Assembly: GCA_945882415.1 (NCBI GenBank)
Contig: CAMCWC010000003.1
Coordinates: 1-64,000, forward strand
Length of the DNA: 64,000 nt
Direction: 5' to 3'
Source of the DNA: Chthonomonas calidirosea
GTDB taxonomy: Bacteria > Armatimonadota > Fimbriimonadia > Fimbriimonadales > Fimbriimonadaceae
A program made the position numbers and the translations under genes. The notes under the pieces were generated by a model that saw nothing but the letters and a program-made list of their open reading frames with translations, was not told the origin of the DNA and did not search any database. Shown in pieces: positions 1-64,000 of this stretch (its first letter is position 1; every line of letters begins with the position of its first letter).

Positions 1-197
1 CCAAGATACCGTCCGAGGTTAGAGAGCCATCCGACCCTCCACAATCTCTCCAACAGGCTCAAAGCCTAGGGGGTCACGCGCGTTTGAGAGAGCCGGATGC
101 CTCAGCCAAGTAAATCCCGATTCACCTGGCACATACAAGGGGGTTCAAAAGACTGTCCATCTTGCTATTCGCCAATGGGATTGTGCACCGGTGCGCT

Positions 198-1247
198 ATG
201 CTTCGGCAAATGATCGCAGCCGTGCTTGCGCTTGGATCGATGGCTATGCAAAGCGTTTACGTTGGCACTTACACCGGCTCGGAAGGGAGCAAGGGCATTT
301 ATCGCGTCGAGTTCGACCCGAGTTCGGGGCAGTTCTCGGAGCCGAAGTTGGCGGCGGAGGTGGCGAACCCGAGCTACCTGGCGCGGCACGGAGACCGGCT
401 GTTTGCGGTGACGGAATGGGGCGGGGCGGCGGACTTGTTGGAGTATCGAATTGCGTCGGATGGCAGGCTGGATCCGAGGCATGCGCAAGCGGCGGGCGGT
501 GGAGGCCCGTGCCACATCGGCATCGATCCGGCGGGCAAGTTCGCGGTGGTCTCGGCGTACGGCGGCGGCACGGTCAACCTGTTCGACCTTCGCGAGCAGA
601 AGGTGATTTGGAAGTTCCAGAACGAGGGCAAGGGGCCGAACGCGCAGCGCCAAGAGCGGCCCCACATGCACTTTGCGACGTTCTCCGAAGATGGCAAGCA
701 CCTTTACGCTTGTGACCTTGGGACGGATGAGGTTTTGAAGTTTGAGGTCGGAAGTTCGACGCCGAAGCGGTTCAAGATTCCGGCCGGCGGCGGGCCGCGG
801 CACTTGGCGATTCATCCGGGAGGCAAGTTCGTTTTCGTCGGAAACGAGATGACGAGCGCGGTGACGACTTTCCGGCGCGATGCGGCGGGCGACTTGACTC
901 AGTTGGGGACGGTGAGCACGTTGCCAGAGCCGTTTGAAGGCAATTCGACGGCGGCGGTGAAGCTGCATCCAAACGGGAAGTGGCTCTACGTTTCGAACCG
1001 GGGGCACAACAGCGTTGCGGTGTTTTCGATCGCGGACGATGGGACGCTGAAGCTGCGGCAGGCGAAGCGGCTGGACGTGAAGACGCCACGAGACTTTTCG
1101 CTAGATGCTTCGGGCAAGTGGATTTTGGTGGCGGGTCAGGATAGCGGTGATGTAGTGAGCTACCGAGTCGATCCGGCTACCGGCGAGGTCGGGGCGGCGG
1201 TCGGTCGGGCGAAGATTTCGAGGCCGGTTTGTGTTTTGGTTCGGTGA
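198..1247 (+). CDS. Lactonase-family seven-bladed beta-propeller protein
   Basis: Member of the 6-phosphogluconolactonase-type (YbhE/Pgl) propeller family, which hydrolyses sugar lactones or serves as a scaffold. The family block GPNAQRQERPHMH, followed by FSEDGKHLYACDLGTDEV, sits mid-protein, and repeated 'HPGGKFVFVGNE'-type blades run to the C-terminus, ending in SRPVCVLVR as in homologs. About 349 aa, normal for the family. I take the ATG at 198 as start because it gives a short hydrophobic N-terminus (MIAAVLALGSMAMQS); a TTG at 162 in the same frame is possible. The N-terminus suggests export. The exact substrate cannot be read from the sequence. It converges on the next gene. Confidence 0.85.
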   Translation: MLRQMIAAVLALGSMAMQSVYVGTYTGSEGSKGIYRVEFDPSSGQFSEPKLAAEVANPSYLARHGDRLFAVTEWGGAADLLEYRIASDGRLDPRHAQAAGGGGPCHIGIDPAGKFAVVSAYGGGTVNLFDLREQKVIWKFQNEGKGPNAQRQERPHMHFATFSEDGKHLYACDLGTDEVLKFEVGSSTPKRFKIPAGGGPRHLAIHPGGKFVFVGNEMTSAVTTFRRDAAGDLTQLGTVSTLPEPFEGNSTAAVKLHPNGKWLYVSNRGHNSVAVFSIADDGTLKLRQAKRLDVKTPRDFSLDASGKWILVAGQDSGDVVSYRVDPATGEVGAAVGRAKISRPVCVLVR

Positions 1248-1250
1248 ATA

Positions 1251-1288
1251 GTGGCCCTCAGCATCTCCTTGGAGAAAATGAGGGCCAC
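1251..1288. repeat. Nested inverted repeat between convergent genes
   Basis: Ten-base arms GTGGCCCTCA and TGAGGGCCAC enclose a loop that itself holds a TCTCC/GGAGA hairpin. It lies just after the lactonase stop and before the end of the convergent gene. No T-run follows on either strand, so it is not a classical intrinsic terminator, though it may protect or define 3' ends for both transcripts. Confidence 0.5.
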
Positions 1289-1296
1289 AACTAGCT

Positions 1297-3819
1297 TTAT
1301 CGCTGCAAAGTGAACCGATAGATCGGGCTTTCCACGGTAGCGGTTCGTACCTGGCCCTCGATTCGGTAGTTCCCGTTCGCGTTGCTTTCGGGGCTTGGGG
1401 CCTGATTGCTACTTGACCATGTGGACCAAGCTCGACCGGCGTACCGGAATCGATATTGAAGATCAGCCTGCGGCGTGCCAAGCCTAGCAGCCGCGAGACC
1501 AGTTGGGGTTTGGGTGATCAAGAAGTCGTTCTTTCCATCGAGCGTGATCTTCTTGCCACCAAAAGCGGAGATCGCGGTGCGCCCTTTATCCTCAACGCTT
1601 GAGTACTCAAATCCGGATTGATTATTCACTTGCAGCGTTCGGCTAGAGATATCGTAGAACGTCTGGAAGATGGTTCCTGACCTGAAGCCCGGTACGGCAA
1701 TTTGCGAGTACAGGGTGACGTATCTTCCATCCGAACTTACTCTGGCTTTCGACATTTCCTGGCTACCATCGAGGTAGACGCCATCTCGAAGCGCAGGAGT
1801 GGATAAGTTCTCAATTTCTTGGCCTGCTGGGCCCACAACGGCGAATTTTAAGCTCGGGGTTGTGCCGTAGGAGATCAGAAGAACATCCGCATTACGCGAC
1901 ATTGAGATCAGCTGATTGTCGACTGGTTCGTACAGCGAGGGAAGGATCGTCGTTCTGCCACGAAAAACATCTAGCCGGACAATTCGTCGGGTGCTAGATG
2001 CCCGGCCGGTAGCGTCGAAGTAGGCCAAGGAGCCATCCGCACTAATGTGTAAGTTCTGAATATCGTAAAAGACATTGAGCCCAACGTCATTGTTGACACG
2101 TTTAAACGCGCCGCTATCCGGGTTCCATATAAAGATGCCATTGGCAAGTCGCCCCGACGGTTGATGTACGTAACCTCCAATGAAAATTACGTACTTGCCA
2201 TCCGCCGAAATTTTGGGCTTAGCTGCATATAACAAATCATCTGGCAAGTCCAAAACTTTTAGCCGTGCTTTGGACCGAGTGTAGACATAGAGGAATCCAT
2301 TTATGCTTGCGGGTGTGCCTGGGACCAGGTTTGAAGAAGAGGAAGCGAAGGTCGCAAACCTGCCGTCGGCAGAAATGTTGACCGAATGGGACCAACCGTT
2401 CTCCTGTCCTAAAAGTGCCTTAGACATTCGGAGAGCCTTCCGAGTCGTGAGATCGAGCCAGAAGGCCGATTGCGTTCGTGGTCCTTCGACGGCGCGGTCG
2501 TAGTCTGAGGATCGAGAAACAAATACCGCTGACTCACCGGAGGGCGCGAGATCGACTTCGTCGTTATCGAAGTAGGCACCTTCCAACGTGTTCGCGTTAG
2601 GTTTGATCAGGGTTTGAGTTGTCTTTGTGGTCGTATTGAATCGGTACGGCATTGACGGACTGAGCCACCATTTCTTTTCGCCGTTGTATTCGTCCTGCTT
2701 GTAGAGATAAAGATGCACACCATCTTTGCTCCAGGTTATTGGGTCGGCGCCATAGTTGCTGAGTAACGTACTAACAACGCCGGTTTCGATATTTCGGACG
2801 AAAATGCTTGAAGTATTTGAATCCGTAGTAAAGGCGATCTTTGACCCGTCGGCCGACATATCCCAAGCGACGGTATCAAGGCTTAGTTGGGCACCACTTG
2901 TGCTCACAGAAACTCTGGACAACGAATCCGAATTTCGATCGAAGAGGTACACGTCTCGCTTGTTGTTGGTGTCGGCGAGGACGTACGCGGCGGTGCTCGA
3001 GAAGGTAACAAACCTGCCGTCGTCACTGACCTTAACGTCTTGAATGGACGCCTCGGTCGTTACGGTTGCGCCCGGACTGGCGATGTTGAGGACTTCGTAG
3101 GCTCCGGTGTTTAGGTCGGCATACACTACCGCTTGACGGGTTGTTGATCCGCCAAAGAATGAGCTTGTAGAAACGAACACGGCCGATGGCAGGTCTGGGA
3201 CGAGCCGAAGCGCGCTAATGACATTACTCGCGTTTCCTGTCTTGAGCACCTCTTTTCCTGTGCCGGTCGACGTGTTCATTAAGTAGAACCGATCTCGATT
3301 GAGATAGCCCGCAACCAAAGCGGATTTGCCGTCCCCGGACAGTCCGGCTAGGTACCGAGTGCTGAAAAGACCGTTGACGACGGGATTCAACTGGCGAGTT
3401 TCGTCCGTTTCGGTATCGATGAAGTAGGGATGGCCACCGATCGGTGCAAACGCGAAGTCGAGGACTTCCGATTGACTGGTGAAGCACACGAAGCGCCCGG
3501 AGTGATCGGTGGCGATACGGCGCTTGCCGGGTACTACGTCAACCTCGAGCGGAAGAACGGACTCCGGCGTTGAGGTTCCGACTTGGCGGAGGAGTGACGG
3601 GTTTGGACTGGAGTCCGAATCGATACTGGGGAAGGTGGAGAGGAAGTATCGCTTGCTTCCGTCACGACTATCGACGATATCGAAAATCTCTCCGGTTTGG
3701 GTGCCGTTCCGGTCTCGCAAAATGGCCGAGACAGTGTCCGTAACGCTGGCCGGAACGCTTGGTGCAAAGACTGCCGAAGCGGCAAAAATGGCGATCAGAT
3801 GATATATGGACCGATTCAT
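1297..3819 (-). CDS. Large secreted PD40/TolB-like beta-propeller protein
   Basis: About 840 aa with a signal peptide (MNRSIYHLIAIFAASAVFAP..). The body is built from repeated TolB/PD40-like blades of the form 'SxDGRFVTFSS ... VYLFDRNSDSLSRVS', recurring about a dozen times, so it should fold as one or two propellers outside the cytoplasm. The C-terminal 60 residues depart from the repeat pattern. The ATG at 3819 is chosen because it starts the signal peptide directly; a frame extension to 3846 adds nine unlikely residues. No catalytic motif is visible. A role in binding or envelope scaffolding is inference. Monocistronic by position. Confidence 0.75.
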   Translation of the reverse strand: MNRSIYHLIAIFAASAVFAPSVPASVTDTVSAILRDRNGTQTGEIFDIVDSRDGSKRYFLSTFPSIDSDSSPNPSLLRQVGTSTPESVLPLEVDVVPGKRRIATDHSGRFVCFTSQSEVLDFAFAPIGGHPYFIDTETDETRQLNPVVNGLFSTRYLAGLSGDGKSALVAGYLNRDRFYLMNTSTGTGKEVLKTGNASNVISALRLVPDLPSAVFVSTSSFFGGSTTRQAVVYADLNTGAYEVLNIASPGATVTTEASIQDVKVSDDGRFVTFSSTAAYVLADTNNKRDVYLFDRNSDSLSRVSVSTSGAQLSLDTVAWDMSADGSKIAFTTDSNTSSIFVRNIETGVVSTLLSNYGADPITWSKDGVHLYLYKQDEYNGEKKWWLSPSMPYRFNTTTKTTQTLIKPNANTLEGAYFDNDEVDLAPSGESAVFVSRSSDYDRAVEGPRTQSAFWLDLTTRKALRMSKALLGQENGWSHSVNISADGRFATFASSSSNLVPGTPASINGFLYVYTRSKARLKVLDLPDDLLYAAKPKISADGKYVIFIGGYVHQPSGRLANGIFIWNPDSGAFKRVNNDVGLNVFYDIQNLHISADGSLAYFDATGRASSTRRIVRLDVFRGRTTILPSLYEPVDNQLISMSRNADVLLISYGTTPSLKFAVVGPAGQEIENLSTPALRDGVYLDGSQEMSKARVSSDGRYVTLYSQIAVPGFRSGTIFQTFYDISSRTLQVNNQSGFEYSSVEDKGRTAISAFGGKKITLDGKNDFLITQTPTGLAAARLGTPQADLQYRFRYAGRAWSTWSSSNQAPSPESNANGNYRIEGQVRTATVESPIYRFTLQR

Positions 3820-3937
3820 GAAGTGGCTCCCCGTTGACCCCAACATCTCAGCTCAGTTGAACAACTGACAACATCGTGAGATATTCACATTAATGACTCG
3901 GTTTTATGTCTTGATCGTTCATGCATCTTCGTCGACT

Positions 3938-5302
3938 TTAGTCCGGCATTCCTTGCAGCGTCACCGGCCGTAGGAAGCGGTCGATAGCGTGGGTGCCGAC
4001 ACTGGTGGTTCGGGTGTCGGTGCTGGCGGGGTAGGGGCCGCCGTGGGTCATGGCGGGGCTGACTTCTACGCCGGTCGGCCAGCCGTTGGCGACGATTCGG
4101 CCCGCGATTCGGGTGAGGGTGGGGAGCAGGCCAAGGGCGAGGGTCTCCTCGTTTTTGTCGAAGTGGATACTGGCGGTGAGCTGGCCCTCGAGGATGTCGG
4201 CGATGGCTTCGAACTCATGAACGGAGTCGCACTTGACGACTACAGCAGAAGGACCGAAGACTTCTTGGCGAACCTCCGGGTGGGCAAGGAATTGGGCGGC
4301 AGTGGTGCCGAAGAGCGCGGGCTTTCCGGCGGCATCTGACTGAAGAAGGGTCTCAAGGTGCGCGTGGGACGCGAACTCGGCGGTGTCTTGCACGTAGCGA
4401 TCGGCGATGCCGTTGTGCAGCATGGTTGCGGCCGGTGCGGATTCAAGTTCGGTGACGAGCGAAAGCAGGAACTGGTCTAGCGCGGCGGACGCCACGGCGA
4501 CGAGGATTCCGGGGTTGGTGCAGAATTGGCCGACGCCGAGGGTGAGCGAGCCGGCATAGCCTTTGGCGAGCTCGGCGGTTCGGGAGGTGAGGGCATCGGG
4601 GAAGAGGAAGACCGGGTTCACGCTGCCCATTTCGGCGTAGACCGGAATCGGTCGCTCTCGACGGCTAGCGAGATCGAAGAGGGCGCGTCCGCCGGAGTGA
4701 GAGCCGGTGAACCCAACGGCGCGGATGTGCGGATGCTGAACCAGGTCTTGGCCTTCCTCGAATCCGCCGTGGACAAGCGCAAAGGTTCCGCTGGGCATTT
4801 CGCAGGCTTCGACGGCGCGGGTGATGGCGGCCCCGCAGAGCTCAGAGGTTTTCGGGTGGGCGGGGTGGGCCTTCACGACGACCGGACAGCTGGCAGCGAG
4901 GGCGCTGGCGGTGTCTCCGCCGGGGACGCTGTAGGCGAGCGGGAAGTTAGAAGCACCGAAGACGGCGACCGGACCGACGGGGACCAGGTAGCGGCGAAGG
5001 TGGGGCTTTGGCGGGGTGCGGGTTGGGTCAGCCGCGTCGATGGTTTCGGCATTCCAGCCTTCGGCTCGAATGAGGTTGGCGAACATGCGGAACTGGCCGC
5101 AGGTTCGGGCGCGCTCGCCGGTGAGTCGGGGGAGGGGCAGGTTCGTTTCGGCGCTGGCGGTTTGCAGGAGTTCATCGCCCAGCAGCTCGATTTGGTTCGC
5201 AATCTCGTCGAGGAAGGCGGCGCGTTCGGCGTTGGTTTTGGCTTGGTAAACGGGGAAGGCGGCCCAAGCGGCGTCGCAAAGAGAGTTGATCTGCGGGTTC
5301 AT
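3938..5302 (-). CDS. 2-oxoglutarate semialdehyde dehydrogenase (aldehyde dehydrogenase family)
   Basis: NAD(P)+-dependent aldehyde dehydrogenase, 454 aa. The catalytic cysteine is in GVGQFCTNPG (Cys261), the general base is in YAEMGS (Glu224), and the cofactor-loop FTGS is near 198-201. The segment GASNFPLAYSVPGGD is typical of the subgroup that oxidises 2-oxoglutarate semialdehyde. As last gene of the hydroxyproline operon it should perform the final step to 2-oxoglutarate. The ATG at 5302 begins MNPQINSLCDAAW; the upstream in-frame extension to 5380 lies inside the preceding gene and is unlikely. The start follows the previous stop almost without a gap, so translation is probably coupled. 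Confidence 0.88.
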   Translation of the reverse strand: MNPQINSLCDAAWAAFPVYQAKTNAERAAFLDEIANQIELLGDELLQTASAETNLPLPRLTGERARTCGQFRMFANLIRAEGWNAETIDAADPTRTPPKPHLRRYLVPVGPVAVFGASNFPLAYSVPGGDTASALAASCPVVVKAHPAHPKTSELCGAAITRAVEACEMPSGTFALVHGGFEEGQDLVQHPHIRAVGFTGSHSGGRALFDLASRRERPIPVYAEMGSVNPVFLFPDALTSRTAELAKGYAGSLTLGVGQFCTNPGILVAVASAALDQFLLSLVTELESAPAATMLHNGIADRYVQDTAEFASHAHLETLLQSDAAGKPALFGTTAAQFLAHPEVRQEVFGPSAVVVKCDSVHEFEAIADILEGQLTASIHFDKNEETLALGLLPTLTRIAGRIVANGWPTGVEVSPAMTHGGPYPASTDTRTTSVGTHAIDRFLRPVTLQGMPD

Positions 5303-5303
5303 G

Positions 5304-6530
5304 TTAGTGCGTGGAGAGGTCGTGTTGAACGGGTCGGTTGGCGATGAGGTCGGCGACGTACTGTCCGGAAACCGGGCCAAGGCTCATTCCCATCATGGCG
5401 TGTCCGGTCGCCAAAATGAGGTTTTCCAAGCCATTTCCTCGGCAAAGATAGGGCAAGCCCGTGGGCGAGCAAGGCCGCAACCCGCACCAAGTTTCGCCCT
5501 TTAGTTTATCGGGGGTGAAGGCAGGGTAGTACCGCGAGATGCTCCTTTTCATGCCATTGATTCGGGGCGAATCAGCCCTGAGCACGGCGCGGGCAAGTTC
5601 CATGGTGCCTACGAAACGGATGCCATCGGGCATGGGAGTGACAGCGACGCGGGCCTCGGTGAGGATGGCAGGGAGATTAATTGCTTCCGGAGGGTTTTTG
5701 ACGGTGAAGCCGAACCCGCGACCGGCAACGATTTTGATTTGGGGCTGGCGGAAGGTTTGGGCGAGGTCTTGGGTCCAGGAGCCGGTGGCGAGGACGAATT
5801 GATCGGCCTGGATTCGCGTTTGTCCATTGCCGACGGATTCGATTTTTGCCCCTTTCACGTTCGCGGTTGTGACTTCGCACTCTACAAACTCGACGCCGTT
5901 GCTTCGGAGATCGGCGCGCAAGGCAGACATGAAGACGGAAGGGGAGAGGTGGGCGTCGTCTTTGAAGTGGACGGCTCCGGCGGCGCGGAGGGTGAGGTTG
6001 GGTTCGAGCTTCTGGAGGTCGGCTGCACTTAGGACTTCAGTGGCGAGGCCGAGCTTGTTGGCGTCTGCGGCAAGATGCGCTTCTTCGTCGAGAGCGGTTT
6101 GCGTCTCGCAGATCATCAGGAGTCCGCGCTGGCCATAGCCGACTTGGACGTTGAGGTCTTGGATCATGGCCTCGTAGAGGGCGCGGCTTTGGAGGTTGAG
6201 GTCTCGGATGATGGGGCTGGCGCGTTCGACGTGGCGGGGAGTGGCGCTGCGGAGGAAGTTGAGCATCCAGGAGATGAGTCGCAGGTCGGTCCAGCGCTCG
6301 ATTCCGAACGGACTCTCCTTGTCCAGCATCATTTTTAGGCCGACTTTGATCATGCCGGGGGAGGCGAGAGGGACAAAGTGGCTGGGGACGATGATGCCGC
6401 CGTTGCCGTGGCTGCAGCCCTGGTTGGTTTCGCCGGGGCGGTCGATGACGGTGACGTCGTGGCCGTCTCGCAGGAGGAAATAGGCGGAGCAGAGGCCGAT
6501 GACCCCACCGCCGATGACGGCGACTTTCAT
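5304..6530 (-). CDS. FAD-dependent D-amino acid (cis-4-hydroxy-D-proline) oxidase/dehydrogenase
   Basis: DadA/DAO-type flavoprotein of 408 aa. The N-terminal dinucleotide fold MKVAVIGGGVIGLCSAYFLL and the block CSHGNGGIIVPSHFVPLASPG are characteristic of the D-amino acid dehydrogenase family. The C-terminus holds GLRPCSPTGLPYLCR and LATGHAMMGMSLGPVSG, the second FAD-binding region. Placed between an epimerase that makes cis-4-hydroxy-D-proline and a Pyr4H2C deaminase-like gene, it most likely oxidises the D-hydroxyproline to pyrroline-4-hydroxy-2-carboxylate. Start ATG at 6530 overlaps the upstream stop as ATGA (6527-6530). Electron acceptor unknown. Confidence 0.87.
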   Translation of the reverse strand: MKVAVIGGGVIGLCSAYFLLRDGHDVTVIDRPGETNQGCSHGNGGIIVPSHFVPLASPGMIKVGLKMMLDKESPFGIERWTDLRLISWMLNFLRSATPRHVERASPIIRDLNLQSRALYEAMIQDLNVQVGYGQRGLLMICETQTALDEEAHLAADANKLGLATEVLSAADLQKLEPNLTLRAAGAVHFKDDAHLSPSVFMSALRADLRSNGVEFVECEVTTANVKGAKIESVGNGQTRIQADQFVLATGSWTQDLAQTFRQPQIKIVAGRGFGFTVKNPPEAINLPAILTEARVAVTPMPDGIRFVGTMELARAVLRADSPRINGMKRSISRYYPAFTPDKLKGETWCGLRPCSPTGLPYLCRGNGLENLILATGHAMMGMSLGPVSGQYVADLIANRPVQHDLSTH

Positions 6531-7453
6531 ATGGTGAGGCCCCATCGAATGGGGTCTTCGCCGTCGAAGATGAGGGTGGATTCGGCGGTGACGTGAGCAC
6601 GGCCGGTGATGGTGGGGATCACGCCGTTTTCGGTCGGGGTCACGGTTCCGGTGAACACGCTGCCGGTGACGCTTTCTTGGCGATAGGGGGTGGCTTCGGC
6701 GAGTTTTCCAGCGGCATGGAGGGCGGCCATTTTCGCACTGGTGCCGGTTCCGCAGGGGCTTCGGTCATAGGCTCCGCCGGGGCAGAGGACGAAGTTCTTT
6801 GAGTCAGCGATTGCGGATGGTCCGGTGAGTTCGACGTGGTCGATCTCGGCACCGTCGGCTCCGGTGATGCCCTGCCGGTGCAGCTCGTCGCGGATTTTCA
6901 GCGTGAGGTCGGTGAAATGTCTCGTTTGGGATAGAGCGATTTCGAACTCGGGGGAGTGCACGACATAGAACCAGTTTCCGCCGTAGGCGACATCGCCGTG
7001 GTAGGTGATGCCGTCGACTTCGACCGAAACATCGGCGAGGTGGCGGTAGCTGCGAATGTTGGTGAGGGTGACTTCGCCGTTTTCGGCAACGGTGATCGAA
7101 ATCTGGCCGACGGGGGTGTCGAGCTTGAGATCGCCCGAGCCGATGTGGCCGAGGTGGCGGAGGGTTTCGACCACGCCGATGGTGCCGTGGCCGCACATGC
7201 CGAGGTAGCCAGCGTTGTTGAAGAAGATGACTCCCGCGTAGCTTCCGGGTTCGACGGGGGCGGTGAGGAGAGCACCGACGATGACCTCCGACCCGCGCGG
7301 TTCGTTGACGATTCCGGAGCGGAAGTTATCGAACCGATTGCGGAAATCGTCGCGCCGCTCGGCCATGGTGCGACCGAGCAACGGGAGTTGTCCGGCGAGG
7401 ACAACGCGGGTGGGCTCGCCGCCGGTGTGGGAATCGATGACGTTGAGTTTCAT
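6527..7453 (-). CDS. 4-hydroxyproline 2-epimerase (proline racemase family)
   Basis: 308 aa, starting MKLNVIDSHTGGEPTR as in bacterial hydroxyproline epimerases. Both catalytic cysteines are present: Cys87 in GYLGMCGHGTIG and Cys234 in DRSPCGTGTSAK. The protein aligns along its full length with remembered Pseudomonas hydroxyproline 2-epimerase. It should interconvert trans-4-hydroxy-L-proline and cis-4-hydroxy-D-proline, the entry step of the pathway. The start ATG at 7453 overlaps the upstream stop (ATGA, 7450-7453), and its own stop overlaps the oxidase start, so the three genes are translationally coupled. The long upstream in-frame extension is rejected because it is proline/arginine-rich readthrough of the preceding gene. 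Confidence 0.93.
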   Translation of the reverse strand: MKLNVIDSHTGGEPTRVVLAGQLPLLGRTMAERRDDFRNRFDNFRSGIVNEPRGSEVIVGALLTAPVEPGSYAGVIFFNNAGYLGMCGHGTIGVVETLRHLGHIGSGDLKLDTPVGQISITVAENGEVTLTNIRSYRHLADVSVEVDGITYHGDVAYGGNWFYVVHSPEFEIALSQTRHFTDLTLKIRDELHRQGITGADGAEIDHVELTGPSAIADSKNFVLCPGGAYDRSPCGTGTSAKMAALHAAGKLAEATPYRQESVTGSVFTGTVTPTENGVIPTITGRAHVTAESTLIFDGEDPIRWGLTI

Positions 7454-8349
7454 CCGAGGTTCGGTCGGTTCTCGATTCCGGTGCGGATGGTGGCGAGGGT
7501 TTGCTCGCGCTCGACGCCGGTGAGGGGTAGGCGGGGGAGGCGCAGGTATTCCTTGCCGAGACCGACTTCTTGGATGGCGAGCTTGATTTTCTGAACGAAC
7601 TTGGTGCCGACGTCGAGGTGGAGGAGCGGGGTGTACCAGCGGTAGATCTCGCGGGCCTTTTCCCATTCACCGGCCATCGCGAGGTCCCAGAGCTTTTGAT
7701 TTTCGGCCGGGAAGGCAAGGCCGATTCCGGCGATCCAGCCGGTGGCGCCAAGAAAGGCGCACTCGAGGGCGAGGTCATCTACGCCGGCGAAGAGGACGTA
7801 GCGGTTGCCGACTTGATTGATGATGTCGGTGATGCGGCGGACGTCGCCGGAGGACTCTTTGATAGCGACGAGGTTGTCGACTTCGGCCAGAACTTCGAAC
7901 ATTTCTGGGGTCACGTCGGCGTGGTAGGCGATGGGGTTGTTGTAAACGATGATCGGGAGATCTGTGTTGTCCGCGACGGTTCGGTAGTGGGCCAGGGTCT
8001 CTTCTCGATCGGGCCGGAAGGCCATGGCGGGCATGAGCATGATGCCGTCGGCTCCAAGCTCTTGGACCGATTGCGTGTAGGCGACGGCGGCGGCGGTGCT
8101 GAGCTCGGCGACTCCGCTGAGAACGGGCACGCGGCCGTTTGAGACTTCGATGGCGGTCTTGAGGACGTCTTGCTTTTCTTGCGTGGTGAGGGTGACGTTC
8201 TCGCCGAGGGATCCGAGCATCACGAGGCCGGAGATTCCGGATTGGATGAGGGTTTCCAGGTGCGCGGCGGTGGCCTCCAGGTTAAGGGAGAGATCTTCGT
8301 GGAACTGAGTAGTGACCGCAGGAAAAACGCCGGACCAAGAGACGTGCAT
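7450..8349 (-). CDS. Dihydrodipicolinate synthase-family enzyme, probable pyrroline-4-hydroxy-2-carboxylate deaminase
   Basis: TIM-barrel aldolase/deaminase of the DapA family, 299 aa. The Schiff-base lysine is Lys164 in VAIKESSGD and the proton-relay tyrosine is Tyr136 in IIVYNNP; GSLGENVTLT corresponds to the GTTGE loop. DapA enzymes make lysine precursors, but this gene heads a hydroxyproline operon, so the deaminase that yields 2-oxoglutarate semialdehyde is the better reading. Start ATG at 8349; a GATACT -10-like hexamer ends six bases upstream, suggesting leaderless transcription of the whole operon. Confidence 0.85.
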   Translation of the reverse strand: MHVSWSGVFPAVTTQFHEDLSLNLEATAAHLETLIQSGISGLVMLGSLGENVTLTTQEKQDVLKTAIEVSNGRVPVLSGVAELSTAAAVAYTQSVQELGADGIMLMPAMAFRPDREETLAHYRTVADNTDLPIIVYNNPIAYHADVTPEMFEVLAEVDNLVAIKESSGDVRRITDIINQVGNRYVLFAGVDDLALECAFLGATGWIAGIGLAFPAENQKLWDLAMAGEWEKAREIYRWYTPLLHLDVGTKFVQKIKLAIQEVGLGKEYLRLPRLPLTGVEREQTLATIRTGIENRPNLG

Positions 8350-8355
8350 CGTTCG

Positions 8356-8361
8356 AGTATC
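8356..8361 (-). promoter_or_regulatory. -10-like hexamer for the hydroxyproline operon
   Basis: GATACT on the minus strand followed by exactly six bases (cgaacg) and the ATG of the DapA-family gene. Same spacing as many other genes here; a transcript would begin at or next to the start codon. No clear -35 seen. Confidence 0.4.
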
Positions 8362-8492
8362 CCATCTTCGAGGAGCTATTGCTGGAACGGATTGATACTG
8401 CGGCGGAGCCGAATGTTCGGTTTGCAGCGGCTATCGTGAAAGCGCTTGGCTCTGAAGCGCGCGGCGGCTATGATTTTGGCGTGGGAGGTGCA

Positions 8493-8993
8493 ATGCACGA
8501 ATACACGGTGGAATTCGATCCGGAGGCGATGCTACGGGCGCAGCGTGCCGCCTTGTGGACGTACAAGAGGGACTGGATTAAGTTTGGGTTTGTGCTCTGG
8601 TTTTGGAACTCAGTTCTGGGTGGACTGTGCTGGGCCCTTATTTCGAACGAAGTCCGGATTTATTCCATCCAGGCCCTGGTTACGACGCTACTCGTGGGTC
8701 TGCTTTTTGCCGTTTCTAGCGTCGTGGACTACATTCTCAAGATTGCAACAAGAGCAGGCATGAGGGCTCAGGAAGGAACGGTCTGGGATTGCTCGTTTGA
8801 CGATCTTGCTTGGTCATTTACCAAGCGTGGAGGCTCTACGTTGACCATTCCGTGGTCCCTGATGACCATTTCATATGAGCACGAGGATGCTTGGCTGGTG
8901 AGTTACGAGGAAACGGAGATTTGGATTTTCAGAGGAGCTCTACGAAAGGCGGGGCTGGAAGCGGAGTTTCTGAAGCGGCTCCGGTCTCCTTAA
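8493..8993 (+). CDS. YcxB-like membrane protein
   Basis: 166 aa with two adjacent hydrophobic segments (about residues 26-75) and a C-terminal part (WDCSFDDLAWSFTKRGG .. IPWSLMTISYEHEDAWLV) that resembles the YcxB-like C-terminal domain found in small Gram-positive membrane proteins. The ATG at 8493 is preceded by a good ribosome binding site (ggaggtg, 8483-8489), so the longer in-frame extension from 8379 is rejected. Function unknown; it stands alone between the divergent hydroxyproline operon and tRNA-Pro. Confidence 0.65.
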   Translation: MHEYTVEFDPEAMLRAQRAALWTYKRDWIKFGFVLWFWNSVLGGLCWALISNEVRIYSIQALVTTLLVGLLFAVSSVVDYILKIATRAGMRAQEGTVWDCSFDDLAWSFTKRGGSTLTIPWSLMTISYEHEDAWLVSYEETEIWIFRGALRKAGLEAEFLKRLRSP

Positions 8994-9043
8994 AGACAAT
9001 GAGCATGTTTCCGTAAGTGTCCGGTATGGACACACCTAAATTC

Positions 9044-9120
9044 TGGTCGGGGCGGCGGGATTCGAACCCACGACCTCATCCACCCCATGGATGCGCGCTA
9101 CCAAACTGCGCTACGCCCCG
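9044..9120 (-). tRNA. tRNA-Pro (anticodon GGG)
   Basis: Cloverleaf on the minus strand: acceptor CGGGGCG pairs with CGCCCCG, D-arm GCGC..GCGC, anticodon stem CATCC/GGATG around loop ATGGGGT with anticodon GGG, T-arm GTGGG-TTCGAAT-CCCGC, discriminator A. The 3' CCA is encoded in the DNA. C1 is typical of proline tRNA. Confidence 0.95.
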
Positions 9121-9158
9121 ATACGTTTCCGGCTCGGAAGATTTCAGGATACCCGTAC

Positions 9159-11342
9159 TTAGTTATCCGACCGGAATACGCTGAGGACGTTGGAGTAGTC
9201 GTCGGTCCAGGCTTTGGTGCCCGCGAAGGTGTCGACCTCGGACCACCAGCTCAACTTGCCGGACATTTTGCCTAGGTCCGACTTCTTTCGAACCACGAGC
9301 ATCCAGTTGGAGGAAGTTTTGCCTTCCAATTCTTCTTCCTTCGTGATGCCGTCGACTTGACTCCATGCGAGTAGGCCAAGCTCTTTGGCGTTTTGGCCAA
9401 CCACGGGTTCGAGGTCGAGGTAGCGGTTGGAGATGTGGACGGCGAGAACGCCATCCGGGGTGAGTTTCCGCATGTACATCGCAAACGCCTCTCGGGTGAG
9501 GAGGTGGACCGGGATGGCGTCGGAGCTGAAGGCGTCTAGCACGATGATTCCGTACTTTCCGTCCGGTTGCTGCGCAAGCGTCAGGCGGGCGTCGCCGAGG
9601 ACGTAGTCAATCTTCGCCTTGCTTTCCGAAACGTAGGTGAATAGCTTCGGATTCGTGGCGATTTCGACGACCTTCGGATCGATTTCGAAGAAGGTCATGT
9701 TCTGGCCGGATTCGCCGTAGCTGGCGAGCGAGCCGACGCCGAGGCCTACGAGGGCGACATTCTCTTTTCGGGTCGGACCGGAGAAGTTTTTGAAGACCTG
9801 ACCAATCGGGCCGGTGGGGTGATAGTAGGTCAGCGGCGTTTTCGAACCGACGAGGTTTTGCTTTCCGTGAAGGGTGTTTCCGTGAACGTAGTAGCGGCTC
9901 GTGGACGATTGAGACACGCGGTGAACGCCGAAGAAGCTGCGGTCTTGGACGAGGGTCTTTCCGCTGGAAACGGATCCGGCGAGGATCGAAACGGCGAAGA
10001 ACAATCCGAGAGAACCGGCCAACCGGAACGGTCGGTCGCTAGCGACGAAGCAGAGAACTACCGGCAACGCCAGCGTGAGAACGGTTCGCGTGGGTCCAAA
10101 TTGAAGCCGGAGCTGTTGGGCGATAGTGATCGCAACCAGTGTAATCACGCCGACGCCGACGATCCAGATGTAGTCGAACTTCTCTGCGTATTTTCCTTCC
10201 TTGTATGGAACCTTGACCGCGGCAACGGCGAGAAGCGCAAGCGGATATTCCCAAAGGTTGTTGAAGATTGACGGGGCCAAAAGGCCATTGAAGGCACCGC
10301 CAACGAGACCGCCGACGGAGACCCAGACATAGAATTCGGTGAGGTGCTTGGTGCCTGGTCGCTCATCGTAGAGGCGGGAATGGCACATCCAGGCGGCGAC
10401 GAAGAATGCCGCGAGGTGGACGAGGGCCGAGACGGGCTGGTGCTCTTCGAGAACGAGCATCACGAACAGCGGACATATGAGAAGCGGGGCGGCCCGGGAC
10501 AGTCCGTGGGTGGTGACGAACCGCTTGTTCGTAAAGGCTAAGTTAAACGTGAAGAGATAAAGCGCGAGGGGAACGACCCAGAGGAGCGGGATTGGGGCGA
10601 CGTTGGTGGTGACGAACTGGCTGACGCCGGTAAGCAAGCTGCTCGGAATCGCGGCAAGAAGCACCCAGAACGCGCGCTGTTTCCAGGTTAGGGCGGTTTC
10701 TTCGGTAGCGGCTTGGGCTTCGGTTACTACCGCCGGGGAGCGGAGCATCATAGCGGCGCAGCCGAGCATTCCTATCACCATTACTCCAAATACCGCGGTC
10801 CAGATTTGGCTTTGATCGATGAGGCGATATCGCGGTTCAAAGAAGAACGGATAAGCGAACAAGCCGAGCATCGAGCCGAGGTTGCTAGCCCCGTAAAGGA
10901 AGTAAGGGTCCTTCGCGCTCGGGTCGTTGGTTTCGCTGAACCACCTCTGAATGAGCGGGGCACCGGCGGAGACGATGAAGAACGGAATTCCGACCAATCC
11001 GGCTAGGGCTGCGATGACGAGCAAGCTGGGATTGGCATAGCCGACCGAGGCTTGGCTTTCGACCCATTTCCAGATCGGAGTGTTGAGGGTGAAAGGAAGC
11101 GCCAACCCGGCGAGGGCCATGAGGGGCAGGTGCAGAAACGGCTGCTTGCGTCCGAGCTTGGTCGTGCTGAAGTGCGCATACCCGTAGCCAAGGAGAAGGG
11201 CGGTTTGGAAGAAGACCAGCGAGGCGTTCCAAACCGCCGGTGCTCCGCCGAAGGTCGGCAAGATGAGCTTTGCGGCGAGCGGCTGAACCAGGAACAGCAA
11301 AAAGGAGCTGACGAACAGGGTGAGGGTGTACAGCGCGCGCAC
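9159..11342 (-). CDS. Fused membrane-transporter-like / spermidine synthase-like protein
   Basis: 727 aa in two parts. Residues 1 to about 470 form a polytopic region (start LYTLTLFVSSFLLFLVQPLAAK..) typical of the 'fused MFS/spermidine synthase' family. The C-terminal 250 residues are a Rossmann methyltransferase-like aminopropyltransferase domain: VALVGLGVGSLASYG, FFEIDPKVVEIA (acidic residue binding the nucleoside), and GDARLTLAQ .. IVLDAFSSDAIPVHLLT. Start is GTG at 11342. No S-adenosylmethionine decarboxylase is nearby, so true spermidine synthesis is not supported by context; the substrate may be another amine or a lipid-linked acceptor. Confidence 0.85.
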   Translation of the reverse strand: MRALYTLTLFVSSFLLFLVQPLAAKLILPTFGGAPAVWNASLVFFQTALLLGYGYAHFSTTKLGRKQPFLHLPLMALAGLALPFTLNTPIWKWVESQASVGYANPSLLVIAALAGLVGIPFFIVSAGAPLIQRWFSETNDPSAKDPYFLYGASNLGSMLGLFAYPFFFEPRYRLIDQSQIWTAVFGVMVIGMLGCAAMMLRSPAVVTEAQAATEETALTWKQRAFWVLLAAIPSSLLTGVSQFVTTNVAPIPLLWVVPLALYLFTFNLAFTNKRFVTTHGLSRAAPLLICPLFVMLVLEEHQPVSALVHLAAFFVAAWMCHSRLYDERPGTKHLTEFYVWVSVGGLVGGAFNGLLAPSIFNNLWEYPLALLAVAAVKVPYKEGKYAEKFDYIWIVGVGVITLVAITIAQQLRLQFGPTRTVLTLALPVVLCFVASDRPFRLAGSLGLFFAVSILAGSVSSGKTLVQDRSFFGVHRVSQSSTSRYYVHGNTLHGKQNLVGSKTPLTYYHPTGPIGQVFKNFSGPTRKENVALVGLGVGSLASYGESGQNMTFFEIDPKVVEIATNPKLFTYVSESKAKIDYVLGDARLTLAQQPDGKYGIIVLDAFSSDAIPVHLLTREAFAMYMRKLTPDGVLAVHISNRYLDLEPVVGQNAKELGLLAWSQVDGITKEEELEGKTSSNWMLVVRKKSDLGKMSGKLSWWSEVDTFAGTKAWTDDYSNVLSVFRSDN

Positions 11343-11366
11343 GGAGGTCAGTTTGGCACGGACGGC

Positions 11367-11762
11367 TTACATTGTAGTTAGCCAAGGAAGCTGTCGCAGG
11401 CGATCATCCGCGGTGGCCAGTGGGCAACGCAGTTGGTAGGCCGTGGCGGCGATGAACCGGTCAGCAGGATCTTCGTGAAGAAACGGCAAGGCTCTCGACA
11501 GCAGCGCGATCTCATGGTCCAGCGGAATCACGCGTAGCGAGCTTTGGGTTAACCATGCTCGAACGGTCAGTTCGGGGCTCGAGGTGGTGTGGATTCGGCC
11601 CTTTTGCATGGCTACAATTGTTTCCCAAACTGAGACCGAAGAAAGCGCGATCTCCGACTCCTCGGTTAGCGCCGCTTGAACACTAGGGTCAATTTTCTCG
11701 GGTTCCAAATTTGCCCAAATCCAGATGTGGGTGTCCAGCAAGATCAATCGAGGGCCTCCCAT
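11367..11762 (-). CDS. PIN-domain ribonuclease toxin (VapC-like)
   Basis: 131 aa PIN domain. Acidic metal-binding residues are visible: Asp10 in LLDTHIWIW, Glu in SVSVWETIV, Asp in HEDPADRFIAATA and Asp in LATADDRL. This set is that of VapC-type endoribonucleases, which cleave tRNA or rRNA when free of antitoxin. The ATG at 11762 overlaps the upstream antitoxin gene by 19 bases. A type II toxin-antitoxin operon in the order antitoxin-toxin. The exact RNA target cannot be inferred. Confidence 0.85.
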   Translation of the reverse strand: MGGPRLILLDTHIWIWANLEPEKIDPSVQAALTEESEIALSSVSVWETIVAMQKGRIHTTSSPELTVRAWLTQSSLRVIPLDHEIALLSRALPFLHEDPADRFIAATAYQLRCPLATADDRLRQLPWLTTM

Positions 11763-11977
11763 GGCTCACTCAAGGGGGAGACGATGTCTCCCACGATTTT
11801 TGCCGAGTCTCGGAATCGACCCAACTCGAATTTTGCCGGTGAAGTGGTCGGCGGCGGGACCACCATTGCGGTCGGTTTGCCATGCTTGGTCAGCAAAACG
11901 GGTTCACCCGTTTGGGAAACCTCGTTGAGCATTTCCAGGCAATGTGCCTTGAAATCAGTGACCGAGACTGTTTTCAT
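11744..11977 (-). CDS. Phd/YefM-family antitoxin
   Basis: 77 aa. MKTVSVTDFKAHCLEMLNEV and TGEPVLLTKHGKPTAMVVP match the Phd/YefM DNA-binding fold; the C-terminal tail (FRDSAKIVGDIVSPLSEPWEALD) should wrap the PIN toxin encoded next. The ATG at 11977 is preferred to an alternative GTG nine bases upstream. An inverted repeat directly upstream (11978-12000) is a likely self-binding operator. Confidence 0.85.
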   Translation of the reverse strand: MKTVSVTDFKAHCLEMLNEVSQTGEPVLLTKHGKPTAMVVPPPTTSPAKFELGRFRDSAKIVGDIVSPLSEPWEALD

Positions 11978-12000
11978 AATGACCATTATGCATAGTCATT
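11978..12000 (-). promoter_or_regulatory. Inverted repeat and -10 element at the Phd/PIN toxin-antitoxin promoter
   Basis: AATGAC and GTCATT arms separated by 11 bases abut the antitoxin start. On the minus strand a CATAAT -10-like hexamer lies in the centre, seven bases before the ATG. Typical position for an operator bound by the antitoxin-toxin complex. Confidence 0.5.
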
Positions 12001-12085
12001 TTTGAATTCTATGAGGAAATTGTCCTCTTTTTTGTTCTGACGTTCTCTCGTTACCGACGCGTACGGCGAACGTCGAACAGTTGCG

Positions 12086-12982
12086 ATGCCAAAGCTTCGG
12101 CGACTCTGGGGATTGTTTGCCATCTGTGCCGGATCGACGGTGACCGCTTTTGTTGACGAACCCATTCGGGTGAAAAACGTGCTTGATCAGCCGGGATTTC
12201 CATTCGTCCGAATTCTCGGAGCTTGCGATATCACTTCTCGAGGCGCAACATGCTGGGATACAGAGGGGAAGCCATTTAAGTCGTTAGGTGAGTGGATCAC
12301 TGCCTACTACATCACGAATCAGCTCAACGACCTTACGATCAAGCCAGGGGCAAAGAATCGCTGGGTTGCCATTGAGCGGGAATCGGGTGACTCGATTGGA
12401 AGCTTTGATCAGTCCGCCCTCCGTAGCGGTTATCTTGGAGGCTTTGTGAAGAACTGGAGGACGAATACGCGTCTCGAATGGGTACGTGCGGATATCGTAA
12501 AGGATAACAAGTTTACATCGGTACCCATGAGTTTCCGAGAAGAGCTTCCGCCGGTTCGCCTTGAACTCAAGAGGGGAGCCACGGCGCAGGTCGGTGATCA
12601 TTTGATTACGGTCATCGACTTTGGTTTGAGAAAGAAATCGAAAGAGAAGCAAAAGATCGACGCGATCGGAAACCGGGAAAAGTATTTCGTACGCCTGAAA
12701 CTCAACAAGTCCACCAATGGTGGTTATCCATTTGATTGGGCTGTCGTACTCGCACAAGATGGATCTCAGATTCAACAAGTTGATGAGGCCGGAAAACCAG
12801 CTCGGTCAGGCGCGTCACAACGTCTCCTTCAAAGCGTCGAGCTCTCGGATGGCAGTAACTCATCGTTCGATCTGGATTATAAGACCAACGTTCAACCTCG
12901 ATTTATCGGTAGCCTTGAATTCAAACGCAGTCTAACTCGTCAGGTTGTGTTTGAGGGAATTCCGATTGATCCGAATCCTTAG
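12086..12982 (+). CDS. Secreted protein, unrecognised four-member paralogous family (member 1)
   Basis: 298 aa with a hydrophobic N-terminus (LRRLWGLFAICAGSTVTAF). I do not recognise the family. It shares with the genes at 13047, 14116 and 22118 an ordered set of blocks: IRVKNVLDQPGFPFVRILGACDI, a second cysteine in ATCWD followed by a G-K-P turn, KNRWV..E, LEWxR, the ELPP..L..K.GA..xVG block, and near the C-terminus NVxPxxxxxLEF..xxRxVVFExIPIDP. The two conserved cysteines, ten residues apart, could form a disulfide outside the cytoplasm. Start ATG at 12086. Function unknown. Confidence 0.75.
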   Translation: MPKLRRLWGLFAICAGSTVTAFVDEPIRVKNVLDQPGFPFVRILGACDITSRGATCWDTEGKPFKSLGEWITAYYITNQLNDLTIKPGAKNRWVAIERESGDSIGSFDQSALRSGYLGGFVKNWRTNTRLEWVRADIVKDNKFTSVPMSFREELPPVRLELKRGATAQVGDHLITVIDFGLRKKSKEKQKIDAIGNREKYFVRLKLNKSTNGGYPFDWAVVLAQDGSQIQQVDEAGKPARSGASQRLLQSVELSDGSNSSFDLDYKTNVQPRFIGSLEFKRSLTRQVVFEGIPIDPNP

Positions 12983-13046
12983 CAAGCTCTCAAAATTTGT
13001 TCATAAGGCCGACGTTAGTTGATAGGAGCTAGAAAAAGAAACATAA

Positions 13047-14033
13047 ATGGTTACTCGTAAGTGGGATATTGTAATGACCAGACTCATCGATTTTGTTCTA
13101 AGTCAACAAAGGGGGGCAGTGTTAGGAGTCTCTGTGATTGCAATCATGTCAACGGCGCATTTGACTCCGAGTCAGTCTTCACTTCGCGACATTGAGCCGA
13201 TCGTCGTGACGAATGTTCTGGATCAGCCAGGATTTCCGCTTACGAGAATTCTTGGCGTTTGTGAAATTACCGCCGAATCTGCGAAATGCTGGGATTCTCT
13301 GGGTAAGCCCTTGAACCCGCTCGCCGACCGCATCATTCGATACCACCAGGAACAAGAGTATCCGAGTCTTTCTATCCGACCTGGAGTAAAGAACCGCTGG
13401 GTTGTTATGGAGAGTGCGAATGCCTCAGAAGACGATTACCATCTAGCGTACACGGAACCTGGGAACTACGCTGGAGCGATTTCGGATTGGCGGCCCGGAA
13501 CGACGCTAAGCTGGAAACGGCTAGATGCTCCTTACGAGGATAAACACTCCAGACTCATTTGTAATTATCGAAAGCGAATGCCACCTGAACGATTGGCCGT
13601 GAAAAAAGGAGCAAAAGTAGATGTTGATGGAACTGAGATTTCGGTGACCGCGTTTGGGCGCAGGACGACCGCTCAGGTGAAAGCTGATCAGACTTCGTTT
13701 ATGGGACCATTGCGGTATCAGATCACTGTTAAGCGGTCAGAGCGGGACCCGGCACGAGCGCGGATAGACGAACCCATCCCGATAAGCATGGCGGGAAGGC
13801 AGATTGTTCGAGTCGATGGTAACGGTAAACCGATGGCAGCAGGATGGGAGCGAACGGACGCGGGCGTTGCCGTTTACGTAACATCCAACGCAGGACCGTT
13901 GAACGCACAAACGTACAGCCTGAACGTGGATCCGCAGTACGTTGCGCATTTGCAGTTCAGCATGAGCGCGGCGCGAAAAGTGATCTTCGAAGAGATTTTG
14001 CTCGACCCAGCAACGGCATTCTCGGGCAAATAG
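13047..14033 (+). CDS. Secreted protein, unrecognised four-member paralogous family (member 2)
   Basis: 328 aa; longer N-terminus than its siblings, with a hydrophobic segment GAVLGVSVIAIMSTAHL (about residues 23-39), so likely exported or anchored. Carries the family blocks VTNVLDQPGFPLTRILGVCEIT, SAKCWDSLGKP, VKNRWVVMES, LSWKRLDA, ERLAVKKGAKVDVDGTEISV, and the ending NVDPQYVAHLQF .. RKVIFEEILLDP. ATG at 13047 is taken as start; ATG at 13074 is also possible. It follows member 1 by 64 bases, same strand, so a tandem duplication and possible co-transcription. Confidence 0.75.
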   Translation: MVTRKWDIVMTRLIDFVLSQQRGAVLGVSVIAIMSTAHLTPSQSSLRDIEPIVVTNVLDQPGFPLTRILGVCEITAESAKCWDSLGKPLNPLADRIIRYHQEQEYPSLSIRPGVKNRWVVMESANASEDDYHLAYTEPGNYAGAISDWRPGTTLSWKRLDAPYEDKHSRLICNYRKRMPPERLAVKKGAKVDVDGTEISVTAFGRRTTAQVKADQTSFMGPLRYQITVKRSERDPARARIDEPIPISMAGRQIVRVDGNGKPMAAGWERTDAGVAVYVTSNAGPLNAQTYSLNVDPQYVAHLQFSMSAARKVIFEEILLDPATAFSGK

Positions 14034-14115
14034 ATTTGCTGAACGGAATCGATCTGCCAGCAAGGTCCGATTACACGGCGTTACTACGGCCCGGCGAGTG
14101 CGTCCAACCTCTGGC

Positions 14116-15054
14116 ATGCGAGGGACTCGGCAAGTTTTGGGATTAACGGCGATCATGGTGGTAGCGATGACCCAACTGGCGGCGGTGTATCTGGCGCAGG
14201 CGGGTGACGAAACGACCATCCGGGTGCGAGAAGTTTTGGATATGCCGGAGTTTCCGCTGGTGCACGTGGCTGGGGTTTGCGACATTACCGCCGACGGTGC
14301 GACTTGCTGGGACAATCAGGGGCGGCCGTTTAAGTCACTTGGCGAGCGGATCACGGCTTACTATCTGACGCAAAATTTCGCTAGCTTGGCGATTCGTCCG
14401 GGAGTGAAAAACCGCTGGGTGGCCTTCGAACGGACAGACCCGGCGCCGGATGCCACCTATCGCTACGGGGGATTTGAGTTTGGAAACACGGGCGGATACG
14501 TGAACGGTTGGCGGTCTGGGATGACGCTGGAGTGGGCACGCTTGGACATGCTGAAGGAAGACACGACAGCGCAAGTGGCGATCAATTTTAACCGCGAACT
14601 TTCGCCGGTCAAACTCGCGATGAAGAAAGGGGCCAGTGCAGATGTTGGTGGCTTGAAACTCACCGTTGCAGACTTTGGCCGCGCTGCGAAGCAAAAGCTA
14701 ACGGAGCGAAATACGTTCAGATCCGAAATTTTCAAGTACTTCGTCTCCATTAAACGCACCGAGCTTGCGGGCGCGGAGCAAAGTTTCACGACTCCGATTC
14801 CGCTGGATAAGACGAGTAAGGCGATTCAGTGGGTCAGCGAGAACGGCAAGCCAGCCGCGAGCGCGAGCGTCATGACGACCGGAGGAATGCCATTGCAGTT
14901 CTCTATCTCGACCGTCTCCGCGCCAGAAGTCAGATTCTCCACGAACGTCGATCCTTCGTGCATTGCCGAATTGCAGTTTGGACAGTATCAGCGCCGAAAG
15001 GTGATCTTCGAAAACATTCGGCTAGATCCAATCTCAAGCACCGGCGATCGTTAA
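14116..15054 (+). CDS. Secreted protein, unrecognised four-member paralogous family (member 3)
   Basis: 312 aa with signal-like N-terminus (LGLTAIMVVAMTQLAAVYLAQAGDE). Family blocks: IRVREVLDMPEFPLVHVAGVCDIT, ATCWDNQGRPFKSLGERITAYY, VKNRWVAFER, LEWARLD, ELSPVKLAMKKGASADVGG, and NVDPSCIAELQFGQYQRRKVIFENIRLDP. Closest to member 1 in the GATCWD..G.PFKSLGE..TAYY stretch. ATG at 14116 is preferred over an upstream GTG at 14098 because it starts a compact signal sequence. It converges with the subtilase gene. Confidence 0.75.
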   Translation: MRGTRQVLGLTAIMVVAMTQLAAVYLAQAGDETTIRVREVLDMPEFPLVHVAGVCDITADGATCWDNQGRPFKSLGERITAYYLTQNFASLAIRPGVKNRWVAFERTDPAPDATYRYGGFEFGNTGGYVNGWRSGMTLEWARLDMLKEDTTAQVAINFNRELSPVKLAMKKGASADVGGLKLTVADFGRAAKQKLTERNTFRSEIFKYFVSIKRTELAGAEQSFTTPIPLDKTSKAIQWVSENGKPAASASVMTTGGMPLQFSISTVSAPEVRFSTNVDPSCIAELQFGQYQRRKVIFENIRLDPISSTGDR

Positions 15055-15082
15055 CTCACCGGATCGCTACAGGAGTTACGTC

Positions 15083-16402
15083 TCAGAGTCCGGTTAGAGA
15101 GCCATAGACGTCTAGGCCGCCCTGACCCAAGTTTGGATCGGACAGCGGTTGGCTTCGAGACAGCGCACTCTGGAGGTCGCTGTACGTTGCCGTTGGCTTA
15201 TAGCGGAGGACCTTGAGGGCCAAGCCAGACACCAATGGCGCGCTGAAAGATGTGCCCCAGCCTCCGGCCCAGCGATTTCCGGGGAAGGGCAACATCAACC
15301 CTTCGCCGGGGGCGGCGACCCAGGTGAGGTCGGTGCCAGCATTGCTAAACAAACTGCGCGTGGAGTTTGGAGTGAGAGAAGCAACGCCGGTTACCTTCGG
15401 TAGGGCTGCGGGATAGCTCAGGGTGTTGATCCGTCCGTCGTTACCGGTCGAAGCAACCAGGATGACCCCAAGGTCTGACAGTTCATCGGAAGACCGAGCG
15501 AGCTCTGGCGAGTAAACGTAAGTGTTCAAACTCATGTTGATCACTTTTGCGCCGCGAGCTTGGGCGGCGTGCATTCCGCGGATCACGTCAAAGAGTCGGC
15601 CGGAACCGTTCTGGCTGAAGGCGCGAATCGGAAGAATTTTTGCGTTTGGGGCAACGAGCCGAATCGCGCCGGCCACCATTGTCCCGTGTCCAAGCCCTTT
15701 CGGAATGGCGCTATACGCTGGGTCGTTTATGGTGCTTTCGGGGAACATCGGGGCTGTTCCGTTCGAGAGCCAAGAGAGCTTGGTGCGCAGAAGGGGCGTG
15801 GTGGTTGGGTTCACCTGCGCGAGAACTTCTGGAGTCAGGCCGGTTAACTCGGAGCCTTGACCCGTGGGTGTGATGTAATCGTAACCGCGGAGTACGCGTC
15901 CGGCAAAGAACGGGTGTGTTGCATCAACCCCGGTGTCGATGACGGCGACGGTTCCATTTCCGAGGCTATGGGCCGTCCATGATGAGCCGATTCGAGCCTG
16001 CGCTACGGTGTATTGAGTAACCGCACCTTGAGGCGTCAAGGCCCCATAGAAGTTAACGTTGGTGGCGCGCAACAGCGCTTGCTGCAGCAGATTCAGCGAC
16101 GAAGTTTGTGGTCGCTTGAAAGAGAAAATGGGTAGCCGAATGGCCTGGTCTCTTTCGATCGTGACGTCTCCATCCGTTTCGCCATCAATCTGTTGGATCA
16201 GCATTTGCGGATCGCGATTGAGTGAATCCTGGATGGAGTAGATCGGTTTGCCGGGCACCGTCGCGCGCAGTCGGAGGTTGTAGCGGGCCAGAAACGTGCC
16301 GATCGGTTCGGTTTCCGTGTACCGGAGGATGTAGTTCTGATTCGCACTTGAGAGTGCGCAGAGAAGGGCAGCCATGCCCAGGGTTGCAACTTGTCTTTTC
16401 AT
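15083..16402 (-). CDS. Secreted subtilisin-like serine protease (S8 family)
   Basis: 439 aa. Signal peptide (residues 1-20), then a propeptide-like segment (about 22-95), then the subtilase domain. The catalytic triad is complete: Asp156 in VAVIDTGVDATHP, His239 in GLGHGTMVAG, Ser385 in GTSFSAPLVSG; the oxyanion Asn321 is in ASTGND. It acts outside the cytoplasm. Last gene of a coupled operon: its ATG overlaps the upstream stop as ATGA (16399-16402). Being co-expressed with a sigma factor and a CHAT protease, it may be an effector or processing protease of that regulon. Identity of the family is certain, the substrate is not. Confidence 0.92.
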   Translation of the reverse strand: MKRQVATLGMAALLCALSSANQNYILRYTETEPIGTFLARYNLRLRATVPGKPIYSIQDSLNRDPQMLIQQIDGETDGDVTIERDQAIRLPIFSFKRPQTSSLNLLQQALLRATNVNFYGALTPQGAVTQYTVAQARIGSSWTAHSLGNGTVAVIDTGVDATHPFFAGRVLRGYDYITPTGQGSELTGLTPEVLAQVNPTTTPLLRTKLSWLSNGTAPMFPESTINDPAYSAIPKGLGHGTMVAGAIRLVAPNAKILPIRAFSQNGSGRLFDVIRGMHAAQARGAKVINMSLNTYVYSPELARSSDELSDLGVILVASTGNDGRINTLSYPAALPKVTGVASLTPNSTRSLFSNAGTDLTWVAAPGEGLMLPFPGNRWAGGWGTSFSAPLVSGLALKVLRYKPTATYSDLQSALSRSQPLSDPNLGQGGLDVYGSLTGL

Positions 16403-16917
16403 AACTCAACCTCGTAAATGTCGCCGGTCTGGATGTCCTCAAACGTCAGTTTCTTTACTGCCGACTCAATGGTCAACTCGAACTGACCGCCTTCATCGCA
16501 CCAAACGGGCCCTGACTTGGTGGCCGAAACTCGAACATTTGAAGCCTCTATGGTTTGGAATAGTCCAACCACCGCAACGGATTTTGACTTTGGAATTGGC
16601 TCCAAGCGGAGTTCGACTTGCGCAGTGCCAAACTCAAAACGAAGGTCGCGTGCGGTGGAGGCGGCACTTCGCATTCCTACCCCACTGCTGGAGAAGGTCA
16701 GAATGCCCTTCCATATTTTCTTTGGCGGGAGAGAAGGCTGCAGGGCCTTAGCTCGGTCTAGCATCTCTTCCGGCACGGCCGTGGGTTTCGCGCCGCGAAC
16801 GCGGCGAAGCATCATCGCCTGCTCAAGCGCAACAGGGTCAGATTCGATGCGAATGGCTTCTGGCTCAGTCGCCAGACCCAAAGCGTAATTAACGATCTCT
16901 TCCCAGTTGACTTTCAT
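16399..16917 (-). CDS. Small soluble two-part protein between CHAT protease and subtilase; possible sigma regulator or CHAT substrate
   Basis: 172 aa, not recognised. Residues 1-60 are helical and polar (MKVNWEEIVNYALGLATEPE.. VALEQAMMLRRVRG), reminiscent of the N-terminal helix of anti-sigma factors but with no zinc motif. Residues 70-172 alternate hydrophobic and polar residues as in a beta-sandwich (GILTFSSSG .. RFEFGTAQVELRLEP .. FELTIESAVKKLTFEDIQTGDIYEVEL). No membrane segment or signal peptide. Start ATG at 16917 lies 40 bases after the CHAT stop; the stop overlaps the subtilase ATG. Context makes a cleavable regulator attractive, but this is inference. Confidence 0.7.
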   Translation of the reverse strand: MKVNWEEIVNYALGLATEPEAIRIESDPVALEQAMMLRRVRGAKPTAVPEEMLDRAKALQPSLPPKKIWKGILTFSSSGVGMRSAASTARDLRFEFGTAQVELRLEPIPKSKSVAVVGLFQTIEASNVRVSATKSGPVWCDEGGQFELTIESAVKKLTFEDIQTGDIYEVEL

Positions 16918-16957
16918 TCGACCTCCGTATTCTATGGGCAGCGGGCACGGGAAAGCA

Positions 16958-19429
16958 TCACAAGTTTTTTTGAAGTGGTTTTCCGAATAGGGCAAACGGT
17001 GCCCAGTCGGCGGGATGCGGGTACCGATCTCTCGTTGCCGCGATCGCCAGTTCGTATGCCGGGAAAGGGCCCTTTGGCAGTGCCGCGTAAAACGCGGACA
17101 TGAAGAAGCTGGTGGCTTCATCCGAAACATCCCAGAGGGTTGCCAACACGGCGGTTGCGCCGGATACAAGAAATGCTTCGATGAACCCTTCGGAATCTAG
17201 GTGATCGCCAAGGTTAGAGACTCCGGTCGAGCAGCCACTCAGGGTCACGAGTTCGGCTTGCAGTTGTACGGTTGCAATGTCTAAGACCGTCAGGTCCTTG
17301 TCGCCTAGCTTCATTGCGCTTAAAAGGGGCTGGTCTTCCTTTGCTACCCCGTGCGCGGCGAGATGAATCCAGCGGGCAGTGGGAGCATGATCCAGAAAGG
17401 CTCCGGCCATCACAGGCTCAGTTCCGAGGGATTTCGCGACGCTGGCGACTTCGGCATCAATGAGGGGCGCGTTTTCATCACCTTTGCCGCAGACGAGGGC
17501 GCCGCTACCGTTCCCGGTGCGATCTGAAAGTGCCGCAAACACGGAGGCGCTTGGGGCGTACGTGACTTTTGCGTCCGGAAAAATGGCGTGGAACGGGACG
17601 GATCGTAACGGGGTCTCGCGACCGATGATGAGTCTTGTCTCGCCCGCGGATATCGGAAGGAGGGCATCTCGGAGTTGCGAAAGTACTTCGGTCGCACCTT
17701 TTCCTCTCTCGATGCGCGCTCGCCCAAGATGAAACCGAAGGAGCCGCGAGAGCCGTTCGAACTTTGCAACCGGTCCGAGGCGGTGTTCCGTTATCCCTTC
17801 TGCATCCAGGACAAAAGCGATAAGTTCACCTTCATCAGCGAAAAGTTCAACGAATCGCTTGCCGGGTTCAACGATGGGTAGCTGCACTTTCGACACGGCA
17901 CCCTCCGTAAGGTTTCTGGCCTCACGAAGTTCCTGCTCCGAGGTGATGGTTGGGATGGCTTCGGGAGATTGAATCAGTTCGGCCAAAGCGTGATTCTTCA
18001 GGCGAACTACGACCTGGAGTCTCTCTTTCGGGTCGCTAAATGCGCGGAATGCTTCGCGTAGCCGCAGAGATTGCGCTTGCGCGGTGGCTTGCCGCAGCCG
18101 GGACGCGCCGAGCTTGGTTCGGGTGCGGTCATATGCTTCTAGCCCCTGACGAGCAAATGCTTGCGCTTCAGACGGGTTGTGCCGTAGCCGATGGAATTTG
18201 GTGAGCAGGAAGGGTTCGGGCGGCATGCGCTCAAAGGTGGCAAGCTCGCCGAGGTCGAGGGCGAGGTCGGCAAGTTCGGATTGAATGTGGGGCAAGCGTT
18301 CGGGGGCGGGTCCAGCAGATTCGGCTAAGGTTAGCTCGGCAAACGCCCGCCGATCGCGGCCATGGGCCCTCAATAGCTCCGCGAACCCAGAGTGAAGCAG
18401 CGATCGCCAGTTTGCATTTGGCTCTCGTTTCAACAGCTTTCGCGCTTCCTTTAGCGCGGCTTCTCCAGCGGGCAAGTCGTTTTTGCGAATGAGCGCCGTG
18501 CTTTCGAATAGCTTAGCTTTTCCGGTTTCGAACCTGGCTCCGAGCTTTTGGAAGACGTCGGCGGCTCTCGATGCTGCTTGGTGGGCGTCGGTCCAGAGCC
18601 CATACTCGAGCATAAAGTCAGCCTGATCCAGGAAGCAGTGCCCCAGTTCGAACCCCATTTCAGCGGGCAGATTTAGTCGAAGGTCTCTGTATAGCTTTAA
18701 CGCTTCCTGAAGGTGACCTTGGCGGCCGAGGAGGTAGGCCCGGTTTAGGTCGATCTCGAAGACAAGAGAGTGCTGTTCGGCAGCTTCGAAGACCAAGCGC
18801 GCTTCGGCATACATCCTTTCCGCGGATTCGAAATCGAGCAACCCCATCAGGCAAACGCCGAAGTTTCGCGTCACGATCGTGAGGTCGGCAATCGCTCCGG
18901 CATCGGACAAGACGGCGCAAGCTGATTCATAGTGGGTCCTGGCTTCTTGGAGACGATCCAGGCGATGGAGCGCGTTCGCCAGATTTGCCTCGACCCGAGC
19001 GGCTCGGAAGGTGTTGCCTGCCTCTCGAAAGAAGCTGAGCGACTCTTGGGCGATGTGAAAGGCTTGCTCATATTCTCCCGTGTAGGCCAGCGCCTGGAGC
19101 ATGGCGACAGCGGTGGCTGCACGCTCCTCCGGCGAATCGACAAACGCTTCTCGTGCGCGGAGGTAGCAGGGCACGGCACGTTTGGCTCTGCCTGCCAGCA
19201 GGTGCACGTGCCCTTCTAGGCGCGATGCTTGGCCAACGGAAACTGGGTTTTTGAGTCGTTTTGCCAGCCGAGACGCATTGATCGCAAGTTGGCGTGCGGC
19301 ATTGAGATCTTGTCGGATCACCGCGAGGCCCTCGGTGGTCAGGGCAGTGACCGTGTCGGCCGTCACCAGATGGCGTGGGGCGGATGTGCGGGCCGATTTG
19401 GCAGCAACGATGTATTCCGCTAAGGTCAA
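16958..19429 (-). CDS. TPR-CHAT caspase-like protease
   Basis: 823 aa. The N-terminal half (about 40-430) consists of tetratricopeptide-type helical pairs (e.g. ANLANALHRLDRLQEARTHYESA, LNRAYLLGRQGHLQEALKLYRD). The C-terminal 270 residues form a CHAT domain: catalytic His about 693 in HLAAHG and Cys about 733 in LSGCSTG, with the usual following WDVSDEATSFFM. Both catalytic residues are intact. It begins with TTG at 19429, overlapping the sigma-factor stop (TTGA), so the two proteins are made together. CHAT proteases are activated by partners and cut specific targets; the coupled sigma factor or the small downstream protein are the obvious candidates. Confidence 0.88.
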   Translation of the reverse strand: MTLAEYIVAAKSARTSAPRHLVTADTVTALTTEGLAVIRQDLNAARQLAINASRLAKRLKNPVSVGQASRLEGHVHLLAGRAKRAVPCYLRAREAFVDSPEERAATAVAMLQALAYTGEYEQAFHIAQESLSFFREAGNTFRAARVEANLANALHRLDRLQEARTHYESACAVLSDAGAIADLTIVTRNFGVCLMGLLDFESAERMYAEARLVFEAAEQHSLVFEIDLNRAYLLGRQGHLQEALKLYRDLRLNLPAEMGFELGHCFLDQADFMLEYGLWTDAHQAASRAADVFQKLGARFETGKAKLFESTALIRKNDLPAGEAALKEARKLLKREPNANWRSLLHSGFAELLRAHGRDRRAFAELTLAESAGPAPERLPHIQSELADLALDLGELATFERMPPEPFLLTKFHRLRHNPSEAQAFARQGLEAYDRTRTKLGASRLRQATAQAQSLRLREAFRAFSDPKERLQVVVRLKNHALAELIQSPEAIPTITSEQELREARNLTEGAVSKVQLPIVEPGKRFVELFADEGELIAFVLDAEGITEHRLGPVAKFERLSRLLRFHLGRARIERGKGATEVLSQLRDALLPISAGETRLIIGRETPLRSVPFHAIFPDAKVTYAPSASVFAALSDRTGNGSGALVCGKGDENAPLIDAEVASVAKSLGTEPVMAGAFLDHAPTARWIHLAAHGVAKEDQPLLSAMKLGDKDLTVLDIATVQLQAELVTLSGCSTGVSNLGDHLDSEGFIEAFLVSGATAVLATLWDVSDEATSFFMSAFYAALPKGPFPAYELAIAATRDRYPHPADWAPFALFGKPLQKNL

Positions 19430-19998
19430 CCGATACCCCGGGCGCGCAGCGACTTCTCTAGTGCCTCCAAGCAGCGCTGCCGGGTCATCACGATGGACGC
19501 CGGTTTGAGGCCCATCGCCTGCGCCACATCGGCGTATCTTTGCGGCGTTTCGTCAAAAAAGAGCCGCATGATGAGCTCTTGGCATTTTGGAGATTGCGTT
19601 TGGACCGCGTCGCGGATGGTTTGTGCGGTTTCCGTTTGCTCCAACTCCGCGGCCAGATCGTGGTCCGAAACAAAGTACTCGACGTCCTCGAGCGAGACTT
19701 CGCCGGAGGCTACTTTTTTCCGCACGCGAACGGCGTGGCGCAGGGTGGTTTGGCGGAGCCAGGGGGTCAGCAAATCCACGTTTTTAAGTTGCGGGAGCGC
19801 TTTGAAGAGCTCGATGAAAACGTGCTGAAATGCGTCCGATTGATCTGATTCTGGAACGCGAAACGTTTTTAGCAGGCTGTAAACGTAGCCTGAGTATCGA
19901 TCAACAAGCGCCCCCCAAGCTTCGGGGTTTCCAGCTTGCGCAAGTTTAATGAAGTCGGCATCATTTCCGCGTGGGGCACGCAACGGAGACTCCGACAT
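19426..19998 (-). CDS. ECF-type sigma factor
   Basis: 190 aa sigma-70 family protein. Region 2 spans about residues 20-90 (AWGALVDRYSGYVYSLLKTF, DAFQHVFIELFKAL, TPWLRQTTLRHAVRVRKK) and region 4 about 125-188 (CQELIMRLFFDETPQRYADVAQAMGLK..SIVMTRQRCLEALEKSL), with no region 1.1 or 3, so ECF-like. ATG at 19998 is chosen because a TATCAT hexamer lies exactly six bases before it; the longer frame to 20193 runs through the divergent promoter. First gene of the operon sigma, TPR-CHAT, small protein, subtilase. Confidence 0.88.
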   Translation of the reverse strand: MSESPLRAPRGNDADFIKLAQAGNPEAWGALVDRYSGYVYSLLKTFRVPESDQSDAFQHVFIELFKALPQLKNVDLLTPWLRQTTLRHAVRVRKKVASGEVSLEDVEYFVSDHDLAAELEQTETAQTIRDAVQTQSPKCQELIMRLFFDETPQRYADVAQAMGLKPASIVMTRQRCLEALEKSLRARGIG

Positions 19999-20004
19999 AG
20001 CTGA

Positions 20005-20010
20005 ATGATA
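20005..20010 (-). promoter_or_regulatory. -10-like hexamer for the sigma/CHAT operon
   Basis: TATCAT on the minus strand, six bases before the sigma-factor ATG. Predicts a leaderless operon transcript. The 100-base gap to the divergent gene at 20099 must hold both promoters. Confidence 0.45.
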
Positions 20011-20098
20011 CGTCTTGCCGCGAAGAATTATTGTTATGGATCGGTCAGTGCCTTGCCCTAGATGGTTGTAGCCGGGTTTTCCGGCCTCAGGAAAAACA

Positions 20099-21010
20099 AT
20101 GAAGAACCTTCTTTTGCTTGCACTTAGCTTGTGCTCTGTTACTGCCCTCGCGAACAACGTGAGCGCCGAGATCTCCAGCAGCGACCTGAACATTCAGGGC
20201 GACGAGTTTGGCAACCAGATCCGCATCGACCGCACGGTCAACGGCGTTCGAGTCGTCGGGCTCAACGGAACGCTCGTCAACGGTCGACCTAGCGTCGCTT
20301 TCGTTTCGGGGCCACTCGTCAACATCACCATGTTGATGGATGCTGGCGATGACGCGGTTACCTTCCGCAATGTGACAAACCTTGGAGACGTGATCCTCTC
20401 TGCAGGCGATGGCAATGACACCATCACGGTTAACGGCAGCGGATCCGAAACCAACCTCGACCTCAAGGGCGAAGCTGGAAACGACCGCATTTTCGTGACG
20501 AACAGCACGGTTCTGGGAGATTTGCGAATGGATGGCGGCATCGGCGCAAACACACTTCGAGCAACCAACTCCTCGGCCGGAAACAACTTGAGCGCATTTG
20601 GCGGAGATTTGGCGGACCGAATCGACCTCAGCGGACTGCGGATCGGCGGAAACTTGGAAGTATTCGCGGATAAAGGCAACGACGTGGTCAACATAACGAC
20701 GGCGGCGGTGGGTCTCAGCGCAGTTGTCAGCACCGATGAGGGCCTCGACCGACTTGCGCTTTCGGGAATTCAGACTGGCCAGGACTTTGTGATCGAAACC
20801 GGAGCGCAGAACGATGTTGCGTCGCTCACCAACATCCTCAGTGCCGGCTCGATCGGAATAAGTTTGGACTCTGGCAACGACCAGCTTACGGCAACCAACG
20901 TGCAGGCACAGCTTGATGCGGTGGCGATTGGCGGCGCTGGCTCTGACCGATTCACCCGAACCGCCTTTGGTGGGTTCAACAAGACCGAAGTCGTTGAGTT
21001 CGAGTTCTGA
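20099..21010 (+). CDS. Secreted repeat protein with RTX-like glycine/aspartate turns
   Basis: 303 aa with signal peptide (MKNLLLLALSLCSVTALAN). The body repeats a motif of about 20-25 residues, D-x-G-x-G-D-D/N-x-(V/I)-x-(V/L/I), for example MDAGDDAVTF, SAGDGNDTITV, GEAGNDRIFV, DKGNDVVNI, LDSGNDQLTA, GGAGSDRFTR. This resembles calcium-binding RTX nonapeptides but with longer spacing, consistent with a beta-roll or beta-helix. It is transcribed divergently from the sigma/CHAT operon with 100 bases between start codons, so it may be a target of that sigma factor. No catalytic domain. A terminator follows. Confidence 0.7.
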   Translation: MKNLLLLALSLCSVTALANNVSAEISSSDLNIQGDEFGNQIRIDRTVNGVRVVGLNGTLVNGRPSVAFVSGPLVNITMLMDAGDDAVTFRNVTNLGDVILSAGDGNDTITVNGSGSETNLDLKGEAGNDRIFVTNSTVLGDLRMDGGIGANTLRATNSSAGNNLSAFGGDLADRIDLSGLRIGGNLEVFADKGNDVVNITTAAVGLSAVVSTDEGLDRLALSGIQTGQDFVIETGAQNDVASLTNILSAGSIGISLDSGNDQLTATNVQAQLDAVAIGGAGSDRFTRTAFGGFNKTEVVEFEF

Positions 21011-21027
21011 ATTTGACCCTTGCTTTG

Positions 21028-21055
21028 CCTCCCGCAGTTTGCGGGGGGCTTTTTT
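21028..21055 (+). terminator. Intrinsic terminator after the RTX-like gene
   Basis: Stem CCTCCCGCA / TGCGGGGGG with a three-base loop, followed by a run of six T. Confidence 0.8.
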
Positions 21056-21094
21056 GCGTCGGCCGTTCTCTATTGCGAAGCGCCGCGGCTGGGG

Positions 21095-21604
21095 CTAGCT
21101 GGGTGCTCGAGCGGCGAGGAGGGTGTCGATCGGAGCATAAAGGCGCATGGTGTTGCCTTTGAGGGGCAAAAAACCACGGCGTATGTAGTAGTCGTAGGCG
21201 AGCTGATCAATCGCATGGAGTTCAAGTGCGTGCACTCCCACCGTGGCGGAAGCGGCAATCGCGAGATCGGCGGCGTGGGCGAGGAGCATTGACGCGATAC
21301 CTTTCCCCGCGAATCGCGTGTCGGTGCCCAGGCGCGCCACGTGGAGAACAGGCATTGGGTGCTTCGGCAACCTTGAAAACACGGACTCATCTGCGTCCTG
21401 CAGCAAAACACTGCCCATCGCGACGGAAAAATAGCCGAGGACATCGGCCTTACCTTCTTCTACGGCTACGTAGGTTTTTGTAAAGTTGCGCTCTTGGTGC
21501 TGGCGAGCTAGGGTTTTGATGTAGGCATCAATCTCGCTATTCCCGCATGAAAAGTTCTTGCGGGAATGGCGCTTTTCTAGAACCTCAATCCGTACGCTTG
21601 CCAA
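21095..21604 (-). CDS. GNAT acetyltransferase toxin (TacT-like)
   Basis: 169 aa GNAT fold. The acetyl-CoA pyrophosphate loop is in LGTDTRFAGKGIASMLL and the catalytic tyrosine region is YDYYIRRGFLPL near the C-terminus. The upstream neighbour is a DUF1778 antitoxin, the standard partner of TacT/AtaT toxins, which acetylate aminoacyl-tRNA and stop translation. Start is TTG at 21604, four bases after the antitoxin stop. The target tRNA is not predictable. Confidence 0.85.
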   Translation of the reverse strand: MASVRIEVLEKRHSRKNFSCGNSEIDAYIKTLARQHQERNFTKTYVAVEEGKADVLGYFSVAMGSVLLQDADESVFSRLPKHPMPVLHVARLGTDTRFAGKGIASMLLAHAADLAIAASATVGVHALELHAIDQLAYDYYIRRGFLPLKGNTMRLYAPIDTLLAARAPS

Positions 21605-21608
21605 CGGT

Positions 21609-21902
21609 CTAGAGAATCACCTTACGGGTGTTTACGGTCCGTTTGAGTGCGTCGGATGGTGACGGAGGGTTTGTCATCAGCTCAACAAACGAGTCTCGGG
21701 CTTCGCCGCTGATTAGCGTAAGGTTGTACTGTTGCTTTACCTGTCGAGCGCGTTCTACGAGGGCCTGGGTGGCAAATGCAGTGAACGTTGATCCGAGCAT
21801 TGCCGCGGCTTCTTCAACTTCAAGCTTCAGTTCTTTAGACATCCGAAACTCCACTCGTGGACTTGCTTCGGCGATGGAGAGCTTGGTTCCGGGCTGGTTC
21901 AT
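21609..21902 (-). CDS. DUF1778 (TacA-like) antitoxin
   Basis: 97 aa ribbon-helix-helix antitoxin: RVEFRMSKELKLEVEEAAAMLGSTFTAF.. is the DNA-binding part, and the tail (ARDSFVELMTNPPSPSDALKRTV) is the toxin-wrapping region that ends as usual in a 'NPP.P..AL' motif. ATG at 21902 is fixed by a perfect TATAAT six bases upstream and by an overlapping palindrome; a longer frame to 22025 is rejected. Confidence 0.88.
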   Translation of the reverse strand: MNQPGTKLSIAEASPRVEFRMSKELKLEVEEAAAMLGSTFTAFATQALVERARQVKQQYNLTLISGEARDSFVELMTNPPSPSDALKRTVNTRKVIL

Positions 21903-21908
21903 GACTAG

Positions 21909-21929
21909 ATTATACGGCAATTCGCCGTA
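21909..21929 (-). promoter_or_regulatory. TATAAT and operator palindrome of the GNAT/DUF1778 module
   Basis: A perfect TATAAT (21909-21914, minus strand) lies six bases before the antitoxin ATG and overlaps an inverted repeat TACGGC-aattc-GCCGTA (21913-21929). Position fits autoregulation by the antitoxin complex and a leaderless mRNA. Confidence 0.6.
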
Positions 21930-22117
21930 AGCAGATGGCCAGCCTTCCTCGGGTGGGACCATCCGCTTCCTGACTGGCAAACTAAACATTTCCCAGCAAC
22001 GGCCAAACGCGCAATTCTGGTACATCTCAAACGTTCAGCAATTTTAATACTGCAACTCCTTGAAGTCCTAGCTCTTTCCCCGTTATGCGGAGCTAAGTGA
22101 GACGTCACGAATCATTA

Positions 22118-23056
22118 ATGCGGCATAAACGTCAACTCCTCTTTGGTTCTGGCTTGTTTGGGCTTGCCTTGGCGCCTGCGGCAGTGCAGCAATTCTCCTC
22201 CGTCGGGATTGACGAGGTTATACGGGTTCGAGAGGTACTGAAAGTACCGGGGCTTCCGGCGGTTCGGGTTGTGGGGGTGTGCGAAGTTTCGCCAGATGGC
22301 GCTACGTGCTGGGATGGCAAGGGCAAGCCGTTGCGGTGGATTGGAGAGCGGATTACGGCGTATTACGCGGAGCAAAGTTCGGCGACCGTGGCGATTCGGC
22401 CGAAGGTGAAGAATCGATGGGTAGTCATCGAGCGGGAGGAAGTGACTCCTAGGTCGTTCTTCTACTTTAGCCAGTGGACGGGCTCAGGCCGGGCGGGCGC
22501 AGTCAAAGGTTTGACCGATGGGAAGGTGCTGGAATGGTATCGGCTGGAGGCGGGAAAATTTGATGTGGTTGCTTCCTTCGATGTCCTTCTCAGGAAGGAG
22601 CTTCCGAAAATTGAGATGCCACTCAAAAAAGGGGCGGTCGTTGAGGTTGACGGGCTTCAGTTAACTTTGTTAGAGTTCGGAGAAATTGATGGCGAACTGA
22701 TGGAACTCGATAGATTCTATTGGCGTGCGGCGCCGACAAAGTACCGTCTGTTGTTTAAGAAGGCTACGGCAAATGCGACAAGAAAGGCATGGACCTTGCC
22801 GTCGCTGGTGCCTAGTCAGGACCGCGCGAGTGGGAAGGCGGCGGTTGACGGAAAACCGCAGTTCAGAGACATCGTTTTAAGCGGAGATACCGGGGTCCAC
22901 ACTTGGATCAACTACCCTTCTGCAGGAGAAGTTGAGTACCGGATAAACGTGGACCCGCGCAATTATTCGAGTCTGCAGTTTTGGCCCGTTGAGGAACGGA
23001 CGGTTGTATTTGAGCAGATTCCGCTTGATCCAATTGCTGAATCCACCAAAAAGTAA
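22118..23056 (+). CDS. Secreted protein, unrecognised four-member paralogous family (member 4)
   Basis: 312 aa, dispersed sibling of the tandem trio at 12-15 kb. Signal-like N-terminus (LLFGSGLFGLALAPAAVQQF). Family blocks are all kept: IRVREVLKVPGLPAVRVVGVCEVS, GATCWDGKGKPLRWIGERITAYY, VKNRWVVIER, LEWYRLE, ELPKIEMPLKKGAVVEVDGLQLTL, and NVDPRNYSSLQFWPVEERTVVFEQIPLDP. ATG at 22118 preferred to GTG at 22097. It lies 7 kb from the others, with the sigma/CHAT operon and a toxin-antitoxin pair in between. Function unknown. Confidence 0.75.
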   Translation: MRHKRQLLFGSGLFGLALAPAAVQQFSSVGIDEVIRVREVLKVPGLPAVRVVGVCEVSPDGATCWDGKGKPLRWIGERITAYYAEQSSATVAIRPKVKNRWVVIEREEVTPRSFFYFSQWTGSGRAGAVKGLTDGKVLEWYRLEAGKFDVVASFDVLLRKELPKIEMPLKKGAVVEVDGLQLTLLEFGEIDGELMELDRFYWRAAPTKYRLLFKKATANATRKAWTLPSLVPSQDRASGKAAVDGKPQFRDIVLSGDTGVHTWINYPSAGEVEYRINVDPRNYSSLQFWPVEERTVVFEQIPLDPIAESTKK

Positions 23057-23071
23057 AAGGCTATTCGGATA

Positions 23072-23737
23072 TCAGCTTTTGGCTCCCCAGACCTTCGCGA
23101 TGACGGCGAAGGCTTCGGGGTCGTGGGTTTTGAGTTCGGCTTTGACGAAGGGGTAGAAGTCGTTTTGGCCGAAGTAGGCTTCGCTGGCTTCGGCGAAGTA
23201 CTCCATCGGGTTGGTTTTGGCGTAGTGGGCGGTGGTTTTGCCGTCCCAGTGCAGCACGGCGTCGTAGCGCTTGGCATCTAGGTTGAACCGGTAAGCGGTG
23301 GCGACTTCTTTGTTCTCGAATCCGTTGGGCAGAAAGCGGTGGTGGTAGGCGTGGGCCAGCTCGTGGAGGACCATCCACGGTTGCTGTTCGGTCCAGCTGA
23401 GGAAGTTATCGGCGTTTCCGACTTCGATGGCGTGCTCCATTGCCGGGTTCATGCTGTGCTCGCGCAGCCACTGCGCGCCGGGGTGGTAGGCCATGCAGCG
23501 GGTTTCGGGCGAGGTGTTGTGGATGTAGATCGGGACCTGGTTCAGCTTTTGCAGGGCGGGTTTCGGGATGACGCGATTGATGCCGAGGAGTTGGCGATGC
23601 AACTCGGTCCGCACCGCCGCCCACGTCTGCGCACGCGATTTGATAAGGCTGGACTCGACGACGAGGGAGAAGCCGTCGAGCTTGAGATTCGTGTAAGCGG
23701 GCGGGGCGATTACGGTCAGGCAGAGCGCGGCAAGCAT
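23072..23737 (-). CDS. Putative secreted zinc metallopeptidase (HExxH)
   Basis: 221 aa with a short hydrophobic N-terminus. Contains HELAHAYHH (about residues 125-133), the HExxH zinc and catalytic motif, and a downstream NPMEYFAEASEAYFG in which a glutamate could be the third zinc ligand, as in gluzincins. I cannot place it in a named family. ATG at 23735-23737. Converges with the paralog at 22118. Likely an extracytoplasmic peptidase or cell-wall-related protein; the substrate is unknown. Confidence 0.6.
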   Translation of the reverse strand: MLAALCLTVIAPPAYTNLKLDGFSLVVESSLIKSRAQTWAAVRTELHRQLLGINRVIPKPALQKLNQVPIYIHNTSPETRCMAYHPGAQWLREHSMNPAMEHAIEVGNADNFLSWTEQQPWMVLHELAHAYHHRFLPNGFENKEVATAYRFNLDAKRYDAVLHWDGKTTAHYAKTNPMEYFAEASEAYFGQNDFYPFVKAELKTHDPEAFAVIAKVWGAKS

Positions 23738-23761
23738 CCGCCTGAGTTTGGCACTTACGGG

Positions 23762-24280
23762 TTAGTTCCGGCGCTTCCGGACGAGCGCGACGAGACCCGC
23801 GCTCAGGGCGATGAGGGTTGCGGGTTCTGGCACAGGCGGTGGGTTCGGGTTCGTATCTACTCTGGCGGAGAGAGCAGCGGCAGCATAGTAGCTTTCCTGA
23901 CCGAGAGTGCTTGCCTGAAGAAAGCCGATTCCAATCAAGGCGTCTGCAGGATAAAGGGTATGAGGGTTGCCGATAAATTTGATTCGCGCAATGGGACCTT
24001 CGTATACCAAATTGCGGTCGAACACGGGCACAAACCACTCCTGGACTTCCAAACGGTAGTCGTAGTGCACTCGAGTGTAAGCGTACCAATCAACAAGCTT
24101 AAGTTTGCCGGTGCTGTAGCCATTGTTATAAGACTGTGTCCAACCTAGGCGACCAGAGATCAGTATTGTTCCATCGGCATCAAACGCTTTAGGTCCAGTG
24201 AGGCGCACGCTTTGGGCAGTTGCGCTGGACACGACCACTAGTCCAAAGGTAGCGAGGGTGAGTATTCGAGTCTGCTTCAT
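23762..24280 (-). CDS. PEP-CTERM sorted secreted protein
   Basis: 172 aa. Signal peptide MKQTRILTLATFGLVVVSSATAQS, and a C-terminal sorting tail PVPEPATLIALSAGLVALVRKRRN (PEP motif, hydrophobic helix, basic end), which exosortase systems recognise and cleave. No exosortase is in this window. The mature part (about 110 aa) is unrecognised. ATG at 24280 overlaps the upstream stop (ATGA, 24277-24280), so expression is coupled to the gene at 24277. Confidence 0.8.
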   Translation of the reverse strand: MKQTRILTLATFGLVVVSSATAQSVRLTGPKAFDADGTILISGRLGWTQSYNNGYSTGKLKLVDWYAYTRVHYDYRLEVQEWFVPVFDRNLVYEGPIARIKFIGNPHTLYPADALIGIGFLQASTLGQESYYAAAALSARVDTNPNPPPVPEPATLIALSAGLVALVRKRRN

Positions 24281-25149
24281 ATTGTTCCGGACATGATGAC
24301 ATTCCATTCGGATGTTGTTGCTGCTCTAAAGGCAGCAAATCGGCCGCCGAAGAGTTTCAAGAACGTGTTGGTATCTATACGCTGATTCGTGACAGATGAT
24401 CCACTGAACGCATAAATTTCTCCCGTAACTGATTGTGCAGAACAGTTGCGCACAATGAATACTGTTCCAATCGGGACCGTGAGCAAGTCTGGGAGGATTA
24501 GACGGTCATTTGGAGCTGGAGAAATCGCCAGCGGTTTCCAACGAATGAACGGTTTGCTATTTGCCGCGAATGGGTCTGACTGGCCACCCGTGATCTCGTC
24601 CGCTTCAGCTGTTAGGTACGACAAGCCCTGAATTTCTGTTCGGTAGGAAGCCCTTTGTGAGATTGAGAACGGCGCATTTCTATTCAAGACCGGCGAAAAT
24701 GCAGTGATTTTTATTTCGTCGCCGACGTATTTGGCGAGATCGCCAGCTTGATCACCGGTTGAACTGGTAACCGTCTCAATATCACCCATGTGGAACTGCC
24801 CGGAGCTGCTCCGAATACTTAACTCAATCACGTTGGCACCGTTTGACCGGTTCATCCAGAGACCAGCAAATTGAGTGTAGTCTACTTTGCCGCTTATTCT
24901 CCAGTTCTCCGGATTTGTGTAACCACCAAGAAGAACGCCGGAGGCTTGCGTGGCCCCGACACCGCCGTAGCCAAGGGCATCTCCACCGGTGTTGTAAATC
25001 CACATTTCGTCGACGGTTCCATTGGACCCTTCAGCAGGCCCATAGTTATGCGGTCGAACGCGGCTTGCGACAGAGATTCCGCAGTGGGCCTCGGCTCTCG
25101 TTGACCGATGCCGTTCTGGCGGAGCGATGTCCATCGGTCTAGCCGTCAT
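24277..25149 (-). CDS. Uncharacterised protein coupled to a PEP-CTERM protein
   Basis: 290 aa, not recognised. No clear signal peptide at the ATG (25149), whose first 40 residues are polar and rich in Arg/His, so the real start could be further inside or the protein may be cytoplasmic. The middle is rich in Gly/Ser/Thr and aromatic residues (GGDALGYGGVGATQASGVLLGGYTN split by N/S loops) as in surface or fibre proteins. The stop overlaps the PEP-CTERM gene start, implying a joint role at the cell surface. Confidence 0.5.
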   Translation of the reverse strand: MTARPMDIAPPERHRSTRAEAHCGISVASRVRPHNYGPAEGSNGTVDEMWIYNTGGDALGYGGVGATQASGVLLGGYTNPENWRISGKVDYTQFAGLWMNRSNGANVIELSIRSSSGQFHMGDIETVTSSTGDQAGDLAKYVGDEIKITAFSPVLNRNAPFSISQRASYRTEIQGLSYLTAEADEITGGQSDPFAANSKPFIRWKPLAISPAPNDRLILPDLLTVPIGTVFIVRNCSAQSVTGEIYAFSGSSVTNQRIDTNTFLKLFGGRFAAFRAATTSEWNVIMSGTI

Positions 25150-25309
25150 AGATAAAGTCTATTGCAAAGGTGTCAAATGAGACCTGTCACGTATTTCTGC
25201 AAATTCCTGGGATTTTTTGTCTGGTTTCGGTCCGGTTCGCGAAAATCGGCAATCCATCGTTAAGGCGGAATATCCTCCGACCCTTTGCCCGATCCTGCAC
25301 GGCCACTGA

Positions 25310-25315
25310 TAGCTT
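25310..25315 (+). promoter_or_regulatory. -10-like hexamer for the DUF5671 gene
   Basis: TAGCTT followed by six bases and the GTG start at 25322; supports a leaderless start. Confidence 0.35.
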
Positions 25316-25321
25316 GAGACG

Positions 25322-25960
25322 GTGAGTACGGTTCAGGACTTTATTGCGGCGGCGAAGGCGCGGGCGCTTTCGGATGAGGTGATTCTTGGTTTGCTTTCGG
25401 CGGCGGGGTGGTCGCCTCGGGTGGCCCAGCGCGAGATCACCCAATACTATTCGAGCACGATTGGGCTCTCGGTGCCGGGGCGGGAGGGGCCGAAGGAATC
25501 GGACCCGCTGGACGGCTTTCTTTACTGTCTCGCCCTGGTGACGCTGATTGCTTGGGTGACCAGCGCGATATTTCTGGGGAACGGCCTGATTGACCGGGCT
25601 TTTTCTGCGGGGGACAACGGCGGCTGGCGACGGGATAGCGATTCGGTGGTTTGGCTGTTGTCCAACATCCTCGTCAACGCTCCTCTCTATCTGTGGGTGA
25701 TGCGCACGTTGGAGTATCGGTTGCGCGCCGGGGTGACTTCCTATACGTCTTCGGTGCGGCTGTGGGTGTTGAGCGCCACGTTGCTACTCAGCACGGGGGT
25801 GGTGCTTGGCGACATTGTGGTTGCCCTGGCGGAAGTGTTGCGCGGGGAGCCGCTGATGGCATCGCTCTATAAGTACTTGTATGCCGGCTTGGTTCTGGGC
25901 GGGGTGGCGCTGTTCTATTGGAGGGCGCTGAACGCGGGCCCGAAAGAGGGGGCGATTTGA
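25322..25960 (+). CDS. DUF5671-like multi-pass membrane protein
   Basis: 212 aa, GTG start. An N-terminal soluble helix-turn region (VQDFIAAAKARALSDEVILGLLSAAGW) precedes about four transmembrane segments (DGFLYCLALVTLIAWVTSAIF, WLLSNILVNAPLYLWV, LWVLSATLLLSTGVVL, YLYAGLVLGGVALFYW). The layout resembles DUF5671 membrane proteins. Function unknown. Its stop overlaps the TTG start of the next gene (TTGA), so the two are coupled. Confidence 0.6.
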   Translation: MSTVQDFIAAAKARALSDEVILGLLSAAGWSPRVAQREITQYYSSTIGLSVPGREGPKESDPLDGFLYCLALVTLIAWVTSAIFLGNGLIDRAFSAGDNGGWRRDSDSVVWLLSNILVNAPLYLWVMRTLEYRLRAGVTSYTSSVRLWVLSATLLLSTGVVLGDIVVALAEVLRGEPLMASLYKYLYAGLVLGGVALFYWRALNAGPKEGAI

Positions 25961-26406
25961 AGCATCTGCCGTTGTTTGCCGTGCTGCTCTTCCTCGGGAC
26001 CTTGTTGACGCTCTCGTTTCAGCGCCTCGGGACGCCGGTGGAGATGGGGAAGTATCGGCGGGACGCTGAGCGGTGGGACCGTTTCCGACAGTTGATGACG
26101 GACATTGACGAGAAGATGCCGCTGCCATCCAGCGGTAAGCCGAGAGTTTTTCCGAAGGTGGTCTCGAAATGGACGCTGGAGGGCCCGAACTATTTGCCTC
26201 GCGTCGATCCTTTGACGGGTTTGCCTTTCGAGTATCGGTGGATTTCGGCGGACCGGGTGGAGGTTTGCATCGACTTCGAGCTGGCTTCGACGGAATATCG
26301 GAGGCGTGGGGACCGCTTGCCGCCGTTGTTTTTGAAATATTCGGCGGGTCGAACGTGCGTGCCGGTTTTGATTGGAGATCTTTCGGTGGTGAAGGAATCT
26401 TGGTGA
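25957..26406 (+). CDS. Small single-anchor or secreted protein coupled to DUF5671 gene
   Basis: 149 aa starting with TTG at 25957 (MKHLPLFAVLLFLGTLLTLSFQR), a signal peptide or N-terminal anchor. The rest is polar with a proline-rich middle (SSGKPRVFPKVVSKW; DPLTGLPFEYRWIS). No known domain seen. The TTGA overlap with the upstream stop decides this start over the in-frame position 25918. Probably works with the upstream membrane protein. Confidence 0.55.
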   Translation: MKHLPLFAVLLFLGTLLTLSFQRLGTPVEMGKYRRDAERWDRFRQLMTDIDEKMPLPSSGKPRVFPKVVSKWTLEGPNYLPRVDPLTGLPFEYRWISADRVEVCIDFELASTEYRRRGDRLPPLFLKYSAGRTCVPVLIGDLSVVKESW

Positions 26407-26513
26407 AGTGGCCGTTTTTTGGGGGAAGGTTGTGGATAACTGGGCCGCAAGAGATACAGACGGGGCATTTTCGGGGTTCGAACGGCTTTTTTTGACTTTT
26501 TTCGTTAAGGGCC

Positions 26514-26544
26514 TTGACAATCGGTAGGGCGCTCTGCTTAAATA
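26514..26544 (+). promoter_or_regulatory. Candidate rRNA promoter
   Basis: TTGACA at 26514-26519 and TAAATA/TTAAAT at 26538-26544, spacer 18-19 bases, about 200 bases before the 16S gene. Nearly consensus -35. The region from 26407 to 26747 holds no gene, only this promoter and the 16S leader. Confidence 0.6.
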
Positions 26545-26578
26545 TTCCTTGTCCCCAGCCGAAGGGCGAAGGACGAGC

Positions 26579-26613
26579 ACCTTGAAAGCTTCATAGGTAA
26601 GTAAGCGTTCAGT
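26579..26613 (+). other. 5' half of the 16S precursor processing stem
   Basis: This leader stretch is complementary to 28304-28338 downstream of the gene: CCTTGAAAGCT, then GTAAGTAA, then GCGTTCAGT all pair with the trailer, with a short internal loop and one bulge. It would form the long helix cut by RNase III to release pre-16S RNA. Confidence 0.75.
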
Positions 26614-26724
26614 TTACAAGACGGTTAGAAATAACAGTCAAATCGATGGCCTGAATCCTCCGAGCTAGTCTCGATGGAGGAGGGTACCCGCAAGGGAAAC
26701 ATCACAATCAAATGAGAGAACAAT

Positions 26725-26740
26725 CCCGCATTATGCGGGG
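26725..26740 (+). other. Leader hairpin just upstream of 16S
   Basis: CCCGCA-tta-TGCGGG-type palindrome ending about ten bases before the 16S 5' end; probably a leader structure in the precursor. Confidence 0.4.
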
Positions 26741-26747
26741 CAAACTT

Positions 26748-28254
<1,507 letters not shown>

Positions 28255-28303
28255 AGGAGACGTACTCTAGAACTGCAAGTCAGTACTAGACATCTCTAGG
28301 TCG

Positions 28304-28338
28304 ACTGAACGCATTACTTACTTGTGGAGCTTTCAAGG
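28304..28338 (+). other. 3' half of the 16S precursor processing stem
   Basis: Pairs with 26579-26613 (see there). It lies between the 16S 3' end and the terminator, so the helix encloses only 16S. Confidence 0.75.
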
Positions 28339-28341
28339 AAA

Positions 28342-28372
28342 GCCCGAGACTCACAAGGTCTCGGGCTTTTTT
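28342..28372 (+). terminator. Intrinsic terminator of the 16S unit
   Basis: Nine-base stem GCCCGAGAC / GTCTCGGGC with loop tcacaag, followed by six T. Confidence 0.9.
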
Positions 28373-28395
28373 GCGTTTACAAGGTCTCTGACGCA

Positions 28396-28431
28396 CAAAA
28401 ATGCTGGGGCAGCAATTCTGCTGCCCCGGCA
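28396..28431 (-). terminator. Intrinsic terminator of the beta-helix gene
   Basis: On the minus strand, stem TGCCGGGGCAGCA / TGCTGCCCCAGCA with a GAAT loop followed by TTTTTG. Placed just after the stop of the gene at 28442. Confidence 0.85.
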
Positions 28432-28441
28432 TTCTGTTTGA

Positions 28442-29830
28442 TTAGTCGATCACTTTGATCGTCTTCTGATCGATTTCTACGTACTTGCCAACCCGGAACT
28501 TTGCCGGGGCCTTACCGCGGAAGGCCAGGGCTTGCTGGTTGCCGCTAATCTTTACGCCGCCCGAACGGCTGCCGCCACTTGCCGCGGCAAAGAGCACGAC
28601 TACCGGGTCTGCTCCAACCAAGTCGCCGATGGTATTCCCTTCGACGTTAACGTTTAGCGCGTTCAGAATAATGACCGCCGCTCCACCGAGTTTAGGATCC
28701 GATCCGACCCGCTCAAACGTGTTGTTGCGGATGTTGATGTTCTGAGTTCCCCGACCCTTCTTGCCGAAGCCGACCATAATCCCGCGCTCGGTATCTCGAA
28801 TGGTGTTGCCAATGATGTCGATTCCCTGAATGCCTTCAATGGCGATGGGGATTGGCGTCTTCTCAATCACGTTGTCCTGAACGATCACTCCCGACTGGGC
28901 CGCCGTAGCATCGAATTCGCTGAACTGGTTGAGAAGGATGCCGCGACGCTGCTGGTTGCGAATCTTGTTTCGCTTGAAAATCAGCGTGTTCATCGGCCGC
29001 TTCATTTCGCGCTGCGGAGTGGCGACGTCCACCACGATTCCAGTACCTCCGTTGTCGTTGAAGTCGCAGTCAAGAATTTGAATGTTCTGGGCGATGTGAT
29101 AGTCGTTTTTGTTCTGCTCGATATCAATCGTGCCCGGCGATTTGTCGCTCGTGGTCCGGGTGAACTTGCATCGGCGAATGATTACGTTCTCGCCGTCTCC
29201 GACGGTGATTCCGTTTCGGTTCTGCTTGTTGACGCCATCAAACTCGCAGTCTTCAATGATCAAGTCTTTGTTATGCCGAATCACGCCTTTATCGGCCAGG
29301 CCGTCTCCAATGTAGAGGCCATCACCCCGGAAGCCCACAAACCGAACCTTAGAGACCGTTGATGTCTCGACCCCGAAGAACCGAAGGAGGTCGGTGTGTT
29401 GGCGATAGCCTTCCTTCGCAGTGTTCCCCATGAGGGTTAGGTTCTGAATCTTCACCTGCTTTTCCGCGAGTCGGGCGGTTGCTCCAGCCCCGGTCACCGG
29501 GTTCACGGTGATCATTGCGCCCATGCCGCCATCGGATGTCCGGATGATCGAGCTCGGTCCGACACCTTCCAGGGTCGTGTTGCTCCAAAGGAAGAGGCCA
29601 TTGCCTTCGAACGTCCCGGCGGGAATCTTTACCGTAGAGCCCGGGTTTGCCTTGGCTTTATCAAAGGCTGCCTGAATGGCCGCGGTGTCGTCGCCGGCCG
29701 CGGCCGAAGCACCGAACTCGGTGATGTCAAAGACCTGACCTTGAGCCGCTAACCCGGGGGTAGCGATGAGGGAAAATGCGAGCAGCGAGACCATCACCTC
29801 ATTTGACGTCCGTCTCGTGCCAACGGTCAT
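28442..29830 (-). CDS. Secreted right-handed parallel beta-helix protein
   Basis: 462 aa. Signal peptide (MVSLLAFSLIATPGLAAQG), then a pectate-lyase-superfamily beginning (VFDITEFGASAAAGDDTAAIQAAFDKA.. GSTVKIPAGTFEGNGLFL), then many short parallel-beta repeats with N-ladder positions (IIGNTIRDTERGIMVG, INIRNNTFERVG, VNVEGNTIGDLVG). Such proteins bind or cleave polysaccharides outside the cell; catalytic residues cannot be assigned here. ATG at 29830. Own terminator downstream. Monocistronic. Confidence 0.82.
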   Translation of the reverse strand: MTVGTRRTSNEVMVSLLAFSLIATPGLAAQGQVFDITEFGASAAAGDDTAAIQAAFDKAKANPGSTVKIPAGTFEGNGLFLWSNTTLEGVGPSSIIRTSDGGMGAMITVNPVTGAGATARLAEKQVKIQNLTLMGNTAKEGYRQHTDLLRFFGVETSTVSKVRFVGFRGDGLYIGDGLADKGVIRHNKDLIIEDCEFDGVNKQNRNGITVGDGENVIIRRCKFTRTTSDKSPGTIDIEQNKNDYHIAQNIQILDCDFNDNGGTGIVVDVATPQREMKRPMNTLIFKRNKIRNQQRRGILLNQFSEFDATAAQSGVIVQDNVIEKTPIPIAIEGIQGIDIIGNTIRDTERGIMVGFGKKGRGTQNINIRNNTFERVGSDPKLGGAAVIILNALNVNVEGNTIGDLVGADPVVVLFAAASGGSRSGGVKISGNQQALAFRGKAPAKFRVGKYVEIDQKTIKVID

Positions 29831-29880
29831 CGCTCTGGGCGCAAATCCGGAGTTTTTGCGTGTGTCAGAATCTCGGTGGC

Positions 29881-30324
29881 ATGAAAGCGTTGACGTACCT
29901 CACCGTCCAAGACATTCTGTGGACAAACCTGCGGGTGACCGGCAACGTCCAAACCTACCGGTTTGCCGACCTCGAAGAGGCGACTTATTACCAGTACGCC
30001 TATGGCGGCAGCTCCGATGTACTGCGACAAGCGGAGCGGTTCCTGACGGGGTTCGTGTCAAAGGCGCCCTTGGGCAAAGCGAACACGGCGACGGCATTCG
30101 TGGGGTTCGTCGCTTTTCTAAGACTGAACAGCTTTGATCTGAAGCTGACCGACGGAAACGCGGCGAGCGTTTTTGAGAAAGCACATGGCACGGGCTGGAT
30201 CAGCGAACTGGTTTCGCCGGTTGAAGATCATCATGGCGAAGGGAAAGCGAACGTGCGCGCGGCAATCACCAGCGTTCTGGACGACTTCGCCGGCACGATC
30301 AAGACTTTGTCGATGAATTCGTAA
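29881..30324 (+). CDS. Doc/Fic-like protein with degenerate active site
   Basis: 147 aa. The order LTVQDILW .. FADLEEATYYQYAYGGSSDVLRQAERFLTGF .. TATAFVGFVAFLRLNSFDLKL follows the Doc family, in which a helix pair carries HPFxDGNKRTA before a FLRLNG helix. Here the motif reads APLGKANTATA: the catalytic histidine, the Gly-Asn-Lys/Arg anion site and the arginine are all missing. It is therefore probably not an AMP- or phospho-transferase. The assignment rests on pattern memory. Its 3' end overlaps the convergent response regulator by 26 bases. Confidence 0.5.
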   Translation: MKALTYLTVQDILWTNLRVTGNVQTYRFADLEEATYYQYAYGGSSDVLRQAERFLTGFVSKAPLGKANTATAFVGFVAFLRLNSFDLKLTDGNAASVFEKAHGTGWISELVSPVEDHHGEGKANVRAAITSVLDDFAGTIKTLSMNS

Positions 30325-30718
30325 GCGAAGTCTGTAAGTAGCGTGCAGCGAGGCGCTCGATGGTGTGCTGAAGCTCCTCGAAGTTAGTAGGCTTCACGGC
30401 GTATTCGGCCGCGCCAAGGCTGCGTGCCCGGTTGAAGGAGGTCGCGCTGTCTTCCGAACTGAACACGACGATGGGGCACTGCTCGGCAAAGCCTCGTTGC
30501 TGAAGCTGCAAAAGCACTTCGAAGCCATCGACTTTCGGAAGCTTGAGATCGAGCAAAACGAGGTTCGGTGCCTTAGACAATCCGGCAATCATCTCGATCG
30601 CTTCCTGCCCATCGCGCGCGACCGCTACCTCTAGAACTTTAATCTTTCTTAGAGCCCGAATGATAAGCGATTCGGTGTCTGCGTCATCCTCGACCAGGAG
30701 CACCTGCGGGTCAACCAT
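30299..30718 (-). CDS. Single-domain response regulator (Rcp-type)
   Basis: 139 aa receiver domain alone. Acidic pocket EDD at 10-12, phospho-acceptor Asp57 in LVLLDLKLPKVDGFEVL, and conserved Lys in YAVKPTNFEEL. LKLPKVDG is typical of phytochrome-associated Rcp1-like regulators, often paired with a histidine kinase elsewhere. There is no output domain and no kinase in the window. ATG at 30718 (MVDPQVLLVEDD). Confidence 0.88.
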   Translation of the reverse strand: MVDPQVLLVEDDADTESLIIRALRKIKVLEVAVARDGQEAIEMIAGLSKAPNLVLLDLKLPKVDGFEVLLQLQQRGFAEQCPIVVFSSEDSATSFNRARSLGAAEYAVKPTNFEELQHTIERLAARYLQTSLTNSSTKS

Positions 30719-30825
30719 CACTAGTTTGTTATAGAGCACGGAAGATGATTAAAGGTTCGATTCTTCGCAAGAATCGCAATTTCTCACTATCACGGCCAAG
30801 AAAGCGCAACGACCGGGAAAAGATT

Positions 30826-30899
<74 letters not shown>

Positions 30900-30921
30900 T
30901 TAGATCATTTATTGTACTTGA

Positions 30922-32097
30922 TCATTTTGTTCCGCGCCATAGCCAGCGCAGAGAAGTGGGCAATGTGGCCTCGCCGTGGGCATTCGAGTGGTAGCCATTG
31001 CCGGGTTGCCACATGAGGTCGTAGCCCATGAAGTTTAAGGCGCGCTCCATTTGCAGGTTGCTGTGCCACCAACTGCCGAACTGGTTCTCGATGTCTTGCT
31101 TTCCGTCTTGAAGCCAAATGCGCAGGGGCTTCTTGGGGGTTTTGCGGATGAAGGCAGGATAGTCGTCGCCGCCCGTTTCTTTTCCGTGCAATTTCGCAAG
31201 ATCAACGTAGCTGCCGATCCAGCTCAGGACCTTTCCAAATTTGTCGGGGTGGTTCCAGGCCACGGTGAAGGCGCAGATGGCGCCGCTGCTGCTGCCGGCA
31301 ATCGCGCGTGAGTCGGGAGTTTGCCGCAGCTTGTACTTCTTTTCGACCTCCGGGAGGATCTCGGTGAGCAGGAATTCGCTGTACTGGTCACTCACTACGT
31401 CGTACTCGAAGCTGCGGTTCGATCCGCCATCTGGCTTGGTGCCAGGCTCGAGGAAGATCGCGATGGTGGGCGGCATGTCTCCGGCGTGGATCAGGTTGTC
31501 AAAGCTCGTTGGAACGTAGTTTTTTGACCACTGGCCGTCTTGCCAAACCATGGTGCATGCGGGCTTGGCGGGGTCATACTGGGCCGGAACGTAGATCCAC
31601 CAGTTCCGCTTCACGCCCGGAAAAACTTTGCTTTCCCACATCGGCATTTGGGTGAGGGTGCCTTTCGGCACGGTCGGCTTGACGTAGGTGTCGGGATGGC
31701 GAAGATAGGCCTCTACGGTGTCGGGCGAGCCGACGAGAGTGGCGTCGTCGACGATGACGGTCCAACGAAATGCAGCGCCGTCGTATAGCCCAACTGGTCC
31801 GGCCCAAAGGTCACTTGAGCCCGGCACCTTCTTAAGGCTGATGCTGACCGCTTTGTCATCGGAGAAGACGCGTACGGACTTCGCGGTTGCGGATCGGTAA
31901 GAAAAAACAGCGTCAAGCCCTCGAACCCGCACGGTCGGCTTTGCGACCGGGCCGAGGAGTTTTTCGATGCGGGGCAGGTCGGTGGCGGTCCAACTCTCGG
32001 ATTCGATCATTTGGCGCAGATCGAAGGCGTTAAGGTCTTGGGTCTGCGGAGTGGAAAGGGCCGCCAGGGCGACAATCATGGCGGTAGCCGACATCAT
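30922..32097 (-). CDS. Secreted esterase of the enterochelin-esterase (Fes-like) family
   Basis: 391 aa with a signal-like start (MMSATAMIVALAALSTPQTQ). An N-terminal beta-sandwich-like part (about 55-140) precedes an alpha/beta-hydrolase with nucleophile serine in IAGSSSGAICAFTVAWNHPDKF, the usual Fes/IroE signature, an acidic residue in WLQDGKQDIENQ and a histidine near GNGYHSNAHGEATLP. Homologs hydrolyse esters such as siderophores or feruloyl sugars; the substrate here is unknown. ATG at 32095-32097. Lies between tRNA-Gly and the serC-linked membrane gene. Confidence 0.8.
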   Translation of the reverse strand: MMSATAMIVALAALSTPQTQDLNAFDLRQMIESESWTATDLPRIEKLLGPVAKPTVRVRGLDAVFSYRSATAKSVRVFSDDKAVSISLKKVPGSSDLWAGPVGLYDGAAFRWTVIVDDATLVGSPDTVEAYLRHPDTYVKPTVPKGTLTQMPMWESKVFPGVKRNWWIYVPAQYDPAKPACTMVWQDGQWSKNYVPTSFDNLIHAGDMPPTIAIFLEPGTKPDGGSNRSFEYDVVSDQYSEFLLTEILPEVEKKYKLRQTPDSRAIAGSSSGAICAFTVAWNHPDKFGKVLSWIGSYVDLAKLHGKETGGDDYPAFIRKTPKKPLRIWLQDGKQDIENQFGSWWHSNLQMERALNFMGYDLMWQPGNGYHSNAHGEATLPTSLRWLWRGTK

Positions 32098-32131
32098 AGC
32101 GATGCCAGCTTAGTTGATTTTTGCGATTTGC

Positions 32132-32824
32132 TCAAGTCGAGGCGGCTTCGCTTTGCGCCATGTGGACGATGATCAGTGACCAACCCGCCTCGGCAAACAG
32201 ATAGAGCAAGAACTGCAGCGCGGGGTTTGGCATGGCGTAGATGGCGCTTACGGCCGGTAGCCAGAACGCCCAACAGGTGACGAGCATCGGCATGTAGATC
32301 GCTAAGAATCCGCCGTTCCGAAACGCGGTGCGCGTCCGAGCGAGGCTGTAGTCGCGTTCGTGGAACGCAAACATTGCCGCACTAAACGGGATCGTCACGA
32401 GTGGAGACGAGATGAACATGTCGGTGCAGACCTTCTGGATGAGAGTGACAAGGTTCGGCTCTTTGCCAAATACGCGGTCTAGCACCTGATACAGCAGGTC
32501 GATGACCATGCCAAGGAAGCCGAAAAACAAGATCTGGAACGGCACGTCCCGCCGGGCGAGGAGCGGCGCTCGTGATAATGCCCTCGCGGCTTGCGGGATC
32601 ACGATGCTGGCGATGATGTTTGCGATTGCCGCGCCCATAAGTCCGGACCGGACTTTCGTTTGCGCGAGGTTCTCGGCAAAGGATTGCACGCTGGGAACGC
32701 GGTAGTAGGCCACCGCAGCCGCTACAAGACAGACCTGGATGATCAGGAACGGCCGAAGATTGTTCCGGACTGCGGAGATTCCGGGGGAGGTGAGCTTTTG
32801 CCAGGTGCTCCGTGCAGAGGTCAA
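32132..32824 (-). CDS. Polytopic membrane protein coupled to serC
   Basis: 230 aa with about five hydrophobic segments (FLIIQVCLVAAAVAYY, SGLMGAAIANIIASIVIP, ILFFGFLGMVIDLLYQVL, VTIPFSAAMFAF, AIYMPMLVTCWAFWLPAV, LLYLFAEAGWSLIIV). I see only a faint resemblance to Mpv17/PMP22 proteins (CWAFWLPAVSAIY) and would not name it. Starts with TTG at 32824, overlapping the serC stop as TTGA, so it is co-translated with SerC; the reason for that link is unknown. Confidence 0.6.
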   Translation of the reverse strand: MTSARSTWQKLTSPGISAVRNNLRPFLIIQVCLVAAAVAYYRVPSVQSFAENLAQTKVRSGLMGAAIANIIASIVIPQAARALSRAPLLARRDVPFQILFFGFLGMVIDLLYQVLDRVFGKEPNLVTLIQKVCTDMFISSPLVTIPFSAAMFAFHERDYSLARTRTAFRNGGFLAIYMPMLVTCWAFWLPAVSAIYAMPNPALQFLLYLFAEAGWSLIIVHMAQSEAAST

Positions 32825-33894
32825 CCGTGTCTCCGCACAAAATCATCCATTAGCTCGGCGAGCGCGAGGCAACCGGCACGGGGAAAGGCGTTGTAAATGC
32901 TGGCGCGAATCCCGCCGATGCTTCGGTGCCCTCGAAGCCCGGACATTCCGTTTGCTTCCGTTTCTGCCAGGAATGCCTTTTCTAGTTCTGCGCTCGGCAG
33001 CCGGAACGTGATATTCATCTTGGAGCGTGAGCCGGGTTCGGTGTGTCCTTGATAGAACTCCGGCGCGGCGTCGATTGCGTTGTAGAGAATCTCGGCCTTT
33101 GCCTCGTTTTCGGCTTCGATCGCGGCGAGTCCCCCGTTGTTTGCCCAATAGTCAAGGGCAAGCCGAAGAACGTAAATGGACCACGTGGTTGGAGTGTTGT
33201 ACAGGCTTCCGCTCTGCGCGTGGACGCGATAGTTCAGCATCGGCGGTAGGCCGTCTTTGCCCGTGGCAAGAAACTCTTTCGAAGCGATCACGACGGTTAC
33301 GCCAGCTGGCCCCAGGTTCTTTTGCGCTCCGGCATAGATGAGAGAGTAGTTTTGGATCGGGATGCGGCGGGAAAGAATGTCGGAACTCATGTCTGCGACG
33401 ATCGGCACGTTAGCGGCGATATCCGGCGCAAGTTGTATTCCCTCAATCGTTTCGTTTGAGGTCACGTGGAGGTACGAGCCGGTGGCTCCCGCAAAGTCCT
33501 CGGCGCAGGGCGCGAAGCTGTAGCTGCCCTTAGTTGAGACGATGTGAGCCTGAACTGGCCCAACGGCCCGGGCAGATTCCTCCGCCTTCTCGCCCCAGGT
33601 TCCGTTGATCACGTACGTCGGGGTTTCATGCGCGAAGTTCATTGGCACCATCGCGAACTGCAGACTGGCGCCGCCCTGGAGGAACAGGACTTCATGTGAC
33701 TCCGGGATGCTCAACAGGTTCCGAAGCTGTTGTTGGGCCGCCTGAATGATCTCCTCGAATTCGGCCGAACGGTGGCTCAATTCCATGACCCCGATTCCAC
33801 AACCGTTGTAGTCGTGAATGCCGGCTTCGGCGGCGGTCAGAACCGCATCAGGAAGGGTTGCCGGTCCGGCGGAAAAGTTGAAGATTCGGGCCAC
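32821..33894 (-). CDS. serC: Phosphoserine aminotransferase
   Basis: 357 aa PLP enzyme of serine (and pyridoxine) biosynthesis: 3-phosphohydroxypyruvate plus glutamate to phosphoserine. Begins MARIFNFSAGPATLPDAVL as in other SerC proteins; ELSHRSAEFEEI and LFLQGGASLQFAM bind phosphate/PLP; the PLP lysine is Lys192 in YAGAQKNLGPAGVTV; the end carries GMSGLRGHRSIGGIRASIYNAF. GTG start at 33894 fixed by the family N-terminus and a TACCCT hexamer six bases upstream. Divergent from tgt with 38 bases between starts. Confidence 0.97.
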   Translation of the reverse strand: MARIFNFSAGPATLPDAVLTAAEAGIHDYNGCGIGVMELSHRSAEFEEIIQAAQQQLRNLLSIPESHEVLFLQGGASLQFAMVPMNFAHETPTYVINGTWGEKAEESARAVGPVQAHIVSTKGSYSFAPCAEDFAGATGSYLHVTSNETIEGIQLAPDIAANVPIVADMSSDILSRRIPIQNYSLIYAGAQKNLGPAGVTVVIASKEFLATGKDGLPPMLNYRVHAQSGSLYNTPTTWSIYVLRLALDYWANNGGLAAIEAENEAKAEILYNAIDAAPEFYQGHTEPGSRSKMNITFRLPSAELEKAFLAETEANGMSGLRGHRSIGGIRASIYNAFPRAGCLALAELMDDFVRRHG

Positions 33895-33900
33895 GGCGTA

Positions 33901-33906
33901 AGGGTA
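33901..33906 (-). promoter_or_regulatory. -10-like hexamer for serC
   Basis: TACCCT on the minus strand, six bases before the serC GTG. It sits in the 38-base gap shared with divergent tgt. Confidence 0.35.
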
Positions 33907-33932
33907 CCGGCGGGCTTGTTCACAATGATGGG

Positions 33933-35030
33933 GTGTCTGTTCACTTCGAACTTCTCGCCACATGCCCGGTTACCAAAGCAAGGCGAGGAAGGCTCCACAC
34001 GCCGCATGGCACGGTGGAGTCGCCGTTTTTCATGCCGGTGGGTACGGTCGGATCGGTCAAAACGGTCGGCAGCGAGGACCTTGAAGCGATCGGGTTCGAA
34101 CAGATTCTTTCGAATACTTATCACTTGAATCTTCGCCCCGGTGCGGACCTGGTGGAGAGATTTGGCGGCATCCACAAGTTCATGTCTTGGCGCGGTGGGA
34201 TTCTCACCGACTCGGGCGGATATCAGGTGATGTCGCTTTCGGATACGCGGAAGATCGATGACGACGGGGTGGTTTTCAAGAGCCACTTGGACGGCTCTTT
34301 GATGTTCCTTTCTCCCGAAAAGTCGATCCAGATTCAGGGGCAGCTTGGCGTCGACATCAGCATGAGCCTGGACGAGTGCCCGCCGTATCCATGCACCCGA
34401 GAAGAAGCGGCCGCAGCGATGGCCAGGACGCACCTGTGGGCAACGCGCAACCTAAGCGCCGCAAAAGAGGGTCAGGCGGTTTTTGGCATTGTGCAAGGCG
34501 GCGTTCACGAGGATTTACGGACCGAATCGGCCCAGTTCTTTAGCGAGTTGCCGTTCGCGGGGTTAGCGATCGGCGGCGTTTGCGTTGGCGAACCGACGGA
34601 GATGCAGTATCCGGTAGTTGCTCACACCGCTCCCCTTTTGCCCGCAAACAAGGCGCGTTACCTCATGGGCGTCGGCCACCCGCAAGATATCCTGCACGCG
34701 GTGGAGTGCGGTGTGGATATGTTTGACTGCGTTCTCCCAACCCGCATGGCACGACACAACGTGATGTACACGCTCCAAGGTCGGCACAACATGCTTAACG
34801 CGAAGTTTGCCGAGATGCAGGACTGGCTGGACACAGAAAGCGTGTTCTCGCCGTTGGATCGATACAGTCCGGCGTACGTGCGGCATTTGGTCCGCGCCAA
34901 AGAACCTCTGGGAGCGCGGCTTTTGACTCTACACAACCTCAACTTTTACGCCCGCCTAATGCGCGAGATCCGAGAAGCGATCACCGAAGGAACTTGGCGA
35001 GAACTTCGATCGCGCTACGCAAACGCATAA
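33933..35030 (+). CDS. tgt: tRNA-guanine transglycosylase lacking the zinc-binding cysteines
   Basis: 365 aa. Exchanges G34 for preQ1 in tRNAs with GUN anticodons. Catalytic residues are present: Asp93 in LTDSGGYQVMSL and nucleophile Asp265 in VDMFDCVLPTRMARH; substrate loop LAIGGVCVGEP is normal. The C-terminal zinc site, usually CxCxxC followed by a distant His, is replaced: residues 301-311 read TESVFSPLDRY with no cysteine, while the His334 in TLHNLNFYARLM remains. The reading frame is uninterrupted and flanking sequence aligns well, so this is not a frameshift. GTG start at 33933. Confidence 0.92.
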   Translation: MSVHFELLATCPVTKARRGRLHTPHGTVESPFFMPVGTVGSVKTVGSEDLEAIGFEQILSNTYHLNLRPGADLVERFGGIHKFMSWRGGILTDSGGYQVMSLSDTRKIDDDGVVFKSHLDGSLMFLSPEKSIQIQGQLGVDISMSLDECPPYPCTREEAAAAMARTHLWATRNLSAAKEGQAVFGIVQGGVHEDLRTESAQFFSELPFAGLAIGGVCVGEPTEMQYPVVAHTAPLLPANKARYLMGVGHPQDILHAVECGVDMFDCVLPTRMARHNVMYTLQGRHNMLNAKFAEMQDWLDTESVFSPLDRYSPAYVRHLVRAKEPLGARLLTLHNLNFYARLMREIREAITEGTWRELRSRYANA

Positions 35031-35036
35031 CAGGAG

Positions 35037-35930
35037 TTAGTACTTCTTGAAAAAGTCCCACAGCTTGGCGGTCGCGTCTAAATGGCGGGTGTCCGGACCA
35101 GTCATGCTGGCTGGCAATCCCGATGCTTGGCCTCCCGGCCAGCCGTGGCCCTGCCCTTCGATGGTCAGGGCAGTAAACGGCGCACCGCCTCGCAGCGGTC
35201 CGAACTCGTAGCGTTGAACGGGGCCGGCCATTTTGGGGCTGATTCCGCGTTCGCGACCACCCATGCCTTTCGCATACTTACCCAGTTCATGCACGATGGG
35301 CGACATGTCTTGCTCCGTTCCCCACGGGTTCTTGCGACGGCCGCCATTCCAGGGGACCAGAGGGTCTTCGAGGCCATAGATTGCGAGGACTGGCACCGGG
35401 CGCGACTTATCGGTTGGCATCACCCAAGGCGGCGCCATCACGGGGCCGATTGCAGAGAGAGCAACATTGCCCTCGGCGGCGTATCTCCAAGTCATCCCCG
35501 CCCCGTTTGAGTGGCCGGTCATGTAGATCCGGGCCGGATCTACGTTGAGGTTTTTCACCGCATGTCGAAGCAGATCGTCAAGAAAACCAATATCGTTGAC
35601 GCGGGCACGTGGGCTAATGGCGTTCAGTTGCCCGCTGTTCCATAGGTTCGGGTTCGTTCGAAAGTTGCTTGCGGCACCGCGAATGGCCGGCTGGCCGGTT
35701 GGTGCGAGGCAGAGAAAGCCTTCCTGCTCCGCCAAAGCTTGCCACCCGTTCTTGGTGAGGTACTGATCTCCCCGACCGCCCGCGCCATGCAAAACGACAA
35801 CCAGTGGTTGCTTCTCGCTGCCATCCCGCCTGCCGGCCTGGTGCACCGTCCATTCGCGCCCCTGGCTTTCAAACTTAAACTCAACCACGGGTAACGAGGG
35901 CGAAGACATCGGCAACATGGCGAACAGCAT
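35037..35930 (-). CDS. PHB-depolymerase/feruloyl-esterase-like alpha/beta hydrolase
   Basis: 297 aa. Oxyanion region VVVLHGAGGRGDQYL, nucleophile serine in MTGHSNGAGMTWRYA, aspartate region VLAIYGLEDPLVPWNGG and histidine in IEGQGHGWPGG complete the hydrolase triad. This order is that of the LpqC/poly(3-hydroxybutyrate) depolymerase-like family. The N-terminus (MLFAMLPMSSPSLP) is too short for a clear signal peptide, so localisation is uncertain. Converges with tgt, 6 bases apart. Substrate unknown. Confidence 0.82.
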   Translation of the reverse strand: MLFAMLPMSSPSLPVVEFKFESQGREWTVHQAGRRDGSEKQPLVVVLHGAGGRGDQYLTKNGWQALAEQEGFLCLAPTGQPAIRGAASNFRTNPNLWNSGQLNAISPRARVNDIGFLDDLLRHAVKNLNVDPARIYMTGHSNGAGMTWRYAAEGNVALSAIGPVMAPPWVMPTDKSRPVPVLAIYGLEDPLVPWNGGRRKNPWGTEQDMSPIVHELGKYAKGMGGRERGISPKMAGPVQRYEFGPLRGGAPFTALTIEGQGHGWPGGQASGLPASMTGPDTRHLDATAKLWDFFKKY

Positions 35931-36028
35931 CGTGGAATAGACGGAGTGCTAGGAGAGTAGTTCAGGCTGGCTGGGCCCTTCCGCGGAGAAATCCTTACCA
36001 ATCATTACCGGATCGCTGAATAAGTTCG

Positions 36029-36034
36029 TAAACT
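36029..36034 (+). promoter_or_regulatory. -10-like hexamer for the GH57 gene
   Basis: TAAACT followed by six bases (gtgggc) and the ATG at 36041; favours this ATG over a GTG at 36035. Confidence 0.45.
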
Positions 36035-36040
36035 GTGGGC

Positions 36041-37738
36041 ATGCCTGTTGGTCGCTTCCTTCTGTGCCTGCACTCGCACATGCCGTATGTACTGAGTCAC
36101 GGAAAGAGCCCGCATGGGACCGACTGGCTACACGAGAGCGCGATCGAGTGCTACCTGCCCCTGCTGAGAACGCTCAAGCGCCTCGAGGCCGAGGACATTA
36201 GCCCGCGCTGGACGATCAATCTCACGCCGATTCTTGCCGAGCAACTCCTCGACCCAAGTTTTGCCGATGGCTTTGAGGCTTACTGCAAGGACAAAATCGC
36301 CTCCGCCAAGCAAGATCTTGAACGTTTTGGACTGAGTGGCGAGCTCAACATGATCGGACTCGCGAGCTTTTGGATCTCGCTGTTCGAACGTGGATTAAAG
36401 GAGTTCAAAGAGGATTGGAACGGAAACATCGTTGCTGGCTTCGGCGGGTTTCAGGAACGCGGACGCATCGAAATCATCACCAGCGGTGCGACTCACGGAT
36501 ACCAACCGCTGCTTGGAACGGACGAAAGCGCGCAGGCGCAAATCGAGCTTGGCGTTGCGGCATACGAGGGGTACTTTGGCAAAAAGCCTCGCGGTATTTG
36601 GTTGCCAGAGTGCGCGTACCGGCCGCGTTACGACTGGAAGTCGCCGGTCGACGACAACGAGACGCCGTGGGCGAGGCGCGGAACCGACGAAATCTTGGCG
36701 GAGAACGGGATCGAGTACTTCTTCGTCGACTCGCACATGATTCGCGGCGGAAAGCCACTTGGGACATACGCGAACCAGTTCCCGCAGCTGGCGGAAATGT
36801 TTGCCAGAAGCTCGCGGTACTTCACGCCGCCGGAAGAGTTTCGCAGCGAGTACGAGCACTACGTGTTGCCGACCGGCCTCACCGTTTTTGCCCGCGATCC
36901 GGAGACGACGGTCAAGGTTTGGTCCGGCGACGTCGGGTACCCAGGTGATCCGTACTACCTTGAGTTTCACAAGCAGTTGTATCCGGGCCGTCACCGCTAC
37001 TGGCGCATCAGCGAGAACAAGGCCGACCTTGGTCAAAAGCAGCCTTACGATCCATATGAGGCTTACGACCGAATCGTGCGGCACGCCAACGACTTGGTGA
37101 ACGTGTTGAAGAACACCCTTGCCCAATACAAGGGGCTATCGGATCGCGTGGGCACTTTGGTGGCGATGTATGACACCGAGCTGTTTGGCCACTGGTGGTT
37201 CGAAGGGCCGGAGTTCTTGTATGAGTTGGCAAAGGCTATTCACCGTGACGGAACGCTAGAAATGGTGAGTGGTGGCGATGTGCTGGACACCGATCCGGCA
37301 AAGCACTTGATCCACTTGCCGGAAGGCAGCTGGGGAGAAGGTGGCTACCACTCGGTTTGGCTCAACACGGATAACTCTTGGACATGGAAGCGGCTTTATC
37401 CGCTTGAGCGAAAGCTCCGCCAGCTTGTTCGTGACCATGTTCCCGGTCCGGCAGATGAGATTATCGAGCAAGCCGCCAGGGAGCTTTTGCTGGCTGAAGC
37501 CTCCGATTGGCAGTTCCTTATCTCGACCATGTCGGCGAAGGACTACTCAGAAGTTCGCTTCACGGACCACGCGGATCGCTTCGAGCGACTAGCGGCGTTG
37601 GCGGAAGCAAAGTTAGCTGGGCGCGAGCTTGACGGTGAGGAAGCCGCGTTCCTGTTGGACTGCCAGGAGAAAGATGCGCCGTTCCCCAAGATCGATCTTC
37701 AGATTTGGGCCCCGAAGGCGACATCGGGCCGGAAGTAG
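36041..37738 (+). CDS. 1,4-alpha-glucan branching enzyme, glycoside hydrolase family 57
   Basis: 565 aa. Makes alpha-1,6 branches in glycogen. The N-terminus FLLCLHSHMPYVLSHGKSPHG is GH57 motif 1; nucleophile Glu190 lies in GIWLPECAYRPRY and acid/base Asp378 in VAMYDTELFGHWWFEGPEFL. The C-terminal helical domain (ASDWQFLISTMSAKDYSEVRF..H..RF) is the DUF1957 part typical of branching enzymes rather than amylases. Length fits. Followed at 10 bases by a GTG-start gene. No other glycogen genes are in the window. Confidence 0.92.
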   Translation: MPVGRFLLCLHSHMPYVLSHGKSPHGTDWLHESAIECYLPLLRTLKRLEAEDISPRWTINLTPILAEQLLDPSFADGFEAYCKDKIASAKQDLERFGLSGELNMIGLASFWISLFERGLKEFKEDWNGNIVAGFGGFQERGRIEIITSGATHGYQPLLGTDESAQAQIELGVAAYEGYFGKKPRGIWLPECAYRPRYDWKSPVDDNETPWARRGTDEILAENGIEYFFVDSHMIRGGKPLGTYANQFPQLAEMFARSSRYFTPPEEFRSEYEHYVLPTGLTVFARDPETTVKVWSGDVGYPGDPYYLEFHKQLYPGRHRYWRISENKADLGQKQPYDPYEAYDRIVRHANDLVNVLKNTLAQYKGLSDRVGTLVAMYDTELFGHWWFEGPEFLYELAKAIHRDGTLEMVSGGDVLDTDPAKHLIHLPEGSWGEGGYHSVWLNTDNSWTWKRLYPLERKLRQLVRDHVPGPADEIIEQAARELLLAEASDWQFLISTMSAKDYSEVRFTDHADRFERLAALAEAKLAGRELDGEEAAFLLDCQEKDAPFPKIDLQIWAPKATSGRK

Positions 37739-37741
37739 ACT
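37736..37741 (+). promoter_or_regulatory. -10-like hexamer overlapping the GH57 stop codon
   Basis: TAGACT (its TAG is the GH57 stop) followed by six bases and the GTG of the next gene at 37748. May give the downstream gene its own leaderless transcript. Confidence 0.3.
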
Positions 37742-37747
37742 CAATCC

Positions 37748-38581
37748 GTGTCGCTATCGCTTGTCGCCGCTCTCGCCGTCACTTCGGCTATCCAAACTAA
37801 GGTAGGTCCGGTACCCAAGCCGACAAAGACCCAATCAACCCGATTGCCCGCCGAAATGATCATCGCGGTTTCGGGCACTGCCGGCTGGTCCAAGACCAAC
37901 TTAACTCCGATCCAGATTGCAAGCAAGATGGATCAGAGTCTGAAGGTCCTCAAGCAGACGAAAGGGCAGTACCGGTACATGATCGACACGCCAAAGGGGA
38001 GGGGCCTGGCCTTCGGAGACCTTTGGGTTCCAAGTCAAACAAAGTATCGCTTGGAGGTGCCATTCATTCCGACAGATCCGCGCGATCTCTCGAAGCAGAC
38101 GATCGTGTCAGATGGCAATCGGTTTGGCATGATTGGGGCCGGAGGTTGGCAGAACGTTCGGCCACGCGCGCAGCGACCCAATCTCGTTTCTCGCCCTGTC
38201 CGGTCGAAGTGGCTTTATCAGATGGGTCGAATCGGTGTGGCGGGCATTGGTTCGACCGAGCGCCCATTTGCCGATTTAGTTCGCGAGCTTGGGCCAAACG
38301 GTTACCGGGTGACGGCGGAGCAACGAGTTTTGGTCGCTGGAACTGGGAAAACGACTTTCTACCGAATTCTTGCGACAAAGACCGGCTCGCTGCTTGATTC
38401 CATTGAACTCACAACGGTTGGGACAAGTTGGCTGCCGTTGAACTTGCGGGGGCGCCGAGCCTTGGCGGCCAAGAAGGGCCAACCCGCGCCAAAGCCAGTG
38501 ACTGCACTTTGGACGGCACGTTGGGAACCGGCTCGCCCGCTGGAGTTCGACCAGAAAAAATTCGAAGTACCAAAAAAGTAG
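37748..38581 (+). CDS. Secreted LolA-like uncharacterised protein
   Basis: 277 aa with a short signal-like start (MSLSLVAALAVTSAIQTK). The pattern 'ASKMDQSLKVLKQTKGQYRYMIDTPKG.. LWVPSQTKYRLEVPF.. QTIVSDGNRFGMIG' and 'FYRILATKTGSLLDSIEL' resembles LolA/DUF2092 periplasmic lipid-binding beta-barrels, but this is weak. GTG start at 37748, ten bases after the GH57 stop. Likely periplasmic. It ends 47 bases before the GntR regulator. Confidence 0.5.
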   Translation: MSLSLVAALAVTSAIQTKVGPVPKPTKTQSTRLPAEMIIAVSGTAGWSKTNLTPIQIASKMDQSLKVLKQTKGQYRYMIDTPKGRGLAFGDLWVPSQTKYRLEVPFIPTDPRDLSKQTIVSDGNRFGMIGAGGWQNVRPRAQRPNLVSRPVRSKWLYQMGRIGVAGIGSTERPFADLVRELGPNGYRVTAEQRVLVAGTGKTTFYRILATKTGSLLDSIELTTVGTSWLPLNLRGRRALAAKKGQPAPKPVTALWTARWEPARPLEFDQKKFEVPKK

Positions 38582-38614
38582 ACAAAATGTATACCGATTT
38601 GTTAACGAGTGTGA

Positions 38615-38620
38615 TATAGT
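38615..38620 (+). promoter_or_regulatory. -10 hexamer for the GntR regulator
   Basis: TATAGT, eight bases before the GTG at 38629, in a short AT-rich gap after the LolA-like gene. A start at or beside the GTG would give a leaderless or nearly leaderless mRNA. Confidence 0.4.
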
Positions 38621-38628
38621 AACCACAC

Positions 38629-39810
38629 GTGCAAGGGAGCATTGAGAGTGGCGGTACTGGGTACCGAGAGATCGCTGAGGAGCTGAGGCAGAACATCGGC
38701 TCCGGAAGGATCGAGGTTGGCAGTTTGTTGCCGACGGAGCGCGAACTTTACTCTCAATTTGGTGTCAGTCGAACGACCATCCGGCGCGCCCTCCAAGACT
38801 TGGTTCGAAGCGGATGGGCGGTCAGTCAGCCGAACCGAGGACACATTGCGAGCCAGCCATCACCAGCTCGAGAGAGTCGACTAGTAGCTTTTGTCGACCA
38901 CGCAAATTCGATCCATCAGTCGCTCTTCTTCAAGCTCTCTCAATCCTTGGCGACCCAGGGTTTTCACCTCGTTCATATCGATAGCGAACAGCTCGGAACC
39001 GTTGGCGCAATGGAACGCGCAGCAGCTGAGGGTATGTACGGAGCTATCGTATGGTCTAAGACAAGTACTCCAGATGTACACCGCCTTCAGAGGCTCAAGT
39101 CGTTACTCCATGTGGTCACGATCATGCATCACCTCCCGGCGGTTGGCGCGGCGCATGTGCAGCCGAAGCTCTACGAGGGTGCGCGCATGGCGGTCCGGCA
39201 TCTGCATCGAATGGGGTGCCGACGTCCGGCGGTGACCGGCATCATGGACGGATTCCGTGCCCACCACGAAGGTTTTTCGGGATTTCTTGCGGCTTGTCAT
39301 GAGCTCGACATTCATCCATCGCCGATGGACTTTTTGTTCTGCCGCACGAGTACATCGCAAGAATTAGAACTTCGGCACCTGGAGCGCAGGCTGAGAGACG
39401 AAGATCGTCCCGATGCAATCGTGATGTTGCAGGATATGTGGGTTGAACCGATAGGGCAGGTCATTGCGAAAGCTGGACTCTCGGTGCCTGGCGACATTGC
39501 CGTCGTTGGGATGGGGAATGACTTCCCTTACTCGTTTAGCGGAACTGACCTCACGACCGTTGCTTACGATTGGTCTATGGCCGCCCAGCAGATCGTAGAG
39601 CAACTGCTCGAACCCGAGACTTCTGCCCTCCGCCACGCCCGTTCGCGGCAATTCGATGTTTCTCTTGTCATCCGCGGAAGCGCTGGAGAGCCCGTTGACC
39701 AGTGGTCAAACGAGCCCTACACGCCAAACCGTGCCATTCCGTTCCTTTCTGTACCGCAACGATCTGCGGCACGACCTGGCACCATGGCGGTGCCATCTAC
39801 AGTGAAGTAG
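38629..39810 (+). CDS. GntR-type transcription regulator with LacI-like sensor domain
   Basis: 393 aa, GTG start. Residues 10-80 are a GntR winged helix ([55 protein letters not shown]). Residues about 85-355 are a periplasmic-binding-protein-like effector domain ([67 protein letters not shown]) as in LacI/GalR and AraR regulators of sugar genes. It ends five bases before the prepilin-type gene, so may control or be co-transcribed with it. Ligand unknown. Confidence 0.88.
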
Positions 39811-39815
39811 ATCTC

Positions 39816-40643
39816 ATGAAAAAAGCATTTACGCTAATTGAACTTCTTGTCGTTATCGCGATCATCGCGATCCTTGCCGCTATCCTCTTCCCCGTCTTCG
39901 CTCAGGCCAAGGCTGCCGCGAAGAAAACCCAGTCGCTCAGCAACGTCAAACAGCTTGGTCTTGGCACGCTCATGTACAACAACGACTACGACGGCTCCTT
40001 CACCATGGGCACGAACTCGTGCTGGTGGCAGCCAACCGACGGAGGTTGGACTTACAACGTTCTGCCTTACATCAAGAGCGTTCCAATGTTCGTGAGCCCA
40101 GGGGACCCTAAGAGCAAGGCTTCTTGGCCAGGCTGGATGACCGGTGTTACCGAAGCAATCAACATCTCGTACGCAGCAAATGGATATATGGCTGATAAGG
40201 GATCAGGCTGGGGCGTTTATGGCGTTATCGGTATGAACCAGGCCAATTCGCAGACACGACCAGACGGAACGTTCTGCGGAGCATGGATGAGCCGAGGAGT
40301 GACCGCCGAAACTGAAGTCACCAACGTGGCTGAAACGGTTATGTTCGCCGAAGCTTACGGCGGCTACCCAGTTTGGGGACCATCGAACTTCTTCACCGGC
40401 GTTAACTGGTGGGACTTCGTCGGCTTTGGTGGCTTGACGCCAAACCCTGCTCGAAACGGTACGGCCTACCAGGTGAACGGTGTTACCTTCACGAAGAACA
40501 ACCGAAACGGTGGCGTAAACGCTGACTGGACCGGTAACAGCAACTTCGTCTGGGTGGATGGACACGCTACGGCGAAGAATCCGCAGTCGACGTTCCGAAC
40601 CCCAACCGACAACACGACTAACCAGTGGGACGCTCTTCGCTGA
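39816..40643 (+). CDS. Prepilin-type N-terminal methylation domain protein (type II pseudopilin-like)
   Basis: 275 aa. Begins with a classical type IV prepilin/pseudopilin leader: [20 protein letters not shown], with the FTLIE cleavage and N-methylation site and a hydrophobic helix. The rest resembles the large family of Planctomycetes/Armatimonadetes prepilin-like proteins, with a C-terminal FVWVDGHA signature and two cysteines. Such proteins are abundant surface or secretion-associated products of uncertain role. ATG at 39816 lies five bases after the regulator stop. Followed by a perfect hairpin and a lipoprotein. Confidence 0.9.
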
Positions 40644-40660
40644 GCTAGTGCATAAAACAA

Positions 40661-40684
40661 TGACCGGGGTGCAAACCCCGGTCA
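40661..40684 (+). other. Perfect intercistronic hairpin
   Basis: TGACCGGGG-tgcaaa-CCCCGGTCA: nine perfect base pairs, no T-run after it, and only ten bases before the lipoprotein ATG, flanking its ribosome binding site (aaagga). More likely an mRNA-stability or attenuation element than a terminator. Confidence 0.6.
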
Positions 40685-40694
40685 AAGGAAATCC

Positions 40695-40967
40695 ATGAAG
40701 AAGACGACTACTTTCATCTCAGCGCTGGTGCTGACAGTTGCATTGATCGGATGCGGCCCTTCCGATGCGACCTTGTCGAAAAACGAAGAAGAATCGCTCA
40801 AGAACCCTGGGAAAACCATCCCACCCGAGGCCGCTGCCGGGATGAGCAAAATGGGTGACCTGGTCAAGAAACAGCAGGAAGCCAACAAGGCAGCTGGCGT
40901 TGACTCACGTGGCCTGCCCATCGAGAGCTCTACCGAAAAAGAACCGCCAAAAGTCGGCCCGAACTGA
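40695..40967 (+). CDS. Small lipoprotein
   Basis: 90 aa. Signal peptide MKKTTTFISALVLTVALIGC with the lipobox Leu-Ile-Gly-Cys20. The mature part (70 aa) is polar and charged, with no domain (PSDATLSKNEEESLKNPGK.. ending PPKVGPN). Ribosome binding site aaagga. It sits directly after the prepilin-type gene and before a strong terminator, so regulator, prepilin and lipoprotein form one unit. Role unknown. Confidence 0.82.
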   Translation: MKKTTTFISALVLTVALIGCGPSDATLSKNEEESLKNPGKTIPPEAAAGMSKMGDLVKKQQEANKAAGVDSRGLPIESSTEKEPPKVGPN

Positions 40968-41015
40968 GCTCGCTTAACCGGCCTTAACTGACCGCCGGGA
41001 GCGCTCAATATCGAT

Positions 41016-41048
41016 CGTTTCTGAACAGCACGTTCAGAAACGACTTTT
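41016..41048 (+). terminator. Intrinsic terminator after the lipoprotein
   Basis: Eleven-base stem CGTTTCTGAAC / GTTCAGAAACG with loop agcac, then acTTTTTT. Confidence 0.9.
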
Positions 41049-41105
41049 TTCCCTCACTGACGTTTAATTAGGTGTATCCTCAATAACAACTGAAGGAGTG
41101 TCACT

Positions 41106-43121
41106 TTGAAAAATCGCTGGCTAACATTTCTAACCACAGGCGCGCTGGCATTGTCCGCGTCGGTGTTCTCGCAAACGACGACGGAGATTAAACCGCTCCG
41201 TAAGATCAACGTCACGGCGGCGCCGAAGATCGACACGCGATCCTTCAATCCGCAAATCTCGACCAGCTTCAATAAGAAGCCAAAGATCTCGGAAAACCCA
41301 ATGATCTTGCCTTGGCGCAAGACGGGTACGAAGAACAGCCTGAAAGCAGGCGTTTCTGACTCGAAGCTTGACCATGGTGCTCAGCCGAAAATCACCTTCG
41401 GTGGCCCAGGATTCAACGGCGGCATTCCACCAGACTGCGACGTCGCGGTTGGACCGAAGCACGTTGTTGCCGTTGTCAACACCGTCCTCGCGTTCTACAA
41501 CAAGACCACCGGCGCAAAGACGTTCGAGCAGAGCTACGATGCATTCTTTGCCGGAATCGGAGTCACGGGCGAAGTCATCTCCGACCCTAAGGTCATATAC
41601 GATCCCGTTAGCAAGCGATGGTTCACCCTCATCATTGAGGTCGGATTTGCGACCCCTTTGAGCAAGCAGCTTGTTGCCGTGTCGGATGATGAAGATCCCA
41701 ACGGAACCTGGTTCCGCTACCGTGTGGACTCAGAACTCACAGTCGGTAACGACAAGTTCTGGCTGGACTACCCTGGCTTTGGCGTTAACAAGGACACGTT
41801 GGTCATCACTGGCAACATGTTCGGCTACACCAGCGGATTTGCCGGAAACCTGTTTATCGTTTTGCCAAAGCAGCCGTTCCTCACCGGAGCGACCGCGACC
41901 GCAACCCAGTTCCACGACCCTCAGGGAAGCACGACCAAGATCGTTACGACCTACGACGCGACGGTCAACGCCGTTTACTCGCTGGGAGACTTCAACACTT
42001 CCTCGGTGAAGGTTAATGCCATCACGGGTGGCGCCACCCCATCGCCACGACTCTTCCAGAGCTTCGTGACCGTGCCAAACATCACCTATTACGGCTCCGG
42101 CGTGGTCAACGGCGCGGGCGGTTCGGTCCTCGACGGATTTGACGGACGCATTTACAATGCTTCCTACCGAAATGGTTCGATCTTGGGTGCTCATGGCATT
42201 CAGGTCAGCGATAGCGACACCCGACAGAAGGTTCGCTGGTACGACGTTCGAACGAACAACTGGCCATTTGGCGGAACTCCTTCGCTTCGACAAGCTGGCG
42301 ATATCGTTGGTGGCACTGGAGAGAGCCTCCACATGCCGGCGATCAACATGAACTCGCGAAACGAGATCAGCGTTCTCTACACGCGAACCAGCCCTGGCAT
42401 CGTTGCTGACTTAGTCTTCTCAACTCGACGAGCTTCGGACCCATCCGGCGTGGTTGGACGACCTACTTTGGTTGCCCGCTCTACCGCCAACTATCCGTTC
42501 TACCGATGGGGCGACTACTTCGGCGTTGCGATTGATCCTGTCGACGACCGAACCTTCTGGGGCTTCGGGATGGTTTCGACGGCCAACATTTGGGACACGT
42601 TTGTAAGTAGCTGGAGAATTCCATCGAACGGCGAAGGCGCGATTGCGTACAACGCTCAAACGGCGAGCATCTTCAGCGCACAAGGAACCTTTGTTTCTGG
42701 AACCCTCGCATCGGTCTTCAATGCCGATAACAATCTGTATCGAGTGAACTCCAGCCGAGTGGCTGGCTTTGGTCAGGTGACGGCAGTCGAAGCGGCCTAC
42801 GGAACGACCTTGACGCCAGAAACGGCTCAGTACATCGGCTTGAACCTCAAGTCGGCAGCGCCAACCGGAAGCACGGTGCAGGTGTACTTCTACAATCAGG
42901 TCAAGCGAGCCTATGAGCTTGTAAAGAGCTACACCTCGACGACCACGGTGACGAAGATTGACCTTGCCGAAGCGCAAGCCAAGCTGTACCTCGCCGCAAA
43001 CGGACAAGTTAAGGTCATGGTTCGAACCATCAACCCGGTCCGATCGGGCAACATGCCTCCAACCTTCACCCTAGGCTTGGATCAGCTCCAGCTCTTGGGC
43101 GAAGCAAAGCCGATCAACTAA
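41106..43121 (+). CDS. Large secreted protein, unrecognised
   Basis: 671 aa, TTG start with a good ribosome binding site (aaggagtg at 41092-41099) and a signal peptide (WLTFLTTGALALSASVFSQT). The middle has 'NGGIPPDCDVAVGPKHVVAVVNTVLAFYNKTTGA', 'SDPKVIYDPVSKRWFTLIIE' and 'VDDRTFWGFGMV', a propeller-like layout seen in secreted proteins of unknown role. The last 170 aa look like a separate beta-rich domain. High codon regularity and its own strong terminator suggest high expression. No catalytic motif recognised. Confidence 0.65.
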   Translation: MKNRWLTFLTTGALALSASVFSQTTTEIKPLRKINVTAAPKIDTRSFNPQISTSFNKKPKISENPMILPWRKTGTKNSLKAGVSDSKLDHGAQPKITFGGPGFNGGIPPDCDVAVGPKHVVAVVNTVLAFYNKTTGAKTFEQSYDAFFAGIGVTGEVISDPKVIYDPVSKRWFTLIIEVGFATPLSKQLVAVSDDEDPNGTWFRYRVDSELTVGNDKFWLDYPGFGVNKDTLVITGNMFGYTSGFAGNLFIVLPKQPFLTGATATATQFHDPQGSTTKIVTTYDATVNAVYSLGDFNTSSVKVNAITGGATPSPRLFQSFVTVPNITYYGSGVVNGAGGSVLDGFDGRIYNASYRNGSILGAHGIQVSDSDTRQKVRWYDVRTNNWPFGGTPSLRQAGDIVGGTGESLHMPAINMNSRNEISVLYTRTSPGIVADLVFSTRRASDPSGVVGRPTLVARSTANYPFYRWGDYFGVAIDPVDDRTFWGFGMVSTANIWDTFVSSWRIPSNGEGAIAYNAQTASIFSAQGTFVSGTLASVFNADNNLYRVNSSRVAGFGQVTAVEAAYGTTLTPETAQYIGLNLKSAAPTGSTVQVYFYNQVKRAYELVKSYTSTTTVTKIDLAEAQAKLYLAANGQVKVMVRTINPVRSGNMPPTFTLGLDQLQLLGEAKPIN

Positions 43122-43142
43122 GTTAAGGTTCGGCTTCAAAAA

Positions 43143-43175
43143 GGTCCAACGAAGAAATTCGTTGGACCTTTTTTT
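43143..43175 (+). terminator. Intrinsic terminator after the secreted protein
   Basis: Eleven-base stem GGTCCAACGAA / TTCGTTGGACC, loop gaaa, then seven T. Confidence 0.92.
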
Positions 43176-43199
43176 GTGCCGTGTGCTACCTTTCTAGCG

Positions 43200-44120
43200 A
43201 TGTCGCTCGCGATTTTTGCCACCCTCCTTGCCGTTTCTTTACCGGTGCAAGAACGCACGGTCGACCTGACGCCGATTGCGAAAGTAGAACTTCCGGCGCT
43301 GGACGAAATGAGTGGCATCGTGAAGAGCCGCCGCTACCCGAACACCTACTGGGTGCACAACGACTCTGGCGATGCGGCCCGAATTTTCGCGATTCAGCCA
43401 TCCGGTGACGTGCTCTTCAAAGGCTGGGAAAACCGAAAGGCAGACGCGGGCAAAACGCCGGATGCCAAGCCCTACGAAGGCATTTCGATTCTTGGCGCAT
43501 TCAACCAAGACTGGGAAGACATCGCCATCGACGGCGACACGCTGTACCTGAGCGACCTTGGCAACAACGGCAATGCGCGGCGTGATCTCGGCATCTACGT
43601 CGTCGATGAACCCAACCCGCTCGAGGCACGCGAAGCGCACCTGATCTCGCGTATCCCGGTTCGGTATCCCGAGCAGACTGACTTTCCGCCGAAAGCCGGG
43701 TACCGGTACGACTGCGAAGGGATCTTCCTCAAGGCCGGAAAGCTCTACATAGTGACGAAAGAGCGAACGCCGGGCGGAAAGTTGCCGGTGGACACTACCG
43801 TTCTCTATCGGCTCGATTCTCGCCGGACCGACGCCGTGAATCCGCTGAAGCGGCTTGGCGAGCGCAAGGGCCTCGGCGGTTGGGTCACCGCGAGCGATTT
43901 GTCGCCGAACGGTAAGTATCTTGCGCTACTCACCCAAGCACCCTTTGCGAGCGTTTGGATTTTTGATGCATCCGGTCCGGACTCCCAGTGGCTCAACAAG
44001 CCGATCCGACAGATTCGGCTGAATAAAGCGCAACAGTGCGAAGCCATCGGGTTTGAAGATGACCGCACGGTTCTGATCACGAACGAGCAGCGCGAAATCT
44101 TCCGGGTCCGCGTCGACTAG
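43200..44120 (+). CDS. Secreted propeller protein resembling SdiA-regulated/phytase-like proteins
   Basis: 306 aa with a signal peptide (MSLAIFATLLAVSLPVQ). Blocks 'LDEMSGIVKSRRYPNTYWVHNDSGDAARIFAI', 'DWEDIAIDGDTLYLSDLGNN' and 'YDCEGIFLKAGKLYIVTKE' follow a family of six-bladed propellers found in many secreted bacterial proteins, sometimes called SdiA-regulated or esterase-like phytase. Enzyme activity is not proven for the group. ATG at 43200 begins the signal peptide. Its end overlaps the convergent gene at 44117 by four bases. Confidence 0.65.
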   Translation: MSLAIFATLLAVSLPVQERTVDLTPIAKVELPALDEMSGIVKSRRYPNTYWVHNDSGDAARIFAIQPSGDVLFKGWENRKADAGKTPDAKPYEGISILGAFNQDWEDIAIDGDTLYLSDLGNNGNARRDLGIYVVDEPNPLEAREAHLISRIPVRYPEQTDFPPKAGYRYDCEGIFLKAGKLYIVTKERTPGGKLPVDTTVLYRLDSRRTDAVNPLKRLGERKGLGGWVTASDLSPNGKYLALLTQAPFASVWIFDASGPDSQWLNKPIRQIRLNKAQQCEAIGFEDDRTVLITNEQREIFRVRVD

Positions 44121-44854
44121 TTGACGTTGATCGATTCGATGGTCAGGGTTCCGCTGGCGTCTCGTGGGTTGACGTAGATGCCGGTTTGAACTTGCAGAAC
44201 ATCAATCCGGTCGGGCTTGCCGAAGCCGAGATTCGTGTTGCCGCCGTTACTGGGGCGGGTGTGCTGCAGTTGGCTCAGGGGGAACTCGTACTGCTTTGTC
44301 ACCGGGTTCAGGGCCATCGGGGGCGTCAGATAGCTATCGGTGCCTTGCATCAGGCGAAGTCGGAATTTCGGCAACGTTCCGCGGGCCTTGACGACGACCT
44401 TGCTTAGGCCGCGGGTTTCGATGGGGTCGGATGGGTAGCGAAGGGTGGCAAAGTATCGTATTTCGTTTCCGAACTTGATCACGTTGAGCTCGGTGAAGCC
44501 TTGGGAGTCAATGGTCGTAGTCGCCTCGGCCCCGGGGCTGGTCTCTAGCAACCAGGCGGTTTGCTTCGGAATCACGACGGGCGGCGCGGGTGCGGGAGGC
44601 TGCCCAATGAGCATGATAGACGTTAGGGCGAGGGCAATTGCGAACGCGATCAAGATCGCGACGACAATTTGGTTTTTGTTTCCAGCCTTTTTGGCGGCGA
44701 TCTGCGTCCGCGCCTTCTGCAAGTATTCAACGGGAACTTCGATTTCGGCGAAGGCAGCTTCCTCCGCCTGCTTCTGCTGCGCGGCTTCGCGGTCTTGCTC
44801 GTAGAGCTTTAGGGCCAGCTCCTCCGCAGATTCTTCCTTCTTTGTTCGCAGCAT
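44117..44854 (-). CDS. Single-pass membrane protein with N-terminal coiled coil
   Basis: 245 aa. Residues 1-57 are a charged helix rich in Glu, Lys and Gln (EELALKLYEQDREAAQQKQAEEA), then one transmembrane segment (IVVAILIAFAIALALTSIMLIG, about 63-85), then a proline-rich linker and a beta-rich extracytoplasmic domain of about 140 aa (SQGFTELNVIKFGNEIRYFATLRY.. DASGTLTIESINVN). The layout suggests a type II membrane protein sensing or binding something outside. Family not recognised. ATG at 44854. Confidence 0.6.
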   Translation of the reverse strand: MLRTKKEESAEELALKLYEQDREAAQQKQAEEAAFAEIEVPVEYLQKARTQIAAKKAGNKNQIVVAILIAFAIALALTSIMLIGQPPAPAPPVVIPKQTAWLLETSPGAEATTTIDSQGFTELNVIKFGNEIRYFATLRYPSDPIETRGLSKVVVKARGTLPKFRLRLMQGTDSYLTPPMALNPVTKQYEFPLSQLQHTRPSNGGNTNLGFGKPDRIDVLQVQTGIYVNPRDASGTLTIESINVN

Positions 44855-44892
44855 AAGATTCAGTACGGAGGAGAGGCGATCGGGGTTTAGGC

Positions 44893-45306
44893 TCAGACCT
44901 GAACGGTCAGGTCGAGGGTGATGTCGAGGTCGAGCACGCGGCTGATGGGGCAGCCTTCTTCGGCGGCCTTAGCGGCTTCTTGAATGAGGGCTTCATCGGC
45001 GCCGGGTGCGACCACGGTGCAGGTGAGCACGCTTCGGGTGAGGGTGAGCTCTTCCATGGTGACGGCGGCAGTGGTGGAGATGGACTCTGGCGTGATTCCG
45101 CGCTCGCCGAGCTGGGCGGAGAAGGCCATGCTGAAGCAGCCCGCGTGAGCGGCGGCGATCAGCTCCTCCGGATTCGTGCCGGGAGCGTCCTCAAATCGGG
45201 TTTTGAACGAGTAAGGCGTGCCATTGAGAATGGTGGATGGGGACGTGAGCGTGCCGTGGCCTTCTTTTAGGTTGCCGTTCCAAACGGCCGATGCGGTTCT
45301 AATCAT
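44893..45306 (-). CDS. OsmC-family peroxiredoxin
   Basis: 137 aa. Reduces organic hydroperoxides in the cytoplasm. Both redox cysteines are present: Cys57 in AAHAGCFSMAFS and Cys119 in AEEGCPISRVLD; the start MIRTASAVWNGNLKEGHGTLTS and TRFED are standard for the OsmC subgroup. ATG at 45306 has an upstream ribosome binding site (tggagagc). The long in-frame extension to 45522 is read-through of the divergent adenosine-deaminase gene region and is rejected. Confidence 0.92.
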   Translation of the reverse strand: MIRTASAVWNGNLKEGHGTLTSPSTILNGTPYSFKTRFEDAPGTNPEELIAAAHAGCFSMAFSAQLGERGITPESISTTAAVTMEELTLTRSVLTCTVVAPGADEALIQEAAKAAEEGCPISRVLDLDITLDLTVQV

Positions 45307-45356
45307 GTTGCTCTCCAAAACGCGTATGCGCAACTCAGTCTTACCCGCCGTTTCTG

Positions 45357-45362
45357 TAGAAT
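45357..45362 (+). promoter_or_regulatory. -10-like hexamer for the adenosine-deaminase-family gene
   Basis: TAGAAT followed by six bases (gacggc) and the ATG at 45369; no ribosome binding site. Leaderless configuration. Confidence 0.45.
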
Positions 45363-45368
45363 GACGGC

Positions 45369-46382
45369 ATGAGTCCCGAATTTCTGGCAAGAATCCCGAA
45401 GGTAGAGCTTCACGTACACCTAGAGGGGTCGATTCGGCCAGAAACTGTCCTTCAACTCGCGGCGCGCAACGGCATCTCGCTCCCGGCCGACACGGTGGAA
45501 GGGCTCCAGGCGTGGTACGCATTTCGAGACTTCCCGCACTTTGTCGAGGTGTACGTGGAGGTTTCGAAGTGCATTCGGACGGCGGACGATTTGGAACTCC
45601 TCGTGCGGGAGTTTTTGGAAGAACAAGCGCGGCAGAACGTGCTGTATTCCGAATTCACTTACACGGTCTCGACGATCGAAAAGTACGCCGGGCTCGCTTG
45701 GAAGGATCAGTTTGCCGCGTTGCAGCGGGGATTGGCGTATGGCGCGGAGTTGGGGACGGAGGCGCAGATCATCATCGACATCGTCCGTGGCGACTCGCTG
45801 GAGCGCGCTCAAGAGGTTTTGGGCTGGGTGAAGGAAGGTTTGGGGCACGGGGTTTGCGCCCTCGGGATTGCGGGGGAGGAACGACTTGGGACGGAAATGT
45901 ATGCGCCCTTGTTCGAAGAAGCCCAAGCGCTCGGCATTCCAGTAGTCGCCCACGCCGGCGAAACGGTCGGGCCGGAGTCGATTTGGGAAGCGCTTCGGTT
46001 AGCCCACGCCACGCGCATCGGGCACGGCGTCCGGTGCGTGGAAGACCCCGAGTTGGTGAAGTACTTGGTTCAAAACCAGACCCCGCTCGAAGTTTGCCCG
46101 TCCAGCAATGTCTGCCTCGGCGTCTATCCGTCGCTTGCCGAGCACCCGCTCCCGCGGATGCTGGACGAAGGTATGAACGTCACGATCAACTCCGATGACC
46201 CGCCGATGTTCGGCACTTCGCTCACGGAGGAGTGGATTCGGGTTTGCCGCGAGTTTGAGCTGACGGAAGACATGGTGTTTAGCCTCATGCAAAACGCCGT
46301 CAACGCCGCCCTCCTCCCGGCAGAGCGAAAGGCGGAGTTGCGAACGGCGTTACGCGAAGGGTTCGCGGAAGCGGCGGAGTAG
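45369..46382 (+). CDS. add: Adenosine deaminase family amidohydrolase
   Basis: 337 aa. Zinc and catalytic motifs are in order: HVHLEGS (His15, His17), the HAGE motif in PVVAHAGETVG, IGHGVRC, and NSDDPPMFG with the two catalytic aspartates. Such enzymes deaminate adenosine; NSDDPP rather than NTDDP also occurs in adenine deaminases and in the aminodeoxyfutalosine deaminases of the futalosine menaquinone pathway, so the substrate is open. No menaquinone genes lie nearby. ATG at 45369. Confidence 0.88.
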   Translation: MSPEFLARIPKVELHVHLEGSIRPETVLQLAARNGISLPADTVEGLQAWYAFRDFPHFVEVYVEVSKCIRTADDLELLVREFLEEQARQNVLYSEFTYTVSTIEKYAGLAWKDQFAALQRGLAYGAELGTEAQIIIDIVRGDSLERAQEVLGWVKEGLGHGVCALGIAGEERLGTEMYAPLFEEAQALGIPVVAHAGETVGPESIWEALRLAHATRIGHGVRCVEDPELVKYLVQNQTPLEVCPSSNVCLGVYPSLAEHPLPRMLDEGMNVTINSDDPPMFGTSLTEEWIRVCREFELTEDMVFSLMQNAVNAALLPAERKAELRTALREGFAEAAE

Positions 46383-46416
46383 ACGTTAGATCCCAGAATC
46401 TTTGTAAAGTTGCTGT

Positions 46417-47115
46417 TCATCCGTGAGCAACATAGATTGCTCCCGAGACCGAACTCGATTGGAACAGAATCGTGGTGCGGTCTTTTCGCTCAAACGGGAT
46501 GGTTTTGATGAGAGTGTTTGAAGGTTTGCCCGGTCTAGTTGTCCATATGACCCAGCTGCCCGTAGCAGCGGGGAAGTTCTGTGTGAACGGTATTTCCTCT
46601 TGGAGTGTGGTACTCGTGGCGAACGGAACTCCGTCGGCGGGTTTTTGTCCCGCTCGCACCAGATAAAAATCCATCGGACCTTGATAACCAGTGAGCCGAT
46701 CCGGTGTAAGTGGACCAAACGCTTGTAAACGAACGCCAGACGGAGGTGGTTCGGGCACTTGCCGAACAGGAAAACGGGTTGCGAAATCCGGAGGTCCGGA
46801 ACTGGTAAAGAGTGAATCGAACAGGATGAAAGATGAGTTTCCGGGTGGAATAACTACTGTCACGGTGTTAGATTCGACTGCTCCGTTATAGGTTACCGTG
46901 GTATCGTCACTAGTCAGGCTAAACGGGCCGAGGATGTCGTTGAATCCCACATCTGAGTAGGAAATGCCGTCAAGGGTTACGACGTTGTCAGTACCTAGGT
47001 ATCCGTTAACAACGAACATGGTACGCTGTGGTGGAGACGAAAGGGTTGTGTTATTACCTCCGCATCCCACCATGATCGCACTAGCGAAGAGACTAACAAC
47101 AGGGATGATTTTCAT
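46417..47115 (-). CDS. DUF4397-like lipoprotein
   Basis: 232 aa. Lipoprotein signal MKIIPVVSLFASAIMVGC with lipid-anchored Cys18. The mature part starts with a beta-strand domain ('MFVVNGYLGTDNVVTLDGISYSDVGFND') like DUF4397 proteins, which are repeated in secreted and anchored bacterial proteins, followed by a second similar half ('MDFYLVRAGQKPADGVPF'). The function of DUF4397 is unknown. The ATG at 47115 overlaps the upstream small gene (ATGA), so the pair is probably transcribed together. Confidence 0.7.
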   Translation of the reverse strand: MKIIPVVSLFASAIMVGCGGNNTTLSSPPQRTMFVVNGYLGTDNVVTLDGISYSDVGFNDILGPFSLTSDDTTVTYNGAVESNTVTVVIPPGNSSFILFDSLFTSSGPPDFATRFPVRQVPEPPPSGVRLQAFGPLTPDRLTGYQGPMDFYLVRAGQKPADGVPFATSTTLQEEIPFTQNFPAATGSWVIWTTRPGKPSNTLIKTIPFERKDRTTILFQSSSVSGAIYVAHG

Positions 47116-47375
47116 AATGATTTTCCAATGACGATTGTGTTCGTAGGATATGGGGCAAGTGGCCCTGGTACCGAGCCGTCTGTAGTGTAGATGCGAGCAC
47201 CGCTAATAGCGGTAGGTAGGGCACTTGGGTTGCTACCGGCCGGCCGTAAGTTCGCTGTGTACAAAGACGGTAGTCCGGCCGGACTAGCATACTTAAAAGA
47301 ACAAGCCGCTGACCCAAGTCCTCGGATCAGTAGCGTTGTCTTCTCCAACCGTAATGTCGCTCGGGTAGCTGCCAC
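47112..47375 (-). CDS. Small open frame upstream of lipoprotein, possible gene remnant
   Basis: 87 aa beginning with GTG at 47375. In frame upstream there are about 15 more codons (proline/glycine-rich) before a stop, so no longer gene exists. The composition (YASPAGLPSLYTANLRPAGSN) looks like the C-terminal half of a surface protein. The ATGA overlap with the lipoprotein argues it is or was translated. It could be a remnant of a longer gene. The bases between 47376 and 47502 hold nothing else that I recognise. Confidence 0.35.
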   Translation of the reverse strand: MAATRATLRLEKTTLLIRGLGSAACSFKYASPAGLPSLYTANLRPAGSNPSALPTAISGARIYTTDGSVPGPLAPYPTNTIVIGKSL

Positions 47376-47502
47376 CCACTCGGGCGGTGGAATCTTAGCC
47401 CCACCACCCTTACATTACGCCGATTGTTGAATCATGCTCGAAGAAAGTGAGTTTCGGATGTTAAGGTTGCGTTGCCGCTAAGTTCTGCATGCAGCCCAGA
47501 AT

Positions 47503-49323
47503 CTAGGAAGCTGCCTTCGAATGCTCCGCCCACAGTTCTTCGAACGTGCTCACAAACCGCTCGATCACCGCGAAGCCGCCTTGCCAGAACTCGGGGGAGT
47601 GGAGGTCTACGCCGACGATGGCCATGAGCTCGTCGGGCGATTTTGAACCGCCGAGGCGCAGGACTTCGAGGTACTTCGCCTCAAAGCTCGGGCCCTCTTG
47701 CTTCGCCTTTTCGTATAGGGACAGCACGAGGAGTTCGCCGAACGAGTACGCGTAAACGTAAAACGGAGCGAAGAAGAAGTGGCCGACGTAGCTCCACCAC
47801 TGCTTGTGCTGGTCGCCCATGGTAACGCTGGTACCGAACATCGCCTGTAGCTCGGCTTGCCAGATTTCTCCAAACTGCTCGGACGACAACTCGCCGGTTT
47901 CTCGCCGCGCGCGGTGGCACTTTTGTTCGAACGAGAACATCGCCGCTTGGCGGAATACCGTAGCAAAGATTCCCTCGGCCTTATCGGCGTAGAGCGCCAA
48001 CTTATCCTCTAAGTTCGCCTTCGCGACTAGCTTTTCAAAGACAAGCATTTCGCCAAAGGTACTGGCGAGTTCGGCGAGGGGCAGGGTGCCGTGGAAGTTG
48101 AAATAGCTTTGTTCCCGGCTGAGGGAAGCGTGGACGCCGTGGCCGAGTTCATGGGCCAGGGTCATCACGTCGTCCATTCGGTTCATGTAGCTTTGGAACA
48201 CGAACGGGTGGGTATCTGGGGTGACGTAGGAGCAGAACGCTCCGCCCTGCTTGCCCTTGCGCGGCTCCGCATCGATCCAGTTTTTATCGAAGAATTCGGC
48301 GGCGCGATCTTTGAGGGTCGGGCTGAATTGACCAAAGGCATCGAGGACGATCTCCTTTGCTTCGGGCCACTCTACCGGTGCTTCCGATTCGAACAACGGG
48401 GCGTAGCGGTCAACGTGGGTGAGTTCGGGCAGGCCGAGAGCGTCGCGCTTGACCAGGTAGTACCGCTCAACGAGGCCGTAGTTTTCGCGACAAAGCCGCA
48501 TGACGAGGTTGACGGTTTCGGAGTCGAGCTCGTTGGAAAGGTGCCGACTGGTCTCGGGCTCTTCCATCTTTCGCAGCCGGTCGTCGACGGCCTTGTCTTG
48601 GAGCAGGTTGTTGTAGATAAACGTGATAGTGCGGTTCAGCTCGTGAAGTCCAGTGGTGAGGGATTCCGCGGCCGCGAGTCGCTTGCCGCGATCGGCATCG
48701 CGGAGGAGCGTTAAGACTTCTTGCTCGGTGGCCGACTTGGGCTCTTCGCCCGGGAGTTGCAGCGTGAAAACGTGGTTGGTTGTGACCTCTTCAAACAGCC
48801 GCACCCACGCGCGGGAACCGGTGTTTGCCGTTTCTTCGAGGATCACTTCCTCCGCTTCGGAAAGACGGTAGGGCTGGTAGCGACGGCTGGCTTCGATGAA
48901 GTGCCGGTACGGCGCAACCTCGGGATCATTGAGCAAAGGATCGATGATCGCGGAATCGACCTTCTGAAGTTCGAGTTCGGCGAAGAGGGTGAGGACGCTC
49001 AGCTCGGTGGCGAGCTCGCGCTGCTTCTGCATGAACGCGCCAATCTGGGCGTTTGCCGAATCGGTGCTGAACAGTAGGTTGGCGTAGGAAAGCGGCTTCG
49101 CGATTTCGTTAGAAATTGTTTCAAGTTCGCGGATGGATCCGGCGAGGGTTGCGGCGGTTAGGCTCGGGTCGTTGATCTTGCCGCGATACCGTTCGGCGTA
49201 CGCTTCGCACTTGGCCCGCGCTTCGGTCCAGGTGGCTTGAATAGCAGGGTCTTCTAGGCCAGAAAAAAGCACCGATAGGTCCCAACGAACCTGTGGAAGC
49301 GGCAATGACGCAGCGTCGCTCAT
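47503..49323 (-). CDS. pepF: Oligoendopeptidase F (M3 metallopeptidase)
   Basis: 606 aa, normal length for the family. Zinc motif HELGH near residue 390 in TLAHELGHGVHASLS, with the third ligand glutamate in the following helix (ELASTFGEMLVFE). The N-terminus PQVRWDLSVLFSGLEDP and the C-terminal SFGELLVLSLYEKAK..FEAKYLEVLRLGGSKSPDELM are typical of PepF. Cytosolic peptide recycling. ATG at 49323. Its upstream neighbour on the same strand is separated by 29 bases. Confidence 0.95.
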   Translation of the reverse strand: MSDAASLPLPQVRWDLSVLFSGLEDPAIQATWTEARAKCEAYAERYRGKINDPSLTAATLAGSIRELETISNEIAKPLSYANLLFSTDSANAQIGAFMQKQRELATELSVLTLFAELELQKVDSAIIDPLLNDPEVAPYRHFIEASRRYQPYRLSEAEEVILEETANTGSRAWVRLFEEVTTNHVFTLQLPGEEPKSATEQEVLTLLRDADRGKRLAAAESLTTGLHELNRTITFIYNNLLQDKAVDDRLRKMEEPETSRHLSNELDSETVNLVMRLCRENYGLVERYYLVKRDALGLPELTHVDRYAPLFESEAPVEWPEAKEIVLDAFGQFSPTLKDRAAEFFDKNWIDAEPRKGKQGGAFCSYVTPDTHPFVFQSYMNRMDDVMTLAHELGHGVHASLSREQSYFNFHGTLPLAELASTFGEMLVFEKLVAKANLEDKLALYADKAEGIFATVFRQAAMFSFEQKCHRARRETGELSSEQFGEIWQAELQAMFGTSVTMGDQHKQWWSYVGHFFFAPFYVYAYSFGELLVLSLYEKAKQEGPSFEAKYLEVLRLGGSKSPDELMAIVGVDLHSPEFWQGGFAVIERFVSTFEELWAEHSKAAS

Positions 49324-49352
49324 TCCTGTATTAGACCCCAGCGATTGGGCCG

Positions 49353-49970
49353 CTAAATGATGGACCCAGGGTGCCGATTGGAATAGTAGTCCACCGCGTC
49401 CATGGCATCCTTCAGTCCCAGACCCGTGATCTTCCGCAGGTAGGCGATGGTGTCGACTTTAGGCGCGGGCGTGTACTGAAGTTTGTACGTGCTCACGAAA
49501 TCGTCGATGACGGCTTCGACGTTATGGCTTACGTTGAGCTGATCAATCTTGGCTCGGGTTTTTCGCCAGTCTTGGAAGGCGGCTTCGACGGCAGGACCAT
49601 TGCCCAAGGCGCTTGCGGCGTGGCTCACAATGCCGATTCCCCAGCCAAATAGCGGAAACAGGAACCAAAAATCTCCCTTGCGAAGGCTGAGGAAGGCGAG
49701 AAAAAGGTTAACCAGTACGAACGGCAAGAGGTGCTGAAGGAAACCGTTTCGTCGCTCGGCATCGAAGAGGGCGCGTTCTTCTTTCGAGCTTTTTGTTTGG
49801 GCGTACTCCAGCTCGGCCGCTTCTAAATCGGCGGGAGAAATCCCGAGCTCATCGGCCATGGCCAGCAAGCGCTGGCGATTGTCGGCTCCGGTGGCGGTGG
49901 GCATGCGGCGAGAGGCGATCTTTAGAATCTGCTCAAGATCATCTTCACCATATTGCTCAAGGCGTGACAC
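49353..49970 (-). CDS. 2TM membrane protein with ribosomal L7/L12 C-terminal-like domain
   Basis: 205 aa, GTG start. An N-terminal helical part (SRLEQYGEDDLEQILKIASRRM.. MADELGISPADLEAAE) is followed by two close hydrophobic segments (FVLVNLFLAFLSL, FLFPLFGWGIGIVSHAA), like the 2TM domain. The last 34 residues (VDTIAYLRKITGLGLKDAMDAV..) carry the TGLGLK(D/E)A signature of the L7/L12 C-terminal domain. That domain binds translation factors in ribosomes; here it would be attached to the membrane. A TAAAAT hexamer sits six bases before the GTG. Confidence 0.65.
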   Translation of the reverse strand: MSRLEQYGEDDLEQILKIASRRMPTATGADNRQRLLAMADELGISPADLEAAELEYAQTKSSKEERALFDAERRNGFLQHLLPFVLVNLFLAFLSLRKGDFWFLFPLFGWGIGIVSHAASALGNGPAVEAAFQDWRKTRAKIDQLNVSHNVEAVIDDFVSTYKLQYTPAPKVDTIAYLRKITGLGLKDAMDAVDYYSNRHPGSII

Positions 49971-49976
49971 GGGAAT

Positions 49977-49982
49977 ATTTTA
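49977..49982 (-). promoter_or_regulatory. -10-like hexamer for the 2TM protein gene
   Basis: TAAAAT on the minus strand, six bases before the GTG at 49970; no ribosome binding site is visible, so a leaderless start is likely. Confidence 0.45.
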
Positions 49983-50016
49983 GCAAGGTCTGGTTCCGAG
50001 TCCAAGATTTTTGGGT

Positions 50017-50955
50017 CTATCGCGTCTCGGATAGGCTCAAATGGCGCCCGTGTCCGGGTCGATATCCGACTTCCCGATGAAAGGCGCGCGAGAACGCGGA
50101 TTCGGATTCGTAGCCAACCTCGGCGGCAACGGCGCTCACGGTGAGGTTACGCACTTGTAGGCGCTGAACGGCAACGTGCATTCGCCAACTGGTCAGGTAG
50201 CTCATCGGCGCTTGGCCGACGGTTTTCTTGAATCGATCGGCGAAGGTAGAGCGCGAAAGCCCCGCGAGGTTTGCCATGTTGACAAGCGTCCAATCGGCGC
50301 CGGGGTCGGCATGAATTCTTGCCACCACCCGACCAATTTCCGGATCGCCTAAGAACCCAGCCCAACCACCATCGGATAGGGCATAGCTTCGGATGGCGTG
50401 CATGATGACGGCGTCGAGAAGGCGGTTGACGATTGGTCGGCTGCCCGGGCGGATGCTTTCGGTCTCCTCCGTGATTCGCGCCAGGAGTTCGCGGATCGGT
50501 TCAGCGCCGGAGTCTCGGCGGACGATGATGGCATCGGGCAAGCTGCGGATCAGCGGGTGGCTCTGCAGGTTCCGAACCTGGACCAGCCCGGTCAAATACT
50601 GGTGAGTCGGTACGGTGTTGCCCACTTGATACACGAGGCCCGAACGGCACAGTTGATTGCTCTTGGCGAGTAACTCGGAGAACGGGATGGCGTCGATTCC
50701 CGGCTCCGTTCTGACGGAGGTGAAGATGGGCGCAAGACAAAGAGCGAAGTCGCCTTCTTCGAGAACGTGGAACCTTCCAGTAGCTTCCAGCAGGACGGAG
50801 CCCTGGAACACGAACATGATCTTCGCCCGGTCGACTTTGGGGTCGAAGGCGATGCCGAGGGGTTCCGACGTGATCACTCGACCGACGACTTCGCTGTCGA
50901 TTTTGAGCGAGGTCATAAGTTGGTCGAGCAGAAACAAGTCCGGATGATCGGCCAT
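50017..50955 (-). CDS. AraC-family transcription regulator
   Basis: 312 aa. An N-terminal cupin-like sensor (about 1-190: 'IMFVFQGSVLLEATGRFHVLEEGDFAL') precedes a C-terminal double helix-turn-helix (WTLVNMANLAGLSRSTFADRFKKTVGQAPMSYLTSWRMHVAVQRL.. SVSAVAAEVGYESESAFSRAFHREVGYRPGHGR). ATG at 50955 is chosen, although ATG at 50991 is also in frame. Divergent from the NmrA-like reductase gene, the classical arrangement of an AraC regulator and its target. Confidence 0.9.
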   Translation of the reverse strand: MADHPDLFLLDQLMTSLKIDSEVVGRVITSEPLGIAFDPKVDRAKIMFVFQGSVLLEATGRFHVLEEGDFALCLAPIFTSVRTEPGIDAIPFSELLAKSNQLCRSGLVYQVGNTVPTHQYLTGLVQVRNLQSHPLIRSLPDAIIVRRDSGAEPIRELLARITEETESIRPGSRPIVNRLLDAVIMHAIRSYALSDGGWAGFLGDPEIGRVVARIHADPGADWTLVNMANLAGLSRSTFADRFKKTVGQAPMSYLTSWRMHVAVQRLQVRNLTVSAVAAEVGYESESAFSRAFHREVGYRPGHGRHLSLSETR

Positions 50956-51011
50956 GTTGTTCGGTTTATCTGACGTAGATCGTCCGGGCATGAGGGTTGA
51001 TAATACTTGAG

Positions 51012-51887
51012 ATGAGTATTGTTGTCACCACCCCAACCGGCCAAATTGGCAGTCAAGTTGTTCGCGGTTTGATCCGCGCGGGCGAGCGCCCATCGGTCAT
51101 CGTTCGCGATCCTTCCCGCCTCGCGGCCGACGTTTTGCCATACGTCCGAGTCTTTCAAGGTGCTTCGGATGACGTGGAAGTTGTGTCTCGCGCGATTGAG
51201 GGAGCTTCTTCTATCTTCTGGCTGACTCCGCCGAACTACGGCTCGCAAGACCCATTTGCCGATTACGCTCGGTTCGCGCAGACGCTCGTAGACGCGGCGA
51301 AGCGGACGTCGGCGCCGCACATCGTGCACTTGAGTTCGGACGGGGCCCAGTTCCGGCATGGCCTTGGGCTGATCGATGCCGTAGCGGCTTCGGAGCTGAC
51401 CCTCGACACCTTGGGTGGAAACGTGCTTCACCTTCGCCCCGGGTTCTTCTATGAGAACTTCCTATGGCAGGTCGAGCCGATTCGGAGTGGCCACATCTTC
51501 CAGGCCGTTCCGGGAGAAACGGTCACGAACTTTGTAGCGACTTCGGACATCGCGGAAGTTGCAGTGCTTCGATTGCTGGCGCGGAATTGGACTGGAACCG
51601 AGACTCAGCTGATTCACGGGCCCGAGCGGCTCTCGTTCCTTCAGGCAACGGCGGCTATTTCTTCAGGGATTGGTAAGTCGGTTCAGTTCGTTGAAGCTTC
51701 GGACGAAGATACGAAGGCGGGCTTCATGTCGACGGGTGGCAGCGAAGCGGTGGCCGAGCCGTACGTTCAGATGTTCCGCGCCATGCGCGGCGCACCGTCG
51801 ATTCCCGACCCCCGGAATCCGTTTACGACCGGGAAAACGACGCTCGCCGAGTGGGCGTTCCGGGTTCTGCGCCCGATCGTCGGCTAG
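51012..51887 (+). CDS. NmrA/SDR-type NAD(P)-binding protein
   Basis: 291 aa. The N-terminal Rossmann motif TPTGQIGSQVVRGLIRAGE and the strands VRVFQGASDDVEVVSRAIEGAS identify an atypical short-chain reductase of the NmrA/NAD(P)H-quinone-reductase-like group, in which catalytic Tyr-Lys are lost. Such proteins sense NADP or reduce quinones. Divergent from the AraC regulator with 56 bases between ATGs; a GATAAT hexamer lies seven bases before its ATG. Likely the target of that regulator. Confidence 0.85.
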   Translation: MSIVVTTPTGQIGSQVVRGLIRAGERPSVIVRDPSRLAADVLPYVRVFQGASDDVEVVSRAIEGASSIFWLTPPNYGSQDPFADYARFAQTLVDAAKRTSAPHIVHLSSDGAQFRHGLGLIDAVAASELTLDTLGGNVLHLRPGFFYENFLWQVEPIRSGHIFQAVPGETVTNFVATSDIAEVAVLRLLARNWTGTETQLIHGPERLSFLQATAAISSGIGKSVQFVEASDEDTKAGFMSTGGSEAVAEPYVQMFRAMRGAPSIPDPRNPFTTGKTTLAEWAFRVLRPIVG

Positions 51888-51918
51888 GGCTTTCCTGGGC
51901 TCCCTCCGGGGAGCCCAG

Positions 51919-52485
51919 CTATCTGGCCTTAGCTTTTTCAACAAGTTGGTGCAGCTCGGAGAGCCTGTTTAGAGTTGGCACTGGCAGACCCGTGAACCGC
52001 GGAAGTTCTCGGACGTCACCATTAGTTTGCCGCGACCATGACGTGGAGTGGGTGTTTTCAGCAAAGAGCGCATCCAGTAAAAGCCAGCGCAAAATTCGCT
52101 GTTTCCAGACCCGAAATCCTTGACCAAAAAGCACTTTGAGAAGTCCGTATGTGAATGGCACACTAAATAGTGCCAGCAGTAAGCCTTTAGAACTCGGATC
52201 CCAGTTTGATCCCCAAATGATGTACACGTGCCCTCCGAGGAAAAGGAGCCAGATAACTGAACAAAACAAAATGGCCTGAGCGAAGTCTCTGTCGTATCTG
52301 GATTTCATGCTCGCCTGGAACTGTTGCGACTCGAAAAAGGCGATTAACTCATCGACTCTTTGTGGTTCGAGTCCGAGCGCAATCGCTGTATTGACGGCAT
52401 CTTCAGAGCCCGCTTTCAATTCTTCCAAGCTCGGCTCGATCAGCTTCCTAAGCAACTCCTTCGGAAAATCGTCTACGTGCGGCAC
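51919..52485 (-). CDS. Two-helix membrane protein, tandem paralog 3
   Basis: 188 aa, GTG start. Begins VPHVDDFPKELLRKLIEPSLEEL and has two central hydrophobic segments (AILFCSVIWLLFLGGHVYII and LLLALFSVPFTYGLLKVLFG), then a soluble tail (FRVWKQRILRWLLLDALFAENTHSTSWSR..RELPRFTGLPVPTLNRLSELHQLVE). It shares the same leader and layout as the genes at 52582 and 53261, so it is the third of a tandem triplication. Family not recognised. The 96-base gap upstream holds the conserved start region. Confidence 0.65.
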   Translation of the reverse strand: MPHVDDFPKELLRKLIEPSLEELKAGSEDAVNTAIALGLEPQRVDELIAFFESQQFQASMKSRYDRDFAQAILFCSVIWLLFLGGHVYIIWGSNWDPSSKGLLLALFSVPFTYGLLKVLFGQGFRVWKQRILRWLLLDALFAENTHSTSWSRQTNGDVRELPRFTGLPVPTLNRLSELHQLVEKAKAR

Positions 52486-52581
52486 ACCGAATTTTAGCTT
52501 TGAACTTTACGGAACACTCGAGTTTTTAGGTGGTTGGCGCAAAAAATTGAAGTTGTCGGTGAATCTCAGCACAAGCGTGGC

Positions 52582-53205
52582 CTAAAGAGTCTTTGGGTTT
52601 CCTTCGGGGAGCCCAACTCCACCAGTGTCAGATGTCCGACTAAACAAGTCGTACAGAGAACTAAGTTCGCCGAGGGTCGCCAGTGGAAGGCCTGTGGACC
52701 GGCGAAGCTCTCTAATCTTTTTGGCATGCGGCTGGCCAGGATTTTCCCGAGACCACGCAGCGAATTCGGCATTCGTTTGAAAAAGAGCTTCGAGAAACAT
52801 TAGTCTTAACTTGCGCTTCTTCCAAACCTGAAGACCCCTTTGCATGCCGAACATGCTCGTGACTCCGTACCAGAGTAGCAAACCACTTGGTCCCAAGATC
52901 ACTGATTCTGCAACGTTAGGAAGTTTTAGGATGATCCGCATTAACAGATAGACAATAAACAGGATGCTTCCGCTGATCAGGTAAAGATTTCTTCCCAGTT
53001 TTATACTGCTCTCAAAACTGCTGGTTAAATTCGCCTGGACGTTCGGTGTTTCGTACTGCCGGGTCACATCTTCCGACTGTTGCTGACTGAGTCCGAGTTC
53101 GATGGCAATTTTTGCCATTTTGTTAGGATCGGACTCTGGCTCACGCCAGCCCGATTCGATTAGCCGATTCAGTTCCTTCCGGGGAAAATCGTCCACATGC
53201 GGCAC
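52582..53205 (-). CDS. Two-helix membrane protein, tandem paralog 2
   Basis: 207 aa. GTG at 53205 (VPHVDDFPRKELNRLIESGW) is preferred to an in-frame start at 53253 because all three siblings start at the same motif after an identical leader. Two hydrophobic segments (LYLISGSILFIVYLLMRIIL, ESVILGPSGLLLWYGVTSMF), then a tail with VWKKRKLRLMFLEALFQTNAEFAAWSREN and KIRELRRSTGLPLATLGELSSLYDL. The IRELRRSTGLP motif is shared by all siblings. Unknown role. Confidence 0.65.
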   Translation of the reverse strand: MPHVDDFPRKELNRLIESGWREPESDPNKMAKIAIELGLSQQQSEDVTRQYETPNVQANLTSSFESSIKLGRNLYLISGSILFIVYLLMRIILKLPNVAESVILGPSGLLLWYGVTSMFGMQRGLQVWKKRKLRLMFLEALFQTNAEFAAWSRENPGQPHAKKIRELRRSTGLPLATLGELSSLYDLFSRTSDTGGVGLPEGNPKTL

Positions 53206-53260
53206 ACCGAATTCTAGCTCTAAAGACTTAGGCTTCGATAGGCATCGCCACACTGCTGGC

Positions 53261-53890
53261 CTATCGTCTTTCTAATCGTCGGATTTGAATCCCGGCTTGA
53301 ACCCAGTTCCGAAACTCGTCTCGGTGTCGTAGGCGGAACTGGGCAAAGAGATCTGTGACGGCTGCAGAGGGCAGTCCCGTTGAGTCCCTGATCTCTCTAC
53401 AGGGGTCGGCTTGAAAATTGCCCGGGTTTCGCGAGAACCAGTCGCTAAACATCCGTTCGGTTTGAAAGATGTCTGCGACTAATCGAGTTCGGAACTCCGA
53501 CAACTTCCAAATTTCGAATTTTGCCTTCGAGCCGAGTTCATCCTTAACCATGGCGCTAGCGACGCAGACAGCGACAACAAACAAGGACAGCTCCCAGAGG
53601 GTGAACTCATTCTTGATTGCCCAAGCTAAGGCGGCGATGGCGACGAGGATTGCGACAAAGATGAACGAGAGCGTACGCATCGTGGACCGTTGACTTCGGA
53701 ATTCTTCGGCCAGGAGGGCCTGCATTTCCTCGGAGTCAAACTCCCGCTGTAATTCGACGCAGCGATTGTAGTCGTGACCAAGAAGCACCGCCGTGTGGAT
53801 GGCGTAGCTGGGACCGCCTTGTAAATCCTCGACGGTCGGCTCGATCAGCCGATTCAGTTCCTTCCGGAAAAAGTCGTCCACGTGCGCCAC
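53261..53890 (-). CDS. Two-helix membrane protein, tandem paralog 1
   Basis: 209 aa, GTG start at 53890. MAHVDDFFRKELNRLIEPTVEDLQ, then two hydrophobic segments (TLSFIFVAILVAIAALAWAI and LSLFVVAVCVASAMVKD), then IWKLSEFRTRLVADIFQTERMFSDWFSRNP.. REIRDSTGLPSAAVTDLFAQF. A TAGAAT hexamer lies five bases before the GTG, in the same spot in all three copies. First gene of the tandem array; divergent from the nitrilase gene. Confidence 0.65.
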   Translation of the reverse strand: MAHVDDFFRKELNRLIEPTVEDLQGGPSYAIHTAVLLGHDYNRCVELQREFDSEEMQALLAEEFRSQRSTMRTLSFIFVAILVAIAALAWAIKNEFTLWELSLFVVAVCVASAMVKDELGSKAKFEIWKLSEFRTRLVADIFQTERMFSDWFSRNPGNFQADPCREIRDSTGLPSAAVTDLFAQFRLRHRDEFRNWVQAGIQIRRLERR

Positions 53891-53910
53891 ACCGAATTCT
53901 AGCTCTGAAC

Positions 53911-53916
53911 TAAACT
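53911..53916 (+). promoter_or_regulatory. -10-like hexamer for the nitrilase gene
   Basis: TAAACT followed by six bases (gaattc) and the ATG at 53923; leaderless configuration with no ribosome binding site. Confidence 0.45.
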
Positions 53917-53922
53917 GAATTC

Positions 53923-54786
53923 ATGCGTTTTCAGGTGGCGTGTGCGCAGTTTGCACCCAAAAAGGCGGAGGTTTCGGCGAACCTCGATACGATCTCCGAG
54001 ATCATTCTCCAATGCCAGGACGAAAACGTTGACCTGGTGCTGTTTCCAGAAACGGCCACGAGCGGATACTTCCTTGAGGGTGGCGTCATCGAGGCGTCCC
54101 TCTCGGCCGAGGCCCTGGCCCGAGGGCTGCGAGAAAGGCTGCAAGGCAAGCTGACCCGGCAAATCGACGTTGCGCTCGGCTTCTATGAGGCGGCGGAAGG
54201 GATTCTCTACAACAGCGCCTGCTACCTTGAGATGACCAACTACGGAACCCGCCCGGTGGCGGTTTACCGAAAGTTCTTTTTGCCGACCTACGGCGTTTTT
54301 GATGAGGAACGTTTCGTCTCGCGCGGCCGAGACTTGTCGGTTTTTGAAACGCGTTTCGGCAAAATGGCGATCCTCATTTGCGAGGACATTTGGCACTCGA
54401 TTATGCCTACGCTTTGTGCGGTGAACGGCGCGCAGGTGATCTTGGTTCCGGCCGCGAGTCCGGCTCGCGGCTTCCGGGGCGAGCGGATTGAGAACCACGA
54501 ACGGTACGAGCGGCTCTTCCGAGGCGTGGCCGAAGAGCATTCGGTTTACGTGGTGAGCGCCCAGCTTGTTGGGTTCGAGGGCGGGAAGGGATTCATCGGG
54601 GGCTCGATGGTTATTGGCCCGTTTGGCGAGACGATTGGTGCGGCGCCGGTGGCCGATCCGCACCTTTTGATCGCGGATTTGGACCTCGATCAGGTGACAA
54701 TTGCCAGAGCACAATCGCCCCTCGTAAGTGATTTGCAGGGCGCGTGGGAAGATGTTCGGAGATTAGTCACCCGCGCCGCTCAGTGA
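53923..54786 (+). CDS. Carbon-nitrogen hydrolase (nitrilase superfamily)
   Basis: 287 aa. Catalytic triad visible: Glu43 in VLFPETATSGYF, Lys117 in VAVYRKFFLPTYGVFDE, Cys153 in AILICEDIWHS. The KxFLPxYxVFDExRxF loop resembles the glutaminase (amidase) half of NAD synthetases and free-standing amidases, but there is no synthetase domain. It probably hydrolyses a small amide. Followed at 36 bases by a VOC protein with its own promoter. Confidence 0.9.
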   Translation: MRFQVACAQFAPKKAEVSANLDTISEIILQCQDENVDLVLFPETATSGYFLEGGVIEASLSAEALARGLRERLQGKLTRQIDVALGFYEAAEGILYNSACYLEMTNYGTRPVAVYRKFFLPTYGVFDEERFVSRGRDLSVFETRFGKMAILICEDIWHSIMPTLCAVNGAQVILVPAASPARGFRGERIENHERYERLFRGVAEEHSVYVVSAQLVGFEGGKGFIGGSMVIGPFGETIGAAPVADPHLLIADLDLDQVTIARAQSPLVSDLQGAWEDVRRLVTRAAQ

Positions 54787-54787
54787 C

Positions 54788-54816
54788 TTGCCTTCTTGAT
54801 TTCAATCGGTTATAGT
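54788..54816 (+). promoter_or_regulatory. Promoter of the VOC protein gene
   Basis: TTGCCT (54788-54793), 17-base spacer, TATAGT (54811-54816), then six bases to the ATG at 54823. The best-formed example here of a -10 element whose start point coincides with the start codon. Confidence 0.65.
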
Positions 54817-54822
54817 AGACGC

Positions 54823-55215
54823 ATGTCTGTAAGACTTGACATGATTGGGATCGTGGTGAATGATATCGCCCGATCTATTGCGTTTTACCGAGCGTTGGGA
54901 TTAGAGATTCCGGACGGCGATGGCAGTCCGTACCACGAAGTGACCTTAGACGGCGGAGTTCGGCTGAGTTGGAACCACATCGACATGGTCAAGCAGATTG
55001 ATCCTGATTGGACGGCGCCGACCGGTTACCGAATGGGGCTTGCGTTCCTCTGCGATTCGGTTGCCGATGTTGATGCCCGTTTTGAGAGCGTAATGGCGGC
55101 GGGCTTTGAATACCACAAGCAGCCATGGGACGCCTTTTGGGGTCAGCGGTACGCGCAGGTTTTGGATCCAGACGGGAACATCGTGGACCTGTTCGCGCCA
55201 TTGCCAACCGAGTAG
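54823..55215 (+). CDS. VOC (glyoxalase/bleomycin-resistance) family protein
   Basis: 130 aa. The beta-alpha-beta-beta-beta repeats of the VOC fold show as LDMIGIVVNDIARSIAFYRALGLEIPDGDG and RYAQVLDPDGNIVDLFAPL, the latter being the usual C-terminal strand pair. Possible metal ligands are a His and an acidic residue in YHEVTLDGG and DPDGNIVDLF. Members bind or isomerise small molecules; the substrate is unknown. ATG at 54823, set by the leaderless promoter. A bidirectional terminator follows. Confidence 0.8.
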   Translation: MSVRLDMIGIVVNDIARSIAFYRALGLEIPDGDGSPYHEVTLDGGVRLSWNHIDMVKQIDPDWTAPTGYRMGLAFLCDSVADVDARFESVMAAGFEYHKQPWDAFWGQRYAQVLDPDGNIVDLFAPLPTE

Positions 55216-55218
55216 GCG

Positions 55219-55257
55219 CAAAAAAGCCCGGCAAGGAAGAATCCTTGCCGGGCTTTT
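55219..55257. terminator. Bidirectional intrinsic terminator
   Basis: Sixteen-base stem with AAAAGCCCGGCAAGGA and TCCTTGCCGGGCTTTT arms, loop agaa. It has A-runs to the left and T-runs to the right, so it ends both the VOC gene (+) and rplA (-). Confidence 0.93.
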
Positions 55258-55267
55258 GGATTTCGAA

Positions 55268-55996
55268 TTAGGCGGCGAGCTTGCCGGCGAGGGTTGGGTC
55301 CATTGGGACGCCTGGGCCCATCGTGCTGCTCATGGTGAGCGTTCGGATGTAGCGACCTTTCGCGGAGGAAGGCTTGGCCTTGATCAGCGCACCGAGGGCG
55401 GCCTTGAAGTTCTCAAGAAGCTGCTCGTCGGTGAAGTTCACCTTACCGATGGCCATGTGGACAACACCGGCTTTGTCGGCTCGATATTCAACACGGGTAG
55501 CGGCTTTGATTTCGCGAACGGCGGCGGCGATATTGTTCGTAACCGTTCCGTTTCGCTTGTTCGGCGTTCGGGGGCCGAGGATTCGTCCGACCTTACCGAT
55601 CTGCGGAGCCATTTCTTCCGTTGCGAGAAGGACATCGAAGTCGCGGAATCCGCCCTGGATCTTAGCGATCAGGTCTTCGTCTCCAACGGTGTCGGCGCCT
55701 GCATCTTCCGCAGCCTTGGCGAGGTCTCCCTTGGCAAGAACGGCAACCTTTCGGACCTTTCCGGTTCCGTGTGGAAGGTTGGTGATACCGCGAACGTTCT
55801 GGTCGCTCTTCTTCGGGTCAATTCCGAGGACGACGCTAATGTCGACGGTTTCGACGAACTTAGCGGTTGCGGTCTGCTTTACCAGAGCGAGGGCAGCGGT
55901 GAAATCAAGCTGCGTGTCTTTGTCGACCTTCTCGGCGACAGCGAGGTAACGAGGCGAATGAGGGTTTGTGCGAATGTTCTGCTTTGCTTTTGGCAT
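55268..55996 (-). CDS. rplA: 50S ribosomal protein L1
   Basis: 242 aa. Forms the L1 stalk of the large subunit. VDISVVLGIDPKKSDQNVRG, LPHGTGK and the C-terminal KPSSAKGRYIRTLTMSSTMGPGV are classical. The RNA-binding loop differs: residues 141-152 read GPRTPNKRNGTV where GPRGLMPNPKxGTV is usual, so two residues are missing and the GLMP part is gone. ATG at 55996. It stands alone: no rplK, rplJ, rplL or rpoB on either side, a repeat cluster upstream and a terminator 11 bases downstream. Confidence 0.96.
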   Translation of the reverse strand: MPKAKQNIRTNPHSPRYLAVAEKVDKDTQLDFTAALALVKQTATAKFVETVDISVVLGIDPKKSDQNVRGITNLPHGTGKVRKVAVLAKGDLAKAAEDAGADTVGDEDLIAKIQGGFRDFDVLLATEEMAPQIGKVGRILGPRTPNKRNGTVTNNIAAAVREIKAATRVEYRADKAGVVHMAIGKVNFTDEQLLENFKAALGALIKAKPSSAKGRYIRTLTMSSTMGPGVPMDPTLAGKLAA

Positions 55997-56113
55997 TCTA
56001 AAATCGGTTCCAACGTCCTGCGTTTGGCAAGACTCCCGACCTCCGAACCTGAAATGATACCTTCTTGCGGGTTGGCGGGGTTCTCTGGCCGGCACTCCTT
56101 CCGAAAAAGAACG

Positions 56114-56140
56114 GTCTTCGACCGCTCCATGGTCGAAGAC
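56114..56140. repeat. Short palindrome related to the REP cluster
   Basis: GTCTTCGACC-gctccat-GGTCGAAGAC: same outer arms as the repeats that follow, without the middle part. Lies 118 bases upstream of rplA's start. Confidence 0.6.
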
Positions 56141-56212
56141 TTGAGTGACGACTCTGTGGAAGTGAGTGGTCAACGCATCAGGGCCACTTCTGCGGGCCCT
56201 GATTCCGTGTGG

Positions 56213-56297
56213 AGTCTTCGACCCCTCCGGGTCGGGTCCGATGCGAGCCTTCCAGGCATTTTCAATGCCTGGCTACCTTCTTGATCCCGCTGGGATC
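56213..56297. repeat. REP-type repeat unit A
   Basis: Three palindromes in row: GTCTTCGACCCCTCCGGGTC-type arm, CCAGGCATT-ttc-AATGCCTGG in the middle, and GATCCCgctGGGATC at the end, joined by short variable spacers. Same orientation as B and D. Confidence 0.8.
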
Positions 56298-56416
56298 TGC
56301 TACCGATTCGGCTAGGTATTGGGAGCATTTCTGCACCACAACTTGAGAGCGAAGCTTGTTCAGAAGAAATAGATGGTTTTAGCGTGCGGCATCCCAATGC
56401 TTTCAGTCGCAACAAT

Positions 56417-56504
56417 AAGTCTTCGACCCCTCCGGGGTCGGCGGTCATGCTGCCCTATCCAGGCATTTTCAATGCCTGGCTACCATCTTTAATCCCTCCG
56501 GGAT
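56417..56504. repeat. REP-type repeat unit B
   Basis: AAGTCTTCGACCCCtccGGGGTCG, spacer, CCAGGCATTttcAATGCCTGG, CTACCATCTTTAATCCCtccGGGAT. Near-identical to A and D. Together the units fill the gene-free stretch 56000-56811. Confidence 0.85.
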
Positions 56505-56638
56505 ACTCGAAATTTGGGCCGGTAGTGCAGGATGCGCACCGGAAAGGAGGGCGGTTCAATCGAAACCACACTCTGTTCAGTTTTCACTAATGAGAAAGCC
56601 GGACTTCTGTAAAACGAACGGATGCACACCCTCTCCCC

Positions 56639-56723
56639 GATCCCGGAGGGATCAAGAAGGTAGCCAGGCATTGAAAATGCCTGGTAGAGCGATTTCGCTT
56701 TCGACCCGGACGGGTCGAAGACT
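56639..56723. repeat. REP-type repeat unit C (inverted)
   Basis: Same three elements in opposite order and orientation (GATCCCggaGGGATC, CCAGGCATTgaaAATGCCTGG, CGACCCggaCGGGTCGAAGACT). Lies directly upstream of the Y1 transposase gene; with D it flanks that gene. Confidence 0.85.
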
Positions 56724-56811
56724 CCAGAATCAATTTGTAATTCAGCTTGAAGTTTGGCGTTCGTCCGGAACCGAACGCCAAACTTTGCATACTTTTCACG
56801 GGTACTGCTTC

Positions 56812-57252
56812 ATGCCAACAACGCATTCGAGCCTTCACGTTCACGTCATCTTTGCAACGAAAAATAGGGCTCCGCTGTTAACGCCTGAACTCATTGAAGA
56901 TGTCCACGGCTATATCGGCGGCACCTTAAGGTCATTAGATTGCAAGCCAGTGGCGGTTGGTGGGGTTGAGGATCATGTTCATCTCTTGCTTGGCATGAAG
57001 CCGGTGCATCGTCTTGCTGATGTGATGCGCGAAACGAAAAAGACCTCATCCATTTGGATGAATGAGCGAACTCGAGGCTTTGCTTGGCAGCAGGGCTACA
57101 GTGCGTTTGGTGTTAGTGCGCACGAAATTCCGATGATGGTCAGATACATCAGTCACCAACAAGAGCACCATCGGAAAAAGACGCTCGTTGAGGAGTTGTC
57201 GGATGTGTATCGATTAGCTGGCATTCCCTTTGAGCCTGGTGATTTCGAATGA
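56812..57252 (+). CDS. REP-associated Y1 (IS200/IS605-like) transposase
   Basis: 146 aa HUH enzyme. The metal-binding HVH is in GGVEDHVHLLLGMKP, and the nucleophile tyrosine is in MMVRYISHQQEHHRKK near residue 125. N-terminus SSLHVHVIFATKNRAPLL is typical. No tnpB or IS ends are visible; instead it is flanked by inverted REP-type units, so it is best called a RAYT-like domesticated transposase rather than an insertion sequence. ATG at 56812; the frame upstream to 56590 runs through a repeat and is rejected. Confidence 0.88.
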   Translation: MPTTHSSLHVHVIFATKNRAPLLTPELIEDVHGYIGGTLRSLDCKPVAVGGVEDHVHLLLGMKPVHRLADVMRETKKTSSIWMNERTRGFAWQQGYSAFGVSAHEIPMMVRYISHQQEHHRKKTLVEELSDVYRLAGIPFEPGDFE

Positions 57253-57278
57253 CACTTGAGATTCACGATGTCGGCTGT

Positions 57279-57366
57279 AAGTCTTCGACCCCTCCGGGGT
57301 CGGGAGCCACGGGACCTCATCCAGGCATTTTCAATGCCTGGCTACCTTCTTCAATCCCTCCGGGAT
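57279..57366. repeat. REP-type repeat unit D
   Basis: AAGTCTTCGACCCCtccGGGGTCG, CCAGGCATTttcAATGCCTGG, CTACCTTCTTCAATCCCtccGGGAT. Begins 27 bases after the transposase stop. Confidence 0.85.
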
Positions 57367-57584
57367 ATTCGAACACGGTGCCAGATTGAGAAAGGAAGTG
57401 CGTGGTCATCCAGGTTGGTGCACAGCGATGATTGGTCGAGGTAGGAGCTAGTAATCGAAAGCCAATTTCACGTTGCAAGGATCGTTTTGCAATTGCGAAC
57501 ACCCCAGGCAAACAAGGTTCGGTCGGGATGAGTGGGGTTCGGGGTCATTTCGCCTTGGTTCCTTCTTGGTACAAGCCGGGTCTT

Positions 57585-57688
57585 AAGTCTTCGACCCCTG
57601 CCGGGGTCGGCGTTTGCAAACTCATCCAGGCATTGAAAATGCCTGGAAGCGCTGCCGTTGCTCCGACCCCGTGAGGGGTCGAAGACTT
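57585..57688. repeat. REP-type repeat unit E (two outer arms inverted)
   Basis: AAGTCTTCGACCCCtgCCGGGGTCG at the left, CCAGGCATTgaaAATGCCTGG in the centre, and CGACCCCgtgaGGGGTCGAAGACTT at the right, so the whole unit is a larger inverted repeat of the same ends. No gene lies between 57253 and 57744; the rest of that stretch shows nothing I recognise. Confidence 0.8.
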
Positions 57689-57744
57689 CTGGCCGCAGGC
57701 TGTAGAGAACGGGGACGAGGAGAAACTCTCGTCTAACAAAGACC

Positions 57745-58296
57745 TTACGCTTCCGGCTGGAAGGCTTCGTCGAGGGGAGCGGGGCTGATGTGGTCTAGGT
57801 AGTTGCTGATCGTCTTCAGGGCGACGCCGAGGAGGATTTCCATGAGGTTAGCCGGGGTGTAGCCGGCGGCAAGGAAAGCGTCGCGCGTTTCGGTCGAGAG
57901 GTAGCCGCGTTCTCGGACGATTTCTCGGACGGTGTTGATGAGCGCCTGATGCTTTTCGTTCGGAACCGCTTCGCCAGCACGGACAGCGTTCACGATCGCT
58001 GGATCCACTTTCATCATGCTCTTCAAGATCGTGCTGTGTGCCGCAGTGCAATAACCGCACTCGTTCTCCAAGCTCACGGCGAGCAGAATGACCTGTCGCT
58101 CGACCGGGGAGAAGCCGGACTGGTTGTACGCTTCGTCGAGAGCGAGGTAGCCGGTGATGACCGAAGGTGAATTGGCGAAAGTCGCGAACAGGTTAGGGAT
58201 GAAGCCGAGGCCTCCTTTGACTGCTTTCAGGGAATCAAGGCTCTTCTCGGGAGCGGTTTCAAGAGTGAGTGGCTGAAATAGGGTGGTGGACTGCAT
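57745..58296 (-). CDS. AhpD-like / carboxymuconolactone decarboxylase family peroxidase
   Basis: 183 aa. The redox CxxC-x3-H motif is Cys80-Cys83-His87 in NECGYCTAAH, as in AhpD and peroxidase-related CMD proteins. Helical throughout (SPVERQVILLAVSLE). It probably reduces hydroperoxides with electrons from a thiol partner. ATG at 58296 with a ribosome binding site (agagga). Lies just beyond the REP cluster; its neighbours offer no further clue. Confidence 0.88.
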   Translation of the reverse strand: MQSTTLFQPLTLETAPEKSLDSLKAVKGGLGFIPNLFATFANSPSVITGYLALDEAYNQSGFSPVERQVILLAVSLENECGYCTAAHSTILKSMMKVDPAIVNAVRAGEAVPNEKHQALINTVREIVRERGYLSTETRDAFLAAGYTPANLMEILLGVALKTISNYLDHISPAPLDEAFQPEA

Positions 58297-58382
58297 GTTC
58301 GTTTTCCTCTAACTGTCGAGTGACAACGATTACAGTACTGATCGGTACAAATGAGTTCCCGCTAATTTCAGGAAACCCAGAC

Positions 58383-58416
58383 AAAAAAAGCGCCCGACCC
58401 AAGTTGGGTCGGGCGC
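58383..58416 (-). terminator. Intrinsic terminator of the choice-of-anchor gene
   Basis: Minus-strand stem GCGCCCGACCC / GGGTCGGGCGC followed by seven T; placed just after the PEP-CTERM gene stop at 58431. Confidence 0.9.
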
Positions 58417-58430
58417 AGAAGCTTGAGAGC

Positions 58431-59363
58431 TTAGTTTGAGCGTCTTCGTCGGATGAACGCCGCAACTCCCGCGCCGAGGGCGAGGAAGGTGGCTGGCTCT
58501 GGTACCGGCGCGGATGGCAGATTGCCGTTGAACTTGTACTGGTTGCCGAAGTGCAGCTCAGCCGAGTTTCGGTTGACCCACGACTTTGCAATCATCGTTC
58601 CCTGAATGTTCTGGGACTGGTTGACCGTAGCATTCACGGCTAGCATCGAACCGTCGAAGTTGCGGTTCGCGACCGTGATGTTTGTGGCGTCGACGAAGTT
58701 CCAGACGAGCTTGTTCTTGTTCGCGTAGTTGACCTGCCAACCCCAGTTGACGGTGGTTCCAGTTACGTTGATGACAACCGTCTCGTTGCCGTTTCCACCG
58801 CTGAGGTTCAACGTGCTCAGGCTGCTGAGCTGGCTAGCGTTGACGTTGTAAACCTTCAGGTTTCCGTTGCCCGTGTTCGAGCTCAGGTTAACGTTGATGT
58901 TGTTTGGGTCGGAAATGTTGATCGCCTGACCGGTTAGCGACGCGAGGTAGCTGGACTGGTTGGTGCTGTAGTTGCGCTGCTGGTTGAAGATCGCCGCCGA
59001 AGCTCCGACCCCACCCGGGTTGAGCTGGCCGTTCTGGACGTCAAGGGTTCCGGTGATCGTTCCGCCGACATGGACGTTTCCTCGCAGGCTCCGTGCCACG
59101 CCCTGGGTGGTGATGTTGCCACCGACGTACATCGAGACATTTGAAGCGCCGGCGACGCTGGAAGCACCGAGGTTATGCCCATTGGATTCGTAGCCCAGTT
59201 TCCAGTTGCCGCCGACGGCCACCGCGCCGTCACTGTGGCCACCGTTGGTGTCTGCGTTCTCAAAAATAAAAGCGTTGAAATCGTTAGCGATTCCGAGGTC
59301 TACCGCCTGGCCGGAGGCGAGGACGGAAGCAAAGATGGCGGTGGTGAACAGGATTTTCTTCAT
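58431..59363 (-). CDS. Choice-of-anchor A family secreted protein with PEP-CTERM tail
   Basis: 310 aa. Signal peptide MKKILFTTAIFASVLASGQ, then a choice-of-anchor A domain: 'ANDFNAFIFENADTNGGHSDGAVAVGGNWKLG', 'YVGGNITTQGVARSLRGNVHVGG' and 'NFDGSMLAVNATVNQSQNIQGTMIAKSW'. The tail PVPEPATFLALGAGVAAFIRRRRSN is a PEP-CTERM sorting signal, the second in the window. Such proteins sit on the cell surface or in the biofilm matrix. It has its own terminator. Confidence 0.88.
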   Translation of the reverse strand: MKKILFTTAIFASVLASGQAVDLGIANDFNAFIFENADTNGGHSDGAVAVGGNWKLGYESNGHNLGASSVAGASNVSMYVGGNITTQGVARSLRGNVHVGGTITGTLDVQNGQLNPGGVGASAAIFNQQRNYSTNQSSYLASLTGQAINISDPNNINVNLSSNTGNGNLKVYNVNASQLSSLSTLNLSGGNGNETVVINVTGTTVNWGWQVNYANKNKLVWNFVDATNITVANRNFDGSMLAVNATVNQSQNIQGTMIAKSWVNRNSAELHFGNQYKFNGNLPSAPVPEPATFLALGAGVAAFIRRRRSN

Positions 59364-59450
59364 GGCTGACCAGCACCATTAGTTTGATGGTTGCCATGGA
59401 CTTCAAGGGGTCCGGGTTTTGAGTGACACCGGTTTCTGCGCAAGGTTTGA

Positions 59451-60200
59451 CTACTGCTTGATGGCAGAAAAATGCACGCGGTCGCTTTTCTTTCGGGGCG
59501 GGTCTAGGGTGTAAGCGTGATAGGCGCGAAGTTCGCCAAAGCCCGCCGCTCGAAGCAGTTCTGCGACCTCGTCGATCTCGTAGGCCCGTTGCACGTGCAC
59601 CTCTTCAAAGGCCTCGCCTTGCCACCAGAACTTCATGAAAACGGTGATCAGCCGGGTTGCCGGGTCCCATTCTCCGTTCCAAACGTACCGGAGCTTGCTT
59701 CGTGGCTTCATGTCCGATTGGTCAAAGAGTTGCTCTTCGAAGGCGTACGCCATGTTGAGATCGAAGATGAACGAGCCTCCGGCCGGAATGTGGTTGGCGA
59801 TGCACTTGAAGGCGCTTCCAAGCCGCTCGGGTTCGAGAATGTTGTTCAGCGAATCGAACATGCTGTACGCCGCATCGAACGTTTCGCCGAGGCTAAAGTC
59901 GCTGGCGTCGGCAACGGTGTACGGGATTTGAAGGCCTTTGTCATGGGCCTTTTGTCGGGCAAGTTCGATCATTCCAGGGGAAAGATCGATGCCAGATGTT
60001 GCGATTCCTTCGTTCAGAAGAAGCTCGGCAACGGTGCCGGTCCCGCAACCGACATCTAAGGCCGTACGGGGGTGAGCATCTTGGGTCGCCAAGAGCAGCA
60101 AGTAATAACTCGCCCACATGTCATACGGAACCTTCCGCATGAGCTCGTCATAGTAGGGGGCGACGTTACGGAACGAATCAGCTTTCGGGAGAGACGCCAT
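59451..60200 (-). CDS. SAM-dependent class I methyltransferase
   Basis: 249 aa. Motif I ALDVGCGTGTVAELL (Asp49), acidic motif II GIDLSPGMIELARQKA, and VADASDFSLGETFDAAYSMFDSLNNIL complete the SAM-binding fold. Substrate unknown; the C-terminal half is of the small-molecule type. ATG at 60200 overlaps the end of ccmD by 23 bases, so it is the last gene of the ccm operon, although no methyltransferase is a known part of cytochrome c maturation. Confidence 0.85.
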   Translation of the reverse strand: MASLPKADSFRNVAPYYDELMRKVPYDMWASYYLLLLATQDAHPRTALDVGCGTGTVAELLLNEGIATSGIDLSPGMIELARQKAHDKGLQIPYTVADASDFSLGETFDAAYSMFDSLNNILEPERLGSAFKCIANHIPAGGSFIFDLNMAYAFEEQLFDQSDMKPRSKLRYVWNGEWDPATRLITVFMKFWWQGEAFEEVHVQRAYEIDEVAELLRAAGFGELRAYHAYTLDPPRKKSDRVHFSAIKQ

Positions 60201-60306
60201 CAGATTTTTCGAGGCGCTCCAATCGTTGGCTAACGCGGTTTAGATAGAGGAACAGGCCGAACCACACGAGGAGTGGCGGAATGATCGCGATTTGCCAATT
60301 TTGCAT
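60178..60306 (-). CDS. ccmD: CcmD-like small membrane protein
   Basis: 42 aa: MQNWQIAIIPPLLVWFGLFLYLNRVSQRLERLEKSD.., one transmembrane helix with a positively charged C-terminal helix, as in CcmD, which releases the heme-CcmE complex from the CcmABC exporter. Placed after ccmC in the usual order. Its ATG lies 77 bases inside the end of ccmC in another frame, so the two genes overlap. Homology is inferred from size, topology and position. Confidence 0.7.
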   Translation of the reverse strand: MQNWQIAIIPPLLVWFGLFLYLNRVSQRLERLEKSDGVSPES

Positions 60307-60961
60307 CTGGGTTGTCCTTTTCGATTTCGAGTAATCCCACGCGAACGCGGAGTTTGTAAAGCCACCAAACCACGCCACCGATCAGGGCAAACATGGTGTA
60401 GAGCGTGATCGTGTATTCACGATCAAACCCGCCGTACTTGATCACGTCGGGGTGCAGCGATTGTACGACGCTAAGTCGTGGGTAAATGAAGATCAGGAAG
60501 ATGATCGGAAGCAGCATGGCCATCAGGTAGGTGCTGCTGTATTGGGACCTCTTTTCGCCTTCCAGCGATGCGCGGATGGCGAAGAAGGCCATCGCCATGA
60601 GCATTACCATCAGGTAGCTGCTTTGGCGCGGGTCCCAGTTCCACCACGCTCCCCACTGGACCTTGGAAAAGATGATTCCAGTGATGAGGGTCAATGCTCC
60701 GAGCAGGGTCGCCAGCTCCATTGCCGCAGTCATTCTAAGGTCCCAGATTTGCTTCTGGGTCTTAAGCGAGCGAATCCCGAAATACGGGGCAATCGTCATC
60801 AGGATCGCGCTCAGAATAGCGCACGGAAGGTGATAGAAAACGATTCGGGCAAGTTCCGGGTTCTGGAACGACTTCGCGTTAGGCGCGGTGAAGGTCAGCA
60901 CGATTCCCGCGCTTACCATCAGGCCGAACAAAAGGATTCCTAGCTTCTTCAACGCTTCCAA
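60230..60961 (-). CDS. ccmC: Heme exporter protein CcmC
   Basis: 243 aa, six transmembrane segments. The heme-handling tryptophan motif is WGAWWNWDPRQSS, and conserved histidines are in VFYHLPCAI and SLHPDVIKYGG. It loads heme onto CcmE at the outer face of the membrane. The TTG start at 60961 overlaps the ccmB end by 13 bases. The C-terminal 25 residues (LLEIEKDNPDAKLANRDH..) extend beyond the last helix and overlap ccmD. Confidence 0.92.
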   Translation of the reverse strand: MEALKKLGILLFGLMVSAGIVLTFTAPNAKSFQNPELARIVFYHLPCAILSAILMTIAPYFGIRSLKTQKQIWDLRMTAAMELATLLGALTLITGIIFSKVQWGAWWNWDPRQSSYLMVMLMAMAFFAIRASLEGEKRSQYSSTYLMAMLLPIIFLIFIYPRLSVVQSLHPDVIKYGGFDREYTITLYTMFALIGGVVWWLYKLRVRVGLLEIEKDNPDAKLANRDHSATPRVVRPVPLSKPR

Positions 60962-61614
60962 ACCGCCGCGAAAAGGTATGGCCCGATCGCCAGACTAGCA
61001 ATACCGTACCCGACCAATCCGTACCCAGAACGCCAGCCACCAGGGATCAGCCCCTCTCCCATCGAAACGCGCAAACAAGCGATACCCATGAAAACAATTG
61101 GGACAATCAGCGGTAGAGAGATGGCGCTTGCAAGGGCCGTCCGGTTGGCCGACTGGCTCGCAATCGCGCCGCAAAGGCTAATCACGCTGCCCATGCAGAT
61201 GGACGTTCCGAGGACGCCAAGGCAGTACAGGCCGGGGTCAACGAGCTTGGCCGAGGTGAGAAGAAAGAACAAGACAGAAACGACCGTGCCGTATGCGATG
61301 GTTTCGGTAATCGCAAACAGCGTCTTGCCCCAATAAACGGCATTTGGGTGCGCGGCGAGGCGCAAGAGATCGGCGGTGCGCAACTCTTCTTCTTGGAGAA
61401 ATCGCCGCGGAACCGCGATGACGCTCCCGAACAGCAGGCTTACCCAAACGAGGCCGGAAGCAAGGTTGCCTGGGAGTTTTGAGTTGAAGCTAGCCGCCGA
61501 GATAGCGAAGACGGCCATCACCGCGAACAAGCCCGCCGCAAAGAAGCCGCTGCGCGATCGAAATTCCACGCGGAACTCCTTTCTCAGAATCGCGAACAGC
61601 GCGGTTAGCGTCAC
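60949..61614 (-). CDS. ccmB: Heme exporter permease CcmB
   Basis: 221 aa with six hydrophobic segments; KEFRVEFRSRSGFFAAGLFAV, VPRRFLQEEELRTADLLRLA and SLPLIVPIVFMGIA are typical CcmB features. Membrane part of the CcmAB ABC transporter. GTG start at 61614, 18 bases after the ccmA stop. Confidence 0.9.
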   Translation of the reverse strand: MTLTALFAILRKEFRVEFRSRSGFFAAGLFAVMAVFAISAASFNSKLPGNLASGLVWVSLLFGSVIAVPRRFLQEEELRTADLLRLAAHPNAVYWGKTLFAITETIAYGTVVSVLFFLLTSAKLVDPGLYCLGVLGTSICMGSVISLCGAIASQSANRTALASAISLPLIVPIVFMGIACLRVSMGEGLIPGGWRSGYGLVGYGIASLAIGPYLFAAVWKR

Positions 61615-61632
61615 GAAAGTCAGTTAACCAGA

Positions 61633-62190
61633 TCAAACTTCGAGGGAAATCTCTTGGTTCGCTAGGCGCCGCTCGTTCGGGTCGTTGGTGGCGATGATAA
61701 GGCAGCCGCGCTTGAGTTGCTCGGCAATAAGGTTCTCCACCAGCTCGATGCCAGGGGCGTCGAGGGTTGCACTGGGTTCATCCAGTAGCAAAACCGTTGG
61801 GGCATGTAGCACGGCCATCGCGAGTTTGAGACGGGCGCGCATTCCGCTGGAAAGCTTTTGGGCGGGCAAGTTTGCGGCGTACTTTAGATTCACGAGATCA
61901 AGCGCGTTCCGGTCGCCGATTCCCCGTAGGTCGACCATCAGGTCGATGTGCTCTTGGCAGGTCAAGTCTGGATACACCGCCTGATCGATCGCGGCGAGCC
62001 CGAGAGGGCCGCTCGTCACCGAACCTTCTGAAAGGGACTCAAGACCGCAGAGGCATCGAAGGAGCGTGCTCTTACCTGAGCCGTTGGGGCCGGTGATGAG
62101 GAGCGCATCGCCAACTCCGAGCTCAAACTCAAGGTTACGGAAGAGCCAACGCGAGCCGAGTCGTTTCCCAAGGTTCTTCGCGCTAAGCAC
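61633..62190 (-). CDS. ccmA: Heme exporter ATPase CcmA
   Basis: 185 aa ABC ATPase. Walker A GPNGSGKST, signature LSSGMRARLKLAMAV (LSSGM instead of LSGGQ), Walker B VLLLDEPSATLDAPG. Somewhat shorter than most CcmA proteins (about 200). The GTG start at 62190 is set by a TAAACT hexamer six bases before it and by the divergent rfaE2. First gene of the ccmABCD-methyltransferase operon. No ccmE, F, G or H is in the window. Confidence 0.88.
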   Translation of the reverse strand: MLSAKNLGKRLGSRWLFRNLEFELGVGDALLITGPNGSGKSTLLRCLCGLESLSEGSVTSGPLGLAAIDQAVYPDLTCQEHIDLMVDLRGIGDRNALDLVNLKYAANLPAQKLSSGMRARLKLAMAVLHAPTVLLLDEPSATLDAPGIELVENLIAEQLKRGCLIIATNDPNERRLANQEISLEV

Positions 62191-62196
62191 GTCCAG

Positions 62197-62202
62197 AGTT
62201 TA
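62197..62202 (-). promoter_or_regulatory. -10-like hexamer for the ccm operon
   Basis: TAAACT on the minus strand, six bases before the ccmA GTG. Mirrors the one for rfaE2 in the same 65-base gap. Confidence 0.5.
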
Positions 62203-62243
62203 CGTCCGAAGCGCCGAGTCGTGGGACCGCTGGGGGAAGGCGA

Positions 62244-62249
62244 TAAACT
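62244..62249 (+). promoter_or_regulatory. -10-like hexamer for rfaE2
   Basis: TAAACT followed by six bases (agccga) and the GTG at 62256; identical hexamer and spacing to the divergent ccmA promoter. Confidence 0.5.
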
Positions 62250-62255
62250 AGCCGA

Positions 62256-62705
62256 GTGGAATTGTCGGAAGCGTTGCAACTCCGGCGCGGAAAGCGCTTG
62301 GTGTTTACCAATGGCGTTTTCGATATTCTCCACGCCGGTCACGTCCAGATTCTTAGCCAATGCCGTGCGCTTGGTGACCTTCTCATTGTCGGTGTGAACT
62401 CGGATGACAGCGTCCGGCGGCTCGGAAAAGGGCCAGAACGCCCGATTCACAGACTGGAAGATCGGATTGCCGTGCTGGAAGGGTTGCGGGCTGTGGATGG
62501 GGCGGTTGTTTTTGAAGAAGACACTCCGAGCGAGCTGATCTCGATTTTGCGACCGGAAGTCCATGTGAAGGGTGGCGACTACGTCGCCGATGATTTGCCA
62601 GAGACCGCGATTGTCCGCAGCTACGGCGGCACGGTGGTCATCTTGCCTTTGTTGGAAGGAAGGTCCAGCACGCGGGCGGTGCGTGCTTTGGGGTTGGACC
62701 AGTGA
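62256..62705 (+). CDS. rfaE2: D-glycero-beta-D-manno-heptose 1-phosphate adenylyltransferase
   Basis: 149 aa nucleotidyltransferase. LVFTNGVFDILHAGHVQILSQC is the HxGH nucleotide-binding motif, and VGVNSDDSVRRLGKGPERPI and VKGGDY complete the RfaE/HldE C-terminal domain signature. It makes ADP-heptose for LPS core or other glycoconjugates, which supports a diderm envelope. The kinase half is not nearby. GTG at 62256; its stop overlaps the next GTG. Confidence 0.93.
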   Translation: MELSEALQLRRGKRLVFTNGVFDILHAGHVQILSQCRALGDLLIVGVNSDDSVRRLGKGPERPIHRLEDRIAVLEGLRAVDGAVVFEEDTPSELISILRPEVHVKGGDYVADDLPETAIVRSYGGTVVILPLLEGRSSTRAVRALGLDQ

Positions 62706-63478
62706 ATGCTTTCGAGTTTGAGGCTGGGCAGCGGTGGGTTTTTGTCTTTCCGCATCCGGATGATGAGCTTGCCGTCGCCGCATTCATTCGTCGCCTTTGC
62801 CTGGGCGGAGCGGAAGTTCATATCCTCTGGCTGCACCACACACCGGTCCGGAAGGCGGAATCCACCGCGGTTTGCATCGACCTTGGAGTCGAGGAAAATC
62901 GGCTGCACTTTTGGCACGGGCAAGATGGTCGGCTGTGCGAGCAAATGGCAGAGGCGTTGCCCTGGCTGAACGAATTGATGGCGGAAATTGAGCCAGATCG
63001 GGTGGCGACTTGCGCGTTTGAGCAAGGGCATCTTGATCACGACGCAACCCACGTTTTGGTCCGCCGCGCCTTCGCGGGGACCGTCCTTGAGTTTCCGCTG
63101 TACTACGGCTATCACACGATCATGCAGCGGATGAACCGGTTCTCGGATCCGGCAGGGCAGACCGTTCTGACGCTCACGGCAGAGGAAATCCGGGTCAAAA
63201 AGAGCTGGGCAAAGCGGTATCCGAGTCAGACCATCTACCGAGTCCTGTGCACTTATCACCTTTGTTGCGGAGTGCTCGGACAGCCAGCCAAGTTGGCGAC
63301 GAGAGAAGTTATGCGTACGGCGACGACCCGCGACTTTTTGATTCCAAACCATTCGGGTTGGCGACGACATCGACTTGAAGTCTCGGACCGCTGGGTTCGT
63401 TGGACCTTGGCGTACCGCGAATTTGAACGTGAGTACCAGCCGTCAGTAGGTCTAACGTCAAGTCCGGCCGCAAACTGA
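62702..63478 (+). CDS. PIG-L/LmbE-family deacetylase
   Basis: 258 aa. The zinc motif PHPDDE (about 17-22) and the second ligand pattern GHLDHDATH (about 108-116) identify a GlcNAc-type deacetylase such as those for mycothiol, bacillithiol or LPS sugars. GTG at 62702 overlaps the rfaE2 stop (GTGA), so both genes probably act in one pathway of surface sugars, though this is inference. Confidence 0.9.
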   Translation: MNAFEFEAGQRWVFVFPHPDDELAVAAFIRRLCLGGAEVHILWLHHTPVRKAESTAVCIDLGVEENRLHFWHGQDGRLCEQMAEALPWLNELMAEIEPDRVATCAFEQGHLDHDATHVLVRRAFAGTVLEFPLYYGYHTIMQRMNRFSDPAGQTVLTLTAEEIRVKKSWAKRYPSQTIYRVLCTYHLCCGVLGQPAKLATREVMRTATTRDFLIPNHSGWRRHRLEVSDRWVRWTLAYREFEREYQPSVGLTSSPAAN

Positions 63479-63485
63479 AAGCACA

Positions 63486-64000
63486 ATGCTATCGATGCAG
63501 CCCAGCGAACTTGTTAGCATTCTTCAGCGGGAGAAGAAGCGGCGCGATCAAGTCAAGAATGGTATTCGATGGGTGCTGGCGCTCACCGCGGTTAGTAGTC
63601 TGTATTTGCTTGTCCAAAGCATTCTGAAAAATCAGTTCCCCGACTGGAGCGGGCTCGGCGCGATGATTCTCTTGACCACCGGCATCGCCGCCGGCGCGAC
63701 TCCGGGGCAGCGAATGGCGGCAGAGCAAGCGAAGCAACTCGCCGACCCCCAGCTTCTTCCCGAGCTGCTTGATCTCCTCGATGCGCCAGAGGAGGATATG
63801 CAAAAACTGGTCGCGGAAGCGATTCTGGTCAGCGCGGCGGCGATGACCGCGGAAACGAGCCTCCTGCTCACGGCGACGCAGGCTTCAAATGCGGTCAAGG
63901 CGTACGAAAAATCCAAGAACCCTGAACTTAGCGCTGCCCTGATTGCCGTTGTAAAACGATTTGCAGGGAGCGATGCTATTAGCCCGCTTGAGCAGGTGGC
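63486..64000 (+). CDS. Membrane protein, C-terminus cut by the window end
   Basis: Open frame from ATG at 63486 (MLSMQPSELVSILQREKKRR) to the edge, 171 residues visible. Two hydrophobic segments (WVLALTAVSSLYLLVQSI and GLGAMILLTTGIAAGATPG) precede a helical soluble region (LPELLDLLDAPEEDMQKLVAEAILVSAAAMTAETS..) that may be HEAT-like. It lies eight bases after the LmbE stop, so is probably part of the same transcript. Not recognised. Confidence 0.6.
   Translation, partial: MLSMQPSELVSILQREKKRRDQVKNGIRWVLALTAVSSLYLLVQSILKNQFPDWSGLGAMILLTTGIAAGATPGQRMAAEQAKQLADPQLLPELLDLLDAPEEDMQKLVAEAILVSAAAMTAETSLLLTATQASNAVKAYEKSKNPELSAALIAVVKRFAGSDAISPLEQV

Follow-up and report, generated by a model that had tools for sequence, protein, structure and literature searches.

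A group of four reverse-strand genes in Chthonomonas calidirosea (contig CAMCWC010000003.1) places an ECF-type sigma factor beside a caspase-like TPR-CHAT protease, a small protein of 172 aa and a secreted subtilase, with a further secreted protein encoded divergently upstream. This raises the question of whether the products form a single regulatory switch and, if so, which of them would hold the sigma factor and which would release it. The genes lie in a 64,000-nt stretch of DNA, referred to here as the window (Table 1). The four-gene operon of the preliminary description, with its coordinates and translational couplings, is borne out by the sequence: the stop of the sigma gene and the TTG start of the TPR-CHAT gene overlap in TTGA, the subtilase start overlaps the gene of the 172-aa protein in ATGA, and a gap of 40 bp, carrying a strong GGAGG site, separates the TPR-CHAT gene from that of the 172-aa protein. 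The CHAT gene of the cassette is the single one found across the 3.36-Mb genome, and an Rfam scan returned a tRNA as its sole match.

Table 1. Features of the cassette and the adjoining divergent gene, in window coordinates.
Feature	Position	Strand	Description and basis
ECF-type sigma factor	19426..19998	-	190 aa, regions 2 and 4; sigma70-ECF TIGR02937
TPR-CHAT caspase/separase-like protease	16958..19429	-	823 aa, TTG start; CHAT + TPRs
Soluble anti-sigma factor (predicted), small protein	16399..16917	-	172 aa; profile chain, RsiW match, AF2
Secreted subtilase (S8)	15083..16402	-	439 aa, signal peptide; Peptidase_S8
Divergent secreted repeat protein	20099..21010	+	303 aa; beside class A cassette, 8/113 genomes
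GGAGG ribosome-binding site, anti-sigma gene	16922..16926	-	read directly in sequence
Arg83 codon of anti-sigma factor, proposed cleavage point GMR/S	16669..16671	-	invariance, loop 78-89
Conserved 30-bp bipartite block, candidate sigma-dependent promoter	20030..20059	-	AGGG..A, 23 nt on TRACA
CHAT dyad codons, H693 and C733	17351-17353 (H693), 17231-17233 (C733)	-	conserved 37/37

Gene products and conservation of the cassette

The TPR-CHAT product carries TPRs and a CHAT domain that is readily recognized by Pfam (E 6.9e-31; 108 bits against a cut-off of 24). Its H693/C733 dyad is invariant in all 37 CHAT proteins compared, and among solved folds separase and Csx29 come closest to its AF2 model (pLDDT 88.7). 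Domain, dyad and fold together identify it as a CHAT protease with predicted peptidase activity. The sigma gene product matches TIGR02937 over residues 26-183 (53.4 bits, cut-off 42.9, E 2.3e-14), has SigH (4e-9) and RpoE (2.2e-5) among solved structures as relatives, and is classed by sequence as an ECF sigma factor with regions 2 and 4 only. The subtilase (Peptidase_S8, E 9.2e-35) shows the triad D156, H239 and S385, which is kept in 35 of 35 relatives, and the catalytic residues named earlier for both proteases proved to be exact.

The gene set, for which the preliminary description proposed conservation as a check, is conserved among related genomes. CHAT relatives were found in 51 of the 113 genomes of the order, and in 28 of the 40 neighbourhoods read there the sigma gene adjoins the CHAT gene, nearly always together with the genes of the small protein and the subtilase. 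The order sigma-CHAT-small protein-S8 (class A) is seen at 9 loci besides the window itself, one of which (L041) ends at the contig end past the CHAT gene. The order sigma-small protein-CHAT-S8 (class B), usual outside the window's clade, is seen at 19 loci, one of them (L068) showing no S8 match. Eight further loci, found via the small protein in other families of the phylum, have the small-protein gene followed by the CHAT gene; their sigma gene lies upstream, divergent in L111 and up to about 1.7 kb off in the others, and an S8 gene is within reach in seven of the eight. Because loci were picked through the CHAT or the small protein the sampling is biased, and the reverse count is the cleaner test: with a small-protein profile run across the phylum, 41 of the 45 strong matches adjoin a CHAT gene, the other four lying at contig ends.

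Each of the four protein trees recovers class A as a monophyletic group, with support of at least 0.98. The distance matrices of the four proteins are correlated (Mantel r 0.72-0.92, and 0.48-0.81 inside class B), so that the set is not only conserved but co-inherited. Since it recurs in many genomes and its four proteins co-vary, the association is more than a chance one. The gene order of the window is probably the derived one, as the order small protein-CHAT-S8 is present in both other groups. The genes flanking the cassette in the window are common to its closest relative (G023) alone and are absent from the other class A loci; the conserved unit is the cassette, not its surroundings.

The unconserved flanks, together with a patchy distribution, the toxin-antitoxin genes nearby and the recurrence of CHAT proteases in defence, would also fit a defence module akin to type III-E CRISPR or to CHAT conflict systems, which would be triggered by infection and would end in cell death or in an attack on the wall. 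However, a PADLOC scan of the cassette matched subtilase models alone, and the outputs look secreted, making a role in defence very unlikely.

At one class A locus (L044; G077:C47, about 7808-9401) the CHAT gene is split and without the middle TPR region (query residues 212-512), representing either a decayed copy or an assembly error; the anti-sigma and subtilase genes of this locus look intact. The annotated CHAT genes on the plasmids that were opened (Caballeronia, Streptomyces, Abditibacteriota) have no annotated sigma or anti-sigma gene adjoining them, and a tblastn search of plasmids with one small protein gave no match. On one Streptomyces plasmid (L128, 130-6702) the CHAT protein adjoins annotated CATRA conflict-system genes, which is a different CHAT context.

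Relation of the 172-aa protein to anti-sigma factors

If the cassette is a regulatory unit, the nature of its small protein is central. The 172-aa protein has no family match in Pfam or NCBIfam. Profile comparisons link the small proteins of class A to those of class B (98.7%, E 1.6e-16) and to those from the other families (96.6%, E 6e-10), and the latter in turn to canonical anti-sigma factors of the membrane type from the same phylum (97.7%, E 1.5e-12). A direct comparison of the class A proteins with the canonical factors is weak (18.5%), so that the link to anti-sigma factors runs through intermediates. Among solved structures, the anti-sigma domain of RsiW is the top match for both family profiles (E 0.0017 and 0.0077). 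The AF2 model of the 172-aa protein (mean pLDDT 89) has helices at residues 5-12, 18-26, 28-42 and 50-58, followed by a C-terminal beta-sandwich (about residues 68-172); a Foldseek search with the protein gave weak SOD/Ig-like beta-sandwich matches alone, none reaching E 0.001.

The zinc-binding motif H-x3-C-x2-C occurs in 8 of the 18 class B small proteins and, as H-x3/4-C-x2-C, in 8 of 8 from the other families (16 of 35 overall). The remaining 10 class B proteins are without it, as are all nine of the window's clade (class A). As judged from profiles and predicted structure, the 172-aa protein is a cryptic, degenerate anti-sigma factor, with a four-helix domain (about residues 1-60) that has lost its zinc ligands. 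It is also read as soluble, since a hydrophobic membrane segment is not seen in the sequence. Its earlier nomination as the partner that holds the sigma factor gains from this homology to anti-sigma factors, and binding is predicted. It resembles ZAS factors such as RsiW in its helical N-terminal domain and in the motif that its relatives retain, but differs from them in being without a membrane segment, in its beta-sandwich C-terminus and in the loss of ligands in the window's clade. The strong ribosome site of its own gene, as against the overlapping TTG of the CHAT gene, would fit an inhibitor that is made in excess of the protease.

Zinc-type anti-sigma domains can sense directly (RsrA/ChrR types), and all genes of the cassette sit in one operon. 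The anti-sigma factor might then itself be the sensor (of metal, redox state or a ligand, via the beta-sandwich), with the CHAT protease and the subtilase as mere outputs of the sigma factor that act elsewhere. This appears unlikely, as the zinc ligands are gone in the whole of the window's clade and in those 10 class B proteins while the linkage of CHAT to the small protein is kept in every testable locus, and as the Csx29 precedent places the protease upstream.

The pairing of sigma, CHAT and subtilase genes, pointed out in the preliminary description, is present but is not new in itself. In a review (PMC8999054, after Casas-Pastor 2021), sigma factors of group ECF54 are described as having a conserved CHAT protein, a subtilase and a protein with a 'carboxypeptidase' domain nearby; proteolytic control is proposed for them, an anti-sigma factor is said to be absent, and the listed model member is actinobacterial. 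Compared by this description of ECF54 alone, the present loci are similar in having a CHAT and a subtilase gene next to that of the sigma factor, and differ in that their small protein is an anti-sigma homologue, whereas ECF54 is reportedly without one. One small protein of the cassette family has a weak match to CarboxypepD_reg (E 0.004), so that the third ECF54 neighbour may be this very protein, its anti-sigma half having gone unnoticed. With the 172-aa protein, a predicted inhibitor can be named that the review calls absent from CHAT-linked ECF sigma factors (PMC8999054).

The published proposal for that group, as given in the same review (PMC8999054), could be extended to the cassette: the protease would destroy or activate the sigma factor directly, no anti-sigma factor being involved, and the small protein would serve as an adaptor. 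Little credence is given to this here, in view of the homology between the small protein and anti-sigma factors, and because Craspase cuts only Csx30, not RpoE (PMC9729208).

DdvA, a transmembrane anti-sigma factor (PDB 8rot, 8rw5, 8rlz), likewise brings anti-sigma and CHAT domains together in one system. The CHAT profile of the cassette matches the DdvA CHAT domain (E 1.2e-6), and the small-protein profile weakly matches the DdvA anti-sigma domain (E 0.4). Judging by the titles and chain names of the entries, both domains appear to be part of one membrane protein in DdvA, while here they belong to two separate, soluble proteins. From these matches, one solved protein seems to join functions that are held here by separate genes, and DdvA is possibly a fused relative of the two-protein arrangement.

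The proposed proteolytic switch and its candidate cleavage point

In the switch that is favoured here, the soluble 172-aa anti-sigma factor would bind and silence the ECF sigma factor by its N-terminal helical domain. On sensing a signal through its TPR arm, the TPR-CHAT protein would cut the anti-sigma factor with its caspase-like CHAT domain; the flexible loop with Arg83 is the most likely site. The freed sigma factor would transcribe the operon that encodes it and the secreted subtilase, and probably also the gene of the divergent secreted protein. Taken as a whole, a switch in which the CHAT protease cuts the anti-sigma factor and so frees the sigma factor is considered reasonably probable, and it would provide a compact, testable bacterial case of caspase-like proteolysis steering transcription.

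The precedent of type III-E CRISPR systems counts in its favour, as the C-terminal domain of Csx30 has a small flexible loop that Csx29 cuts, which lifts the inhibition of CASP-sigma (PMC10028731). The parallel with type III-E drawn in the preliminary description, which concerned the sigma factor and the TPR-CHAT protein, extends to the inhibitor: a TPR-CHAT protease, an ECF sigma factor and a (here predicted) sigma-binding inhibitor occur in one locus (PMC10028731, PMC9729208), matching the published logic of Csx29, Csx30 and CASP-sigma (PMC10028731), and the fold likeness to Csx29 and separase belongs to the same parallel. The inhibitors differ, that of the cassette being of 172 aa as against 565 aa and containing a domain that descends from zinc anti-sigma factors. 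The score of the TPR-CHAT protein with the Csx29 family model (31.5 bits) is far below the cut-off of 300, and neither Cas7-11 nor Csx30 was found among the cassette or flanking genes looked at. A broader proposal, which is put forward tentatively and with some doubt, is that a CRISPR-free sigma/anti-sigma/caspase switch, with a soluble anti-sigma factor cut by the separase-like CHAT protease at one invariant arginine, is widespread in the phylum and represents the general form, the type III-E version being CRISPR-recruited. If true, it would overturn the view of ECF groups with CHAT neighbours as being without anti-sigma factors, and it hints at the source of the sigma-factor branch in type III-E CRISPR.

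The arginine in question, Arg83, is invariant in 47 of 47 small-protein homologues (35 of 35 in the first set, and 12 of 12 members read afterwards and not used in finding it), although their mean pairwise identity is 21%; the second-best column is conserved in 42 of 47. It falls within the loop of residues 78-89, where the block 81-90 has the lowest AF2 confidence of the model (64), and the residue that follows is small (G or S) in 32 of the 47. A cut by CHAT after Arg83, between GMR and S, is proposed as a hypothesis on the grounds of this invariance, of the position in the least-ordered loop and of the cutting of Csx30 by Csx29 in a flexible loop. Arg83 could instead be structural. The proposal amounts to a single-residue prediction.

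The specificity of separase offers a comparison. Residue D2151 of separase, which we take to be Cys+41 in its numbering, has by this spacing Ser774 as its equivalent here, a variable position, and specificity for arginine is therefore not predicted by the separase route. The invariant D770 was considered as the equivalent of D2151 and was dropped, as it lies at Cys+37 and not at Cys+41. In separase, D2151 is the residue that reads the P1 arginine (PMC9729208); its equivalent in Csx29, which cleaves after Leu407, is K670 (PMC9729208). An alignment with Csx29, in which the published K670 marks the position (PMC9729208), also puts the equivalent at the variable Ser774, and D770 was rejected as an arginine pocket on this count as well.

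The divergent gene, the intergenic block and neighbouring genes

The divergent secreted protein is present in 8 of the 113 genomes, all of them within the ten class A genomes, and its gene is always adjacent and divergent to the cassette. The chance of such a placement arising at random is about 1e-10 by our arithmetic, which ignores kinship. Its suspected connection with the cassette is thus upheld, a conserved intergenic block lying between the two, and the protein is likely to be part of the unit in the window's clade. The label 'RTX-like' given to it earlier has no Pfam or NCBIfam match behind it.

The intergenic block, between the divergent gene and the sigma gene, has AGGG and TRACA elements at a fixed 23-nt spacing. 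In 7 class A loci no other site scores as high, each locus being scored with a matrix that leaves out the locus itself and its near twin; the class A loci L037, L043 and L044 lack the block. Such a spacing is compatible with an ECF promoter, and the block is a candidate for a sigma-dependent promoter. A search of the window's own genome with the block pattern found no sigma target past this intergenic block; its one other match, on contig 31, has a glycosyltransferase-like gene downstream.

On both sides of the cassette (nt 12086-15054 and 22097-23056, both on the plus strand) lie the genes of four paralogous proteins that look secreted, about 300-330 aa long and 31-41% identical. Three of the four were scanned and gave no Pfam match, and the family occurs beside the cassette in the closest relative only. 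A GNAT acetyltransferase adjoins a TacA-type antitoxin at nt 21095-22025 (minus strand), likely forming a toxin-antitoxin pair beside the cassette; the stretch retrieved from the closest relative (L036) does not show this pair. Beyond it, at nt 23072-23737 (minus strand), is a 221-aa protein with a metallopeptidase-like HELAH motif and sub-threshold Pfam matches only, and on the other side, at nt 11367-11762 (minus strand), there is a PIN-domain protein that is a candidate VapC-like toxin.
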